Source: an uncultured Pedobacter sp.
GTDB taxonomy: Bacteria > Bacteroidota > Bacteroidia > Sphingobacteriales > Sphingobacteriaceae
Length of the DNA stretch: 47,651 bases
Direction of reading: 5' to 3'
NCBI RefSeq assembly: GCF_946480185.1
Contig: NZ_CAMLIG010000032.1
Coordinates: forward strand, 1-47,651
The notes below the pieces were generated by a model. That model ran no database searches, was not told the origin of the DNA, and was given only the letters and a program-made list of their open reading frames with translations. Shown here in pieces: positions 1-47,651 of this stretch (the stretch's first letter is position 1; every line of letters starts with the position of its first letter). Made by a program: the position numbers and the translations under genes.

Positions 1-106
1 ATGCCCTTTGCTCTCTTTTTTACACTATTTCTTATCCCGAACTCACGTTATTTAGTAAAACTGATTTTATAATAAGACGTTCTTTTACTGCTAAACGTTA
101 CCACAA

Positions 107-709
107 TTATAAAACAATTGTTCTAAAAGTTAAGTTTATACGTGGCAGATTAATTTTTTTTGTCGGCGGTAAACGATGCAACCAATTGGTTTGCGTTTCG
201 CCATGCATTAATAGCAGACTTCCGTTTTGTAAAACCAATTCTACTTTTTGTTTTGTCTTTTTATGTTTGAAAGCAAATTTGCGCTCGGCACCGAAACTTA
301 ACGATGCTATGGCAGTATTTTTACCAAGGCTTTTTTCATCGTCGCTATGCCAGGCCATTCCTTCGTCGCCGGAATGGTATAAATTTAACAAACAGGAGTT
401 GAACTGCTTTCCTGTAAGTTCTTCAGTCAGTTTTTTTAATGCTAAAAGTTCTGTCGTCCAAGGCAAAGCTTCTTTGGAGATATTTGAATAAGTATAAGAA
501 AAGTTGCTGTCGGCGTACCAAGCCACTTTACGTTTGGTGATGATGTGCTTGCCATAAATAATGGCTTCATCATTTTTCCATGCAATTTCTGATAGCAGAT
601 ATTGGAGATATTCCTGCGCTTTTTGCACAGACATGATTTGCCCGTAATAATTCACTTCGCCATCTGTGGGAAGTAAATTTGGGTGGCTATTGGTGCTGAA
701 TAAATCCAT
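107..709 (-). CDS. AlkB-like 2-oxoglutarate/Fe(II) dioxygenase (alkylated nucleic acid repair)
   Basis: 200 residues, the usual size of short AlkB homologues. The Fe(II)-binding set is visible: His121 and Asp123 in WHSDDE, distal His178 in NWLHRLP, and the 2-oxoglutarate-binding arginines in the C-terminal PRINLTFR (Arg190, Arg196). AlkB-family enzymes oxidatively remove methyl or etheno adducts from bases in DNA or RNA in the cytoplasm. The N-terminal stretch with NLLPTDGEV and YYG matches the substrate-lid part of the ALKBH2/3-like branch. It stands alone on the minus strand and no SOS or Ada box was seen upstream. The base or substrate preference cannot be read from sequence. The first 106 bases of the window hold no gene I can support. 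Confidence 0.88.
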   Translation of the reverse strand: MDLFSTNSHPNLLPTDGEVNYYGQIMSVQKAQEYLQYLLSEIAWKNDEAIIYGKHIITKRKVAWYADSNFSYTYSNISKEALPWTTELLALKKLTEELTGKQFNSCLLNLYHSGDEGMAWHSDDEKSLGKNTAIASLSFGAERKFAFKHKKTKQKVELVLQNGSLLLMHGETQTNWLHRLPPTKKINLPRINLTFRTIVL

Positions 710-981
710 AAGGAATCAAGATTTTGAAGTAAAGATAAGGAGCAGCAACATAAATTTAGCTATGGTAATTTAAAGCGAAAAGCAGTAAGTTTGAGTATGA
801 GCATTTTGTAAAATGAAAGCAAGTACTGAAATGTTCCAAGCGAGGAGCGTATAGAGTTATTAAATGATTTATATTGCTCCAATATAATAGTTGTATGCAA
901 TGCCTTGACTGAACTCAAATCGATAGAATCTAAATTATGAAAGTCTTTTTCTTAAATTTGAATTAAATTGAGAATGAGAAA

Positions 982-1443
982 ATGAGACAGAGATTTTATT
1001 TTGACACTTCTGTTTTTGGAGGCGTTTTTGACAAGGAATTTGAAGAAGAAACACTTCAGCTTTTTGAAAGGGTAAAACTGGGCAAAATCATTTGCCTCTT
1101 TTCCGACCTGACAGAAAGTGAATTATTAAAGGCTCCTGAAAAAGTTAGAACATATTTCAAAAACCTTCCATCAGAAAACACAGAAAAAGTTTTTGTAAAT
1201 TCAGAAATAATCGAACTTGCAACTAAATACATTAAAGAAAAAGTTGTAGGACAGACCAGTTTCGACGATTGTTTGCATATTGCAACTGCAACCCTCAACA
1301 AAGCAGACATTTTAGTAAGCTGGAATTTTAAACATATCGTGAATGTTTACAGAATTAGGGGTTACAATTCCATTAATCTGAGAATGAATTATTTATCTTT
1401 GGAAATACGTTCACCGAAAGAAATCTTAGAATATGAAGACTAA
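982..1443 (+). CDS. PIN-domain protein, VapC-like toxin candidate
   Basis: 153 residues with PIN-domain layout: Asp8 in YFDTSVFGG near the N-terminus, an acidic residue in LTESELLKA, the paired Asp in TSFDDCLHIATA, and a late ADILVSWNFKHI segment. PIN domains are Mg-dependent RNases, and many act as toxins that cut tRNA or rRNA. The next ORF starts 11 bases before this one stops, the tight coupling expected of a toxin-antitoxin pair, but with the toxin first. A possible -7 box (TAAATTTG, 953-960) lies just upstream. The pair sits between short inverted repeats (890-899 and 1595-1604), which suggests a gene cassette. Toxicity is inferred from family and arrangement only. Confidence 0.78.
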   Translation: MRQRFYFDTSVFGGVFDKEFEEETLQLFERVKLGKIICLFSDLTESELLKAPEKVRTYFKNLPSENTEKVFVNSEIIELATKYIKEKVVGQTSFDDCLHIATATLNKADILVSWNFKHIVNVYRIRGYNSINLRMNYLSLEIRSPKEILEYED

Positions 1444-1591
1444 AAATAAGACAGAAGAAAAAGAGTTCGACACAGTTGAAACTTTTCGTAAAATCAAAGA
1501 TTCAATCTCAAAAGATTTAACAGGAAAATCAACTGCAGAAATTTTGGAATATTTAAGAGTAAATAGCCTGAAATTGCAGACGGAGAAATAG
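1433..1591 (+). CDS. Small charged protein, probable antitoxin partner of the PIN gene
   Basis: A 52-residue ORF, ATG at 1433, stop TAG at 1589-1591, overlapping the end of the PIN gene by 11 bases in another frame. It is rich in Lys and Glu (starts MKTKNKTEEKEF), then has a predicted helical part with VETFRKIKDSISKDL and STAEILEYLR. Short, charged proteins translationally coupled to PIN genes are commonly antitoxins: the helix wraps the toxin and the other end binds DNA. No recognisable DNA-binding fold is visible, so the role rests on position, size and composition. It ends four bases before the presumed recombination site. Confidence 0.62.
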   Translation: MKTKNKTEEKEFDTVETFRKIKDSISKDLTGKSTAEILEYLRVNSLKLQTEK

Positions 1592-1594
1592 CAC

Positions 1595-1723
1595 TGCATA
1601 CAACAGCAAGTTTAAGCTATGCCCGGGTGAACTGCTTAAAATAACTTTCTACAAATTAATTAAGTTTATGCATGTTGAAATGGGTAATGCTTTAATGCCA
1701 TTACAAGACAAACCTGCAAACCG
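1595..1723 (+). repeat. attC-like recombination site at the 3' end of the PIN cassette
   Basis: The site opens with TGCATACAAC (1595-1604) and ends at CCG, before TTAGTAG, close to the integron R'' form G|TTRRRY. About 129 bases long, it contains weak internal complementarity (GTTTAAGC near the left, GCAAACC near the right). The opening 10-mer is the exact reverse complement of GTTGTATGCA at 890-899. This is what a cassette shows: on excision the two ends would join to give a site with matching R' and R'' boxes. No integrase gene is in the window. Assignment as attC is inference. Confidence 0.45.
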
Positions 1724-2004
1724 TTAGTAGTGTTTTGACCCATAAAGTCCAAAAGCGAAAGAATTTATTTGGTCATAATAAAATTGACACCTGCGGAATT
1801 TGAAAACCAACTTAAAAAATAAGCCGATAAAAAGATATTGCTCAAAAAACGGGTCCAGTGCGTAAATTAAACTTTGTATATCATGCCAAGATTTACGAGA
1901 TTTCTAAAAATTTATAGGCCCGAAAAATTCCCACAAAAAAAATCCCCAATCTTTTCAAATCAGGGACTTTTAAATATCATCCGACTAAAAACCGGAAAAA
2001 CAAC
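1724..2004. other. Gap without a supported gene between the cassette and pdhB
   Basis: No convincing coding region. A short open stretch ending at 1822 could encode a fragment with LTPAEFENQLKK but has no start or body. The plus-strand ORF from 1874 runs into pdhB antisense and looks like chance. The stretch may be the decayed start of another cassette, but that cannot be shown. Confidence 0.4.
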
Positions 2005-2991
2005 CTATTTGCTCACATACATTACTTCTTTAACTGCTTTTACCACGCGTTCTGCATTTGGCAAGCTGGCGGCAATTAAAGTTGGGGCGTAAGGCAAAGG
2101 TACATCTGCACAAGTGATACGCAATATTGGCGCATCTAAATAATCAAATGCGTTTTTCTGTACGTGGAAAGCAATTTCAGAAGAAATTGAAGCCAAAGGC
2201 CAAGCTTCTTCAACTACTACCAATCTGTTAGTTTTTCTAACCGAAGTTAAAATGGTTTCAAAATCAATTGGTCTAACTGTTCTTAAATCAATTACCTCAG
2301 CATTAATGCCTTCTTTATTTAAAGCTTCAATGGCTGGTGCAATAACTCTCGACATCATTTTACCGAAAGAAACGATAGTTACATCAGTACCTTCTTTGGT
2401 TACTTTTGCTTTTCCAATTTCAATAATATATTCTTCTTCTGGAACTTCACCTTTATCTCCGTACATCAATTCAGATTCCATAAAAATAACTGGATCGTTA
2501 TCACGAATAGAAGCTTTTAACAAGCCTTTTGCATCATAAGGATTTGATGGAATCACTACTTTTAAACCTGGGCAATTTGCAAACCAGTTTTCAAAGTTTT
2601 GAGAGTGTTGCGCACCTAACTGACCGGCGTTTCCGGTTGGTCCCCTAAATACAATTGGGCAGTTAAACTGTCCGCCAGACATAGAAAGAATTTTCGCGGC
2701 TGCGTTAATAATTTGGTCAATCGCAACTAATGAGAAGTTGAAAGTCATGAATTCAACAATTGGGCGTAAGCCGTTCATTGCAGAACCAATAGCAATACCA
2801 GCAAAGCCAAGCTCGGCAATTGGCGTATCAATAACGCGTTTTGGCCCAAACTCATCCAACATTCCCTGACTAACTTTATACGCTCCGTTGTACTCGGCAA
2901 CTTCTTCACCCATTAGGTAAATATTCTCGTCTTTGCGCATTTCTTCGTTCAATGCTTCGCGAAGTGCCTCTCTGAATTGTATTTCTCTCAT
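2005..2991 (-). CDS. pdhB: Pyruvate dehydrogenase E1 component, beta subunit
   Basis: 328 residues, normal for a separate E1-beta. The N-terminus (MREIQFREALREALNEEM) and GEEVAEYNGAYKVSQGM carry the conserved Glu that activates thiamine diphosphate. RVIDTPIAELGFAGIAIG and FRGPTGNAGQLGAQHSQ are typical PDH-beta blocks. The C-terminal transketolase domain includes EVIDLRTVRPID and the VVVEEAW segment. With an alpha subunit, E2 and E3 encoded elsewhere, it forms acetyl-CoA from pyruvate. It is the only PDH gene here, so the E1 genes are not in one operon unless the partner lies in an unseen place. A good Bacteroidetes promoter lies upstream (3026-3055). Confidence 0.95.
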   Translation of the reverse strand: MREIQFREALREALNEEMRKDENIYLMGEEVAEYNGAYKVSQGMLDEFGPKRVIDTPIAELGFAGIAIGSAMNGLRPIVEFMTFNFSLVAIDQIINAAAKILSMSGGQFNCPIVFRGPTGNAGQLGAQHSQNFENWFANCPGLKVVIPSNPYDAKGLLKASIRDNDPVIFMESELMYGDKGEVPEEEYIIEIGKAKVTKEGTDVTIVSFGKMMSRVIAPAIEALNKEGINAEVIDLRTVRPIDFETILTSVRKTNRLVVVEEAWPLASISSEIAFHVQKNAFDYLDAPILRITCADVPLPYAPTLIAASLPNAERVVKAVKEVMYVSK

Positions 2992-3025
2992 TATGATGTC
3001 TCTAAATTATATATTTTACGGAACG

Positions 3026-3055
3026 CAAATATAAGGAATGTTGCTATAAAAACAA
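3026..3055 (-). promoter_or_regulatory. Bacteroidetes-type promoter of pdhB
   Basis: Read on the minus strand, TTG (3055-3053) is followed after exactly 19 bases by TATATTTG (3033-3026), matching the Bacteroidetes TTG / TANNTTTG consensus. The start codon follows about 35 bases after the -7 box, giving a short leader. Confidence 0.72.
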
Positions 3056-3077
3056 CGGGCAATTAGATATAAAGGGG

Positions 3078-3125
3078 AAAAGCTTAATGCTAAAAGCACA
3101 AAGCTTAAAGCTGACCTAAAAAGCG
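3078..3125. repeat. Word-type intergenic repeat (AAGCTTAA/AAAGC words)
   Basis: A run of near-repeated words (AGCTTAATGCTAAAAGC, CAAAGCTTAAAGC) able to fold back on itself. Similar AAAGCTTAAAGC words recur near 36810. It belongs to the palindromic spacer repeats seen through the window. Confidence 0.4.
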
Positions 3126-3188
3126 TAAAATTTTAAGGAATATTTGTTGAAATAATGATACGTTTTACGAAATTTATTCACCATTCAC

Positions 3189-3671
3189 CTATTTCGCTTG
3201 TGCTTCCACAATAGCATTGTAAAGCTCGGTTTGTTTTTGGGTGCCGATGATATAAACCAAGCCGTCTCTGTCTGTTAACCTAATTGCATCTTTACCGCCG
3301 GCATAAAATTTAATAGTGCCGTTGCGGTGTAAGTTATAGACCGGGTTGTTTAAAAAATACTTGCTGTAAGCCACTTTCTCCACTTTTATAATGCTGTTTA
3401 GGTCTATTTTAACCAAACGGGTGGTCCACAAACCGTTTAAAATAATGGAGTTATTGTTAATAATGGTACGGTATTGCAATAAAAAAAGCATAAAAACGCT
3501 CGACAATAAAATTATACAACCTACTAAAAGCAGTAAATCTCCGTTGCGATCCCGGTTTTCTGTTAACCAATAAGCAATTAAACAGAATACAGCCATTACC
3601 AGTCTAATACTAATGAAGTTATAATCTCTTCCTAAATATTGCTTTTCGTGAAACGGGTACTGTTGTGTCAT
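3189..3671 (-). CDS. Small membrane protein with PH-like domain, function unknown
   Basis: 160 residues. Two hydrophobic segments (about residues 21-38 and 45-66) precede a beta-rich C-terminal part with TTRLVKIDLNSIIKVEKV and the closing helix KQTELYNAIVEAQ, the pattern of bacterial PH-like domains. It starts three bases after the tilS stop on the same strand, so the two are probably cotranscribed. The membrane segments suggest an inner-membrane protein with the PH-like domain in the cytoplasm. I do not recognise a specific family or role. Confidence 0.6.
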   Translation of the reverse strand: MTQQYPFHEKQYLGRDYNFISIRLVMAVFCLIAYWLTENRDRNGDLLLLVGCIILLSSVFMLFLLQYRTIINNNSIILNGLWTTRLVKIDLNSIIKVEKVAYSKYFLNNPVYNLHRNGTIKFYAGGKDAIRLTDRDGLVYIIGTQKQTELYNAIVEAQAK

Positions 3672-3673
3672 TG

Positions 3674-5011
3674 TTAGTATTTGTGTAGTTCGAAGGTAAT
3701 TAATTTTTTGCTGTTTAAATCTACTTTATATCTGTCATCGCTTCTAAAACCGCAAATCCATATAATTTCTCCGTTGCCGTTTACCAATATAGGGATTTGA
3801 GCTTTTTGTTGTAGCGGAATTTTTTGACTGATAAAATAGTCGCTTAGCTTTTTAACACCTTTCATCCCAAAAGGTTTAAAAATATCTCCTTGTTCCCAAG
3901 CCCGCAACTTCAACGGAAAAACTAATTTTTCTTCCTTCACGTAGATTTTATTTTTGTTTGAAAAGTCAGGAGATTCTTGAGTTTCTTTTACGGATAAGTT
4001 GCTTTCGCCGAAATTGTAATCTCCTAAAGCCGGAATATCTTTTTCTATTAATCTTTTTTCGCTGAGTATCGGAGCTATCTCAATAAAATCTCGGTCAACG
4101 GTTAAAACATAATTTGTGCTAAAAAACTGTTTTCCGGCTTCGCCATTTAGGCAAGTCATTAAATTATCTACTTGCGTGGCATTAAATCCGTAAGGTTTTA
4201 AAAGCTCAAACAATAAAAGCTGTTGCGGATTTAAACCTAAAATATCATCGGTCTTGATTTTGACAACACCATTTTCTTGAATAATCAGTTGCGCTTTTAA
4301 GCTGGAGACACGTTCATTTAGCAATTCCTCTAGCTGAGAAAAATAGCTGATATTTTGTTTGAAAGTGTGCGCTAAAGATGGATTCAGCTGTTCCATTTGC
4401 GGAATAATATCTAAACGCAGTTTATTCCGCATGTATTTGTTGGATGCGTTTGAACTATCCTCCACATAATTAATATTGTTTCTATTGACAATTGCATCAA
4501 TTTCATCGGCTGTAAAGCACAACATAGGCCTGATAATGTGGTCGCGGTTATTTTTAATTCCGTGTAGGCCGGCAATGCCAGTTCCTCTAATTAAGTTGAT
4601 CAAAAGCGTTTCAATTGCATCATTTTGGTGGTGCGCAACCGCAATTTTATCAAAGCCTTGGCTGCTATATAACTCCCTAAAATAATCATAGCGCAGTTGC
4701 CGGGCTGCCATTTGTATGCTTATTTTTTTTGCTGAAGCAAAGGTCTCGGTATCAAAGGACTTTAAAAAAAACGGTACGTTAAAATGTTCTGCAAGTGCTT
4801 TTACAAAGTTTTCATCCCTTAAGGATTCATCGCCACGTAAGTTAAAATTGCAATGGGCAATGGCGAAGTGATAACCACATTCGGCAAAAAGAGTAGCCAT
4901 TAATACAGAATCTTTACCTCCGCTTACCGTTAACAAAACGGTATCGTTTGGGCTAAAAAGCTGGTTGCTATTTATGAAATCTGTGAACTGCTTTTTTGCT
5001 GATAACATCAT
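3674..5011 (-). CDS. tilS: tRNA(Ile)-lysidine synthase
   Basis: 445 residues. The N-type ATP-pyrophosphatase loop SGGKDS is at residues 30-35, followed by IAHCNFNLRGDES, the AVAHHQNDAIETLLINLIRGTG block and EDSSNASNKYMRNKLR, all diagnostic of TilS. A C-terminal TilS_C domain (LKLRAWEQGDIFKPFGMKG, LSDYFISQKIP) completes the full-length form. The enzyme converts C34 of tRNA-Ile(CAU) to lysidine so that it reads AUA; it is essential. The start MMLSAKK offers two adjacent Met codons. It is divergent from the OstA-like gene with only 47 bases between the starts, so their promoters must overlap. Confidence 0.95.
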   Translation of the reverse strand: MMLSAKKQFTDFINSNQLFSPNDTVLLTVSGGKDSVLMATLFAECGYHFAIAHCNFNLRGDESLRDENFVKALAEHFNVPFFLKSFDTETFASAKKISIQMAARQLRYDYFRELYSSQGFDKIAVAHHQNDAIETLLINLIRGTGIAGLHGIKNNRDHIIRPMLCFTADEIDAIVNRNNINYVEDSSNASNKYMRNKLRLDIIPQMEQLNPSLAHTFKQNISYFSQLEELLNERVSSLKAQLIIQENGVVKIKTDDILGLNPQQLLLFELLKPYGFNATQVDNLMTCLNGEAGKQFFSTNYVLTVDRDFIEIAPILSEKRLIEKDIPALGDYNFGESNLSVKETQESPDFSNKNKIYVKEEKLVFPLKLRAWEQGDIFKPFGMKGVKKLSDYFISQKIPLQQKAQIPILVNGNGEIIWICGFRSDDRYKVDLNSKKLITFELHKY

Positions 5012-5058
5012 TCAAAATTAACCGTTTAAAATCGTTAGTAAAAAACTAATTTTGCTGC

Positions 5059-7275
5059 GTGAGAAAATATTTATTGTTTTTACTTTTTATTGGCTTTTCC
5101 TTGGCCTCGGTTGCACAGCAAGTTACTCGTGTAGAATTGTTGCAGTCCGAGTCTTTTATAGGTTTAAAAAGAAACGGAGAAAACACAAATAAGGTGATTA
5201 AGCCTGTGTTTAAACAGGATAACGCTACATTAGTTTGTGATAGCGCTTACTTTTACCTCACTCGAAATAGTTTCGAGGCTTTTGGAAATGTTCATATCAA
5301 CCAAGCTGATACCATAAATATTTACTCAGATAATTTAAATTATGATGGAAATACCAAAACGGCTGTTTTAACCAATAACGTAAAATTGACGGATAACCAG
5401 GCTATTTTGACCACCAATAACTTAGTTTATAATTTAGGGACAAAAATTGGGCAGTACCAAAACGGCGGTAAAATTGTGAACGGCGCTAATACCTTAACTA
5501 GCCAAAACGGCTTTTATTTTACAGAAAATAAGGATGCTTTTTTTAGGTACAACGTGGAGGTGAGATCGCCAGATGTGTTGATTAAGTCGGATACTTTAAA
5601 ATATAATACCATTTCTAAAATCGCTTACTTTTTTGGTCCAACAAATATTTATGGTAAAACCGATACTTTATATACTGAGAACGGCCAATATAATACTTCA
5701 AACGATCAGGCATCTTTCGGGAAAAAGAATTTATACACCCAAAACTCAAAAAGTTTAAAAGGCGACAGTTTGTTTTACGATGGCATACAAGGCTATGGAA
5801 GAGCGGTTAAGAATATTGTTTTTTTAGATACCGCCCAAAAAATTGAGCTACGTGGTGATTTAGGAGTTTACAAAAAGAAGGATGAGAGCATTACAGTAAC
5901 TAAAAATGCGTATGTGATTTTTTTAACGCAGAAGGATTCTTTAACCAAAGACAGCATTTGGCTTACCGCCGATACTTTGAAAAGCAAAGTATTAACGAAG
6001 ATGGCGCTTTATCAGCTTCGCGAAAAAACACGTTTAGCAAGTTTGCAAATTACCGCGAAAGCTGATAGCTTAAAAAATGGAAGCGCAGATAATACCGAGG
6101 AGGAAACTGTAGCAGACCCGCCGGTTCCAGTTTTAGCCAGCGCCACTGATAGCACCTTAACTGATAGCGCTAAAATTGCGCTTTCAAAAGACAGTTTGCT
6201 CGCCCGAAAGGACAGCTTAATTGCCCGAAAGCAGTTTCTGAAAGACAGTGTTTTAAACGCTAAAGAATTACAAAAAAAGGAGAATGACCGTTTGCGTGAG
6301 GAAAACAAAAAACCTAAAGCATTGGCTATTCCAATTGTTACCAGAGCGCCGAGTAAAACGATGATATGGCCCGCTTTGGCAGAAAACAACAATAAATTGG
6401 GCTTGGTTCCTATACGGGTGAAAGAAAAAAAAGTGGACCCAAATTTTGTGCCTTTAGATTTTGATGCTACAGATACGACCAAGATTAGGGTGGTTTCTGC
6501 CTATAAACAAGTGAAGATTTTTAAATCTGATTTGCAGGCAAAAGCAGATTCGGCATTTTTCAGCTATGGCGATTCAACCCTACGGATTTACCAAAAACCT
6601 ATAGTTTGGGCGCAGGGAAGTCAGCTTTCTGCAGATACGATGTATATCCAAATGAAAAACAAAAAAATGGATAATTTGGATATGATCAAAAATTCCATTA
6701 TTGTAAATACTGATAAGGATTCGGTTAAGTTTAACCAAATTGCCGGTAAGCTGATGAAAGGTTATTTTAAAAATGAAAAGCTGGATGTGGTTTTTGTAAA
6801 CGGAAATGCCGAAAGTATTTATTTCCCGAAAGACAGCACAAACAGCCAAGGGATGATGCGTTCAATAGCTTCGCGAATGCGGATTAATTTTGCTGATGAC
6901 AGCGTAATGAGCGTAACTTTTATCCGTAAGCCAGAGCATACTTACTACCCGATAGAAAAGATGACGGAGGAGCTAAAAACACTTCCAAACTTTAACTGGA
7001 AACCCAAAGAGCGTCCGAAATCAAAATTGGATATTCTGCCAAGTTTAGCCGTTAAAGCCAATAGCAAAACCGGAGTGAAAAAAACAGTCAAAAAAGTGTC
7101 TGTTACAAAAAAGCCTGCAAAAGTTACTAAACCCGATACTAAAACTTCGGTGAAACCAATTGCTAAGCCGGAAGTAGCGGATACAACCGCAAAGCCAATT
7201 AAACTTGGTCCAGAATATAATGATAGGGTTAAAAAAGCAGCGCCAGCTTATGAACCGCCTAAAAAAGATGAGTAA
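5059..7275 (+). CDS. OstA/LptA-like periplasmic protein of the LPS transport type
   Basis: 738 residues starting at GTG, with a signal peptide (MRKYLLFLLFIGFSLASVAQQ). Residues 30-340 hold repeated short beta-strand units (CDSAYFYLTRNSFEAFGNVHI, DNLNYDGNTKTAVL, KSDTLKYNTISKIAYFFG) of the OstA/LptA/LptD jelly-roll kind. A linker with DSLLARKDSLIARK repeats (about 370-400) leads to a second beta-rich part, then a Lys/Pro/Ala-rich tail (about 660-738). LptA-type proteins bridge LPS across the periplasm. The gene is much longer than LptA and has no LptD barrel. A TAATTTTG box at 5047-5054 sits only four bases before the GTG, so either the box is chance or the mRNA is nearly leaderless. The 3' end overlaps the convergent GNAT gene by 28 bases. 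Confidence 0.8.
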   Translation: MRKYLLFLLFIGFSLASVAQQVTRVELLQSESFIGLKRNGENTNKVIKPVFKQDNATLVCDSAYFYLTRNSFEAFGNVHINQADTINIYSDNLNYDGNTKTAVLTNNVKLTDNQAILTTNNLVYNLGTKIGQYQNGGKIVNGANTLTSQNGFYFTENKDAFFRYNVEVRSPDVLIKSDTLKYNTISKIAYFFGPTNIYGKTDTLYTENGQYNTSNDQASFGKKNLYTQNSKSLKGDSLFYDGIQGYGRAVKNIVFLDTAQKIELRGDLGVYKKKDESITVTKNAYVIFLTQKDSLTKDSIWLTADTLKSKVLTKMALYQLREKTRLASLQITAKADSLKNGSADNTEEETVADPPVPVLASATDSTLTDSAKIALSKDSLLARKDSLIARKQFLKDSVLNAKELQKKENDRLREENKKPKALAIPIVTRAPSKTMIWPALAENNNKLGLVPIRVKEKKVDPNFVPLDFDATDTTKIRVVSAYKQVKIFKSDLQAKADSAFFSYGDSTLRIYQKPIVWAQGSQLSADTMYIQMKNKKMDNLDMIKNSIIVNTDKDSVKFNQIAGKLMKGYFKNEKLDVVFVNGNAESIYFPKDSTNSQGMMRSIASRMRINFADDSVMSVTFIRKPEHTYYPIEKMTEELKTLPNFNWKPKERPKSKLDILPSLAVKANSKTGVKKTVKKVSVTKKPAKVTKPDTKTSVKPIAKPEVADTTAKPIKLGPEYNDRVKKAAPAYEPPKKDE

Positions 7276-7778
7276 AGTTTAATCTCAAACAAGCTTAAAG
7301 TTGCGTTTTTGTAATGTAAAGGCATTCCTTCTTCCCAATTAACTTTTGTTAAGCCTTTATAGGTAAATCCGCAATTAAGGTAATGTTGGTTGATTCTGTC
7401 GTTTCCGCTTTCGGTATCAAGCCTAATGAATTGGATGTTGAGTTTTTCTGAACGCTCTTTCAACCAGTTGATAATGATTTTTACATATCCTTTTCCCCTA
7501 AAAGCAGGGTTTACGGCAATCCGATGAACGTAAACTGCGGCATCTTTATTTGCTTCTTTCCAGATGATTTCATCATCAAAAGCGAGCACAAAAGTACAGG
7601 CAATCTCCTCGTTTTCCTTAATAATGTAATGGCGCTGTTCGGCTATTTCTTGCTCAACCAAAGAAATCTCAAAGCCTTTCCAGATATTGCCTTTTACTGA
7701 TTTTTGATAAGCTATTGCTTCGTCATAAAGTTTAAAAATCTGAGAAATATCCTCAGCTGTACTGCATATAATTTGCAT
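7248..7778 (-). CDS. GNAT-family N-acetyltransferase
   Basis: 176 residues. The acetyl-CoA binding motif is YVHRIAVNPAFRGKGYVKIIINWLKERS (centre at about residue 96), followed by FIRLDTESGNDRINQHYLNCGFTYKG, the classic motif B region. GNATs move an acetyl group from acetyl-CoA to an amine; the acceptor cannot be predicted. It follows rdgB by 20 bases on the same strand and is probably cotranscribed with it. Its last nine codons overlap the end of the OstA-like gene antisense. It does not look like RimI. Confidence 0.85.
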   Translation of the reverse strand: MQIICSTAEDISQIFKLYDEAIAYQKSVKGNIWKGFEISLVEQEIAEQRHYIIKENEEIACTFVLAFDDEIIWKEANKDAAVYVHRIAVNPAFRGKGYVKIIINWLKERSEKLNIQFIRLDTESGNDRINQHYLNCGFTYKGLTKVNWEEGMPLHYKNATLSLFEIKLYSSFLGGS

Positions 7779-7798
7779 GATTTAGGTTTTGGAGGAAG

Positions 7799-8374
7799 CT
7801 AGTTCTTTAAAAAATCGATCAGTTTTTCCATCGCTCGGCCACGGTGACTAATCCTATTTTTTTCTGCCAAACTCATTTCGGCAAAGGTGATGTTATGGCC
7901 TTCCGGTTCAAAAATCGGGTCGTAACCAAAACCATCCGAGCCGGTTTTTTCTGTGCGGATAGTGCCGTTTACAATTCCTTCAAAAAGATGCTCCTCGCCG
8001 TTAATAATCAAAGAAATTACGGTTCTAAACCTAGCGCTTCTATCAGTAATACCCTGCATTTTCTGTAAAACCAAGTCTATGTTTTTCTGGAAATCTCTAT
8101 CGCCAGAATAGCGGGCAGAGTAAACGCCCGGTTCGTTGTTTAAAGCAAAAATCTCTAAACCCGTATCATCCGCAAAGCAATTTAAGTTGTAGTTTTTATA
8201 GATGTGCTGGCTTTTGATGCTGGCATTTTCTTCAAGGGTTAGTCCAGTTTCTTCAATATCTTCAAAGCAGCCAATTTCTTTTAGGCTAACAATCTTAAAC
8301 CTATTGCCAACTTTTAGCTGTACTTCGTCTAGCTTATGCTGATTGTTGGTTGCGAAAACCAGTTTTTGTTCCAT
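7799..8374 (-). CDS. rdgB: RdgB/HAM1 non-canonical purine NTP pyrophosphatase
   Basis: 191 residues, full length. It opens with FATNNQHKLDEV, the family's (S/T)xNxxK substrate motif, then LEENASIKSQHIYKNYNLNCFADDTGLEI with the catalytic Asp pair, GVYSARYSG, and the C-terminal GSDGFGYDPIFEPEG and SHRGRAMEKL base-recognition blocks. It hydrolyses dITP, dXTP and ITP to monophosphates plus PPi, keeping deaminated purines out of DNA and RNA. It lies between the psi-like gene and the GNAT on the same strand. Confidence 0.94.
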   Translation of the reverse strand: MEQKLVFATNNQHKLDEVQLKVGNRFKIVSLKEIGCFEDIEETGLTLEENASIKSQHIYKNYNLNCFADDTGLEIFALNNEPGVYSARYSGDRDFQKNIDLVLQKMQGITDRSARFRTVISLIINGEEHLFEGIVNGTIRTEKTGSDGFGYDPIFEPEGHNITFAEMSLAEKNRISHRGRAMEKLIDFLKN

Positions 8375-8384
8375 GTTTTTATGA

Positions 8385-8475
8385 TTGGTGGATTAGTTCA
8401 TTGGTCACTGGTTCATTAGTCATTAGGCTGTGAGGCTCTGCAAGACCATTCACTCATTCAAAATTCTATCATCCA
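8385..8475. repeat. Word-type palindromic spacer repeat
   Basis: The spacer upstream of rdgB is built from permuted words such as TTCATTGGTCACTGGTTCATTAG and CATTCACTCATTC, ATCCACTCATTA. The right half resembles the reverse complement of the left. It is the same style of spacer as at 16379-16409 and 34334-34386 but with another vocabulary. Confidence 0.4.
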
Positions 8476-8487
8476 CTCATTATTTAA

Positions 8488-9081
8488 CTAAAATTCTTTG
8501 AGCTGGTTCCAGAAAACCGTTTTCTTGGCTACATCATTTTGGAGTTTTGTTAAATCCCAAGTTCCTAAAACAGCAACGTTTTTATACATTGATTTTTGGT
8601 TTGCAACAGCGCCTACAATATTTAAAATGCTGGGATTAAAACCAAAGGTTACTATTTTATTGCAGGCAAAAAATGCTTTTAAATCGTCGAAATTTAGGTT
8701 GGTGTAATTCGCCATATTCACAATTGCAACGTCCTCTAAAGCCCATTTTTTAGCACCCATAATTTTTGTTAAAAATGCTAAATCTGTCTTGCTTAAAAAT
8801 TTCTCATCGGTGTTGTTGACTATAATTAAAACGTACTTGTTGTTTTCTCCCAAATAATCAAAACCTTCAGCTTTAGCAGGCGGAGCGACTTTTTCTTGTG
8901 CAATTGTTGGGATGGTAACAGCAGGCGCCGGTGTGGGTTTTTCTGCTTCTGGAAGCACCTCAGTAGCTTTACTTGCTTCAATTGGCTTAACACCGTCCTT
9001 TGCCAAATCGTTAAAAACATAAATCTCCTCATCTAATAATAGACTTAGAGCAATTAAATTATCTGTTTGTAGCTGATTCAT
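8488..9081 (-). CDS. Conserved-type hypothetical protein; possible distant DNA polymerase III psi (HolD)-like domain
   Basis: 197 residues, no signal peptide. Three parts are visible: an N-terminal helix (1-28, LIALSLLLDEEIYVFNDL), a Pro/Ala/Glu-rich linker (about 31-75), and an alpha/beta domain (82-197) with the strand YVLIIVNN, the segment LSKTDLAFLTKIMGAKKWAL, the strand IVTFGFNP, a late strand NVAVLGTWDL and the closing FWNQLKEF. The order and several residues recall E. coli psi (recalled: LVMVAND, TDPLVSDVLRAL, then TDLRANP and ALWQQI). Psi joins chi to the clamp loader and, to my knowledge, is described mainly in gammaproteobacteria. The match is from memory and weak; a plain hypothetical protein is the safe reading. 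Confidence 0.6.
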   Translation of the reverse strand: MNQLQTDNLIALSLLLDEEIYVFNDLAKDGVKPIEASKATEVLPEAEKPTPAPAVTIPTIAQEKVAPPAKAEGFDYLGENNKYVLIIVNNTDEKFLSKTDLAFLTKIMGAKKWALEDVAIVNMANYTNLNFDDLKAFFACNKIVTFGFNPSILNIVGAVANQKSMYKNVAVLGTWDLTKLQNDVAKKTVFWNQLKEF

Positions 9082-9163
9082 GTGTGGCTAAATTCGCTAA
9101 AAAATGTTAAAAAATTTAAAGCATGGCTAAATTACGCTAAAAAGGCTTTACTTTCGTTCCAAA

Positions 9164-10024
9164 ATGGTGCAATTATTAAGAAACCTGACGGGACTATTTA
9201 CGTTAAGTTTAGCTATAATTTCTTGTAATAAATTTAGTGATTCAAATGGCAAACCTGTAGCAAAAGCCTATGATCATTACCTGTATGCAAAAGATTTAGA
9301 GGGCTTAGTACCTAAAAATACACATGGGAATGATAGCGCGGCAATTATAAAAGCGTTTATTGACCAGTGGCAACATGAGCAAGTTATTCAGCATCAGGCA
9401 GAAAACAATGTAAATATTGACAACAAAAGTATCGAAAATCAGTTAGCTACTTATAAAAGTTCGTTAATTAGGTTTGAGTACGAGCAGGAGCTGATTAGGC
9501 AAAAGCTGGATACGGTGGTTACAGACCAAGAAGTGAAAAAGTATTATGAAGCCAACCAAGATAATTTTCAGCTTAAAAAGCCAATTTTAAAAGTATCCTA
9601 TATCAAGCTCTCAGCAAAAGCCCCAAAAATACCGATGGTTAAAAAGCTGTTTTCTTCTAAAGATATGCGAGATATGGATTTGCTGGAGAAATATTGCTTT
9701 AAATATTCGCCAAATTTTTCTTTGATGGATACGGCATGGCATTATACAGATGAGCTTGAAAAGATATTGCCCATTTCAAAGCTATCAGAAAGTAATTACA
9801 ATAATTTAAACCGTATTTTTGAAATTTCTGACAATAATGCATTATATCTTATAATTTTGCGAGATTCAAAATTTAGAGATAGTTTGTCTCCAATTGCTTT
9901 TGAAAAAGAAAATATTAAAAACCTGATTTTAAATCAGCGAAAGCTGGAACTTATTAACCAAATGGAGAAAGAGGTTTTTAAAACAGCACAAAAAAACAAC
10001 GAATTAGAAATATACGATAAATGA
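9164..10024 (+). CDS. Lipoprotein, PpiC/SurA-N-type chaperone without a clear parvulin domain
   Basis: 286 residues. The N-terminus LFTLSLAIISCNK is a lipobox with Cys21 as the lipidated residue. After it come helices typical of the SurA N-terminal chaperone module (AIIKAFIDQWQHEQVIQHQAEN, YKSSLIRFEYEQELIRQKLD, VTDQEVKKYYEANQDNFQ). The centre, where a parvulin domain would be, is degenerate. It overlaps the next gene by ATGA (10021-10024), so the two are translationally coupled. Location is probably the inner face of the outer membrane, with a role in folding outer-membrane proteins. A TACTTTCG box at 9149-9156 is a near match to the Bacteroidetes -7 element. Confidence 0.8.
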   Translation: MVQLLRNLTGLFTLSLAIISCNKFSDSNGKPVAKAYDHYLYAKDLEGLVPKNTHGNDSAAIIKAFIDQWQHEQVIQHQAENNVNIDNKSIENQLATYKSSLIRFEYEQELIRQKLDTVVTDQEVKKYYEANQDNFQLKKPILKVSYIKLSAKAPKIPMVKKLFSSKDMRDMDLLEKYCFKYSPNFSLMDTAWHYTDELEKILPISKLSESNYNNLNRIFEISDNNALYLIILRDSKFRDSLSPIAFEKENIKNLILNQRKLELINQMEKEVFKTAQKNNELEIYDK

Positions 10025-11391
10025 AGAAATACTTAGTTTTAATAGCCATCATCTTTTCGGGATTAGCCAGTAGTTATGCACAGGATAAAGTTGTAGATAA
10101 AGTGGTTGCTGTAGTTGGCGATAATATCATTTTAAAATCTGAAGTTGACCAACAATACGCTCAATATCTGGTGCAAGGAAATAAACCGGATGATAAAATT
10201 AAATGCACTTTTTTGCAAAATATGATGAGCCAGAAACTGCTAACGCAACAGGCAGTTTTAGATTCAATTACCGTAAGTGATGACGATGTTGACGGCGAAG
10301 TTGACCGTAGGATGCGTGTAATGATTTCTAGAGCTGGCGGACAGGATAAATTGGAAGGCTTTTTAGGAAGATCTTTAATACAATATAAAGACGAAATAAG
10401 ACCCGACATTCGTGAGCAGTTGGTAGCGCAAAAGATGCAGGCAAAAATTACTGAAAAGGTTGAAGTAACTCCTTTAGAAGTTGAACGCTATTATAATACC
10501 TTCCCTAAAGATTCTTTGCCAGAGTTTAACACGGAAGTTGAAGTTGGAGACCTTGTTGTTTACCCAGAACTTACCAAAAAAGAAAAAGAACCTTTTAAAG
10601 ATAAAGCCGAAGCGCTTCGGCTAAGAATTAAAGGTGGAGATAGTTTCGCAACATTGGCCAGATTATATTCTCAGGATCCAGGTTCTGCAAGAGAAGGTGG
10701 TGAGTTGCCATTCTTCGACAGACAAACCATGGCTAAGGAATTTACTTCATGGGCTTTTAAATTAAAAGAAGGGGAGATTTCTCCGGTGTTTGAAACTGAA
10801 TTTGGATTCCATTTTTTGGAAGTGTTAGAGCGCAGAGGAGAGCAAGTTAGGGTTAGGCATATTTTAATTATCCCAGAAACTCCGCCAGCAGCTTTAGAAA
10901 GAGCTAGAGTAGCAATTGATTCTATCTACAAAAAAGTTAAAGCCGGAAAATTAGATTTTTCTACAGCCGCGTCTCTTTATTCTGATGATAAAGAAACTAA
11001 GTTTAACGGCGGGATGATGTTAAATGCAGAGAATGTACAATCGCGTACAACCTTTATCCCAACAGATAAATTGGATCCAAAAGTATTTTTAACTATTGAT
11101 ACCATGAAAGTGGGTTCATTTTCAACACCTGCAATGTTTACAGATGCAAGCGGTAAAATGGGTTACAGATTCTTATATCTAAAAAGTAAAATTCCGCCAC
11201 ACAAAGCAAATTTAGATCAAGATTTACCAAAAATTAAAGATGCCGCTTACGAAGACAAAATCAATAAAACCGTAAGCAAATGGTTTGAGAAAAGAAGAAA
11301 ATCTACTTATATAAAAGTTGATAAAGATTACCAAGGTTGCGCAATTTTAAAAGATTGGATTGTTACAGACAAACCAACGGACGAGAATTAG
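10021..11391 (+). CDS. SurA-like periplasmic peptidyl-prolyl isomerase
   Basis: 456 residues with a cleavable signal peptide (MKKYLVLIAIIFSGLASSYAQ). DKVVAVVGDNIILKSEVDQQY is the hallmark start of SurA-type chaperones. Two parvulin regions follow: residues about 175-275 (DSFATLARLYSQDPGSAREGG, FKLKEGEISPVFETEFGFH) and about 285-390 (RVRHILI, DFSTAASLYSDDKETKFNGG). The protein escorts unfolded beta-barrel proteins to the BAM machinery. It is coupled to the preceding lipoprotein and followed one base later by moxR, a three-gene operon. Confidence 0.92.
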   Translation: MKKYLVLIAIIFSGLASSYAQDKVVDKVVAVVGDNIILKSEVDQQYAQYLVQGNKPDDKIKCTFLQNMMSQKLLTQQAVLDSITVSDDDVDGEVDRRMRVMISRAGGQDKLEGFLGRSLIQYKDEIRPDIREQLVAQKMQAKITEKVEVTPLEVERYYNTFPKDSLPEFNTEVEVGDLVVYPELTKKEKEPFKDKAEALRLRIKGGDSFATLARLYSQDPGSAREGGELPFFDRQTMAKEFTSWAFKLKEGEISPVFETEFGFHFLEVLERRGEQVRVRHILIIPETPPAALERARVAIDSIYKKVKAGKLDFSTAASLYSDDKETKFNGGMMLNAENVQSRTTFIPTDKLDPKVFLTIDTMKVGSFSTPAMFTDASGKMGYRFLYLKSKIPPHKANLDQDLPKIKDAAYEDKINKTVSKWFEKRRKSTYIKVDKDYQGCAILKDWIVTDKPTDEN

Positions 11392-11392
11392 T

Positions 11393-12355
11393 ATGAATTA
11401 CCCATCAGATGCAGATGCTATAGATGCCTTTAGCAAGGTTTACCAAGAAATCAGAAAAGAAATTTCTAAAGTAATTGTTGGGCAAGATGAAGTAGTAAAG
11501 TCTGTACTGATTTCGGTTTTTAGCAACGGGCATTGTTTGTTAGTGGGTGTGCCCGGTTTGGCAAAAACGCTTTTGGTGCAAACTGTGGCTAATGTGTTAG
11601 ATTTATCTTTCAATAGAATTCAGTTTACTCCAGATTTAATGCCTTCTGATATTATTGGAAGTGAGATTTTAGGAGAAGACAGGCATTTTAAATTTATTAA
11701 AGGCCCTGTTTTTTCAAACATCATTTTGGCCGATGAAATTAACCGTACACCGCCAAAAACGCAAGCCGCTTTATTAGAAGCGATGCAAGAAAAATCTGTG
11801 ACTGCAGCAGGCGTTACCCATGCTTTGCCAAAGCCATTTTTTGTTTTGGCAACCCAAAACCCGATAGAGCAAGAAGGAACTTATCCTTTGCCAGAAGCAC
11901 AACTGGACCGTTTTATGTTCAACGTTGACTTGGGTTATCCAAGTTTTGAAGAGGAACTGAATATCGTAAAAAATACCACCAGCAATAAAGTTCCAGATTT
12001 AAAAAAGATTTTAAACGCCGCTCAAATCTCCTACTTTCAGGATTTGGTTAAAAAGATTCCGGTTGCAAACCATGTTTTAGAATATGCTGTTAAGTTAGCA
12101 TGTAAAACTCGTCCGCAAACACAATATGCAACAGAAGCGGTAAATAAATATTTGTCGTGGGGCGCTGGCCCGCGAGCGTCGCAGTATTTGGTGGTTGGCG
12201 CAAAATGCCATGCTGCAATTCATGGAAAATACTCTCCAGACATTGAAGATGTGCAAGCCGTTGCCACTGCAATATTAAAACATCGAATAGTTAGAAATTA
12301 CAAAGCAGAAGCCGACGGATTAAATTCCGAAGCTATTATTGCAATGCTTTTTTAG
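11393..12355 (+). CDS. MoxR-family AAA+ ATPase
   Basis: 320 residues from the ATG at 11393, which follows the previous stop by one base; a longer in-frame start at 11360 would overlap the surA-like gene and lacks support. Walker A GVPGLAKT, Walker B IILADEINRTPPKTQAALLEAMQE, sensor LATQNPIEQEGTYPLPEAQLDRF and the arginine finger region are all present. MoxR ATPases usually help to activate partner proteins with VWA domains; no VWA gene follows here, so the partner lies elsewhere. The linkage to two folding factors suggests envelope maturation. Confidence 0.92.
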   Translation: MNYPSDADAIDAFSKVYQEIRKEISKVIVGQDEVVKSVLISVFSNGHCLLVGVPGLAKTLLVQTVANVLDLSFNRIQFTPDLMPSDIIGSEILGEDRHFKFIKGPVFSNIILADEINRTPPKTQAALLEAMQEKSVTAAGVTHALPKPFFVLATQNPIEQEGTYPLPEAQLDRFMFNVDLGYPSFEEELNIVKNTTSNKVPDLKKILNAAQISYFQDLVKKIPVANHVLEYAVKLACKTRPQTQYATEAVNKYLSWGAGPRASQYLVVGAKCHAAIHGKYSPDIEDVQAVATAILKHRIVRNYKAEADGLNSEAIIAMLF

Positions 12356-12391
12356 AAAATCTAACGCTGTTTCTTCGTCTATTTTAACAGG

Positions 12392-12739
12392 CTAAAAGTT
12401 AGTTTTGTTTTCCGGATCCATATTATGTTCCGCAATTTCAACCGAACTCATAAATTTTGTTTTTTCAGCGTCTGCATACATTCCGTAAGCGTCAACTACT
12501 AAACCTTTAGCGCCATCATTGCTTTCCACAGCATAAAGTATTGAGCTGTCTTCAGGATCTGTAATTCCTTCAAATCTATGGATTTCAACAATTTTTAGTT
12601 CATCAGAACCGTATTCTCTGTTGTCAGTTGCACAACATAAATGAGCATCTTTAAAATCAAATTCGTAGTTAAAGCCTTTTTCCTTCAATTTATTCATCGC
12701 TTCCGATAGTGTCTCGTAGCTTCCGTTAGGTAATTCCAT
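12392..12739 (-). CDS. Small conserved Bacteroidetes-type protein, function unknown
   Basis: 115 residues from the ATG at 12739 (MELPNGSYETLSEAMNKL). An upstream in-frame ATG at 12814 adds 25 residues of unlikely composition and was not chosen. Recognisable blocks are ETLSEAMNKLKEKGFNYEF, ELKIVEIHRFEGITDPEDSSILYAVES and KGLVVDAYGMY. I recall relatives labelled phosphoribosylpyrophosphate synthetase in databases, but nothing in the sequence supports that enzyme: there is no PRPP loop. It is convergent with moxR. Confidence 0.72.
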   Translation of the reverse strand: MELPNGSYETLSEAMNKLKEKGFNYEFDFKDAHLCCATDNREYGSDELKIVEIHRFEGITDPEDSSILYAVESNDGAKGLVVDAYGMYADAEKTKFMSSVEIAEHNMDPENKTNF

Positions 12740-13011
12740 AATAATACATTTATTTGATCTTATAAAACAAAATTCATACCTCAAATTATTCGTGTATTTG
12801 TCTTGTTTATGCATTTATAAGGTTTTGAGTGTTAATGCCACAAGTAGGAAGTGTTATCCATCTCCAACCTAAACATAAAGATTATTGTAATTTTAAAATC
12901 CTTTTATCAATAACAATCGTTTTTATAGGCATTAGTAAGGGCGTGTGTAGGATATTTTTAGTATCTTAATAACAAATGATAATTGTCATAAATAATCCCC
13001 GGTCATTTAGT

Positions 13012-13019
13012 TAAATTTG
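13012..13019 (+). promoter_or_regulatory. Candidate -7 box of the desaturase gene
   Basis: TAAATTTG matches TANNTTTG and lies 39 bases before the ATG. No TTG is found at the usual distance, so only half of the promoter is supported. Confidence 0.4.
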
Positions 13020-13058
13020 CCTCCAATTTAAACTCAAATTAAAAATAAAAGCGCAAGC

Positions 13059-13787
13059 ATGTATATCATTATATTTTTTATCGCACATTGGTTTATATCC
13101 TTATTTGTGCAAACCTTTTTTCTGCATAGGTACGCATCGCACAAGATGTTCCATCTCAATAGTTTTTGGTATAAATTCTTTTATATCTTAACCTATGCTG
13201 GGCAAGGTGCATCCTACCTAAAACCAAAAGCTTACGCAATTATGCACCGTATGCATCATGCTTTTAGCGATACTGAAAAAGACCCGCATTCGCCTCATTT
13301 TTTTGAAGATGTTTTTCAAATGATGTGGAATACGCGTGGAATGTACGTTATTTACGAAAAAGATTTGGAACAGCCAGAGCCTCAGTTTAGGGGCGATTAT
13401 GCTGAATGGAAACTCATTGACGACATGGGCACATCTATAATCTCTAGGATATTATTTTCATTAGGATATGTAGCTTTTTACGTGGCTTTTGCAACGCAAT
13501 GGTGGATGTGGCTTTTTTTGCCTTTCCATTTTGTGATGGGCCCATTACATGGTGCAATTGTAAATTGGTGCGGACATAAATATGGATATTCCAATTTTGA
13601 CAACGAGGACAAATCTAAGAATACCACACCTTTTGATTTTTTCATGTTGGGAGAACTCTTCCAAAATAATCACCACAAATTCCCCAACAGCGCTAATTTT
13701 GCAAAGAAATGGTTCGAGATTGATCCGGTTTACCCCATCATGAAAGTGATGCATTGGTGTAGGATTATCAGATTAAGAAAGGTTTAA
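13059..13787 (+). CDS. Membrane fatty-acid (acyl-CoA/acyl-lipid) desaturase
   Basis: 242 residues with the three histidine boxes of the delta-9 type: HRYASHK (HxxxxH, near residue 23), HRMHH (about 64-68) and NNHHKFP (about 205). Hydrophobic segments at about 1-18, 35-55, 125-145 and 150-170 make four membrane passes. The di-iron centre inserts a cis double bond into acyl chains and adjusts membrane fluidity, often at low temperature. It is shorter than eukaryotic enzymes, lacks cytochrome b5 and needs a separate electron donor. It appears monocistronic and is followed by a MITE-like element. Confidence 0.92.
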   Translation: MYIIIFFIAHWFISLFVQTFFLHRYASHKMFHLNSFWYKFFYILTYAGQGASYLKPKAYAIMHRMHHAFSDTEKDPHSPHFFEDVFQMMWNTRGMYVIYEKDLEQPEPQFRGDYAEWKLIDDMGTSIISRILFSLGYVAFYVAFATQWWMWLFLPFHFVMGPLHGAIVNWCGHKYGYSNFDNEDKSKNTTPFDFFMLGELFQNNHHKFPNSANFAKKWFEIDPVYPIMKVMHWCRIIRLRKV

Positions 13788-13804
13788 GTCATATTTCAAT
13801 ATAT

Positions 13805-14032
13805 TTAAGAGCCTGTTTAAAATTTATCTAATAATTTTTGTTTATAGGCCTCTTTTGAGGCATAGAGCGCCTATGACGTCATGTTGAACGGAGTGAAACA
13901 TCTTACTCGAAAGGATGATTTATACGTATTGCATGGCAAATGGATGTGAGATGTCTCGTTGCCTCAACATAACTAAAAACGCTAAAAACAGTGCAGGAAC
14001 CTTTTTAGAGTAAGTTTCAAACAGACTCTTAA
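13805..14032. mobile_element. MITE-like element with 20-22 bp terminal inverted repeats
   Basis: The left end reads AAGAGCCTGTTTAAAATTTA (13807-13826). The right end (14011-14030) is its reverse complement with about three mismatches (TAAGTTTCAAACAGACTCTT). TTAA is found at both outer borders, either as a target duplication or as part of the repeats. There is no coding capacity in 228 bp, so it would move by a transposase from elsewhere. A second, REP-like repeat is nested inside. Confidence 0.55.
13878..13973 (+). repeat. REP-like inverted repeat, copy 1 (GTCATGTTGA ... CTCAACAT)
   Basis: A unit of about 96 bp with GTCATGTTGAACGGAGTG and AAACATCTTACTC on the left and GTGAGATGTCTCGTTGCC, TCAACAT on the right. 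A diverged copy in opposite orientation lies at 34790-34880. Two copies in 48 kb suggest a genome-wide repeat family. Confidence 0.6.
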
Positions 14033-14205
14033 TCGCCCTTAATTAATTTTTAAGAGCTTTTTTGTGATTTTTTATATTTTGGCTTTATTTCTGTTACTCG
14101 GTTTTGTGTTATCTAATTGTTATTAATTGCTTTAATTGTTGTATTTAAAAAAAATTATACGCTCTTTTGCGTGATAAAACAGGCTAAGCCCTGATATTTA
14201 AAAAG

Positions 14206-14340
14206 ATGAAACAAACTAATTTACATAAACAATACGGCAGTGCTTCTTTACAGGAGTGTGCGGTTTCTGTGTTTATTTGTTTACCTTCTTTCAGAACAAC
14301 TTCTTTGCGACGAAGACCGCTATCTGCTCCCAGATTTTGA
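14206..14340 (+). CDS. Possible leader peptide of the arginine operon
   Basis: A 44-codon ORF upstream of the arginine genes, starting MKQTNLHKQYG and ending with a cluster of arginines: FRTTSLRRRPLSAPRF. The three consecutive Arg codons are CGA CGA AGA (14308-14316); the CGA codons are probably rare in this genome. Small hairpins follow (14371-14387 and 14427-14444) before the first structural gene. This is the layout of a translational attenuator, where ribosome stalling on Arg codons would switch RNA folding. No terminator-type T-run follows the hairpins, so if control exists it may act on translation. The ORF could also be chance. Confidence 0.35.
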   Translation: MKQTNLHKQYGSASLQECAVSVFICLPSFRTTSLRRRPLSAPRF

Positions 14341-14370
14341 TTGGTCTGCGAACAGAAATAACCCTCTTTA

Positions 14371-14387
14371 ACCATCCGTTTGATGGT
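14371..14387 (+). promoter_or_regulatory. Hairpin in the arginine operon leader
   Basis: ACCATC-CGTTT-GATGGT, a perfect six-pair stem, 30 bases after the end of the possible leader peptide. It is not followed by a T-run. Confidence 0.4.
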
Positions 14388-14426
14388 GATTTTATCAAAA
14401 AATTCATTGTTGTTTTAACTGAAAAC

Positions 14427-14444
14427 GTGGTTTTGAATTACCAC
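14427..14444 (+). promoter_or_regulatory. Hairpin just before the first arginine gene start
   Basis: GTGGT-TTTGAATT-ACCAC ends seven bases before the ATG at 14452, so it would sit in the ribosome docking region and could control translation of the acetyltransferase. Confidence 0.4.
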
Positions 14445-14451
14445 CTAAAGA

Positions 14452-15111
14452 ATGCATAATCCCGATTTTAATATCATTGTTGCCAATGTACAACATGTAG
14501 GTTTCGCAGAAACCATTTGTACAGAAATGGCAGAATCTGCCAAGGCCAGAGGTACCGGCATAGCCAAACGTTCTCCGGAATATATAGCTAATAAAATGTT
14601 GGAGGGCAAGGCGGTTATTGCGTTGCATAAAGATGGTACATGGGCTGGGTTCTGCTATATCGAGACTTGGAGCCATGGAGATTTTGTGGCTAACTCAGGT
14701 TTGATCGTAAATCCAATTTACCGGAAGGCCGGCTTGGCAAAGGCGATAAAAAATAAAGTTTTTGCGCTTTCCAGACAAAAATATCCCGATGCCAAAATTT
14801 TCGGTTTAACTACAGGATTAGCCGTAATGAAAATCAATTCGGATTTAGGTTACGAACCGGTGACTTACTCACAACTTACTCAAGATGAGAAGTTTTGGGA
14901 TGGCTGTAAAAGTTGTGTAAACTACGATATTTTGATGAGCAAAGGTCGCCAAAATTGCATGTGTACTGCCATGCTTTATGACCCCGCAGAAAAAAAATTG
15001 GAAGAGGAAGAACGTTTTAAGCAACTATCAAAAAAAGCGAATCTGTTTAAAAGAATAGAAGCCAAGTTGAAAAGTTTCACTAAAATTATAGCCGTTAGTT
15101 TGGCGAATTAA
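14452..15111 (+). CDS. GNAT acetyltransferase of the arginine cluster, candidate N-acylglutamate synthase
   Basis: 219 residues. The acetyl-CoA motif is LIVNPIYRKAGLAKAIKNKVF (about residue 85-105), followed by IFGLTTGLAVMKINSDLGYEPV. A Cys-rich part (CKSC and CMC, about 164-184) may bind metal, and a basic helical tail closes the protein. Bacteroidetes arginine operons often open with such a GNAT in the place of argA. Because the pathway here uses a succinylornithine-type transcarbamylase, the acyl donor could be succinyl-CoA. The first step of the pathway is inferred from position, not from a motif. Confidence 0.75.
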   Translation: MHNPDFNIIVANVQHVGFAETICTEMAESAKARGTGIAKRSPEYIANKMLEGKAVIALHKDGTWAGFCYIETWSHGDFVANSGLIVNPIYRKAGLAKAIKNKVFALSRQKYPDAKIFGLTTGLAVMKINSDLGYEPVTYSQLTQDEKFWDGCKSCVNYDILMSKGRQNCMCTAMLYDPAEKKLEEEERFKQLSKKANLFKRIEAKLKSFTKIIAVSLAN

Positions 15112-15120
15112 ATAGTATAG

Positions 15121-15153
15121 AGTATTGCGTATTGAGACTCAATACGCTGTACT
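15121..15153. repeat. Palindrome in the spacer before argG
   Basis: Two 16-base arms (15121-15136 and 15138-15153) around one base, with a perfect ten-pair core GCGTATTGAG-A-CTCAATACGC. No T-run follows, so it is probably a spacer repeat or processing hairpin rather than a terminator. Confidence 0.65.
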
Positions 15154-15173
15154 CAATTCTCAAAACCCATAAT

Positions 15174-16367
15174 ATGAAGAAAAAAGTTGTTTTAGCGTTT
15201 AGCGGAGGTTTAGACACCTCATTTTGTTGTATATATTTAACTAAGGATTTAGATTTAGAAGTGCATTCTGTTATTGTAAATACAGGTGGGTTTTCTGATG
15301 AAGAATTAAAGCAGATTGAAGAGCGGGCATATAGTTTAGGCGTAAAATCTCACCATGCTGTTGATGCAGTTAAAGGTTATTATGATGATTATCTGAAATA
15401 TTTAGTTTTTGGCAACGTATTAAAAAACAATACCTATCCGCTTTCTGTAAGTGCAGAGCGTGTGACCCAAGCTACAGCTATTGCAAATTATGCAAAAGAA
15501 ATCAATGCCGATTTTGTAGCGCATGGTAGCACTGGAGCAGGTAACGACCAGGTTCGTTTCGATATGATTTTCAATATCGTGGTGCCGAAAGTTGGAATTA
15601 TTACGCCCATCAGAGATTTAAAACTGAGCCGCGAAGCTGAGATAGAGTATTTGCACAAACATGGTGTGGAAATTAACGCAGAAAAAGCGCAGTACTCTAT
15701 CAATAAAGGCATTTGGGGAACCTCTGTAGGTGGAAAAGAAACCTTATCATCTAAAGGAATGTTACCAGAAGAGGCTTGGCCAACCCAGGTAACCAAAACT
15801 AATCCAGAAGATTTAGAATTGGAGTTTTTAAAAGGAGAGTTAATCGCCGTTAACGGTAAAAAATACTCCCATCCGTCTCAAGCAATCCAAGCTCTGCAAG
15901 AAATTGCAGCGCCTTTTGGAATTGGTAGAGATATTCACGTTGGAGATACCATTATTGGAATTAAAGGCAGAGTAGGGTTTGAAGCGGCTGCGCCAATGGT
16001 GATTATCAAAGCGCACCACGCTTTAGAAAAACATACACTAACCAAGTGGCAACTAAGCTGGAAAGACCAATTGGCCATGTTCTACGGGAATTGGATGCAT
16101 GAAGGCCAGTTCCACGATCCAATTATGCGTGATATCGAGGCGTTTTTAACCAATACTCAGAAAACAGTAAACGGAAAAGTATTTATACAGTTATTCCCTT
16201 ACCGATTTGTAGTAATTGGAATTGAATCTGAAAATGATTTGATGAGCAGTAAATTTGGTAGCTACGGCGAAATGAACGAAGGTTATACCGGAGAAGATGT
16301 GAAAGGATTCTCGAAAATCTTCGGAAATCAGGTAGCTATTTGGCATAAAGTTAATAACGAGGCGTAA
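15174..16367 (+). CDS. argG: Argininosuccinate synthase
   Basis: 397 residues from the ATG at 15174 (MKKKVVLAFSGGLDTSFCC). An in-frame start at 15132 lies inside the palindrome and was rejected. The PP-loop FSGGLDTS, the HGSTGAGNDQVRFD block, the KGIWGTSVGG segment and the C-terminal GSYGEMNEGYTGEDVKGF are typical. It joins citrulline and aspartate using ATP. It is the second structural gene of the arginine operon. ArgH, which would finish the pathway, is not in the window. Confidence 0.96.
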   Translation: MKKKVVLAFSGGLDTSFCCIYLTKDLDLEVHSVIVNTGGFSDEELKQIEERAYSLGVKSHHAVDAVKGYYDDYLKYLVFGNVLKNNTYPLSVSAERVTQATAIANYAKEINADFVAHGSTGAGNDQVRFDMIFNIVVPKVGIITPIRDLKLSREAEIEYLHKHGVEINAEKAQYSINKGIWGTSVGGKETLSSKGMLPEEAWPTQVTKTNPEDLELEFLKGELIAVNGKKYSHPSQAIQALQEIAAPFGIGRDIHVGDTIIGIKGRVGFEAAAPMVIIKAHHALEKHTLTKWQLSWKDQLAMFYGNWMHEGQFHDPIMRDIEAFLTNTQKTVNGKVFIQLFPYRFVVIGIESENDLMSSKFGSYGEMNEGYTGEDVKGFSKIFGNQVAIWHKVNNEA

Positions 16368-16378
16368 GGTAAAAGGCA

Positions 16379-16409
16379 TAAGGTTTAAGGCGTAGAGTTT
16401 TAAACCTTA
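16379..16409. repeat. Palindromic word repeat between argG and argC
   Basis: TAAGGTTTAA (16379-16388) pairs perfectly with TTAAACCTTA (16400-16409). The rest of the 76-base spacer repeats the same words (AGGCGTAAGG, CAGGCCTTACACC, CAAACCTTA), up to the argC ribosome region. Confidence 0.6.
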
Positions 16410-16443
16410 CACCTCAGGCCTTACACCTCAAACCTTATAAAAA

Positions 16444-17469
16444 ATGAGTAAGATTAAAGTAGGAATAGTAGGCGGAGCAGGTTATACAGGAGGCGAATTA
16501 TTAAGGATTTTAGTAAACCACCCGAACGTGGATATTGCTTTTGTTCACAGCAACAGCAACGCCGGCAATTTAATTTCAGATGTTCATACCGATTTGTTTG
16601 GTGATACAGATCTGAAATTCACCAATGAGCTTTCACAGGATATTGATGTGCTTTTTCTTTGTGTTGGACATGGCGACGCCAGAAAGTTTTTAGAAGCTAA
16701 TAAGTTTGAGAATCGGATCAAGATCATCGATTTATCTCAAGATTTTAGACTTAAAAATAGTTCGGAGTTAAAAGCGGAAAGTATAAAGTCCGATGAGCAA
16801 CTTTCAACTTTCAACTCTCGACTTTTTACTTACGGCTTGCCTGAGCTAAACAAAGAAAAAATAAAATCAGCAACCAACATCGCAAACCCCGGTTGTTTTG
16901 CAACTTGTTTACAGTTGGGTTTATTGCCTTTGGCAAAGGCTGGTTTGTTAAAGTCAGAAGTTCATATTTCTGCAACAACTGGTTCTACCGGTGCAGGACA
17001 AAAGCCAGGGGCAACCACTCATTTTAGCTGGAGAAACAATAATTTATCAGTTTACAAAGCTTTTGAGCATCAGCATTTGAATGAAATTGGTGAAAGCTTA
17101 TTGCAATTGCAACCTAACTTTGCGCACAGCATTAACTTCATCCCGTACCGAGGAGCATTTCCGCGAGGAATCATTGCATCCATTTACACAGATTGTGATT
17201 TAAGTTTAGCCGAAGCAGAAAAGCTTTATCAGGATTTTTACGCAGACGCTCCCTTTACTCACGTAAGTAAAGCCAATATCGATTTAAAACAAGTGGTGAA
17301 CACGAATAAATGCCTAATTCATTTAGAAAAACACGGTAACAAACTGCTGATTTTATCCATCACAGATAATTTATTGAAAGGTGCATCCGGGCAAGCAGTG
17401 CAAAATATGAATTTGATGTTCGGTTTGGATGAGAAAGCGGGGTTGAGGTTGAAGGCTTCTTTTTTTTAA
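16444..17469 (+). CDS. argC: N-acetyl/N-succinyl-gamma-glutamyl-phosphate reductase
   Basis: 341 residues. The NADP-binding start is VGIVGGAGYTGGELLRIL, the catalytic cysteine is Cys151 in NPGCFATC, and TTGSTGAGQKPG and HQHLNEIGE are typical active-site blocks. The enzyme reduces acylglutamyl phosphate to the semialdehyde. Odd feature: residues about 106-128, between FRLKN and FTYGLPELN, contain an extra segment (SSELKAESIKSDEQLSTFNS) encoded by a palindromic repeat (16766-16830). In other ArgC proteins these flanks are nearly adjacent. The insert lies in a loop and keeps the frame, so the enzyme is probably active. Confidence 0.95.
   Translation: MSKIKVGIVGGAGYTGGELLRILVNHPNVDIAFVHSNSNAGNLISDVHTDLFGDTDLKFTNELSQDIDVLFLCVGHGDARKFLEANKFENRIKIIDLSQDFRLKNSSELKAESIKSDEQLSTFNSRLFTYGLPELNKEKIKSATNIANPGCFATCLQLGLLPLAKAGLLKSEVHISATTGSTGAGQKPGATTHFSWRNNNLSVYKAFEHQHLNEIGESLLQLQPNFAHSINFIPYRGAFPRGIIASIYTDCDLSLAEAEKLYQDFYADAPFTHVSKANIDLKQVVNTNKCLIHLEKHGNKLLILSITDNLLKGASGQAVQNMNLMFGLDEKAGLRLKASFF
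16766..16830. repeat. In-frame palindromic element inside argC
   Basis: The left arm (16766-16789, AGTTAAAAGCGGAAAGTATA...) and the right arm (about 16800-16830) are imperfect inverse complements built from AAAGT/ACTTT words. The same words make up the E2 linkers near 26763-26996. Translated in frame it gives about 22 extra residues. Confidence 0.6.
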
Positions 17470-17470
17470 A

Positions 17471-17583
17471 GCCTCACCCTAATCCTCTCCGAAGGAGAGG
17501 GAATTAAAGCTGGCAAAAATATAAATTTATAAATTTTAAAAAAACAATACCTCCCTCTCCTTCGGAGAGGGTCGGGGTGAGGC
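17471..17583. repeat. REPIN-like pair between argC and argD
   Basis: Two 31-base arms, 17471-17501 and 17553-17583, are reverse complements with three mismatches. Each arm contains its own hairpin CCTCTCCGAAGGAGAGG. The pair fills the spacer completely: it begins one base after the argC stop and ends two bases before the argD ATG. A second pair is at 20299-20438. Confidence 0.7.
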
Positions 17584-17585
17584 AA

Positions 17586-18719
17586 ATGAAATTATTCGAC
17601 GTATACCCAATCAACAATATCAACATTGTAAAAGGCCAAGGTAGCCTAGTTTGGGACAGTAAAGGACAAGAATATTTAGATTTATACGGTGGTCATGCGG
17701 TAATTTCTATCGGGCACACGCATCCGCATTACGTAAAACGATTGACCGATCAACTGAATCGGATTGGTTTTTACTCCAATTCAATCGAGATTCCTTTGCA
17801 GGTAGAATTGGCAGAGAAATTAGGAAAGGTTTCTGACAGGGAAGATTATCAGTTGTTTTTATGCAATTCGGGAGCCGAAGCTAACGAGAATGCGCTAAAA
17901 TTGGCTTCTTTCGCTAACGGGAGAAAGAAAATCATTTCGTTCACAAAAGCCTTTCACGGCAGAACTTCTTTAGCGGTTTCGGTTACAGACAATCCTAAAA
18001 TTATTGCTCCGGTTAACGAAAACCCGAATTCAATTATTTTGCCTTTTAATGATGTAAACGCGTTGAAAGCGGTTTTTGAGGACGAAGGAGAAGAAATTTG
18101 TGTGGTAATTATCGAGGGAATCCAAGGCGTGGGAGGAATTAGGGTAGCTAGTGAAGAATTTCTGCAAACCATTCGTTCTTTATGCGACGAGTATGGCGTT
18201 TATTTTATTGCCGATTCCGTACAGTGCGGTTACGGCAGAAGCGGAAAATTTTACTCACAAGATTTTGCCGGCGTGGATGCTGATATTTACTCGATGGCAA
18301 AAGGTATGGGCAACGGTTTCCCTATTGGAGCCATCAGCATCAGCCCAAAGCTAAAACCTTGGCATGGAATGTTGGGAACGACTTTTGGCGGTAACCATTT
18401 AGCTTGCGCTGCGGCTTTGGCAGTTTTGGAAATTATTGAACAAGATAATTTAATAGCAAACGCCGCAAAAGTTGGTGATTATTTGATTGCTGAATTGAAG
18501 AAATTTAATAAAATCACTGAAGTAAGAGGAAGAGGTTTGATGATCGGTATTGATTTACCCGAAGAATTGAGTCATGTAAAGAAGGAATTGCTTTTTAAAC
18601 ATCATATATTTACTGGTGCGGCTAGTCCAAATGTGATTAGGTTGTTACCCGCATTGAATTTAACAATGGATCATGCTGATAGGTTTTTGGATGCATTTGC
18701 AATCGCAGTAAAAGCATAA
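17586..18719 (+). CDS. argD: Acetylornithine/succinylornithine aminotransferase (class III PLP)
   Basis: 377 residues from the ATG at 17586. A GTG at 17577 lies within the repeat and is less likely. Typical blocks are YLDLYGGHAVISIGHTHPHYV, FLCNSGAEANENALKLA, the pyridoxal region FIADSVQCGYGRSGKF and the lysine that binds PLP in SMAKGMGNGFPIGA. It transaminates the acylated glutamate semialdehyde to acylornithine. The start region abuts the REPIN-like repeat, so the ribosome entry site is made of repeat sequence. Confidence 0.94.
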   Translation: MKLFDVYPINNINIVKGQGSLVWDSKGQEYLDLYGGHAVISIGHTHPHYVKRLTDQLNRIGFYSNSIEIPLQVELAEKLGKVSDREDYQLFLCNSGAEANENALKLASFANGRKKIISFTKAFHGRTSLAVSVTDNPKIIAPVNENPNSIILPFNDVNALKAVFEDEGEEICVVIIEGIQGVGGIRVASEEFLQTIRSLCDEYGVYFIADSVQCGYGRSGKFYSQDFAGVDADIYSMAKGMGNGFPIGAISISPKLKPWHGMLGTTFGGNHLACAAALAVLEIIEQDNLIANAAKVGDYLIAELKKFNKITEVRGRGLMIGIDLPEELSHVKKELLFKHHIFTGAASPNVIRLLPALNLTMDHADRFLDAFAIAVKA

Positions 18720-18741
18720 CTGAACTCTTTATGATAATGGT

Positions 18742-18749
18742 TATATTTG
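18742..18749 (+). promoter_or_regulatory. Candidate -7 box of the internal toxin-antitoxin pair
   Basis: TATATTTG matches TANNTTTG and lies 24 bases before the DUF433 start, after the argD stop. No TTG at 19-21 bases. It suggests that the pair has its own promoter within the arginine operon. Confidence 0.45.
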
Positions 18750-18773
18750 TTTTCAAAAAAAAACTGTTAGGCG

Positions 18774-18995
18774 ATGATAACATATAAAAATTACATTTCC
18801 ATAGAACCAGAAAAAAGATTTGGAAAGCCATGCATATCCGGGACCAGAATTTCTGTTTACGATATTTTAAGCTGGCTGGCAAACGGCTTAACAACAGACC
18901 AAATTAAAGAAGATTTTCCTGAGCTATCTAACGAACAGATTAATGCTTGTTTGGCATACGCAGCAGATAGGGAGCACAAAATAAGAGTGGCCTAG
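18774..18995 (+). CDS. DUF433-family antitoxin
   Basis: 73 residues. The motif KRFGKPCISGTRISVYDILSWLANGLTTDQIKEDFPELSNEQINACLAYAADRE is a complete DUF433 domain, a small helix-turn-helix fold found next to PIN-like toxins. The stop TAG shares its G with the GTG start of the next gene, so translation is coupled. It most likely binds the toxin and represses the pair's promoter. Confidence 0.85.
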   Translation: MITYKNYISIEPEKRFGKPCISGTRISVYDILSWLANGLTTDQIKEDFPELSNEQINACLAYAADREHKIRVA

Positions 18996-19336
18996 TGAAA
19001 CTGCTCTTTGACCAGAATATTTCGTTCAGAATTTTATCTAAAATAAAGGGATTGTATCCTAATGCTCATCAAGTAAGGGAGCTTCAGCTTGAAAATAAGT
19101 CTGATATTGAAATATGGAATTTTGCAAAAAGTCAACAATTTAATATTGTAACTTTTGATGCAGATTTTTTTGAAATTGCAAATCTTAAAGGACATCCGCC
19201 AAAAATTATTTGGCTAAGGTTCGGGAACACAACTACCATTAATATTGCTCAGGTTCTTTGTGATAAATATCAAATAATAAGAGATTTTATTGAAAATCCT
19301 GATTACAGCGAGTTAGCTTGTCTTGAAATTGATTAA
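18995..19336 (+). CDS. DUF5615 PIN-like toxin
   Basis: 113 residues from a GTG start (MKLLFDQNISFRILSKI). The first acidic site is Asp6 in LLFDQNIS; the second set is in FNIVTFDADFFEIA; IIWLRFGNTT follows. This is the DUF5615/Mut7-C-like PIN fold, regularly paired with DUF433 in VapBC-like systems. It ends 25 bases before argF'. The location inside a biosynthetic operon is unusual and suggests insertion after the operon formed. Confidence 0.83.
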   Translation: MKLLFDQNISFRILSKIKGLYPNAHQVRELQLENKSDIEIWNFAKSQQFNIVTFDADFFEIANLKGHPPKIIWLRFGNTTTINIAQVLCDKYQIIRDFIENPDYSELACLEID

Positions 19337-19361
19337 AATATAATGCTCAACCTCAAATAAA

Positions 19362-20309
19362 ATGAAATTATTCTCTTCCGTTAACGACGTAGCCGATATC
19401 CAAAAACTAGTTTCCGATGCGATTTCATCGAAGAAAAAACCTTTTGTAGATGAACAATTGGGTAAACACAAAACCTTAGGTTTGATTTTCTTAAACCCTA
19501 GTTTACGTACGCGTTTAAGTACGCAAAAAGCCGGTATGAACTTAGGGATGCAAGTGATTGTAATGAACTTGGATAAGGAGGGTTGGGCTTTAGAAACTCA
19601 GGACGGTGTAATTATGAACGGCACAACCGTTGAACATATCCGAGAGGCTGCCGGCGTAATGGGACAATATTGCGATATCATTGGTTTCCGTTCTTTCCCA
19701 AGCTTAGTTGACCGCGAGGATGATTATGCCGAAACCATTTTCAACAAATTTGTAAAGTTTAGCGGAGTGCCAGTGGTAAGTTTAGAGTCGGCAACACGCC
19801 ATCCTTTACAAAGTTTGGCAGATTTAATTACCATAGAAGAACTCAAGAAAACAGCAAAACCTAAAGTTGTACTAACTTGGGCACCGCATGTTAAGCCATT
19901 GCCACAGGCGGTAGCTAATTCTTTTGCCGAGTGGATGAACAAAGCCGATTATGATTTTGTAATCACGCATCCCAAAGGATATGATTTGGCTCCCGAATTT
20001 GTTGGTAACGCAACAGTAACCAACAATCAGGATGAAGCTTTGGCAGGTGCCGATTTCGTGTATGTGAAAAACTGGTCGTCATATAACGATTACGGAAAAA
20101 TTTTAACAGATGGCGAAGGCTGGATGATGACTAACGAAAAGCTGAAATTGACCAATAACGCAGGGGTAATGCATTGTTTACCGGTACGCAGAGGTTTGGA
20201 ACTATCTCATGAAATATTGGACGGACCCAATTCTTTGGTATTAAACCAAGCAAATAACAGAGTTTGGGCAGCGCAGGCTGTATTAAAAAATATATTAAGC
20301 CTCACCTAA
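19362..20309 (+). CDS. argF': N-succinyl(or N-acetyl)-L-ornithine transcarbamylase
   Basis: 315 residues. The carbamoyl-phosphate loop is FLNPSLRTRLSTQ (STRTR replaced by SLRTR, as in the Bacteroides enzyme). MHCLPVRRGLE and ATRHPLQSLADL are conserved. The protein follows B. fragilis succinylornithine transcarbamylase closely as recalled. The residue that sets acyl preference (Pro90 in B. fragilis, Glu92 in Xanthomonas) is Val90 here, in NGTTVEHIREA. Replacement of that Glu by small or nonpolar residues is reported to favour succinylornithine, so succinyl is the better guess. The last three codons and the stop lie in the left arm of a REPIN-like repeat. Confidence 0.9.
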   Translation: MKLFSSVNDVADIQKLVSDAISSKKKPFVDEQLGKHKTLGLIFLNPSLRTRLSTQKAGMNLGMQVIVMNLDKEGWALETQDGVIMNGTTVEHIREAAGVMGQYCDIIGFRSFPSLVDREDDYAETIFNKFVKFSGVPVVSLESATRHPLQSLADLITIEELKKTAKPKVVLTWAPHVKPLPQAVANSFAEWMNKADYDFVITHPKGYDLAPEFVGNATVTNNQDEALAGADFVYVKNWSSYNDYGKILTDGEGWMMTNEKLKLTNNAGVMHCLPVRRGLELSHEILDGPNSLVLNQANNRVWAAQAVLKNILSLT

Positions 20310-20438
20310 ATCCTCTCCGAAGGAGAGGACTTGCCTATATTGGAGGACATTAAACAAGTAAATATTGATGACTAAAGATAATCCACTAAATATATCCAGT
20401 TCTACCTCCCTCTCCTTCGGAGAGGGTCGGGGTGAGGC
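20299..20438. repeat. REPIN-like pair across the argF'-argB junction
   Basis: The left arm 20299-20329 contains the end and stop of argF'. The right arm 20408-20438 is inside the argB reading frame. The arms are inverse complements of each other and nearly identical to those at 17471-17583; each has the hairpin CCTCTCC-GAA-GGAGAGG or its complement. Confidence 0.72.
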
Positions 20439-21255
20439 TCTCTTTATCATAAAAATCGGTGGAAACGTTATTGATAATTCCGAAAAGCTTCACGAGTTTT
20501 TAAAAGCTTTCGCCGATTTAAAAGGAAATAAAATTTTGGTTCACGGTGGCGGAAAAATGGCGACTAAATTGGCTACAGAAATGCACATCGAAGCCAAAAT
20601 GGTTGACGGTCGCCGAATTACCGATATTGAAACTTTGCGTATTGTGACTATGGTTTATGCCGGTTTAATCAGCAAGAACTTGGTAGCGCAACTGCAAATG
20701 TTTGGATGCAATGCCTTAGGTTTAAGCGGTGCCGATGGTAATTTAATTAAAGCAAAAAAACGCCCTGTTCAGCACATAAAATCTAAAACTGACGATACGA
20801 TAACGGAAGTTGATTTTGGTTTTGTTGGCGATTTAGATGAAAATTCTATCCAAACAGAAAACTTAGCCAAACTACTTGCAAATGGCTTTATCCCAGTTTT
20901 TTCGGCAATTACGCATGACGGCGAAAGCCAGCTTCTAAATACCAATGCTGATACCGTTGCTGCTGCTTTAGCGGTTGCAATGGCTAAGAAATATGAAACT
21001 TCTTTGGTTTATTGTTTCGAGAAGAAAGGCGTTTTGGTAGATGTAGAGGATGAAGCTTCTGTAATCAGAGAAATTAACCCAGCCAGATACGAGGATTTAA
21101 AAGCGAAAGGTATTGTTGCCGACGGAATGTTGCCTAAATTGCATAATGCATTTGATGCGATAAATAGAGGTGTGTCTGCGGTTTATATCGGTAAAGCGGA
21201 TGATTTGAATGATTTAGGAACGGGAATGGAATTTGGAACTAAGTTGATGAGATAA
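20368..21255 (+). CDS. argB: Acetylglutamate (acylglutamate) kinase with repeat-derived N-terminus
   Basis: 295 residues from the ATG at 20368. The family core begins at LFIIKIGGNVID; KILVHGGGKMATKLA, GLSGADGNLI, NTNADTVAAALAVAMA and the C-terminal GKADDL segment are all conserved. It phosphorylates the gamma-carboxyl of acylglutamate. The family usually starts a few residues before KIGG; here about 25 extra residues precede it, including STSLSFGEGRGEA translated from the REPIN arm. There is no in-frame ATG, GTG or TTG after the arm, so translation must pass through it. A GGAGG lies at 20342-20346, far (21 bases) from the ATG. Confidence 0.92.
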   Translation: MTKDNPLNISSSTSLSFGEGRGEALFIIKIGGNVIDNSEKLHEFLKAFADLKGNKILVHGGGKMATKLATEMHIEAKMVDGRRITDIETLRIVTMVYAGLISKNLVAQLQMFGCNALGLSGADGNLIKAKKRPVQHIKSKTDDTITEVDFGFVGDLDENSIQTENLAKLLANGFIPVFSAITHDGESQLLNTNADTVAAALAVAMAKKYETSLVYCFEKKGVLVDVEDEASVIREINPARYEDLKAKGIVADGMLPKLHNAFDAINRGVSAVYIGKADDLNDLGTGMEFGTKLMR

Positions 21256-21485
21256 CCACGGAGGACACGAAGTTTTTCACAGAGGAAGCAAAGGTCGAGT
21301 GCATGTATTGCACTTTTGTCAATCTGAGCGGAGTCGAAGATTAACTACGGAGTACGCAAAGGTCACAGCGTAGGGTTTAATAAATCCTGCAATATTTTCT
21401 CAATAATTATCGGGATGTTTAAAACTAATTTAAACGCTTATATGCCTAATAAACTAGAACCAAACTAACAAACTAATTAAACGAA
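21256..21485. other. Repeat-rich spacer between argB and proC
   Basis: No gene. Contains a small hairpin GTGCA-TGTAT-TGCAC (near 21299-21313) and fragments that look like common Bacteroidetes spacer repeats (CTGAGCGGAGTCGAAGAT, CCACGGAGGACACGAAG). Confidence 0.4.
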
Positions 21486-22292
21486 ATGAAAAAAATAACC
21501 ATCATCGGTAGCGGAAATATGGGCTTGTCTTTAGCTAAAGGATTAGTCAAAAGTGGCTTATACAAAGCCGAAGCCATCACTTTAACCCGCAGAACCCTCA
21601 GCGGTTTAGCCGAATATGCAACGCAAGGTTTTAATACCTCAAACAAAAATGCAGAAGCGGTAAAAGGTGCTGACATTATTGTTTTGGCAGTTTTGCCCCA
21701 GCAGGTCAACAAAGTTTTAGACGAGATCAAATCGTCTATCAACCCAAAAACACAATTATTTACTTCCGTAGTTTCTGGCGTTACCTGCAATAATATTAAG
21801 GAAAAACTTTATGAGGATTTAGAAGTTGTACGCGTAATGCCGAATACAGCTATCGCCATACAGCAATCCATGACCTGTTTCGCTACCGATAACGCATCGG
21901 TAGAAAGCCTGGCAACAGTGAAACAGATTTTTGATACCGTGGGGATTTCCATCCAAATTCAGGAAGATTTAATGACTTCGGCAACTGCGCTATGCGCTTG
22001 CGGTATCGCATTCTTTTTACGTTCGGTAAGGGCAGCATCGCAAGGCGGAGTAGAAGTTGGTTTTCATGCACATGATGCATTGATGATGGCTGCACAAACC
22101 GCCAAAGGTGCTGCGGATCTATTGTTGCAATTGGCATCTCACCCAGAGCGTGAAATTGATAAAGTTACTTCGCCAAAAGGCTGTACCATTGCCGGATTGA
22201 ATGAAATGGAACATAATGGTTTCAGCTCTGCCATGATTAAAGGCATTAAAATGTCGGCAAAAATTGCGGGTGAATTATACACGAAAGAATAA
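21486..22292 (+). CDS. proC: Pyrroline-5-carboxylate reductase
   Basis: 268 residues. Rossmann start ITIIGSGNMGLSLAKGLVKSG, then VLAVLPQQVNKVLDEI, VVRVMPNTAIAIQQSMTCF, and the C-terminal signature region VTSPKGCTIAGLNEMEHNGF. It reduces P5C to proline with NAD(P)H. Its place in an arginine operon fits the link through ornithine and glutamate semialdehyde, and ProC in arginine clusters is known in Bacteroidetes. A word-type spacer of 45 bases separates it from argE. Confidence 0.93.
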   Translation: MKKITIIGSGNMGLSLAKGLVKSGLYKAEAITLTRRTLSGLAEYATQGFNTSNKNAEAVKGADIIVLAVLPQQVNKVLDEIKSSINPKTQLFTSVVSGVTCNNIKEKLYEDLEVVRVMPNTAIAIQQSMTCFATDNASVESLATVKQIFDTVGISIQIQEDLMTSATALCACGIAFFLRSVRAASQGGVEVGFHAHDALMMAAQTAKGAADLLLQLASHPEREIDKVTSPKGCTIAGLNEMEHNGFSSAMIKGIKMSAKIAGELYTKE

Positions 22293-22337
22293 CGAGAAAG
22301 AACAAAGATTAAAGAGACAAGATTCAAGAACCCTGAA

Positions 22338-23402
22338 ATGACGGAAACAACACTTTATAATGATGCGGTTGAACTTTTAAAGCGGTTAATTTCGACGCCA
22401 TCTTTTAGTAAGGAAGAAGCAGATACTTTTAAAATTCTGACTGATTTTTTTACCGAAAAGGGAATTGAATTTCATACCAAAGGTTTTAATATTTGGGCTT
22501 ACAATAAGCACTTTGATGCCAAGAAGCCAACCATTCTACTCAACTCGCACCATGATACGGTAAAGCCAAACAAAAGTTATACTCGTGATCCCTTTTCGCC
22601 CGATGAAGAGGATGGAAAACTTTTTGGTTTGGGAAGTAATGATGCCGGTGGTTGCTTGGTTTCTTTAATTTCAACCTTTTTATATTTCTATAATCAAGAG
22701 AATTTAAAATATAATATCGCCATTGCTACTACCGCCGAGGAAGAAAACTCTGGTAAAGGCGGTTTAGAATCAATTATTAAAGAATTAGGAAAACTTGATT
22801 TTGCAATTATTGGCGAGCCGACGTTAATGGATTTGGCTATTGCCGAAAAAGGTTTACTGGTTTTGGATTGCCATGCAAAAGGAAAATCTGGCCATGCTGC
22901 CCGTGATGAGGGCGATAATGCTATTTATAAAGCTTTAAAAGATATTGAGTGGTTTCAGAATTATAAGTTTACCAAGTTTTCTGATACGTTAGGACCAATA
23001 AAAATGTCTGTTACGATTATTAATGCAGGTACTTTACATAATGTGGTTCCTGATAATTGCACTTTTACCGTGGATGTACGTGTAACCGATGCTTATAGCA
23101 ATGAAGATGTACTCAAGATTATCCGTCAATTTGTAAGTTGCGAGGTTATTCCGCGTTCTATTCGTTTAAAACCGTCATCCATACCAAAAGAACATCCAAT
23201 TGTTCAGGCCGGCATTGCTTTAGGTAAAAAAACTTACGGCTCGCCAACCACTTCAGACCAATCTTTATTGGATATCCCATCTTTAAAATGTGGTCCTGGA
23301 GATTCTGCCCGGTCGCATACCGCAGATGAGTATGTGTATTTGAAAGAAATTGAGGAAGGTATTGCAGGCTACATTAAAATGATAGAAAAAGTAGTTTTAT
23401 AA
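22338..23402 (+). CDS. argE: M20-family acyl-ornithine/acyl-citrulline deacylase
   Basis: 354 residues. The zinc ligands and catalytic residues of M20 peptidases are visible: His in LLNSHHDTVKP, Asp in LGSNDAGGC, the Glu pair in TAEEENSGKGG, Glu in AIIGEPTLMD, and His in ARSHTADEYV. A dimerisation domain lies between (about 175-285). In this cluster type it removes the acyl group, probably from acylcitrulline made by ArgF', before argininosuccinate synthesis. It is the last arginine gene in the window. Confidence 0.88.
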   Translation: MTETTLYNDAVELLKRLISTPSFSKEEADTFKILTDFFTEKGIEFHTKGFNIWAYNKHFDAKKPTILLNSHHDTVKPNKSYTRDPFSPDEEDGKLFGLGSNDAGGCLVSLISTFLYFYNQENLKYNIAIATTAEEENSGKGGLESIIKELGKLDFAIIGEPTLMDLAIAEKGLLVLDCHAKGKSGHAARDEGDNAIYKALKDIEWFQNYKFTKFSDTLGPIKMSVTIINAGTLHNVVPDNCTFTVDVRVTDAYSNEDVLKIIRQFVSCEVIPRSIRLKPSSIPKEHPIVQAGIALGKKTYGSPTTSDQSLLDIPSLKCGPGDSARSHTADEYVYLKEIEEGIAGYIKMIEKVVL

Positions 23403-23416
23403 TATTTTGGGCAATA

Positions 23417-23486
23417 CCCCGATGAAAAATCGGGGTCGGGCTTTCTCTCTAATCTTTTTGCTGATGAAAAATCAGCAAAAAGGATT
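23417..23486 (+). repeat. Double hairpin repeat after argE
   Basis: Two hairpins with the same TGAAAAA loop: CCCCGA-TCGGGG (23417-23435) and a longer one with arms CTTTTTGCTGA and TCAGCAAAAAGGATT (23451-23486). GTCGGGCTTTC lies between. It resembles a repeat common in Sphingobacteriaceae spacers and may end the argE message. Confidence 0.5.
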
Positions 23487-23547
23487 TCCGTACCAATCCC
23501 TATTGCGGAAAGACATCTCTTTTATAATCAAACTTTTGCGTAAAATC

Positions 23548-23645
23548 CTCATGTCGATTCAATCGACACGTTATTTTTTCATGTCGATTTTTTTGATTAT
23601 TTTCGACACGTTATTTTTTCATGTCGATTCAATCGACATATAAAA
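23548..23645. repeat. Palindrome array, left copy, upstream of fic
   Basis: Three palindromes: ATGTCGATTCAATCGACAC (23551-23569), a 29-base version with a T-rich centre (23581-23609) and ATGTCGATTCAATCGACAT (23621-23639). Two identical 11-base spacers GTTATTTTTTC separate them. The array ends within 15 bases of the fic ATG, so a bound protein would block transcription or translation. The same 98-base module follows the gene. Confidence 0.85.
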
Positions 23646-23654
23646 AAGAAGAAA

Positions 23655-24749
23655 ATGAAGAAATTCGATAAAAATAAACCTTACAATGCTTTACCGCCAC
23701 TGCCTCCAAAAGCCAATTTAGAGAGCATTGAGATTTTAAAAGCAAGCATTGAAGCCAATAAGCTTTTGGCCGAGTTGAAAGGTTATTGCCAAACACTCCC
23801 TAATCCCAATTTATTGCTAAACACCATTGTTTTGCAGGAGAGTAAGGAATCCAGCGCTATTGAGAACATTGTGACCACACAGGATGAGCTTTACCAAGAA
23901 ACCTTGCGTATTTCTGATACCATTAAAAACGCAGCGGCAAAAGAGGTAATCCAATACCGCGAAGCCATGTACTGGGGTTTGGCCGAAATGCAGAAAAAGG
24001 GATTTATCACTACCAATTTATTGGTGGGCATTATGCAACGCTTAAGAAATACCGACGAGAACATAAGAAATACACCCGGCACAAAGTTGGCAAATCCAAG
24101 TAATAAACAGGTGGTTTACACTCCACCAGAAGGCGACCAAATCATCCGCGAAAAGCTGAAAGAATTAGAACAGTTTATGAACGACGAGGAATTCTCTGAT
24201 TTGGACGGTTTGATTAAAATGGCTTTAATACACTATCAATTCGAAGCTATCCACCCATTTTCTGACGGAAACGGTAGAACCGGCAGGATTTTAAATGTGC
24301 TTTACCTTATCAATCAAAACTTAATTGGTTTGCCGGTTTTGTATTTGAGTTATTATATCATCCAAAACAAATCTGATTATTACCGTTTGTTAAGAGAGGT
24401 TACTGAAAAAGGAAACTGGGCAGAATGGGTGTTGTTTATTGTAAAAGGAGTGGGCGAAACAGCTGCTTTGACGCTAAAAAAAATCAATGCTATTTTACAA
24501 TTGAAAGCAGATTCTGAGGAGAAGATAAAGAAAGCGTTAAAAGCATCCTACTCAAGGGAACTTTGCGATTTATTGTACAGCTATCCGTACATCAAAATAA
24601 AAATTTTAGAGGAACATAATATTGCCAAGCGACAAACGGCTTCAGAATATCTCAAAAAATTAGAAAAGGTAGGTTTTTTAGATACCGTTAAAATTGGGAA
24701 AGAAACCTATTATATCAATAAAGGTTTGATGGATATTTTATCAAAATAA
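23655..24749 (+). CDS. Fic-domain AMP-transferase, class II, with C-terminal winged helix
   Basis: 364 residues. The Fic core motif HPFSDGNGRTGR starts at His200. The inhibitory motif (S/T)xxxE(G/N) is present before the core as SSAIEN (Glu70-Asn71), making this class II: the helix blocks ATP until displaced. The C-terminal 80 residues (ILEEHNIAKRQTASEYLKKLEKVGFL) look like a winged helix-turn-helix. Fic enzymes attach AMP or another nucleotide part to target proteins. The gene lies alone after the arginine operon, between two 98-base palindrome arrays; the winged helix is a natural candidate to bind them. The AMPylation target is unknown. Confidence 0.92.
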   Translation: MKKFDKNKPYNALPPLPPKANLESIEILKASIEANKLLAELKGYCQTLPNPNLLLNTIVLQESKESSAIENIVTTQDELYQETLRISDTIKNAAAKEVIQYREAMYWGLAEMQKKGFITTNLLVGIMQRLRNTDENIRNTPGTKLANPSNKQVVYTPPEGDQIIREKLKELEQFMNDEEFSDLDGLIKMALIHYQFEAIHPFSDGNGRTGRILNVLYLINQNLIGLPVLYLSYYIIQNKSDYYRLLREVTEKGNWAEWVLFIVKGVGETAALTLKKINAILQLKADSEEKIKKALKASYSRELCDLLYSYPYIKIKILEEHNIAKRQTASEYLKKLEKVGFLDTVKIGKETYYINKGLMDILSK

Positions 24750-24759
24750 GTCCCGATTT

Positions 24760-24857
24760 CTCATGTCGATTGAATCGACATGTTGTTTTTACGTGTCGAT
24801 TTTTTTCTATTTTTTCGACATGTTATTTTTTCATGTCGATTCAATCGACATATAAAA
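24760..24857. repeat. Palindrome array, right copy, downstream of fic
   Basis: Same module as at 23548-23645: ATGTCGATTGAATCGACAT (24763-24781), a 29-base version (24793-24821) and ATGTCGATTCAATCGACAT (24833-24851), with 11-base spacers. Order, lengths and orientation are the same; both arrays are followed by ATAAAA. The first and middle palindromes carry a few substitutions. Confidence 0.85.
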
Positions 24858-24919
24858 CTCGCTCAATTCCACTACATAGTTTTGAACAAAATCCAGTTTA
24901 ATGCTATAAATAAGCTGTT

Positions 24920-25933
24920 TTAACGGGTTAGGTCTCTACTGCCACTAATTCTGTATCTTAAAGAGAAAGCCTGTTCGCTATTAATAATATGGTCTAAAAA
25001 GTGGAAACTAAAAACAAAGCCACCTTGAATGTTTTTATAAGAGATAGGTGTCCAGCCTAAATCCAAACGATCATACTGTTTAGCCGTATAAAATAAATCG
25101 CCATTTATTAAATGATGACCTTCTCCGGCGTAAAAAGTGTTTTTTAAATTGAACTGTTTGTAGCCCGCATAAAAATAAGTGATAAAGCCTTTTGGGGTCT
25201 GGATGCCGGTTACGTTTCTGGTTCTTTCTATCGAAATCATTGGTCCGGCACTTATGGTTAAAGAATCTAGAAATGTTTTTTTACCAAAATCTAAACCAAA
25301 TTGTAATTGCACCGCCCCGTTATCTTCCAGATGTTGCCCGGGAGGCGAAATTCCCGCTAGTGCATTGTGAAACATATAAGCGTAGTGACTTAAATAAAAC
25401 ATTCCGGGTTGATACTTTCCAGAAAAACCGAATAGGAAAGTTTCTCTGTCGCTAGCAGTTTGTTTACCTGTCCAATCTATCCAAAGATTTTCTTTAAACG
25501 TTTTGTTCTGATATTGATAAAGCATACCTTCAATATTTGGCCGGAAATAATTAAGCGTATCCGAAAGCAAAGCAATTGGATAATCATCAATTAAACCTAA
25601 ACGAGGAAAAGCTCCAATAAAAAATGTATGGTTCTGCTTTTGGTATTGATAATAAATTACAGGATCTACTTTGTCTGCAAAGTCCTTTGAACCGAATTGT
25701 TTCAAAGCATTTATCCCAACTCTAAAGCGATGGACGCTATCAACTAAAAAACCAATTTCGGGTGAAAACCTAGCGCCAAAATAAGTAGGCGAAAAACGGT
25801 CTGTTTTGGCATATTCTCTATTGTCGACAAAACCATGGAAGTTGATGGCGCCTTCTAAAATCTGGGCAGAGGCGTATCTCGTTCCCGAAAGTATCAAAAT
25901 CAGTAAAATAAGAAATTGCTTTTTTAATTTCAT
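24920..25933 (-). CDS. Predicted outer-membrane beta-barrel protein, function unknown
   Basis: 337 residues with a signal peptide (MKLKKQFLILLILILSGTRYASAQ). The rest alternates in short aromatic strands (THTFFIGAFPRLG-like, ETFLFGFSGKYQPGMFYLSHYAYMFHN, GFITYFYAGYKQFNLKNTFYAGEG) with final FSLRYRI, consistent with a barrel of about 14-16 strands. No homology to a named porin family is recognised. It stands after the E2 gene but is separated from it by a strong terminator, so it has its own promoter. Confidence 0.65.
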   Translation of the reverse strand: MKLKKQFLILLILILSGTRYASAQILEGAINFHGFVDNREYAKTDRFSPTYFGARFSPEIGFLVDSVHRFRVGINALKQFGSKDFADKVDPVIYYQYQKQNHTFFIGAFPRLGLIDDYPIALLSDTLNYFRPNIEGMLYQYQNKTFKENLWIDWTGKQTASDRETFLFGFSGKYQPGMFYLSHYAYMFHNALAGISPPGQHLEDNGAVQLQFGLDFGKKTFLDSLTISAGPMISIERTRNVTGIQTPKGFITYFYAGYKQFNLKNTFYAGEGHHLINGDLFYTAKQYDRLDLGWTPISYKNIQGGFVFSFHFLDHIINSEQAFSLRYRISGSRDLTR

Positions 25934-25958
25934 GCCCTTTGTTTTTCTAAATAAAAGA

Positions 25959-25991
25959 AAAACCTCTGAACTTTAATAGTACAGAGGTTTT
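25959..25991 (-). terminator. Terminator of the odhA-odhB operon
   Basis: AAAACCTCTG (25959-25968) and CAGAGGTTTT (25982-25991) form a perfect ten-pair stem with a 13-base loop. On the minus strand it is followed by a T-rich run, as expected after odhB. Confidence 0.85.
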
Positions 25992-26012
25992 GTATTTTGA
26001 TGTTTTAATAAA

Positions 26013-27557
26013 TTAAATGCCCAATAAAAGTCTAGCGGGGTCTTCTAAAAGTTGTTTCACTTTTACCAGGAAACCTACTGATTCTCTTCCGTCAATTACT
26101 CTATGATCGTAAGAAAGTGCTACGTACATAATTGGGCGGATAACTACTTGTCCGTTTTCTGCAACCGGACGTTCTACAATATTGTGCATTCCTAAAATTG
26201 CAGATTGCGGAGCGTTGATGATAGGAGTAGAAAGCATAGAGCCAAAAATTCCACCGTTGGTAATGGTAAAGTTTCCGCCAGTCATTTCATCTATGCCTAA
26301 TTTACCGTCACGAGCTCTAACAGCTAATCTCACTACTTCTTTCTCAATCTCTGCCATCGACATGCTCTCCGCATTTCTGATCACAGGAACAACCAAGCCT
26401 TTTGGCGCCGATACGGCAATAGAAACATCAGCAAAGTTACTGTAAACTATTTCTTCGCCCTCAATTCTTGCACCTACAGCAGGGAAATCTTTTAAGGCTT
26501 CGGTAACTGCTTTGGTAAAGAAAGACATGAAGCCTAAACCTACACCATGTTTTTCTTTAAAAGAATCTTTATATTTTTTTCTTAGTTCCATAATGGGCGC
26601 CATATTTACTTCGTTAAAAGTAGTTAACATGGCGGTTTCATTTTTAACGGTAACCAAGCGTTTTGAAATCGTTTTTCGTAAAGAAGTCATCTTTTCTCTA
26701 CGTTCATCTCTAGCTCCGGCAATTGCAGGTGCAGAAGTGCTACCGGTAGATTTAGAAACGTTTGAACTTTCAACTTTCAATTTTTGACTTTCAACTTTCT
26801 GAGCGTTCATTGCATCTTCCTTGGTGATTCTGCCATCTACGCCAGTGCTTTTAACATCTTTGGCATCGATACCTTTTTCTGCTAAAATTTTTGCGGCAGC
26901 AGGAGACGGCGATTTATCAGCATAAGAAGTCCCGGATTTTTCTGTTTGCGTAGGAACTGAACTTTCCACTTTCGACTCTTGACTTTCCACTTTTACCCCA
27001 CCACCGCTAATTGTTGCTACAATAGCTCCAATTTCTAAAGTATCACCTTCCTTAGCAACGGTATTTAAAATTCCGGCAACTTCTGCAGGTAATTCAAAAG
27101 TAGCTTTGTCAGATTCTAACTCGGCAATTACTTCGTCTAACGCAACATGTTCTCCGTTTTGTTTTAGCCATTTGGTTAGGGTAACCTCTGTAATAGATTC
27201 GCCAACAGTAGGAACTTTGATTTCAGTTTCCTTGGTTTCAGCTCCTGTGGCAGAAGATTTCTCTTGTTTTACCGGTGTGGCGCTTTCAGCTTTCGGCTTC
27301 TCGCTTTCAGCTTTTCCGGCTTCACCTTCATCAATTTTGCAAACCAGTTGTCCAATTTCTAAAGTATCGCCTTCTTTTGCGACCAATTTTAATGTTCCAG
27401 CTTTTTCGGCAGTCAATTCAAAGGTAGCTTTGTCAGATTCTAACTCGGCAATAACCTCGTCCATTTCAACATGGTCGCCGTCATTTTTAACCCATTTTGC
27501 TAGGATAACCTCTGTGATTGATTCACCAACTGCGGGTACTTTAATTTCTAAGCTCAT
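26013..27557 (-). CDS. odhB: Dihydrolipoyllysine succinyltransferase, E2 of 2-oxoglutarate dehydrogenase, two lipoyl domains
   Basis: 514 residues. Lipoyl domain 1 covers residues 1-77 (lipoyl Lys43 in ESDKATFEL) and lipoyl domain 2 covers 112-186 (Lys151). The E1/E3-binding domain is about 215-252 ([31 protein letters not shown]) and the catalytic domain 285-514, with [10 protein letters not shown]. Most E2o proteins have one lipoyl domain; two are less common. All three linkers contain KVES/KAES repeats (82-92, 188-200, 254-265). The gene follows odhA by 24 bases. The substrate is called from its partner E1o. Confidence 0.93.
26763..26996. repeat. Repeat words in the odhB linkers
   Basis: Two stretches (26763-26798 and 26958-26996, plus a diverged one at 27282-27314) are built from GAAAGT/AACTTTC words and encode [12 protein letters not shown] and [12 protein letters not shown]. 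The words match the palindrome inside argC and the spacer repeats. Confidence 0.5.
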
Positions 27558-27581
27558 AATTTTTTCGATATAACCTCTTCC

Positions 27582-30383
27582 TTAATCTACTTTAGCTGTT
27601 TTGGCTACTGAGGCTTTTTTAACTATTTCTTTTACTTTTTCAACGTCTTTTAATTCAAAAGCTTTTGCAACAATAGCCGCTTGCTCTGCCAAATGTTGTT
27701 TAGCAAAACCAGTTGCCGGACTACTTGATGGTTTTCTAGAAATCACATCAAAGTTGAAATCAGATTTTCTGAAAATACGTGATATAAACGGCCAAGGACC
27801 CATGTTTTCTGGCTCTTCTTGTACCCAAATATATTCGGCTTTGTTGTATTTGGCTTTTATTGCATCTAATTGCTTGTACGGTGTTGGATACATTTGTTCC
27901 AATCTTACAATGGCAACATCGCTACGGTTGTCTTTTTCTTGCTCTTCTAATAAATCATAGTAAATTTTACCAGAGCAAATTAACACTCTTTTTACTTTAT
28001 CAGCTTTTGCATTTTTGTCATCAATTACTTCTTGGAATTTCCCATCGGTAAAATCAACTAATGGAGAAACGCATTTTGGATATCTCAGTAAGCTTTTTGG
28101 CGAGAAGTTAATCAAAGGCTTACGAATGTCTCTTTTTAACTGGCGACGTAATGCATGGAAAAACTGCGCTGGAGTGGTACAGTTTACAACTTGTATGTTG
28201 AATTCTGCACAAAGCTCTAAGAAACGCTCAATCCTTGCAGATGAATGCTCTGGACCTTGTCCCTCATAACCGTGAGGAAGCAATAAAACGATGCCGTTTG
28301 CTCTTTGCCATTTGGTTTCTGCTGCAGAAATATATTGGTCAAAAATAATTTGCGCACCGTTAAAGAAATCGCCAAACTGTGCTTCCCAAATGGTTAAAGC
28401 ATTTGGATTTGCCATGGCATAACCATACTCAAACCCTAAAACGCCATACTCGGAAAGGTGAGAATTATAAATTTCAAAAGGGGCTTGTGTAGCTGAAACA
28501 TGCTCCAGCGGCGTATATTCTTCCTCAGAATCTTCTACCTTAACAACAGCATGGCGGTGAGAGAAAGTTCCACGCTCTACATCCTGGCCACTTATTCTAA
28601 CTCTGCTACCTTGTTCAACAATACTTGCGTAAGCCATTAATTCGCCCATTGCCCAATCAAAAACATGGGTTTCGGTTGCCATTTTCAGGCGCTCGCTAAA
28701 CAGTCTTTCAATTTTTGACAGAAACTTTTTATCCGCAGGTAATACCGATATATTTTTCGCGATTGCCAAAAGTTCTTTTTTAGCTACCGAAGTATCAGGA
28801 GATACATCAAAATCTTCCTGTGTTGAAAAACGCATTTTACTCCACGCACCAGAGAAAGCAGGGTTTATTGGTGCTCCCGGATCTTCTTTTGATTCGTTTA
28901 AACGCTCTTGTAAAAGGTCTTTAAACTCTTTTTCCATCTGCTTGGCCAATTTACTGTCCACCGCACCAGAAGAAAGTAGTTTTTCTACATAAATCTCTCT
29001 CGGGTTAGGATGTTTTTCAATGGCTTTGTAAAGCAATGGCTGGGTAAAACGAGGCTCATCTGCTTCATTATGGCCGTACCTGCGGTAACATAAAATATCG
29101 ATAAATACATCGTTATGGAAACGCTGACGATATTCCATCGCCATATTAATGGCATAAACTACTGCTTCAACATCATCTCCATTTACATGGAAAACCGGCG
29201 AAAGGGTAACTTTTGCAATATCTGTACAGTAAGTTGATGAACGGGCATCTTTGTAATTGGTAGTAAAACCAATTTGGTTGTTGATGACTAAATGAATAGT
29301 TCCGCCTGTGGTATAAGCATCTAATTTAGACATTTGTAAAACTTCGTAAACCAAACCTTGGCCAGCTACAGAAGCATCACCATGCAATAAAATTGGAGCA
29401 ATTTTTTTATAGTCGCTTTGGTATTTTAAATCCATTTTAGAACGCGTAATACCTTCTACAACGGCGGCAACGGTTTCTAAATGCGATGGATTTGGGCAAA
29501 GGCTTAAGTGAACTTTTTTGTTTGATGAAGTTTCAACATCTGATGAAAAACCTAAGTGGTATTTAACATCACCACCGAAAGGAAGGTCTTTATTGTATTT
29601 TCCTTCAAATTCAGAGAAAACATCTTTATAGGTTTTGCCCATAATGTTGGTTAAAACGTTTAACCTTCCACGGTGAGCCATTCCTATTACAAATTCCTCA
29701 ATTCCTAAATCTGCACCTTTTTCAATTACAGAATCTAAAGCTGGAATTAATGATTCTGCACCTTCTAGCGAGAATCTTTTTTGACCTAAAAATTTTGTTC
29801 CTAAAAAGCTTTCAAAAGCAACCGCTTGGTTTAGCTTGTTTAAAATTCGCTTTTTGGTTTCTACATCAAAATTTGGTTTATTTCTTGTTTTTTCCATGCG
29901 TTCTTCAAACCATTTTAGTTTGATGGGGTTACGCATGTAAGTATATTCGATACCAATTGACTGACTGTAAGTGTCTTCCAATAGTTGGTAAATGTCTTTT
30001 AATTTTGCCGGACCTAAGCCAACTTCAACACCTGCGTTAAAAACAGTTTCTAAATCTGATTGCGCTAAGCCAAAAGTTTCAAGCTCTTTTCCTGGGAAAT
30101 ATTGTCTTCTTTCCCTAACCGGATTTGTTTTGGTGAAAAGGTGCCCACGGCTACGGTAGCCATGAATCATGTTTAATACGTTAATTTCTTTTAAAACATG
30201 AGCTGGAGGTGCACCATCTGTTGTTTGTTCAGTGGTTTTAGCTTCAGACTGTTGTCCGAAATCAAAACCTTCAAAAAATTTTTGCCACCCGAAATCTACT
30301 GATTGAGGATCTTCTTTGTACGATTGATATAAAGAATCAATATAGGCTGAATCTGCGTTGCTGAGATAAGATAAACTATCCAT
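27582..30383 (-). CDS. odhA: 2-oxoglutarate dehydrogenase E1 component
   Basis: 933 residues, normal for OdhA/SucA. The N-terminus (NADSAYIDSLYQSYKEDPQSVDFGWQKFFEG) is the peripheral E2-binding helix; HGYRSRGHLFTKTNPV, IGMAHRGRLNVLTNIMGKTY, the ThDP site HLVINNQIGFTTNYKDARSSTYCTD and YGYEGQGPEHSSARIERFLELC-like block are all present. It decarboxylates 2-oxoglutarate in the TCA cycle and passes succinyl to odhB. A TACTTTTG box (30408-30415, minus) lies just upstream. Confidence 0.96.
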   Translation of the reverse strand: MDSLSYLSNADSAYIDSLYQSYKEDPQSVDFGWQKFFEGFDFGQQSEAKTTEQTTDGAPPAHVLKEINVLNMIHGYRSRGHLFTKTNPVRERRQYFPGKELETFGLAQSDLETVFNAGVEVGLGPAKLKDIYQLLEDTYSQSIGIEYTYMRNPIKLKWFEERMEKTRNKPNFDVETKKRILNKLNQAVAFESFLGTKFLGQKRFSLEGAESLIPALDSVIEKGADLGIEEFVIGMAHRGRLNVLTNIMGKTYKDVFSEFEGKYNKDLPFGGDVKYHLGFSSDVETSSNKKVHLSLCPNPSHLETVAAVVEGITRSKMDLKYQSDYKKIAPILLHGDASVAGQGLVYEVLQMSKLDAYTTGGTIHLVINNQIGFTTNYKDARSSTYCTDIAKVTLSPVFHVNGDDVEAVVYAINMAMEYRQRFHNDVFIDILCYRRYGHNEADEPRFTQPLLYKAIEKHPNPREIYVEKLLSSGAVDSKLAKQMEKEFKDLLQERLNESKEDPGAPINPAFSGAWSKMRFSTQEDFDVSPDTSVAKKELLAIAKNISVLPADKKFLSKIERLFSERLKMATETHVFDWAMGELMAYASIVEQGSRVRISGQDVERGTFSHRHAVVKVEDSEEEYTPLEHVSATQAPFEIYNSHLSEYGVLGFEYGYAMANPNALTIWEAQFGDFFNGAQIIFDQYISAAETKWQRANGIVLLLPHGYEGQGPEHSSARIERFLELCAEFNIQVVNCTTPAQFFHALRRQLKRDIRKPLINFSPKSLLRYPKCVSPLVDFTDGKFQEVIDDKNAKADKVKRVLICSGKIYYDLLEEQEKDNRSDVAIVRLEQMYPTPYKQLDAIKAKYNKAEYIWVQEEPENMGPWPFISRIFRKSDFNFDVISRKPSSSPATGFAKQHLAEQAAIVAKAFELKDVEKVKEIVKKASVAKTAKVD

Positions 30384-30407
30384 CTAAAAATTAAAATGTT
30401 TCAAGCG

Positions 30408-30415
30408 CAAAAGTA
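30408..30415 (-). promoter_or_regulatory. Candidate -7 box of odhA
   Basis: On the minus strand TACTTTTG matches TANNTTTG, about 25 bases before the odhA start. No TTG at the usual distance. Confidence 0.5.
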
Positions 30416-30500
30416 AAAAAAATAGCACTGGAAAGCACTAATTAATTAGTTTAAATTAATGTAAAATTAGAGTCTAAGGTTAAAATTGATGACTTTTTGT

Positions 30501-31379
30501 TTATTTCTTTATTTGGGTGATAAACGATGCGATATTTTTAATGATTTGCAAGGAACCCGGCTTTTCGTAATTGCAATTTACCACCTGATTTCCGGTTACA
30601 AAAAGTAAGGTGCTGCCAAGCGCATCAGTTAAATGTTTGAGGGTGTTTTCAACATTATAGTCGGCTAAGGCTGTGGTTAAAGAAGTAAAGGCAAAATCTG
30701 GCTGATAGTAGTCGGCAACTTCTTTTAATGTGTCAAAAGGTAAGTTTTGCCCAAGGTAAAGGCAATGCTGGCCGTATTTCCTCAATAAATATTGTGCAAA
30801 AAGCAAACCTAGCTCGTGTTGCTCTTCTGGCGGTAAAAACAGAACATATTTTTTGGAGTGTTTATCTGTTTTAACATCAAGCCTGTAAGTGGCTTCTATT
30901 ATTTTTTGCTCAATTTTATGAGTAGCAAAATGTTCATGAGCGGGATTAATAGTACCCACCTGCCACATTACTCCTATTTTGTATAAAAAAGGAAACAGAA
31001 TTTCTGTCATAGATTCCTCTAAACCAAAATCGTTGATGCAGTAGTTTATAATTTCCTCAAATTCAGCTTCATCCATTTTGATCATGGCATTGCAAAGGGA
31101 CTGAATTTGAGTGTGAACGTTGGTGTGATTGGCTTGTAAATCTTTAACAATTTTTATGATTTCAGCATTATCCATTTTGGATATCTTGCTGATTTTATAG
31201 CCGTTTTCGTTAAGCGTAGCGATGTTTAGAAACAAACATAAGTCGTCATCATCGTAATAACGGATATTAGTTTCGGTTCTTTTAGGCTGAAAAATATTGT
31301 AACGTTGCTCCCATATCCTAATCGTATGTGCTTTTATCCCGGTTAGGCTCTCAATATCACTGATGGAAAAATGTTTCAA
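30501..31379 (-). CDS. MerR-family regulator with B12-binding domain, CarH/LitR-type photoreceptor
   Basis: 292 residues. A MerR winged helix (1-70, FSISDIESLTGIKAHTIRIWEQRY) is joined to a B12-binding helical bundle and a Rossmann domain. The bundle keeps the Wx9EH motif of light-sensing members: Trp139 and Glu149-His150 in MWQVGTINPAHEHF. The axial-ligand motif reads EQHELG (His188) in place of DxHxxG. Such proteins bind adenosylcobalamin in the dark, repress DNA and fall apart in light. The gene lies next to a cryptochrome-DASH gene, a typical target. A palindrome overlaps its own promoter (31404-31417). Confidence 0.9.
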   Translation of the reverse strand: MKHFSISDIESLTGIKAHTIRIWEQRYNIFQPKRTETNIRYYDDDDLCLFLNIATLNENGYKISKISKMDNAEIIKIVKDLQANHTNVHTQIQSLCNAMIKMDEAEFEEIINYCINDFGLEESMTEILFPFLYKIGVMWQVGTINPAHEHFATHKIEQKIIEATYRLDVKTDKHSKKYVLFLPPEEQHELGLLFAQYLLRKYGQHCLYLGQNLPFDTLKEVADYYQPDFAFTSLTTALADYNVENTLKHLTDALGSTLLFVTGNQVVNCNYEKPGSLQIIKNIASFITQIKK

Positions 31380-31403
31380 AACTCTTTATTGTTATGTTTG
31401 ATG

Positions 31404-31420
31404 CTTTGTTAACAAAGATA
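31404..31420 (-). promoter_or_regulatory. Promoter box with overlapping palindrome, candidate operator of the B12 regulator
   Basis: On the minus strand TATCTTTG (31420-31413) matches the -7 consensus. It overlaps the perfect palindrome CTTTGTTAACAAAG (31404-31417), 25 bases before the regulator's start, a good place for autorepression. Confidence 0.5.
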
Positions 31421-31448
31421 ATTAGAGTTTGTTTTTTATTTCGCAGCG

Positions 31449-32750
31449 TTATTTTTGCAACCAAAGCTGCACATATTCTCCTTTAGGGTCATATTCTGAA
31501 GCTTGCTTTTCGATATTAAAATAACGATCTTCTCTTGGGTCGTTTCCAACGCCTGCGATATAAGCCCAATTTCCCCAATTGCTGGCAGGGCTATAATCAA
31601 TTAATTTTTCTTCAAAATAGGCGGCGCCCCAAGTCCAGTTTACCTTTAAATCATTTACTAAATATGAGGCAACATTTTGGCGGCCTCGGTTGCTCATGAA
31701 GCCGGTAAGGTTAAGCTCTTTCATGTTGGCATCAATAAAGGGAACGCCGGTTTCGGCATTTTTCCATTTTTCAAAAAGCTCCTGTTGGTTTTCGGCGTAA
31801 TCTTGTGATTTGCCTTTAAAACCTTCTTTCATGAAAAAACTAGTTCCATGTTTTTTAAACATAAACCTAAAATAATCTCGCCACAGGAGTTCAAAAATCA
31901 ACCAATAGGTAGAGTCATTCGCCCCTCTTTCTTTCTCGTAATTTTTAACTTCCCAATAAATAGCTCGTGGAGATAAACATCCGTCGGCAAGCCAGGGAGA
32001 AAATTTAGTGCTATAATCAGCACCAATTAAACCATTTCTGGTTTTTTTATATTGTTTTAATAAATCGGTATCCCACAGGTAATATTTTAATCTCTTTAAG
32101 CCCTCGGTTTCGCCTCCTTTAAAATTTAAAACGCTTCTGGTGTCAACTTCAGGTTCTTCTAAACCTAAATCTTCCAAGGTTGGAATTTGGCTACTTTCTA
32201 AATCTTTCGGTACTTTTATTTGAGTTGGCGTATCAAATGAAGGGCGTATTTCTGCTTCACGCTCTACTTTTTTGCGGAATTTTGTAAAAACATCCGGAAT
32301 GTCTTTTATGGGAAAAGGCAAATCTGCTTTGTGGTGCATGGTATGCCCGATGAAATGTTTGAGGTTAATGTGCATCTTCCAAAGTGCATCCTCCACGTTT
32401 GATGAGATTTCGGTTTCTTCTGATGCTACTTCTCTGTGATGATAAACTTCATCAACTTTATATTTTTTGCAGATTTCAGGCAGTATTTCGCCCGGAATCC
32501 CTTCTACAATCAATAAGTCGCCACCTAAATCCTGTAAAGATCTTTTTAAATCGCTAAGGCTTTCCAAAAGAAATTTGGCCCTAAAATTCCCTGTTTTTTT
32601 AGTGCCATAGTTAGTTTGAGTAAAATAGCGTTTATCTAAGCAATATACGGGAATTATGGTTGATGCCTTTTGAGTTGCTTCCAACAATATCTCGTTGTCA
32701 TGTACCCGTAAGTCGTTTCTAAACCAAACAAGTATCGTTTTTTTACTCAT
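31449..32750 (-). CDS. Cryptochrome DASH / photolyase-family flavoprotein
   Basis: 433 residues. The photolyase N-domain starts ILVWFRNDLRVHDNEILLEA. The FAD domain has ELLWRDYFRFMFKKHG, NLTGFMSNRGRQNVASYL, and the DASH signature DYSPASNWGNWAYIAGVGNDPREDRYF. Cry-DASH proteins repair UV dimers, mainly in single-stranded DNA, using light, FAD and a folate antenna. It lies between DUF2256 upstream and the CarH-like regulator downstream, all minus strand, forming a light-response unit. Confidence 0.94.
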   Translation of the reverse strand: MSKKTILVWFRNDLRVHDNEILLEATQKASTIIPVYCLDKRYFTQTNYGTKKTGNFRAKFLLESLSDLKRSLQDLGGDLLIVEGIPGEILPEICKKYKVDEVYHHREVASEETEISSNVEDALWKMHINLKHFIGHTMHHKADLPFPIKDIPDVFTKFRKKVEREAEIRPSFDTPTQIKVPKDLESSQIPTLEDLGLEEPEVDTRSVLNFKGGETEGLKRLKYYLWDTDLLKQYKKTRNGLIGADYSTKFSPWLADGCLSPRAIYWEVKNYEKERGANDSTYWLIFELLWRDYFRFMFKKHGTSFFMKEGFKGKSQDYAENQQELFEKWKNAETGVPFIDANMKELNLTGFMSNRGRQNVASYLVNDLKVNWTWGAAYFEEKLIDYSPASNWGNWAYIAGVGNDPREDRYFNIEKQASEYDPKGEYVQLWLQK

Positions 32751-32794
32751 TTCTCACACAAAATTTATCAGGATTCAAATTTTTACAAAATTGC

Positions 32795-32950
32795 TTAATA
32801 TTTAATGTTTTGACAACGTTTACTACAATATTTTACCTCGTTCCAACAATTTTCCCATTTCTTTCTCCAACTAAAAGACTTTTTGCAGGAAAGGCAATTT
32901 TTGGTGGGCAGGTTAATTTTCTTTACTGTTTTGCCTTCTTTGTTCTGCAT
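32795..32950 (-). CDS. DUF2256 small zinc-finger-like protein
   Basis: 51 residues from the ATG at 32950 (MQNKEGKTVKKINLPTKNC). An upstream ATG at 32983 adds 11 residues and is less likely. LPTKNCLSCKKSFSWRKKWENCWNEVKYCSKRCQ carries two CxxC-type pairs and is the whole DUF2256 domain. Genes of this family often sit beside photolyase or cryptochrome genes, as here. The function is unknown; metal binding is likely. Confidence 0.85.
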   Translation of the reverse strand: MQNKEGKTVKKINLPTKNCLSCKKSFSWRKKWENCWNEVKYCSKRCQNIKY

Positions 32951-33069
32951 TACTATTGTGTTTTGCTGGTTTATGATAAACACGTTAACGTTAAGATATG
33001 TTTAATTTTTGATAAAAAATCCTTGTTTTAACAGAAAGTAACCCAATTGACTCATACAATTACATTTCT

Positions 33070-33103
33070 TTGCCTAAACAGTTGACAAGCATTTGTATCT
33101 TTG
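33070..33103 (+). promoter_or_regulatory. Promoter of hflX
   Basis: TATCTTTG (33096-33103) matches the -7 consensus 18 bases before the ATG. TTG at 33070-33072 is 23 bases upstream, slightly long; another TTG at 33082-33084 is too close. Confidence 0.5.
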
Positions 33104-33121
33104 TAGGCAGAAGGAAAATAA

Positions 33122-34324
33122 ATGCCAAAAAAGAAATTTTACGATACAGAAGCTAAACAAGAGCGAGCCGTTTTAGTGGGATTGATTACTGCAAACCAAA
33201 CTGAAGAGCAGGAAAAAGAATATTTGGACGAGCTGGCTTTTTTAGTAGATACCGCCGGCGGGAAAACCGAAAAGCGCTTTACACAAAAAATGCAACGCCC
33301 AGAAAGGGCTACTTTTGTGGGAACAGGGAAGTTGGAAGAAATTAGAGATTACGTTAAAGCCGAAGAAATTGATATTGTTGTTTTTGACGATGAACTTTCG
33401 CCAATGCAATTGCGTAATATTGAAGGTGAGCTAAAAGTTAAAGTGCTGGACAGGAGCAATTTGATATTGGATATTTTTGCCAGCAGAGCTAAATCAGCGC
33501 AAGCGAAAACCCAGGTAGAATTGGCGCAGCTACAATATTTGTTGCCTCGCTTAACGCGGATGTGGACGCATTTGGAGCGCCAAAAAGGGGGTATTGGTAT
33601 GCGTGGACCTGGTGAAACACAAATTGAAAGTGATAGACGTGTAATTAGGGAAAAGATTTCTTTGCTTAAAGAAAAGTTAGACCTTATTGATAAGCAAAAC
33701 GAAACACAGCGCAAAAACCGTAAGGAAATGGTAAGGGTAGCTTTAGTTGGATATACCAACGTGGGTAAATCTACCATCATGAATATGCTCTCGAAATCTG
33801 AAGTTTTTGCGGAAAACAAGCTTTTTGCTACTTTGGATACTACAGTGAGAAAGGTAGTGCTTGAAAACGTTCCCTTTTTGCTTTCAGATACGGTGGGTTT
33901 TATCAGAAAATTGCCTCACCATTTGGTAGAATGTTTTAAATCAACGTTAGATGAAGTACGAGAAGCAGATATTTTAATTCATGTAGTTGATATTTCTCAT
34001 CCAAATTTTGAAGACCAAATTTTTACCGTAAATGAAACTTTAAAAGATTTAGGCGCTATCGATAAAGAAATGATTACTGTTTTTAACAAGATTGACAATT
34101 ACCACGAAGTGGAAGTGGAGCAGGATTGGGAGGTGGAAAACGAAGAAAAACCTAAAATGACCTTGGCAGATTTTAAAAACAGTTGGATGGCAAAACACAA
34201 CAGCCCCGCAATTTTTATATCGGCTACAGAAAAGGAAAATGTAGAGGAACTACGCAACCGCATTTACGAAAGTGTAAAAACTGTAAACCAGAAGATTTAT
34301 CCTTTTAATAATTTTTTATATTAA
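33122..34324 (+). CDS. hflX: Ribosome-associated GTPase HflX
   Basis: 400 residues. The N-terminal HflX domain (AVLVGLITANQTEEQEKEYLDELAFLVDTAGG) is followed by the linker GGIGMRGPGETQIESDRR and the G domain: G1 GYTNVGKST, G3 DTVGFIRKLPHHLVECFKSTLDEV, G4 NKID. HflX splits stalled or stressed 70S ribosomes using GTP. The region after the G domain has an acidic stretch (EVEVEQDWEVENEEKPK). It is followed by rbfA after a palindromic spacer. Confidence 0.95.
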   Translation: MPKKKFYDTEAKQERAVLVGLITANQTEEQEKEYLDELAFLVDTAGGKTEKRFTQKMQRPERATFVGTGKLEEIRDYVKAEEIDIVVFDDELSPMQLRNIEGELKVKVLDRSNLILDIFASRAKSAQAKTQVELAQLQYLLPRLTRMWTHLERQKGGIGMRGPGETQIESDRRVIREKISLLKEKLDLIDKQNETQRKNRKEMVRVALVGYTNVGKSTIMNMLSKSEVFAENKLFATLDTTVRKVVLENVPFLLSDTVGFIRKLPHHLVECFKSTLDEVREADILIHVVDISHPNFEDQIFTVNETLKDLGAIDKEMITVFNKIDNYHEVEVEQDWEVENEEKPKMTLADFKNSWMAKHNSPAIFISATEKENVEELRNRIYESVKTVNQKIYPFNNFLY

Positions 34325-34333
34325 TAGGTTTTA

Positions 34334-34386
34334 GGTTTTAAGTGGTAGGTTACAAGTGAAATACTTGCGACCTGACACTTAAAACT
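34334..34386. repeat. Palindromic word repeat between hflX and rbfA
   Basis: Two 24-base arms (34334-34357 and 34363-34386) with five mismatches around the loop GAAAT. Further copies of the word ACTTAAAACTTA continue to 34410. No T-run. Confidence 0.65.
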
Positions 34387-34415
34387 TACTACTTAAAACT
34401 TATTACTTAATAACC

Positions 34416-34784
34416 ATGGAATCAAAAAGACAGCAGAAATTTGCGAGAGTGATACAGAAAGATTTGGGAGAAATTTTTCAGCGGGAAGGAAATAATTATT
34501 TGCCCAACGCAATGATAACCGTTACCAAAGTGCGGGCAACGCCAGATTTAGGGATAGTAAGGGTTTTTTTGAGTTTTTTTAATGCTCCTAATTCTGACGA
34601 AGCCATTAAGACCATCAGAGAAAAAACTGCAGAAATAAGATATACATTGGGTAAACGTATTAAAGACCAAGTAAAAGGAGTTCCGCAGCTGGAGTTTTTT
34701 GTAGATGATACCAACGAATATGTTGACCGGATGGACAAAATTTTCAGTAAAATAGAAAAAAGCGAGGATCCATCTGCGGATTAG
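34416..34784 (+). CDS. rbfA: Ribosome-binding factor A
   Basis: 122 residues, standard size. MESKRQQKFARVIQKDLGEIFQ, TVTKVRATPDLGIVRVFLSFF and the late VPQLEFFVDDTNEYVDRMDKIF are typical KH-like RbfA blocks. It helps in the maturation of the 30S subunit and 16S 5' end. It lies after hflX, another ribosome factor, on the same strand. Confidence 0.94.
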   Translation: MESKRQQKFARVIQKDLGEIFQREGNNYLPNAMITVTKVRATPDLGIVRVFLSFFNAPNSDEAIKTIREKTAEIRYTLGKRIKDQVKGVPQLEFFVDDTNEYVDRMDKIFSKIEKSEDPSAD

Positions 34785-34789
34785 TTTTC

Positions 34790-34880
34790 GTCATGTCGAG
34801 GTAACGAGACATCTCACAAATTAGATTCCTTTACATGGCAACCCTGCTAGTGAGATGTTTCGCTCAGCGCTCAACATGAC
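34790..34880 (-). repeat. REP-like inverted repeat, copy 2
   Basis: Reverse orientation relative to copy 1 at 13878-13973. Shared blocks on the minus strand are GTCATGTTGAGCG, GAAACATCTCACTAG and GTGAGATGTCTCGTTACC. It fills most of the 263-base gap between rbfA and aspS; no gene is seen there. Confidence 0.6.
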
Positions 34881-35047
34881 GGAGCGCTCTTTTCACTAAA
34901 AAGAAACCTAATATAAAATTAATTGGCTTTCCGGAAATTCCCTAATGAACTGTCTTTCTATATAGCAAGTCCCTAATCAACTAAAATCTGCTTTACAATA
35001 AAAATATATTTACCTTATATTCGCAGATTATTACAAAAATCAACATC

Positions 35048-36793
35048 ATGCACAGAACACATACTTGCGGTGAATTAACCATCAAAAATCTTGGTCAGGA
35101 AGTTATATTGAGCGGTTGGGTACAAAAATCGAGAGATTTAGGCGGAACTACTTTTATTGATGTGAGAGACCGTTATGGCTTAACTCAGTTGGTGGTTAAC
35201 ACCGATGATGAAGCAACTTTGCGTTCAAAAGTAAAAGATTTAGGTCGCGAGTTTGTGATAAAAGTTAAAGGGACTGTTGTTGAGCGGTCAAACAAAAACC
35301 CAAAAATCCCCACTGGTGAGATAGAAATTAAAGTCGCAGATTTAGAGATTTTAAACGTGGCGAAACTGCCTCCGTTTATGATTGAGGATGAAACCGACGG
35401 TGGAGAAGAGTTGCGTATGAAATACCGTTACTTGGATTTACGCCGCAACCCGGTTCGTAATAATTTAATTCTTCGTCATAAAATGGCGCAAGAAATCCGT
35501 AAATATTTAGATGCACAAGGCTTTTTAGAAGTAGAAACTCCGGTTTTAATCAAATCAACGCCAGAAGGTGCAAGAGATTTTGTGGTTCCAAGCCGTATGA
35601 ATCCGGGTGAATTTTACGCCTTGCCACAATCGCCACAAACCTTTAAGCAATTGTTAATGGTTTCGGGCTTTGACCGTTATTTCCAAATTGTAAAATGCTT
35701 TAGAGATGAGGATTTAAGGGCCGACCGCCAGCCAGAATTTACGCAGATTGATTGCGAAATGGCTTTCATTGAGCAAGAAGATATCTTGAATTTGTTTGAA
35801 GGCTTAACCCGCCACATGTTTAAAAATGTGAAGGGTTTGGAGTTTGAGGATTTCCCTCGGATGGATTATGCGGATGCGATGCGTTTATATGGTTCTGATA
35901 AACCAGACATTCGTTTCGAGATGAAGTTTGTAGAGTTGAACGATGTGGTAAAAGGTCTAGGATTCCCGGTTTTTGATAATGCAGAACTGGTTGTTGGAAT
36001 TAATGCAAAAGGTGCCGCAAGTTATACCCGTAAACAATTAGACGAGCTGACGGATTTTGTAAAACGTCCGCAGATTGGTGCTACAGGCTTAATTTATATG
36101 CGCCACAATGAAGACGGTACTTTAAAATCATCTGTAGATAAATTTTATAACGAAGAGCAATTACAAAAATGGTCAGTAGCTTTTAATACTGAACCAGGCG
36201 ATTTAATTTTGATTTTAGCTGGCAATACAGATAAAACCCGCAAGCAATTAAATGAGCTTCGTTTAGAAATGGGCAACCGTTTAGGCTTACGCGATAAAAA
36301 TAAATTTGCGCCACTTTGGGTAATCGATTTTCCTTTATTAGAGTGGGATGAAGAAACAGAGCGTTACCACGCCATGCACCATCCATTTACTTCGCCAAAA
36401 CCAGAAGACATTGCATTGCTAGATAGCAAACCAGGAGAAGTTAGGGCAAACGCTTACGATTTGGTTATCAACGGAACAGAAATTGGTGGCGGTTCTATCC
36501 GTATTCACGATAGAAACTTACAATCTATAATGTTTAAGCATTTAGGTTTTACGCCAGAAGAAGCACAAAAGCAGTTTGGCTTTTTATTAGAAGCTTTTGA
36601 ATATGGCGCACCTCCACATGGCGGTATTGCCTTCGGTTTTGATAGATTGGTTTCTATTTTTGCCGGGTTGGATTCTATCCGTGATGTAATTGCTTTCCCT
36701 AAAAACAACTCTGGCCGTGACGTGATGATTGATTCGCCATCAACCATTGATGATAAACAAAAGAAAGAACTGAGTATAGAAACTACGGCTTAA
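35048..36793 (+). CDS. aspS: Aspartyl-tRNA synthetase
   Basis: 581 residues, the bacterial type. The anticodon-binding OB fold is at 1-105 ([29 protein letters not shown]), class II motif 2 is at [28 protein letters not shown], the bacterial GAD insert lies between, and motif 3 is [15 protein letters not shown]. It charges tRNA-Asp. A near-consensus TATATTCG box lies about 25 bases before the ATG. It ends with a clear terminator. Confidence 0.96.
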
Positions 36794-36881
36794 TTAAGCA
36801 AAAAGCCGAACGCACAAAGCTTAAAGCGCTAAAGGCGTCTTTTTGTGTTAAATCTGTATTGAAGTCTAAGATTAAAAATGG

Positions 36882-36912
36882 AAAGGCTGTTTGATTTTAT
36901 CAAACAGCCTTT
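36882..36912. terminator. Bidirectional terminator after aspS
   Basis: AAAGGCTGTTTGA (36882-36894) and TCAAACAGCCTTT (36900-36912), a perfect 13-pair stem with loop TTTTA, followed by TTT on the plus strand. It serves aspS and probably the convergent YbjQ-family gene. Confidence 0.9.
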
Positions 36913-36960
36913 TTTGCATCTTGCTTTTCAGCTTTCAGCCTTTCGCCTTCAGCTTTACGC

Positions 36961-37281
36961 TTATTCCACAATAACCGCAGTTCCACTTGCAGATACCATC
37001 AACATACTGCCAGCACTGCCCATAGTTTCGTAATCTAAATCAATCCCTAGAATAGCATTAGCCCCTAACCTGGCTGCGTAATCCTGCATTTCTGCCATTG
37101 CAATATTTTTTGCTTCGCGTAAACCTTCTTCGTAACTTCCTGCTCTGCCACCCACAATATCCCGTACACTTGCAAAAAAATCTTTTACAAAGTTGGCTCC
37201 AATAATAGCTTCGCCAGAAACTACTCCTAAATATTTAACTACTTTCTTTCCGTCAATGTTGTTTGTTGTGGTAACGATCAT
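36961..37281 (-). CDS. YbjQ/UPF0145-family protein
   Basis: 106 residues, full length for the family. [79 protein letters not shown] and the last beta strand SASGTAVIV make up the whole domain. Family members form pentamers; the function is not known, although a heavy-metal binding role has been suggested. The word-type spacer 36925-36960 runs up to its stop. Confidence 0.9.
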
Positions 37282-37405
37282 GGTTTTAGTTTTTTATAGT
37301 TTAGATAACTTAATTGGCGAAAAGTTACAGGGAGTAATGAAATCTTTAAAGAAGTGGATACCAAAATCAACGAAAAAACGTTATTTTCAGCATTTAAAAT
37401 TATAC

Positions 37406-38494
37406 ATGAAAAATTCTTTATTTACAAGTATATGTTTTGCAGGTTTAGGAGTTATTGTGGCATCCTGTAACCAAAATAAAACCAAAACAGCGCCAGCAGA
37501 TTCAGTAACAACTGTCGAAAAACCGACCTCTCAGGTAGAAATAAAATTCAACGGAGATACGTCAAAGGCCGGAATGGTTTATATCCCGGCAGGCAGTTTT
37601 ATGATGGGCGGCGACAATAAACAGGCAGATAAAGACGAATATCCAAAACACAAAGTGATATTGGACGGCTTTTATATGGACGAGCATGAAGTGACCAATG
37701 CCCAGTTTCAAAAATTTGTAGACGCCACAAACTACGTGACCACCGCTGAGCAGAAACCAGATTGGGAACAGCTCAAGAAACAGCTTCCACCTAACACGCC
37801 AAAGCCGGACGAAAGTCAGTTGGTACCTGCGTCTTTAGTATTTACACCGCCAAACCATCCCGTAGATCTTAACGATTATTCGCAATGGTGGAGCTGGGTT
37901 CCGGGCGCAAACTGGAAACACCCGGAAGGACCAAAAAGTGACATTAAGGGAAAAGAAAATTATCCCGTTGTCCACATTAGCTGGGACGACGCAATGGCTT
38001 ATTGTAAATGGGCAGGCAAGCGTTTGCCTACCGAAGCAGAATGGGAATATGCGGCAAGAGGCGGAATGCAGGATAAAATTTATCCTTGGGGAGATGAAAA
38101 TGTATCATTAGGGAAGCCGAAAGCAAATTCCTGGGACGGGCCATTCCCGAATGCCAACTCCGGAAGAGACGGCTTCAAAGGCTTAGCACCTGTAAAACAG
38201 TTTGCGCCAAACGGTTATAAATTGTATGATATGGCCGGCAACGTTTGGGAGTGGTGTGCAGACTGGTACCGTAACGATTATTATCAGTCGGTAACCAAAC
38301 CAGAAGGCGTTAAAAATCCACAAGGGCCAAAAGATAGTTATGACCCTGATGAGCCTTATACGCCAAAGAAAGTAGCAAGAGGAGGTTCTTACATGTGTAA
38401 CGATAGTTATTGCTCAGGATATAGAGTAGCCAGAAGAATGAAAAGTTCTTATGATTCGGGCTTGAGCAATATGGGATTTAGGTGTGTGAAGTAA
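37406..38494 (+). CDS. Lipoprotein formylglycine-generating enzyme (sulfatase-modifying)
   Basis: 362 residues from the ATG at 37406 (MKNSLFTSICFAGLGVIVASC), with a lipobox and Cys21. A longer frame to 37193 overlaps the YbjQ gene antisense and is rejected. The FGE-sulfatase domain includes MVYIPAGSFMMGGDN, DGFYMDEHEVTNAQFQKFV, YPVVHISWDDAMAYCKWAGKRLPTEAEWEYAARGG, NVWEWCADWY and RGGSYMCNDSYCSGYRVARR. Both active-site cysteines (Cys331, Cys336, CxxxxC) are present, as in true FGE and unlike GldJ/GldK relatives. It would convert a Cys of sulfatases to formylglycine in the periplasm. No sulfatase gene is in the window. Confidence 0.85.
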   Translation: MKNSLFTSICFAGLGVIVASCNQNKTKTAPADSVTTVEKPTSQVEIKFNGDTSKAGMVYIPAGSFMMGGDNKQADKDEYPKHKVILDGFYMDEHEVTNAQFQKFVDATNYVTTAEQKPDWEQLKKQLPPNTPKPDESQLVPASLVFTPPNHPVDLNDYSQWWSWVPGANWKHPEGPKSDIKGKENYPVVHISWDDAMAYCKWAGKRLPTEAEWEYAARGGMQDKIYPWGDENVSLGKPKANSWDGPFPNANSGRDGFKGLAPVKQFAPNGYKLYDMAGNVWEWCADWYRNDYYQSVTKPEGVKNPQGPKDSYDPDEPYTPKKVARGGSYMCNDSYCSGYRVARRMKSSYDSGLSNMGFRCVK

Positions 38495-38543
38495 GCAGAA
38501 ATTTATTTCGTTTTTAAAGATTAGGGAGGTATAGGAATAAACC

Positions 38544-40448
38544 CTATTCCTTAGCAACTAAAACACAACGGCTTTTATCAAATTTTTTTGCGGTTTCATA
38601 AAAGGTTAAAAAAGAGTCGTAAGCTTCAGCCGGATAGGTTCCGTTTTTTAAAATCATTTTTCTTACGGTAAGTAATTGCCCATTTTTAACGATGGTTTTA
38701 AATTGGTACGAGCCAAACTCGAAAGTTTTATCTATGCCCATAGGCAACGTTTCAACCTTGTAATTTTGTGGAATATTTATCCTTACCGAGTCAATATCAG
38801 TATAGCCCACATTGATATAAAGCTCGTTTTTTCGGTTCATTACTTCCTTTGGGTTTGCTCTGGAAACGTTGACCGGGTTAACGTCAAAAAGTAGATATTT
38901 ACCGTTTTTATTGACAAAATGTGCCGTGTTTAATTTCAAGTTTTCTGTCCACACTGGGGCAGATTTTTCTTGCTGGAGTTGGTAAGATACCATGTTGAAA
39001 TCTGGGATATCACCGTAATCTGATTTTAGCTCCTCTTCTTTTTTTATTGGGGTAAGTTCATTATAACCTTCTCTGTTTTCGTACTGAAGACCTGCAAACG
39101 TGGTTTTTATTGACCCAGTTAGTTTTCCGGAAGCCTCCAAATCAAAATAGGCATTTCGTTCCTGAAGGTTTTTATCCCAATTGTAGGCGGGTGTTTTTAC
39201 CAGTTCACCACCCTCTTTTTTAATTAGTAAAACCCGCCTGTCTTGCGTAAATGAACCTAAAAATCCGAAAGGAGTATCTTTGCTGGTACACTCTAACCAA
39301 GTGGTGTCTTTTGCAAATGGCAAACATAAAATAATGTGGTTCCCCTGTCCTATACTCGCAAAATCTTTTAAATAATCTACTTTTTCTCTTCCTGCGCAAA
39401 CTTCTGTGTAAATTGATTCAATGCCGGCAGCGCTTAAAAGCGAAGCGGTGTAATTCACTAAGGCTTTACAATCACCGTAAGACATCGCGTCAACTTCCGA
39501 TGCTTTCATAGGTTGAAAACCTCCAATACCTATCTGTACACTAATGTATCTGTTCTTTTTTTGAGCGTATTCATAAATCAGCTGGGCTGCTTCTTTTTGC
39601 GTTTTACAATCTTTTACCAAATTTTTAATGGTGGCAACTGTGCTTGCGGGTAAATCATTTCTGCCCGTTAAAAGTTTATCGTAAACCCATTTTCCGTAGC
39701 TTTTCCAGTCAGTATATTCCCCATCAAAACCATCATAAGAAAATTTAACCGGGCTAATTTTTAGATTTGGAAGTCTTTGATCTGCACTGATACTGTAAGG
39801 TTCCTGTTTATTGGCTTTTACGTTTTCTAGCGTCCATTTTATGCTTTCTACTTTTCCTTGAGTAGTAATTTGTGGTTTAGCGATACCAAAAGATTTGAAA
39901 TTGATGCTGTAATCTGGACTTTTTAAAATTTCGAACGATCCTTTTTCTATGCTGATATTGTCTTCAGCTTGCGGAAACCAGTCGGGAATGGCTAAAGTTT
40001 GATTGTTTCTGATTTCTACAGTTTCTTCAATGGTTATGGGATAATTGCTGATGGACGGAAAGTAACGTTTCATTCGAGCATCTTCAAAAAGTGAATAATC
40101 GCTAATGCAGCTTTGGTCCTCAAAATCAGATTCTTTTACTTTTCCAATTAAACTGCCCTTTGCGTCATAAATGTTTAGGCCTAAACTTTTAATCTTTTTT
40201 GTTTTATTATAAAAAACTACGGTTGCGGCTAGGTCTTCGTTTGCTTGGTTAAATATGGTGGTAGCCTTGCGTATTCGGTAAACCATATTGGACGGAGAGC
40301 TGATGGTAATTGTTCTTTCATCCAGCCTTACTACGGCTTTGGCGTAACTCTTTAATTCTTTTGGAATCAGGTCAACATCGTAAGATTGTGCGCTTAAGTT
40401 CAATACTGAACTTAAAAAAACTATAAAAATGCAGATAATTTTGACCAT
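38544..40448 (-). CDS. DUF3857 + transglutaminase-like protein with intact catalytic triad
   Basis: 634 residues with a signal peptide (MVKIICIFIVFLSSVLNLSAQ). A DUF3857 beta domain covers about 40-220. The transglutaminase core follows, with Cys327 in SYGDCKALVNY, His371 in GQGNHIILCL and Asp391 in CTSKDTPFG. A DUF3858-like C-terminal domain completes it. Such proteins are periplasmic or outer-membrane-attached in Bacteroidetes; the substrate is unknown. Its ATG directly follows the stop of the upstream gene, so the two are translationally linked. Confidence 0.85.
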   Translation of the reverse strand: MVKIICIFIVFLSSVLNLSAQSYDVDLIPKELKSYAKAVVRLDERTITISSPSNMVYRIRKATTIFNQANEDLAATVVFYNKTKKIKSLGLNIYDAKGSLIGKVKESDFEDQSCISDYSLFEDARMKRYFPSISNYPITIEETVEIRNNQTLAIPDWFPQAEDNISIEKGSFEILKSPDYSINFKSFGIAKPQITTQGKVESIKWTLENVKANKQEPYSISADQRLPNLKISPVKFSYDGFDGEYTDWKSYGKWVYDKLLTGRNDLPASTVATIKNLVKDCKTQKEAAQLIYEYAQKKNRYISVQIGIGGFQPMKASEVDAMSYGDCKALVNYTASLLSAAGIESIYTEVCAGREKVDYLKDFASIGQGNHIILCLPFAKDTTWLECTSKDTPFGFLGSFTQDRRVLLIKKEGGELVKTPAYNWDKNLQERNAYFDLEASGKLTGSIKTTFAGLQYENREGYNELTPIKKEEELKSDYGDIPDFNMVSYQLQQEKSAPVWTENLKLNTAHFVNKNGKYLLFDVNPVNVSRANPKEVMNRKNELYINVGYTDIDSVRINIPQNYKVETLPMGIDKTFEFGSYQFKTIVKNGQLLTVRKMILKNGTYPAEAYDSFLTFYETAKKFDKSRCVLVAKE

Positions 40449-42419
40449 CTATTTTTTGCTAATCATAATGTTTGATTTGTTGCTTTGAACAATATTGTTG
40501 TAAAGCTCTTTAAGATATGGATATTGCGTTCCGTCAATTTCTGTTTTATTAATCATAAGAGATTCTGAAACCATTATGGTGTTTTTATTTAGAATATCGG
40601 TATTAAAAACATATTTTCCATTGTTTTCTGGCAGCTTTAATCCAACGGCAGTGGGCAATAATTTAACCTGATACGTTTCTGGAATTTCTAGTTGGAAAAT
40701 AGTTGAAAAATCTTTCTGCGCACCAAAATCAATAGGGTAAGTCCGTTCATTTAATTTAAACGGATTTACTGTCAGCTTATTTAAAACGAATGGACTTATA
40801 GCCAAGGTGTTGTTCATTTCGTCAAAAGCTTTTACCACCACTTCATATTCTTCAATAAGAGGAAGTTCCAGCGAATCTAGATTGGTAATGGTATATTTTT
40901 TAATTTTTAATTGAGGATTTTTTTCATCCATATTCTCGATATACTCGTCTGTGGTGGCAAATTCCTTAATTTTTTTTCTCTGATAAAGGGCTTGGTAATC
41001 GATACTTTTTATAGAAATTTTGCCAATAAAATTTCCAGACGAATCTAGCTTGAGGGTTATAAAATTTGTCTGTTTGTATTTCTTTTTCGGAATAAGATTT
41101 ACCCAATAGCAAGAATCTTTTCCTATTGCCCGCCCTTCTTTGTTTAAGCATCTAAAAGGTAAAGTGCCAAACGGTAAATCTTTATCTGTAGCATCCAAAA
41201 GGTATGTGCCATCATCGAGGTTTACTTTAGCAATTACATAATTAAATTCACTCATTACAGGGAATATTTTTGTAGGAATGCCGTTATCACGGGTTGAAAT
41301 TAAAACGGGTTCGGTATTTATTCCAGCGTATTGTAATGCGCCAATCAAAGCTAAATTAATATCACCTACGTTGCCCGTATGACTTTCGTAAGCCTTTTTT
41401 AGTCCAATTTTGGCGTATTTTCCATAATATTCATCCCATTTATACCTGTTTTTCACAAGGTCATAAACTCCTCTGGCTAAACTATTAGGGTTTTTGTTAG
41501 TTGCCTTTAATTTGATAATATCGTCTTTAAAAAGGTCCGAGTTTCTTTTAATCTGTAAGCCGAAATCTGGGTCTGATTTCAGGTCTTTATAGATATCCGG
41601 CCAGGTTTTAGTGATGTTTTGCACTCTTCCATCAAAATATTTGATATCCATTAACTCGAATCTAATTGCCGATAGGAAATTTTTGGAAGCCGTCATGTAA
41701 TCTTCCTCCACAAAAGCAGGGATATCTTTCATTCCGTATTTCATTAAAGAGCAATCGGCCACGCCACCTCCAATACGAAAGCAATCTTTTACAACTTCAC
41801 CGTCTTTGATGTCAAGTTTCTCGTAACCAATTAAAGCTACGTTATAATCGTAATTGGCGGGTATTTTTGCCCAATAAAGACTTTCCATTTTAGGAATATC
41901 AGATTGGAATTCCCAAGTCCGGAAATTGAAAATAAAAGGAGATTCAATAGTGTATTGATATTCAATGATACTTCCCACTTTTACATTCGGCAAGGTAAAC
42001 TTTTTCCTTTCGTAGTAATCGTTGACTTTTTCTGTGTAAATTTTGTTAGCGGCCAGAGCCGTAAACTGACTTGTGCCGTTTTCCAAGTTACTGGTGGTAC
42101 CTTCTATATTGGAAACAGTTTCTGATGAATTTCCGGATTTCCTTAAAGGGATGACAATATTTGCCTGTTCAAGCCCTTTATTATTTAATATTTTAATTTT
42201 AACATGGTAGGTAAAAACCAGACCAGTGTTTTCTCTGTCAGAGATATAAGCATATCCAAATTCTTTAATCACATAAGCATTTGCGGTTGAGTCTTTTGGG
42301 TAAACCTTCGCGTCCAGATTAATATTGTCAATACTTCCAAACGGAAAATCACCATCGACTTGTGCGAAAGTAGGAACGTAACAAATGAGAAGTAGCAATA
42401 GTAAGTAAGGTGATCGCAT
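40449..42419 (-). CDS. DUF3857 + transglutaminase-like paralogue lacking catalytic Cys and His
   Basis: 656 residues, signal peptide MRSPYLLLLLLICYVPTFAQ. The same architecture as the next gene: a DUF3857 domain (about 55-260), then a transglutaminase-like fold. At the equivalent of Cys327 it has Ile354 (TGNVGDINLALI), and where His371 is expected it has Tyr394 (EFNYVIAKV); only the Asp region (LLDATDKDLPFG) is kept. It is probably a non-catalytic partner or scaffold. It is the first gene of a two-gene operon. Confidence 0.82.
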   Translation of the reverse strand: MRSPYLLLLLLICYVPTFAQVDGDFPFGSIDNINLDAKVYPKDSTANAYVIKEFGYAYISDRENTGLVFTYHVKIKILNNKGLEQANIVIPLRKSGNSSETVSNIEGTTSNLENGTSQFTALAANKIYTEKVNDYYERKKFTLPNVKVGSIIEYQYTIESPFIFNFRTWEFQSDIPKMESLYWAKIPANYDYNVALIGYEKLDIKDGEVVKDCFRIGGGVADCSLMKYGMKDIPAFVEEDYMTASKNFLSAIRFELMDIKYFDGRVQNITKTWPDIYKDLKSDPDFGLQIKRNSDLFKDDIIKLKATNKNPNSLARGVYDLVKNRYKWDEYYGKYAKIGLKKAYESHTGNVGDINLALIGALQYAGINTEPVLISTRDNGIPTKIFPVMSEFNYVIAKVNLDDGTYLLDATDKDLPFGTLPFRCLNKEGRAIGKDSCYWVNLIPKKKYKQTNFITLKLDSSGNFIGKISIKSIDYQALYQRKKIKEFATTDEYIENMDEKNPQLKIKKYTITNLDSLELPLIEEYEVVVKAFDEMNNTLAISPFVLNKLTVNPFKLNERTYPIDFGAQKDFSTIFQLEIPETYQVKLLPTAVGLKLPENNGKYVFNTDILNKNTIMVSESLMINKTEIDGTQYPYLKELYNNIVQSNKSNIMISKK

Positions 42420-42765
42420 AGGTTTTTAGGTTTATTAAACAAAGATATTATCTCAAACCATAAACTCTAATTTTACACAGTAATATTTTTTCGGTTTTAA
42501 ACATATTGTTGCAAAACAGTATTTCTTTTCTCTTTGTTACGCCGGTAATATCAAGTTGTTTTTAGCGCTGGAAACCCGGTATATGTAGCGTTTTATCGTG
42601 GATGTTTTTGGTTCTTTTTTTATTGAGTCAATAATATTGGTATAAGATGATTATTGAAGCAGGATACTACAGGTTGCCAGATCATATTGCTACTTGTACT
42701 TTGCTTAAAAATAACCAATTAACGGGCTTCTTGCTCTTATTAACTAACCTAAATAACTACTGATT
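42420..42765. other. Divergent promoter region, no gene
   Basis: A 346-base gap between the divergent transglutaminase and lyase genes. No exact TANNTTTG box; a near one (TACTTTGC) lies about 65 bases before the lyase ATG. AT-rich, no repeats seen. Confidence 0.4.
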
Positions 42766-45700
42766 ATGGTGAAAATCTACAAAAAATTCCCTTGTGGTGA
42801 GTTTTTTTCTCGCGACACGATTTCCAGAATTACTGTCCTAATTTGTTTGATTGTGTTCGGTATAAGCTCGTCTTATGCACAGCAATGGAATAGTTTGGGC
42901 AATGATACTCAAATTTCGTCGGTTGCTTCTAATTACACTTCTATAGCAGTACTGCAAGAAGTTCCGTACGTGGTTTATGTTGAAGGAACAGCTGGAAAAG
43001 TAAAAAGAAGGAATTCCAGTACGGGCACATGGGACCAAGTTGGTGGGGCAATAGGAACTAATATTACCTACACAAGGATTTATAATGATCAAAATAATAA
43101 ACTTTACGTTAGTTACGTAGATGTGGCCGACAATAATCGTTTAGCAGTTGTAACTTATAATACTTCAACGCAGGCTTGGGAACCTTTAGTTTCTGGCGAG
43201 GCGCATGTTTCTACCGGTTCTGTTACTAATACGATAAGTCAGTTCAGTTCCACACCAAGAAGTGGTTTGTCCTTTGATAAGGATAATATCCCTTACATCA
43301 CTTTTTCTGAGCGCAGTACCGGGAATCCATTTGTGAAAAAATTTGTGAATGGCGTATGGGAAACACTTGGAGGAAGCGCCGTTTCCACCGATATTACCGT
43401 GGCAAATAGCATTGCAATAGATTCCAACAAAGTTCCATTTATTGTTTATATACAACAATCTACCGCTACTTCTACCACAGGTGTATTAAAAGTTTTCCGG
43501 TTTAATTTAAGCGATAATACTTGGTCAGATGTATCGCCTCCTAATCCAGTTTTGCCGGGCTCAACTGCAACAGGAGCCACCGTTTCGGTTCGTCATTCTA
43601 GCATCGCCATTGGTAGCGATAATAACCCGATAGTTTCTTATTTTAATACTGGAAATAGCAACCGGTCCAGTGTTATTAGATATAATGTTACAACTGCTAC
43701 GTGGGAATATCTTGGCGTTAACGGCTCAAGAGATGCGCCTAATAATACTTTGGTAAGTGATGCCGGTGGAAATGTTTATAATGCTTTTGGGGATTTGCTA
43801 ACCAATGGAGGGAGTTCTCCAATGGCCAGAGTTTATAAAATGAGCACTGGCACTTCAAAATTTAAAGAATTAGTTGGTACTGTAGTTACGCAGGGAGTAG
43901 CTCAGGATGCCTCAATTGGTAATATTAATGTTGCGATTGGCAGAGATACTTCCAAACCATATATCGTATATACCAGAAAAAATTCTGCGAACATCACAAC
44001 ACCTGTTGTTGCGGTTTTTAGCAAATCTGTGGCTACCCAGGAAGTAACGGGTGTAACCAAGAATTCTGCCACCGCTGGCGGAGAAATTTGGGTGGATGCA
44101 GGTACAACAATTACGGAACGGGGAATTGTTTATGGCACAGCAGTTAATCCTACTACACTTGATACTAAAATAGCTGATGCAAACGGTGGATTTGGTTCAT
44201 TTAGCACTACAATCAGCGGTCTTATTCCTGGAACCTTATATCACGTAAGGGCTTATGCAATCAATGATAAATCTGAAATAACTTATGGTAGCGATGAAGT
44301 ATTTACAACCCTAGCGCCAGATGCCGGAGGTGTTATTGTGCAAGATAATGGTGGAACAGTGGTGTTAAAAAACGGGATTGTTGAAGCTACAATTACCAAA
44401 GCAACGGCGACGGTTACCAGCATTAAATACAATGGTTTAGAGTTGATCAGTGGTGGTTATGGTGGCGGTTCTCTGTATTGGAGCTGGAACATGCCTAATT
44501 ATCAAAACCCGTCTGGTTGTACTTATACTTTAACTGCCGACCCTCATGCCAATAATTTTGATTACGCCGAAATCAAATTGCACATGAACTGGAATGGGTC
44601 GGGATCTACCGCGGCAATGGACGTTGATGTTTATTATTCGCTTCCTAGAGGCGCATCGGGTGTTTATGCAGCTGCCACCTTATCACACCCAACTAATTAT
44701 CCTGAAAATCCGGGTGGAGAGTGGCGTATGGCCGGTTACCCTAACCCCATGTTTGATTGGATGAGTGTAGATTCATTGCGCAATCGAATTATGGCAAGTG
44801 GTAGTGATTTGACTAATTCAGTAGCGGTTAATGGTGCGCCAAAAGAGGTTACCCGCTTAACGAGCGGTGTTTATAATGGTTTATACGAGTGCAAATATGA
44901 TTACAGTGCCGATTTTGGAGACATTAATGTGTGGGGTTGGAGCAGTACTGCAAACAAAGTTGGATTGTGGGTTACTGCGCCAAGTAAAGAATATTATCCA
45001 GGTGGTCCAAAAAAGCGTGAATTAATGTGCCATGCAACTCCTGTATTATTAAATATGCTGGGAGGTACACATTACGGTATGGGAGACGAAACTACGATTG
45101 CGGCAGGCGAGGATTGGAAAAAAACGTATGGTCCATTTTTAATTTATTGCAACAAAGTGAGTGCTGGTACTACTGATGCGCCAATGGCTTTATGGAATGA
45201 TGCTAAAGCACAGGCACTTACAGAGCAAGCAGCTTGGCCTTACACTTGGTTTGCTAATTCAGATTATAAACAGGAGAGCGCTAGGGGAACAGTAACCGGT
45301 AAATTAACAATTAGTGATATTGGGCAAAATTCCGCTGCGGCTAATATGTGGGTGGGTTTGGCCGTCCCGCCAACAGGCACTACAAACAGTACTAATTTTC
45401 AGCAATGGAGTAAAAACTACCAGTTTTGGGTAAAAACAGATGCAGACGGTAATTTTACCATTCCTCATGTACTACCGGGAAATTATAGCTTATTTGCATT
45501 TGGTCCGGGTGCAGCAGGCCAGCTTTCTTTAGCAAATTACGCAACTGTAGTTGCCGGCAATACCACAAGTTTAGGAACTGTTAACTGGACACCAACACGC
45601 GTTGGGCGTACAGTTTGGGAAATAGGTAAGCCGGATAGAGAAGCCTCGGAATTTTACCACGGTAAAGATTGGTGGACAAGTAATGTTTACCCCGATACCC

Positions 45701-46725
45701 GTTGGGCCAAATTTATGAACTACGTAGCTGAATTCCAGAACGATGTAAACTTTAATGTTGGTCAAAGTAACATTAAAACAGAGTGGAATTTTGTGCAACC
45801 TTATGATAAAAACGTTCAAAGTACTTCTCCAAACTGGAAAGTGAATTTCACCTTACAGGATGTGCCAACTGTAGGATCTAACGCATCGGTTTATGTAGCC
45901 CTGGCAGAAAATTTTAGTGCTGCGCTAATTCTAACCGTAAACGGCATTAATGTGACATCGCCTTCAACTGGCATTGTTCCAGATAATAGCTCAAACGCAA
46001 TGATTAGGAAAGGAATCCATGGTGCGTTTAGTGAAGTTAGGTTTACTTTTCCTGCTAGCTATTTAAAAGCAGGAGCTAACCAAATCAGCTTTACGCTGAG
46101 GGTTACTGGCGGTGCTAGTAGCGGAGAAGTGATGTATGATTATGTGAGGTTAGAGGGCGATGTTAATTTGCAGTTGCCAATTAAATTAGGCTCTTTTGAT
46201 GCCAAGCCAGAACTGCAAACAGCTAAGTTAACATGGATTACTTTAACAGAACAGAATAACGATAAGTTTGAGATTTTAAGATCTGCGAATGGAGTAGATT
46301 TTATTCCACTAGGGACTGTAAAAGGCTCTGGGAATTCAAGTAAAATAAATAGCTATTCTTTTAAGGATATTGCACCATTAAATGGAATTAACTACTATAA
46401 ATTGATACAATATGATTTTGATGGAGTTGCCCATGAGATTGGAATAAAAGCACTGAATTTTTCTTTCGATCACGTTGAAGCATTCACTATTTATCCAAAT
46501 CCAGCTAAAGATTATGTGGATATAAACTGTAAAGATGCGGCAATTTCAGGACTTCAAATATCTCTTTACGATTTAACCGGTAAAACTTTGCTTAAGAAGA
46601 AATTGGAAAGTAAAGAAACCGGAATTTATAGGCTTATTCTCCCTAAACAACTGATACCGGGACAATATGTACTTAGTATTGATAATGGTAAGCAACTAAA
46701 AAGCCAACAGCTGATGATCCGATAA
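42766..46725 (+). CDS. Secreted family-4 rhamnogalacturonan lyase with N-terminal propeller-like and FN3-like domains and T9SS signal
   Basis: 1319 residues. The N-terminus is a signal peptide ending in SSYAQQW. Residues about 40-415 hold repeats such as SIAIDSNKVPFIVYIQ, SIAIGSDNNPIVSYFN and VAIGRDTSKPYIVYT, resembling a beta-propeller. An FN3-like domain follows (about 420-515). The PL4 catalytic and accessory domains run from about 523 to 1135, ending in the hallmark VMYDYVRLEGD, with TVWEIGKPDREASEFYHG and RKGIHGAFSEVRF. The last 80 residues (FTIYPNPAKDYVDIN ... GQYVLSIDNGKQ) are a type IX secretion sorting domain. It cleaves the RG-I backbone of pectin by beta-elimination outside the cell. 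Catalytic residues were not assigned. Confidence 0.85.
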   Translation: MVKIYKKFPCGEFFSRDTISRITVLICLIVFGISSSYAQQWNSLGNDTQISSVASNYTSIAVLQEVPYVVYVEGTAGKVKRRNSSTGTWDQVGGAIGTNITYTRIYNDQNNKLYVSYVDVADNNRLAVVTYNTSTQAWEPLVSGEAHVSTGSVTNTISQFSSTPRSGLSFDKDNIPYITFSERSTGNPFVKKFVNGVWETLGGSAVSTDITVANSIAIDSNKVPFIVYIQQSTATSTTGVLKVFRFNLSDNTWSDVSPPNPVLPGSTATGATVSVRHSSIAIGSDNNPIVSYFNTGNSNRSSVIRYNVTTATWEYLGVNGSRDAPNNTLVSDAGGNVYNAFGDLLTNGGSSPMARVYKMSTGTSKFKELVGTVVTQGVAQDASIGNINVAIGRDTSKPYIVYTRKNSANITTPVVAVFSKSVATQEVTGVTKNSATAGGEIWVDAGTTITERGIVYGTAVNPTTLDTKIADANGGFGSFSTTISGLIPGTLYHVRAYAINDKSEITYGSDEVFTTLAPDAGGVIVQDNGGTVVLKNGIVEATITKATATVTSIKYNGLELISGGYGGGSLYWSWNMPNYQNPSGCTYTLTADPHANNFDYAEIKLHMNWNGSGSTAAMDVDVYYSLPRGASGVYAAATLSHPTNYPENPGGEWRMAGYPNPMFDWMSVDSLRNRIMASGSDLTNSVAVNGAPKEVTRLTSGVYNGLYECKYDYSADFGDINVWGWSSTANKVGLWVTAPSKEYYPGGPKKRELMCHATPVLLNMLGGTHYGMGDETTIAAGEDWKKTYGPFLIYCNKVSAGTTDAPMALWNDAKAQALTEQAAWPYTWFANSDYKQESARGTVTGKLTISDIGQNSAAANMWVGLAVPPTGTTNSTNFQQWSKNYQFWVKTDADGNFTIPHVLPGNYSLFAFGPGAAGQLSLANYATVVAGNTTSLGTVNWTPTRVGRTVWEIGKPDREASEFYHGKDWWTSNVYPDTRWAKFMNYVAEFQNDVNFNVGQSNIKTEWNFVQPYDKNVQSTSPNWKVNFTLQDVPTVGSNASVYVALAENFSAALILTVNGINVTSPSTGIVPDNSSNAMIRKGIHGAFSEVRFTFPASYLKAGANQISFTLRVTGGASSGEVMYDYVRLEGDVNLQLPIKLGSFDAKPELQTAKLTWITLTEQNNDKFEILRSANGVDFIPLGTVKGSGNSSKINSYSFKDIAPLNGINYYKLIQYDFDGVAHEIGIKALNFSFDHVEAFTIYPNPAKDYVDINCKDAAISGLQISLYDLTGKTLLKKKLESKETGIYRLILPKQLIPGQYVLSIDNGKQLKSQQLMIR

Positions 46726-46776
46726 AGGAAGTGATCTACTTCGACCGCGAAAGCGGATGTATAAATAGTGAAACAA

Positions 46777-46811
46777 AAAAGCTCAGCATTCCAATTGGAT
46801 GTTGAGCTTTT
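46777..46811. terminator. Terminator after the lyase gene
   Basis: AAAAGCTCAGCATTCC and GGATGTTGAGCTTTT pair around AATT with one G-T and one bulge. The stem is flanked by A-run and T-run, so it can work for the lyase message. Confidence 0.8.
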
Positions 46812-46972
46812 CTTATGAGGTAAACGGTAAACTGACACGGGTAATTTCAAGGGTAACACGGAGCTAACAAAACTGCTGAAGATGGTTGTTTATCGGTTTA
46901 TGTTGGTGGATAAGTATTTTAGTTACGTTAAATCTCTCGCTTTGCTATTTGTCAAATGTTGCAAACACAGAA

Positions 46973-47003
46973 AAAGCCATTTTCTAAAAAAGAAAACGGC
47001 TTT
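46973..47003 (-). terminator. Terminator of uxuA
   Basis: AAAGCCATTTTCT (46973-46985) and AGAAAACGGCTTT (46991-47003) pair with one mismatch around AAAAA; T-rich on the minus strand, 20 bases after the uxuA stop. Confidence 0.75.
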
Positions 47004-47022
47004 CCATCGATCACATTAGATA

Positions 47023-47651
47023 TTAATTTCCTCTGATCCCCATTTCCAAGCCACGCAATTCTGCCAGCCCCTTAAGCCTGCCAATTACAGAATAACCAGG
47101 ATAAGTATTGCGGTTAAAATCATCTAAAATTAAATGTCCATGGTCCGGGCGCATCGGGATATTTACAATTCCTTCGCCGGTAGATGCCCTTCTGTTCTGC
47201 TCGTTTACTACTGCTTTCATGATGGCGTACATGCTGTTGCTTCCTTCTAAATGCGGAGCTTCATAAAAACTTCCGTCAGCCTCTCGCTGTACGTTGCGCA
47301 AATGCCAAAAATGCACTTTATGGCCTAAACGCCCAATCATCGCAGGCAAATCGTTAGCTGGGTTTGCACCTAAGGAACCGGTACAGAAAGTAATGCCATT
47401 GCTATCAGAGTCAACCGCATTAACAATAAACTGCAAATCTTCTTCATTGCAAACAATACGTGGCAAACCTAAAATAGGAAAGGGAGGATCATCTGGGTGA
47501 ATGCACATTTTAACACCTTCTTCTTCTGCCGTTGGCATAATGCCTTTTAAGAAATAAGCCAAATTCTCACGTAATTCTGCTTTGCCCACCTTAGCGTATT
47601 TTGCCAAATGTTCGTTAAACTCCGGAATGGTGAAAACCTCATCAGTACCGG
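47023..47651 (-). CDS. uxuA: Mannonate dehydratase, 5' end outside the window
   Basis: Partial: the frame stays open to the last base of the window (GTDEVFTIPEFNEHLAKYAKVG), so no start is present; the visible 209 residues are about the last half of the protein. GVKMCIHPDDPPFPILGLPRIV, GITFCTGSLGANPANDLPAMI, KVHFWHLRNVQREADGSFYEAPHLEG and IPMRPDHGHLILDD are typical UxuA blocks with metal-binding Cys and His residues. It converts D-mannonate to 2-keto-3-deoxygluconate in glucuronate breakdown. Convergent with the pectin lyase gene; the neighbours to the right were not seen. Confidence 0.93.
   Translation of the reverse strand, partial: GTDEVFTIPEFNEHLAKYAKVGKAELRENLAYFLKGIMPTAEEEGVKMCIHPDDPPFPILGLPRIVCNEEDLQFIVNAVDSDSNGITFCTGSLGANPANDLPAMIGRLGHKVHFWHLRNVQREADGSFYEAPHLEGSNSMYAIMKAVVNEQNRRASTGEGIVNIPMRPDHGHLILDDFNRNTYPGYSVIGRLKGLAELRGLEMGIRGN

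Follow-up and report, generated by a model that had tools for sequence, protein, structure and literature searches.

The fic locus and its flanking arrays

The window considered in this computational work, that is, the whole stretch of 47,651 nucleotides of DNA from an uncultured Pedobacter sp. (contig NZ_CAMLIG010000032.1), contains a fic gene bracketed by two arrays of palindromes. A repeat search of the window identified a pair of 98-base direct repeats, 90% identical and 1212 bases apart from start to start, with fic as the single gene between them, which confirmed the arrangement described in the first-pass annotation. The features of the locus are the following:

23548..23645, no strand: left (upstream) array, predicted operator (repeat search; geometry shared with other fic loci)
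23552..23568, no strand: left array, short palindrome 1, TGTCGA-N5-TCGACA (motif search)
23582..23608, no strand: left array, long palindrome, TGTCGA-N15-TCGACA, with an A/T-rich interior (read from the sequence)
23622..23638, no strand: left array, short palindrome 2, 16 bases before the fic ATG
23655..24749, forward strand: fic, encoding a SoFic-type protein adenylyltransferase of 364 aa (Fic_N, Fic and SoFic-like_C domains)
24252..24287, forward strand: Fic motif HPFSDGNGRTGR (read from the translation; form of the motif according to PMC9755527)
24510..24725, forward strand: C-terminal winged helix (SoFic-like_C, residues 286-357), proposed DNA-binding domain (domain search)
24621..24653, forward strand: proposed recognition helix IAKRQTASEYL (residues 323-333), a segment that covaries with the half-site
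24760..24857, no strand: right (downstream) array, predicted operator (90% identity to the left array)
24764..24780, no strand: right array, short palindrome 1 (motif search)
24794..24820, no strand: right array, long palindrome (read from the sequence)
24834..24850, no strand: right array, short palindrome 2 (motif search)

Each array is made of six TGTCGA half-sites in a fixed layout, with palindromes of 17, 27 and 17 bases separated by 13-base spacers. The long palindrome of 29 bases and the 11-base spacers initially reported correspond to this same 17-13-27-13-17 layout, counted one base wider per side. The sequence TGTCGATTNAATCGACA is present in four copies in the window and in none of 100 dinucleotide shuffles (two mismatches allowed). 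Of the 87 positions of the array, 10 differ between the left and the right copy, and the 36 half-site positions are all identical in both. The left array ends 9 bases before the fic ATG, and 10 bases separate the fic stop codon from the right array. The neighbors of fic are a gene for an M20 peptidase (read as argE) and one whose product matches no Pfam family. In a scan whose models do not include Bacteroidota promoters, promoter-like matches around fic stay at chance level (5, vs. 5.5 in shuffles). In addition, a Flavo-1 RNA (RF01705; 23430-23514, minus strand, 49.3 bits for a cut-off of 42) lies between argE and the left array, and Flavo-1-like sequence was recognized by eye 3' of argE in several relatives.

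The encoded Fic protein

The product of fic matches the Fic_N, Fic and SoFic-like_C domains, all three above the Pfam cut-offs, and aligns over its full length to SoFic structures, its relatives in the PDB being 9vjc, 9tc4 and 3eqx. Its score against the NCBIfam SoFic equivalog (NF046030) is 438.7 bits, which does not reach the cut-off of 550, and for this reason the protein is denoted here as SoFic-type and not as SoFic. An N-terminal inhibitory motif, SSAIEN, can be read in the translation, the form of this motif being (S/T)xxxE(G/N) according to PMC9755527. The AKRQTAS stretch of the proposed recognition helix is also found in the two best aligned PDB matches, 9vjc and 9tc4.

Distribution of the array in bacterial genomes

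A collection of genomes from 84,980 species was scanned with the array core as the query, leaving the spacer free between 10 and 16 bases. The core was found in 21 stretches from 20 genomes, belonging to several phyla, and the spacer was of 13 bases in all 21 stretches although 10-16 were allowed. In 14 of these 20 genomes, which were retrieved on the array sequence alone and again cover several phyla, fic adjoins the array core. In the remaining six, the core lies beside a phage coat gene (L001), genes for AhpC and a cNMP-binding protein (L003), tRNA synthetase and peptidase genes (L004), a type I restriction gene (hsdR) and an ATPase gene whose Fic-like_C match is weak and below the cut-off (L015), AbiEii (L017) or a helicase (L019). 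When the genomes were searched as a whole with three mismatches allowed, 17 of the 20 gave a match, with a single array locus per genome (the assemblies may be incomplete); the array is therefore not a dispersed repeat, and a REP- or MITE-like element with many copies per genome was discarded.

Within the family to which the window belongs, the array is present in 6 of 151 sampled genomes. The position 3' of argE is a variable spot, occupied by differing sequences in L221, L222 and L225-L233; in L229 and L230 these include weak matches of the Fic-like kind. In L007, four tandem long palindromes with short ones interspersed are found upstream of one fic (4805-5079). The fic copies at L005 and L013 (genomes G005 and G012) each contain an internal stop codon, their arrays being still well kept.

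A BLAST search with the 98-mer gave no matches in annotated phages or in E. coli, and only four weak ones in Streptomyces plasmids. Fic relatives were found in 22 of 50,697 annotated phage records (all below 60% identity), in 262 of 72,556 plasmid records and in 45 of 5,426 E. coli genomes (DNA search, with another fic as the query). Eight places from these three collections were read (L418-L425). In the E. coli chromosomes at L421 and L422, fic lies between a gene of the cytidylyltransferase family and a partial, broken copy that carries the annotation glycerol-3-phosphate cytidylyltransferase; this arrangement looks like an insertion accompanied by a duplication. No partner gene common to all array loci was found within 8 kb in the bacterial and viral set; the commonest clusters at this distance are the P22-like coat gene (21 loci) and the gene that follows it (20 loci), followed by fic and another gene family, at 18 loci each.

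Half-site classes and the recognition helix

More distant genes of the SoFic family also present upstream arrays of similar layout, made of other half-sites, such as TGTATA, TGTTAA, TGTTCA or TGTAAA. These loci were examined with a de novo array detector that is blind to the half-site and was applied to 91 distinct loci (94 less three duplicates). Arrays were detected at 49 of the 91 loci (upstream at 40, downstream at 18 and on both sides at 9), and in the upstream region the detector score was matched in any of 20 mononucleotide shuffles at only 3 of 94 loci. The detector found no array at the other 42 loci, which include those of L390, L419 and L422, whose proteins have a TGTCGA-type helix. 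Among the loci taken from the annotated collections (L418-L425), two passed the detector, five failed and L421, from E. coli, is degenerate. Nine of the 49 loci have a detected array only downstream of fic, an arrangement that a simple promoter operator leaves unexplained.

The half-site changes together with the proposed recognition helix. Helices of the AKRQTAS type and close variants go with TGTCGA, SR(L/I/M)TATKYL and its relatives with TGTATA, SRPTAT with TGTAAA, (S/T)RLTASRYL with TGTTCA, SRATATRYL with TGCTCA or TTCTCA, and SRQTAAKYL with TGTTAA. Across 58 loci, the distance between half-sites correlates with that between recognition helices (r = 0.77), and the correlation persists when controlling for the catalytic domain (partial Mantel r 0.69, a value reached in 0 of 2000 permutations), while that between half-site and catalytic domain, given the helix, is 0.10. 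These 58 of the 91 distinct loci include L250, L265, L271, L272 and L275, whose half-sites were assigned by eye with a detector score below 15, and leave out L198 (with TGTCGA arrays downstream), L258, L393, L408, L417 and L421, which do have a score of 15 and were omitted either for their ambiguity or through an oversight. In nearest-neighbor prediction, the half-site was correctly assigned at 45 of 58 loci from the helix and at 47 of 58 from the catalytic domain and, since both predictors perform about equally, shared descent explains part of the association.

The geometry and the conservation of the arrays were evaluated separately. In a histogram of 6-mer pairs at 37 loci (some of the TGTCGA class and one a duplicate), inverted pairs are raised at distances 21 (33 pairs) and 19 (24), for a mean of 6.4, as predicted by the geometry, and also at 2 (29), 23 (21) and 17 (20); they are not raised at 11, the short-palindrome distance (6), or at 51 (8). 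For direct pairs, the raised distances are 30, 40 and 70, together with 41 and 201. When the window and five close relatives were aligned blind to the half-sites, identity upstream of fic was 0.85 in the half-sites, 0.73 in the rest of the array and 0.57 outside (two of the relatives having another layout), and the corresponding downstream values were 0.98, 0.70 and 0.44. In the set of 110 non-redundant sites from all sources, for which the search pattern fixes 18 core bases and leaves the fourth half-site free, the motif ends sharply, with little conserved beyond it.

A predicted operator for SoFic-type genes

From the sequence and geometry of the arrays, the conservation of their half-sites and the covariation with the helix, we infer that the arrays are very probably specific and cooperative binding sites of the SoFic-type Fic protein whose gene they flank, and that this binding represses fic. 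The possibility of an autoregulated switch acting through the C-terminal winged helix, raised in the first-pass annotation, is thus strongly supported by inference from the helix covariation and the arrays of similar geometry, with other half-sites, found at other Fic genes. In the proposed model, Fic dimers would bind the TGTCGA half-sites by means of the C-terminal winged helix, with AKRQTAS within the recognition helix. Since the upstream array occupies the stretch immediately 5' of the start codon, the binding of Fic there would repress the gene and keep the toxin low. The downstream array would provide additional sites, which may serve for DNA looping, for the local retention of the protein or for shutting off read-through transcription. 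Binding to DNA might, in addition, move the enzyme away from its AMPylating state, for which CbFic2 (see below) offers a precedent, in which case the array may restrain not only the gene but also its product. With its readable helix-to-site code, the predicted operator opens the control of SoFic-type toxins to direct testing, and the code may allow the prediction of operators from protein sequence across this defense family. A literature search, in which preprints were absent and subscription journals sparse, returned no recognized report of the array or of phage copies of Fic operators.

Array copies in phages

The array core, TCGACA-N13-TGTCGA-N15-TCGACA, is present in at least 120 viral stretches, while the control patterns with reversed half-sites or shifted spacers were found once each in the same set. 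Fic was found in 2 of 149 viral loci and in 2 of the 50 array-carrying viral records that were searched whole (records that may be fragments). A free-standing regulator of the SoFic-like_C type was considered and rejected, given that the domain exceeded the cut-off in 2 of these 50 records, both of them with fic, and that two more matches remained below it. The first-pass annotation took the occurrence of the module at many sites with no fic gene nearby as refuting its proposal; such occurrence is not observed inside these bacterial genomes (17 of the 20 matched), although it is in phages. We would read these solo arrays as a case of operator mimicry, rather than as refuting the binding of Fic.

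For a phage family with a P22-like coat protein, the best 80 of 206 coat relatives were retrieved, and the scan for arrays covered the 71 of them that have 500 or more bases of downstream sequence. An array (score 15 or more) was found at 22 of these 71 loci, where it separates a small gene from the one that follows; the other members show at this spot either nothing or an unrelated hairpin. In 16 non-redundant arrays, chosen by half-site score, the half-sites are 88% identical, vs. 43% for the 13-base spacers. At the same spot, arrays of the TGTATA or TGCATA class were recognized by reading in L350, L357, L371, L372, L374 and L375, and these have a 14-base spacer, as do the Fic loci of the same class L256 and L263. 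No Fic was found in the coat-family loci among the best 80 of 206 relatives. The exact TGTATA-class pattern with the 14-base spacer occurs in four viral contigs, one of them that of L350, and no Fic was found in the available DNA of the four. The TGTTCA core occurs in 15 viral contigs, few of which resemble full arrays on reading. The 60-base unit is also found in frame inside different phage ORFs (L045, L050, L059, L060 and L119), encoding a peptide like VHAIDISQERVDETAKDRHE with unlike flanks.

It is conceivable, though we put it forward tentatively, that phages carry these gene-less operators of the SoFic family as DNA decoys, that is, as a counter-defense. The amplified phage DNA would offer many sites able to hold Fic dimers, and the AMPylating toxin bound to the decoy could be turned off or converted into a de-AMPylating enzyme by a switch like that of CbFic2. 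The presence of TGTCGA- and TGTATA-class arrays at one phage spot is what would be expected if phages track the Fic proteins of their hosts. Were the decoy reading true, the bacterial arrays flanking fic would act also as a gene-linked DNA antitoxin, and if the phage copies do bind SoFic, they would represent a protein-free counter-defense that one DNA pattern can find in many phages.

Alternatively, the phage arrays might serve the needs of the phage itself, as a terminator between coat and tail genes or as the site of another phage or host protein, their likeness to Fic operators being incidental. This explanation, which applies to the phage copies alone and can coexist with the operator model, is plausible without being the probable one. 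It is consistent with the 48 of 50 array-carrying viral records (perhaps fragments) that lack a Fic match and also a SoFic-like_C match above the cut-off, with the terminator-like look of some arrays and with the absence of the fourth half-site at many viral sites. However, it does not account well for the four-half-site unit being present in 28 viral contigs, compared to a single hit for the core control with shifted spacing, nor for the arrays of the TGTATA class, which have a 14-base spacer of their own, in four viral contigs and at the coat-family spot.

Hairpins and mobile cassettes

The palindromes could also act after transcription, as hairpins in RNA or single-stranded DNA or as terminators, for instance providing two-way insulation of fic. 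Four terminator-like matches were indeed found around fic (1.2 in shuffles, sd 1.0), three of them inside the arrays, and in the 110 non-redundant sites there is a modest excess of pairing on the hairpin axis at 7/17 (0.57 vs. 0.44 expected, shuffle fraction 0.003), as well as at 8/16 (shuffle fraction 0.02), 9/15 (0.049) and -2/26 (0.000). In some coat-family phages, such as L320, L323 and L330, reading showed that the outer TGTCGA-like halves are kept and both inner hairpin arms have changed, and because the two arms changed together a terminator role may hold in these phages. However, pairing at 6/18 shows no excess (0.34 vs. 0.40 expected), and a mild excess is also seen on the axis of the long palindrome (17/47 and 14/50), so that pairing does not point to the hairpin axis in particular. 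Moreover, the outer half-sites fall outside any such hairpin, yet their sequence and distance are kept. An RNA hairpin was thus rejected as the main covariation signal, despite the modest pairing excess, and we consider a post-transcriptional role of this kind quite unlikely.

Even less credit is given to the notion that the arrays are recombination sites of some recombinase, fic being one of its cargoes and the solo arrays, those of phages included, empty sites or scars. The direct repeats do sit tight around fic, and fic and its arrays occur across phyla in differing neighborhoods, for example adjoining the type I restriction genes hsdS in L009 and hsdR in L018. In addition, examination of the argE position in 17 genus members, intended to reveal empty sites with one array, showed fic with arrays in five, neither in eleven, and in one a decayed solo array without fic. 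This single relative is compatible with a loss of the gene, for which recombination between the arrays would be one candidate cause. The mobile cassette also envisaged in the first-pass annotation fares poorly for several reasons: the 17 of 20 genomes that gave a match have a single array locus each; no recombinase associated with the module was noticed, as an incidental observation; the half-site changes with the recognition helix of Fic, which is unexpected for a recombinase site; the arrays are located on one side, on both sides or in tandem; the phage coat family carries arrays with no Fic found (best 80 of 206 relatives); and two operator classes share one phage spot. These observations make a cassette very unlikely.

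Comparison with known systems

The operator model for the window fic can be compared with systems described in PMC9755527, PMC12249575, PMC10628234, PMC3985639 and PMC7319586. The closest precedent for the regulation is CccR of Yersinia pseudotuberculosis, a Fic toxin of Class II that carries a C-terminal HTH; it uses inverted repeats to repress its own promoter and requires a dimer for DNA binding (PMC9755527). As in the window fic, the palindromic sites lie directly upstream of the gene. However, the CccR site consists of a single pair of 10-bp boxes with a spacing of 26 bp, instead of multi-palindrome arrays on both sides; the available part of PMC9755527 mentions no phage copies, which the arrays of the window type do have; and the identity between CccR and SoFic is low (29% at 45% coverage; PMC9755527). 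In the crystal dimer of CccR the DNA-binding helices are 70.2 Å apart (PMC9755527) which, at about 3.4 Å per base pair, is close to the 21-base center spacing of the long palindrome; this is a comparison by arithmetic and not a test, and the boxes of CccR itself are spaced differently.

The window Fic belongs, over its full length, to the same family as SoFic and the Sofic anti-phage system (PDB 3eqx, 3zcn, 9tc4 and 9vjc). The C-terminal domain of E. coli Sofic is required for toxicity, and how SoFic-type toxins stay quiet and get triggered was called elusive (PMC12249575). The available text of that report describes neither DNA binding nor a sofic operator, whereas the window fic has a predicted one; as of 2023, DNA binding of SoFic had not yet been demonstrated, according to PMC10628234. 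In AbiE, a type IV toxin-antitoxin system, the antitoxin AbiEi autoregulates via inverted repeats (PMC3985639, PMC7319586). Two proteins are involved there, and it is the antitoxin that binds DNA, while in the case of the window Fic the DNA binder and the toxin would be one and the same protein.

Finally, CbFic2 is likewise a Fic enzyme with a C-terminal winged helix and an activity that is altered by DNA, and it was proposed to pass from an AMPylating monomer to a de-AMPylating dimer on DNA (PMC10628234). The difference is that this involves random DNA, with no specific operator, and that the reported target is histone H3 (PMC10628234). DNA also stimulated AMPylation by some CbFic2 mutants (PMC10628234), and therefore DNA may affect a SoFic-type protein in either direction. 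Because of the precedents set by CccR, CbFic2 and Sofic, the array could restrain both the fic gene and the protein that it encodes.
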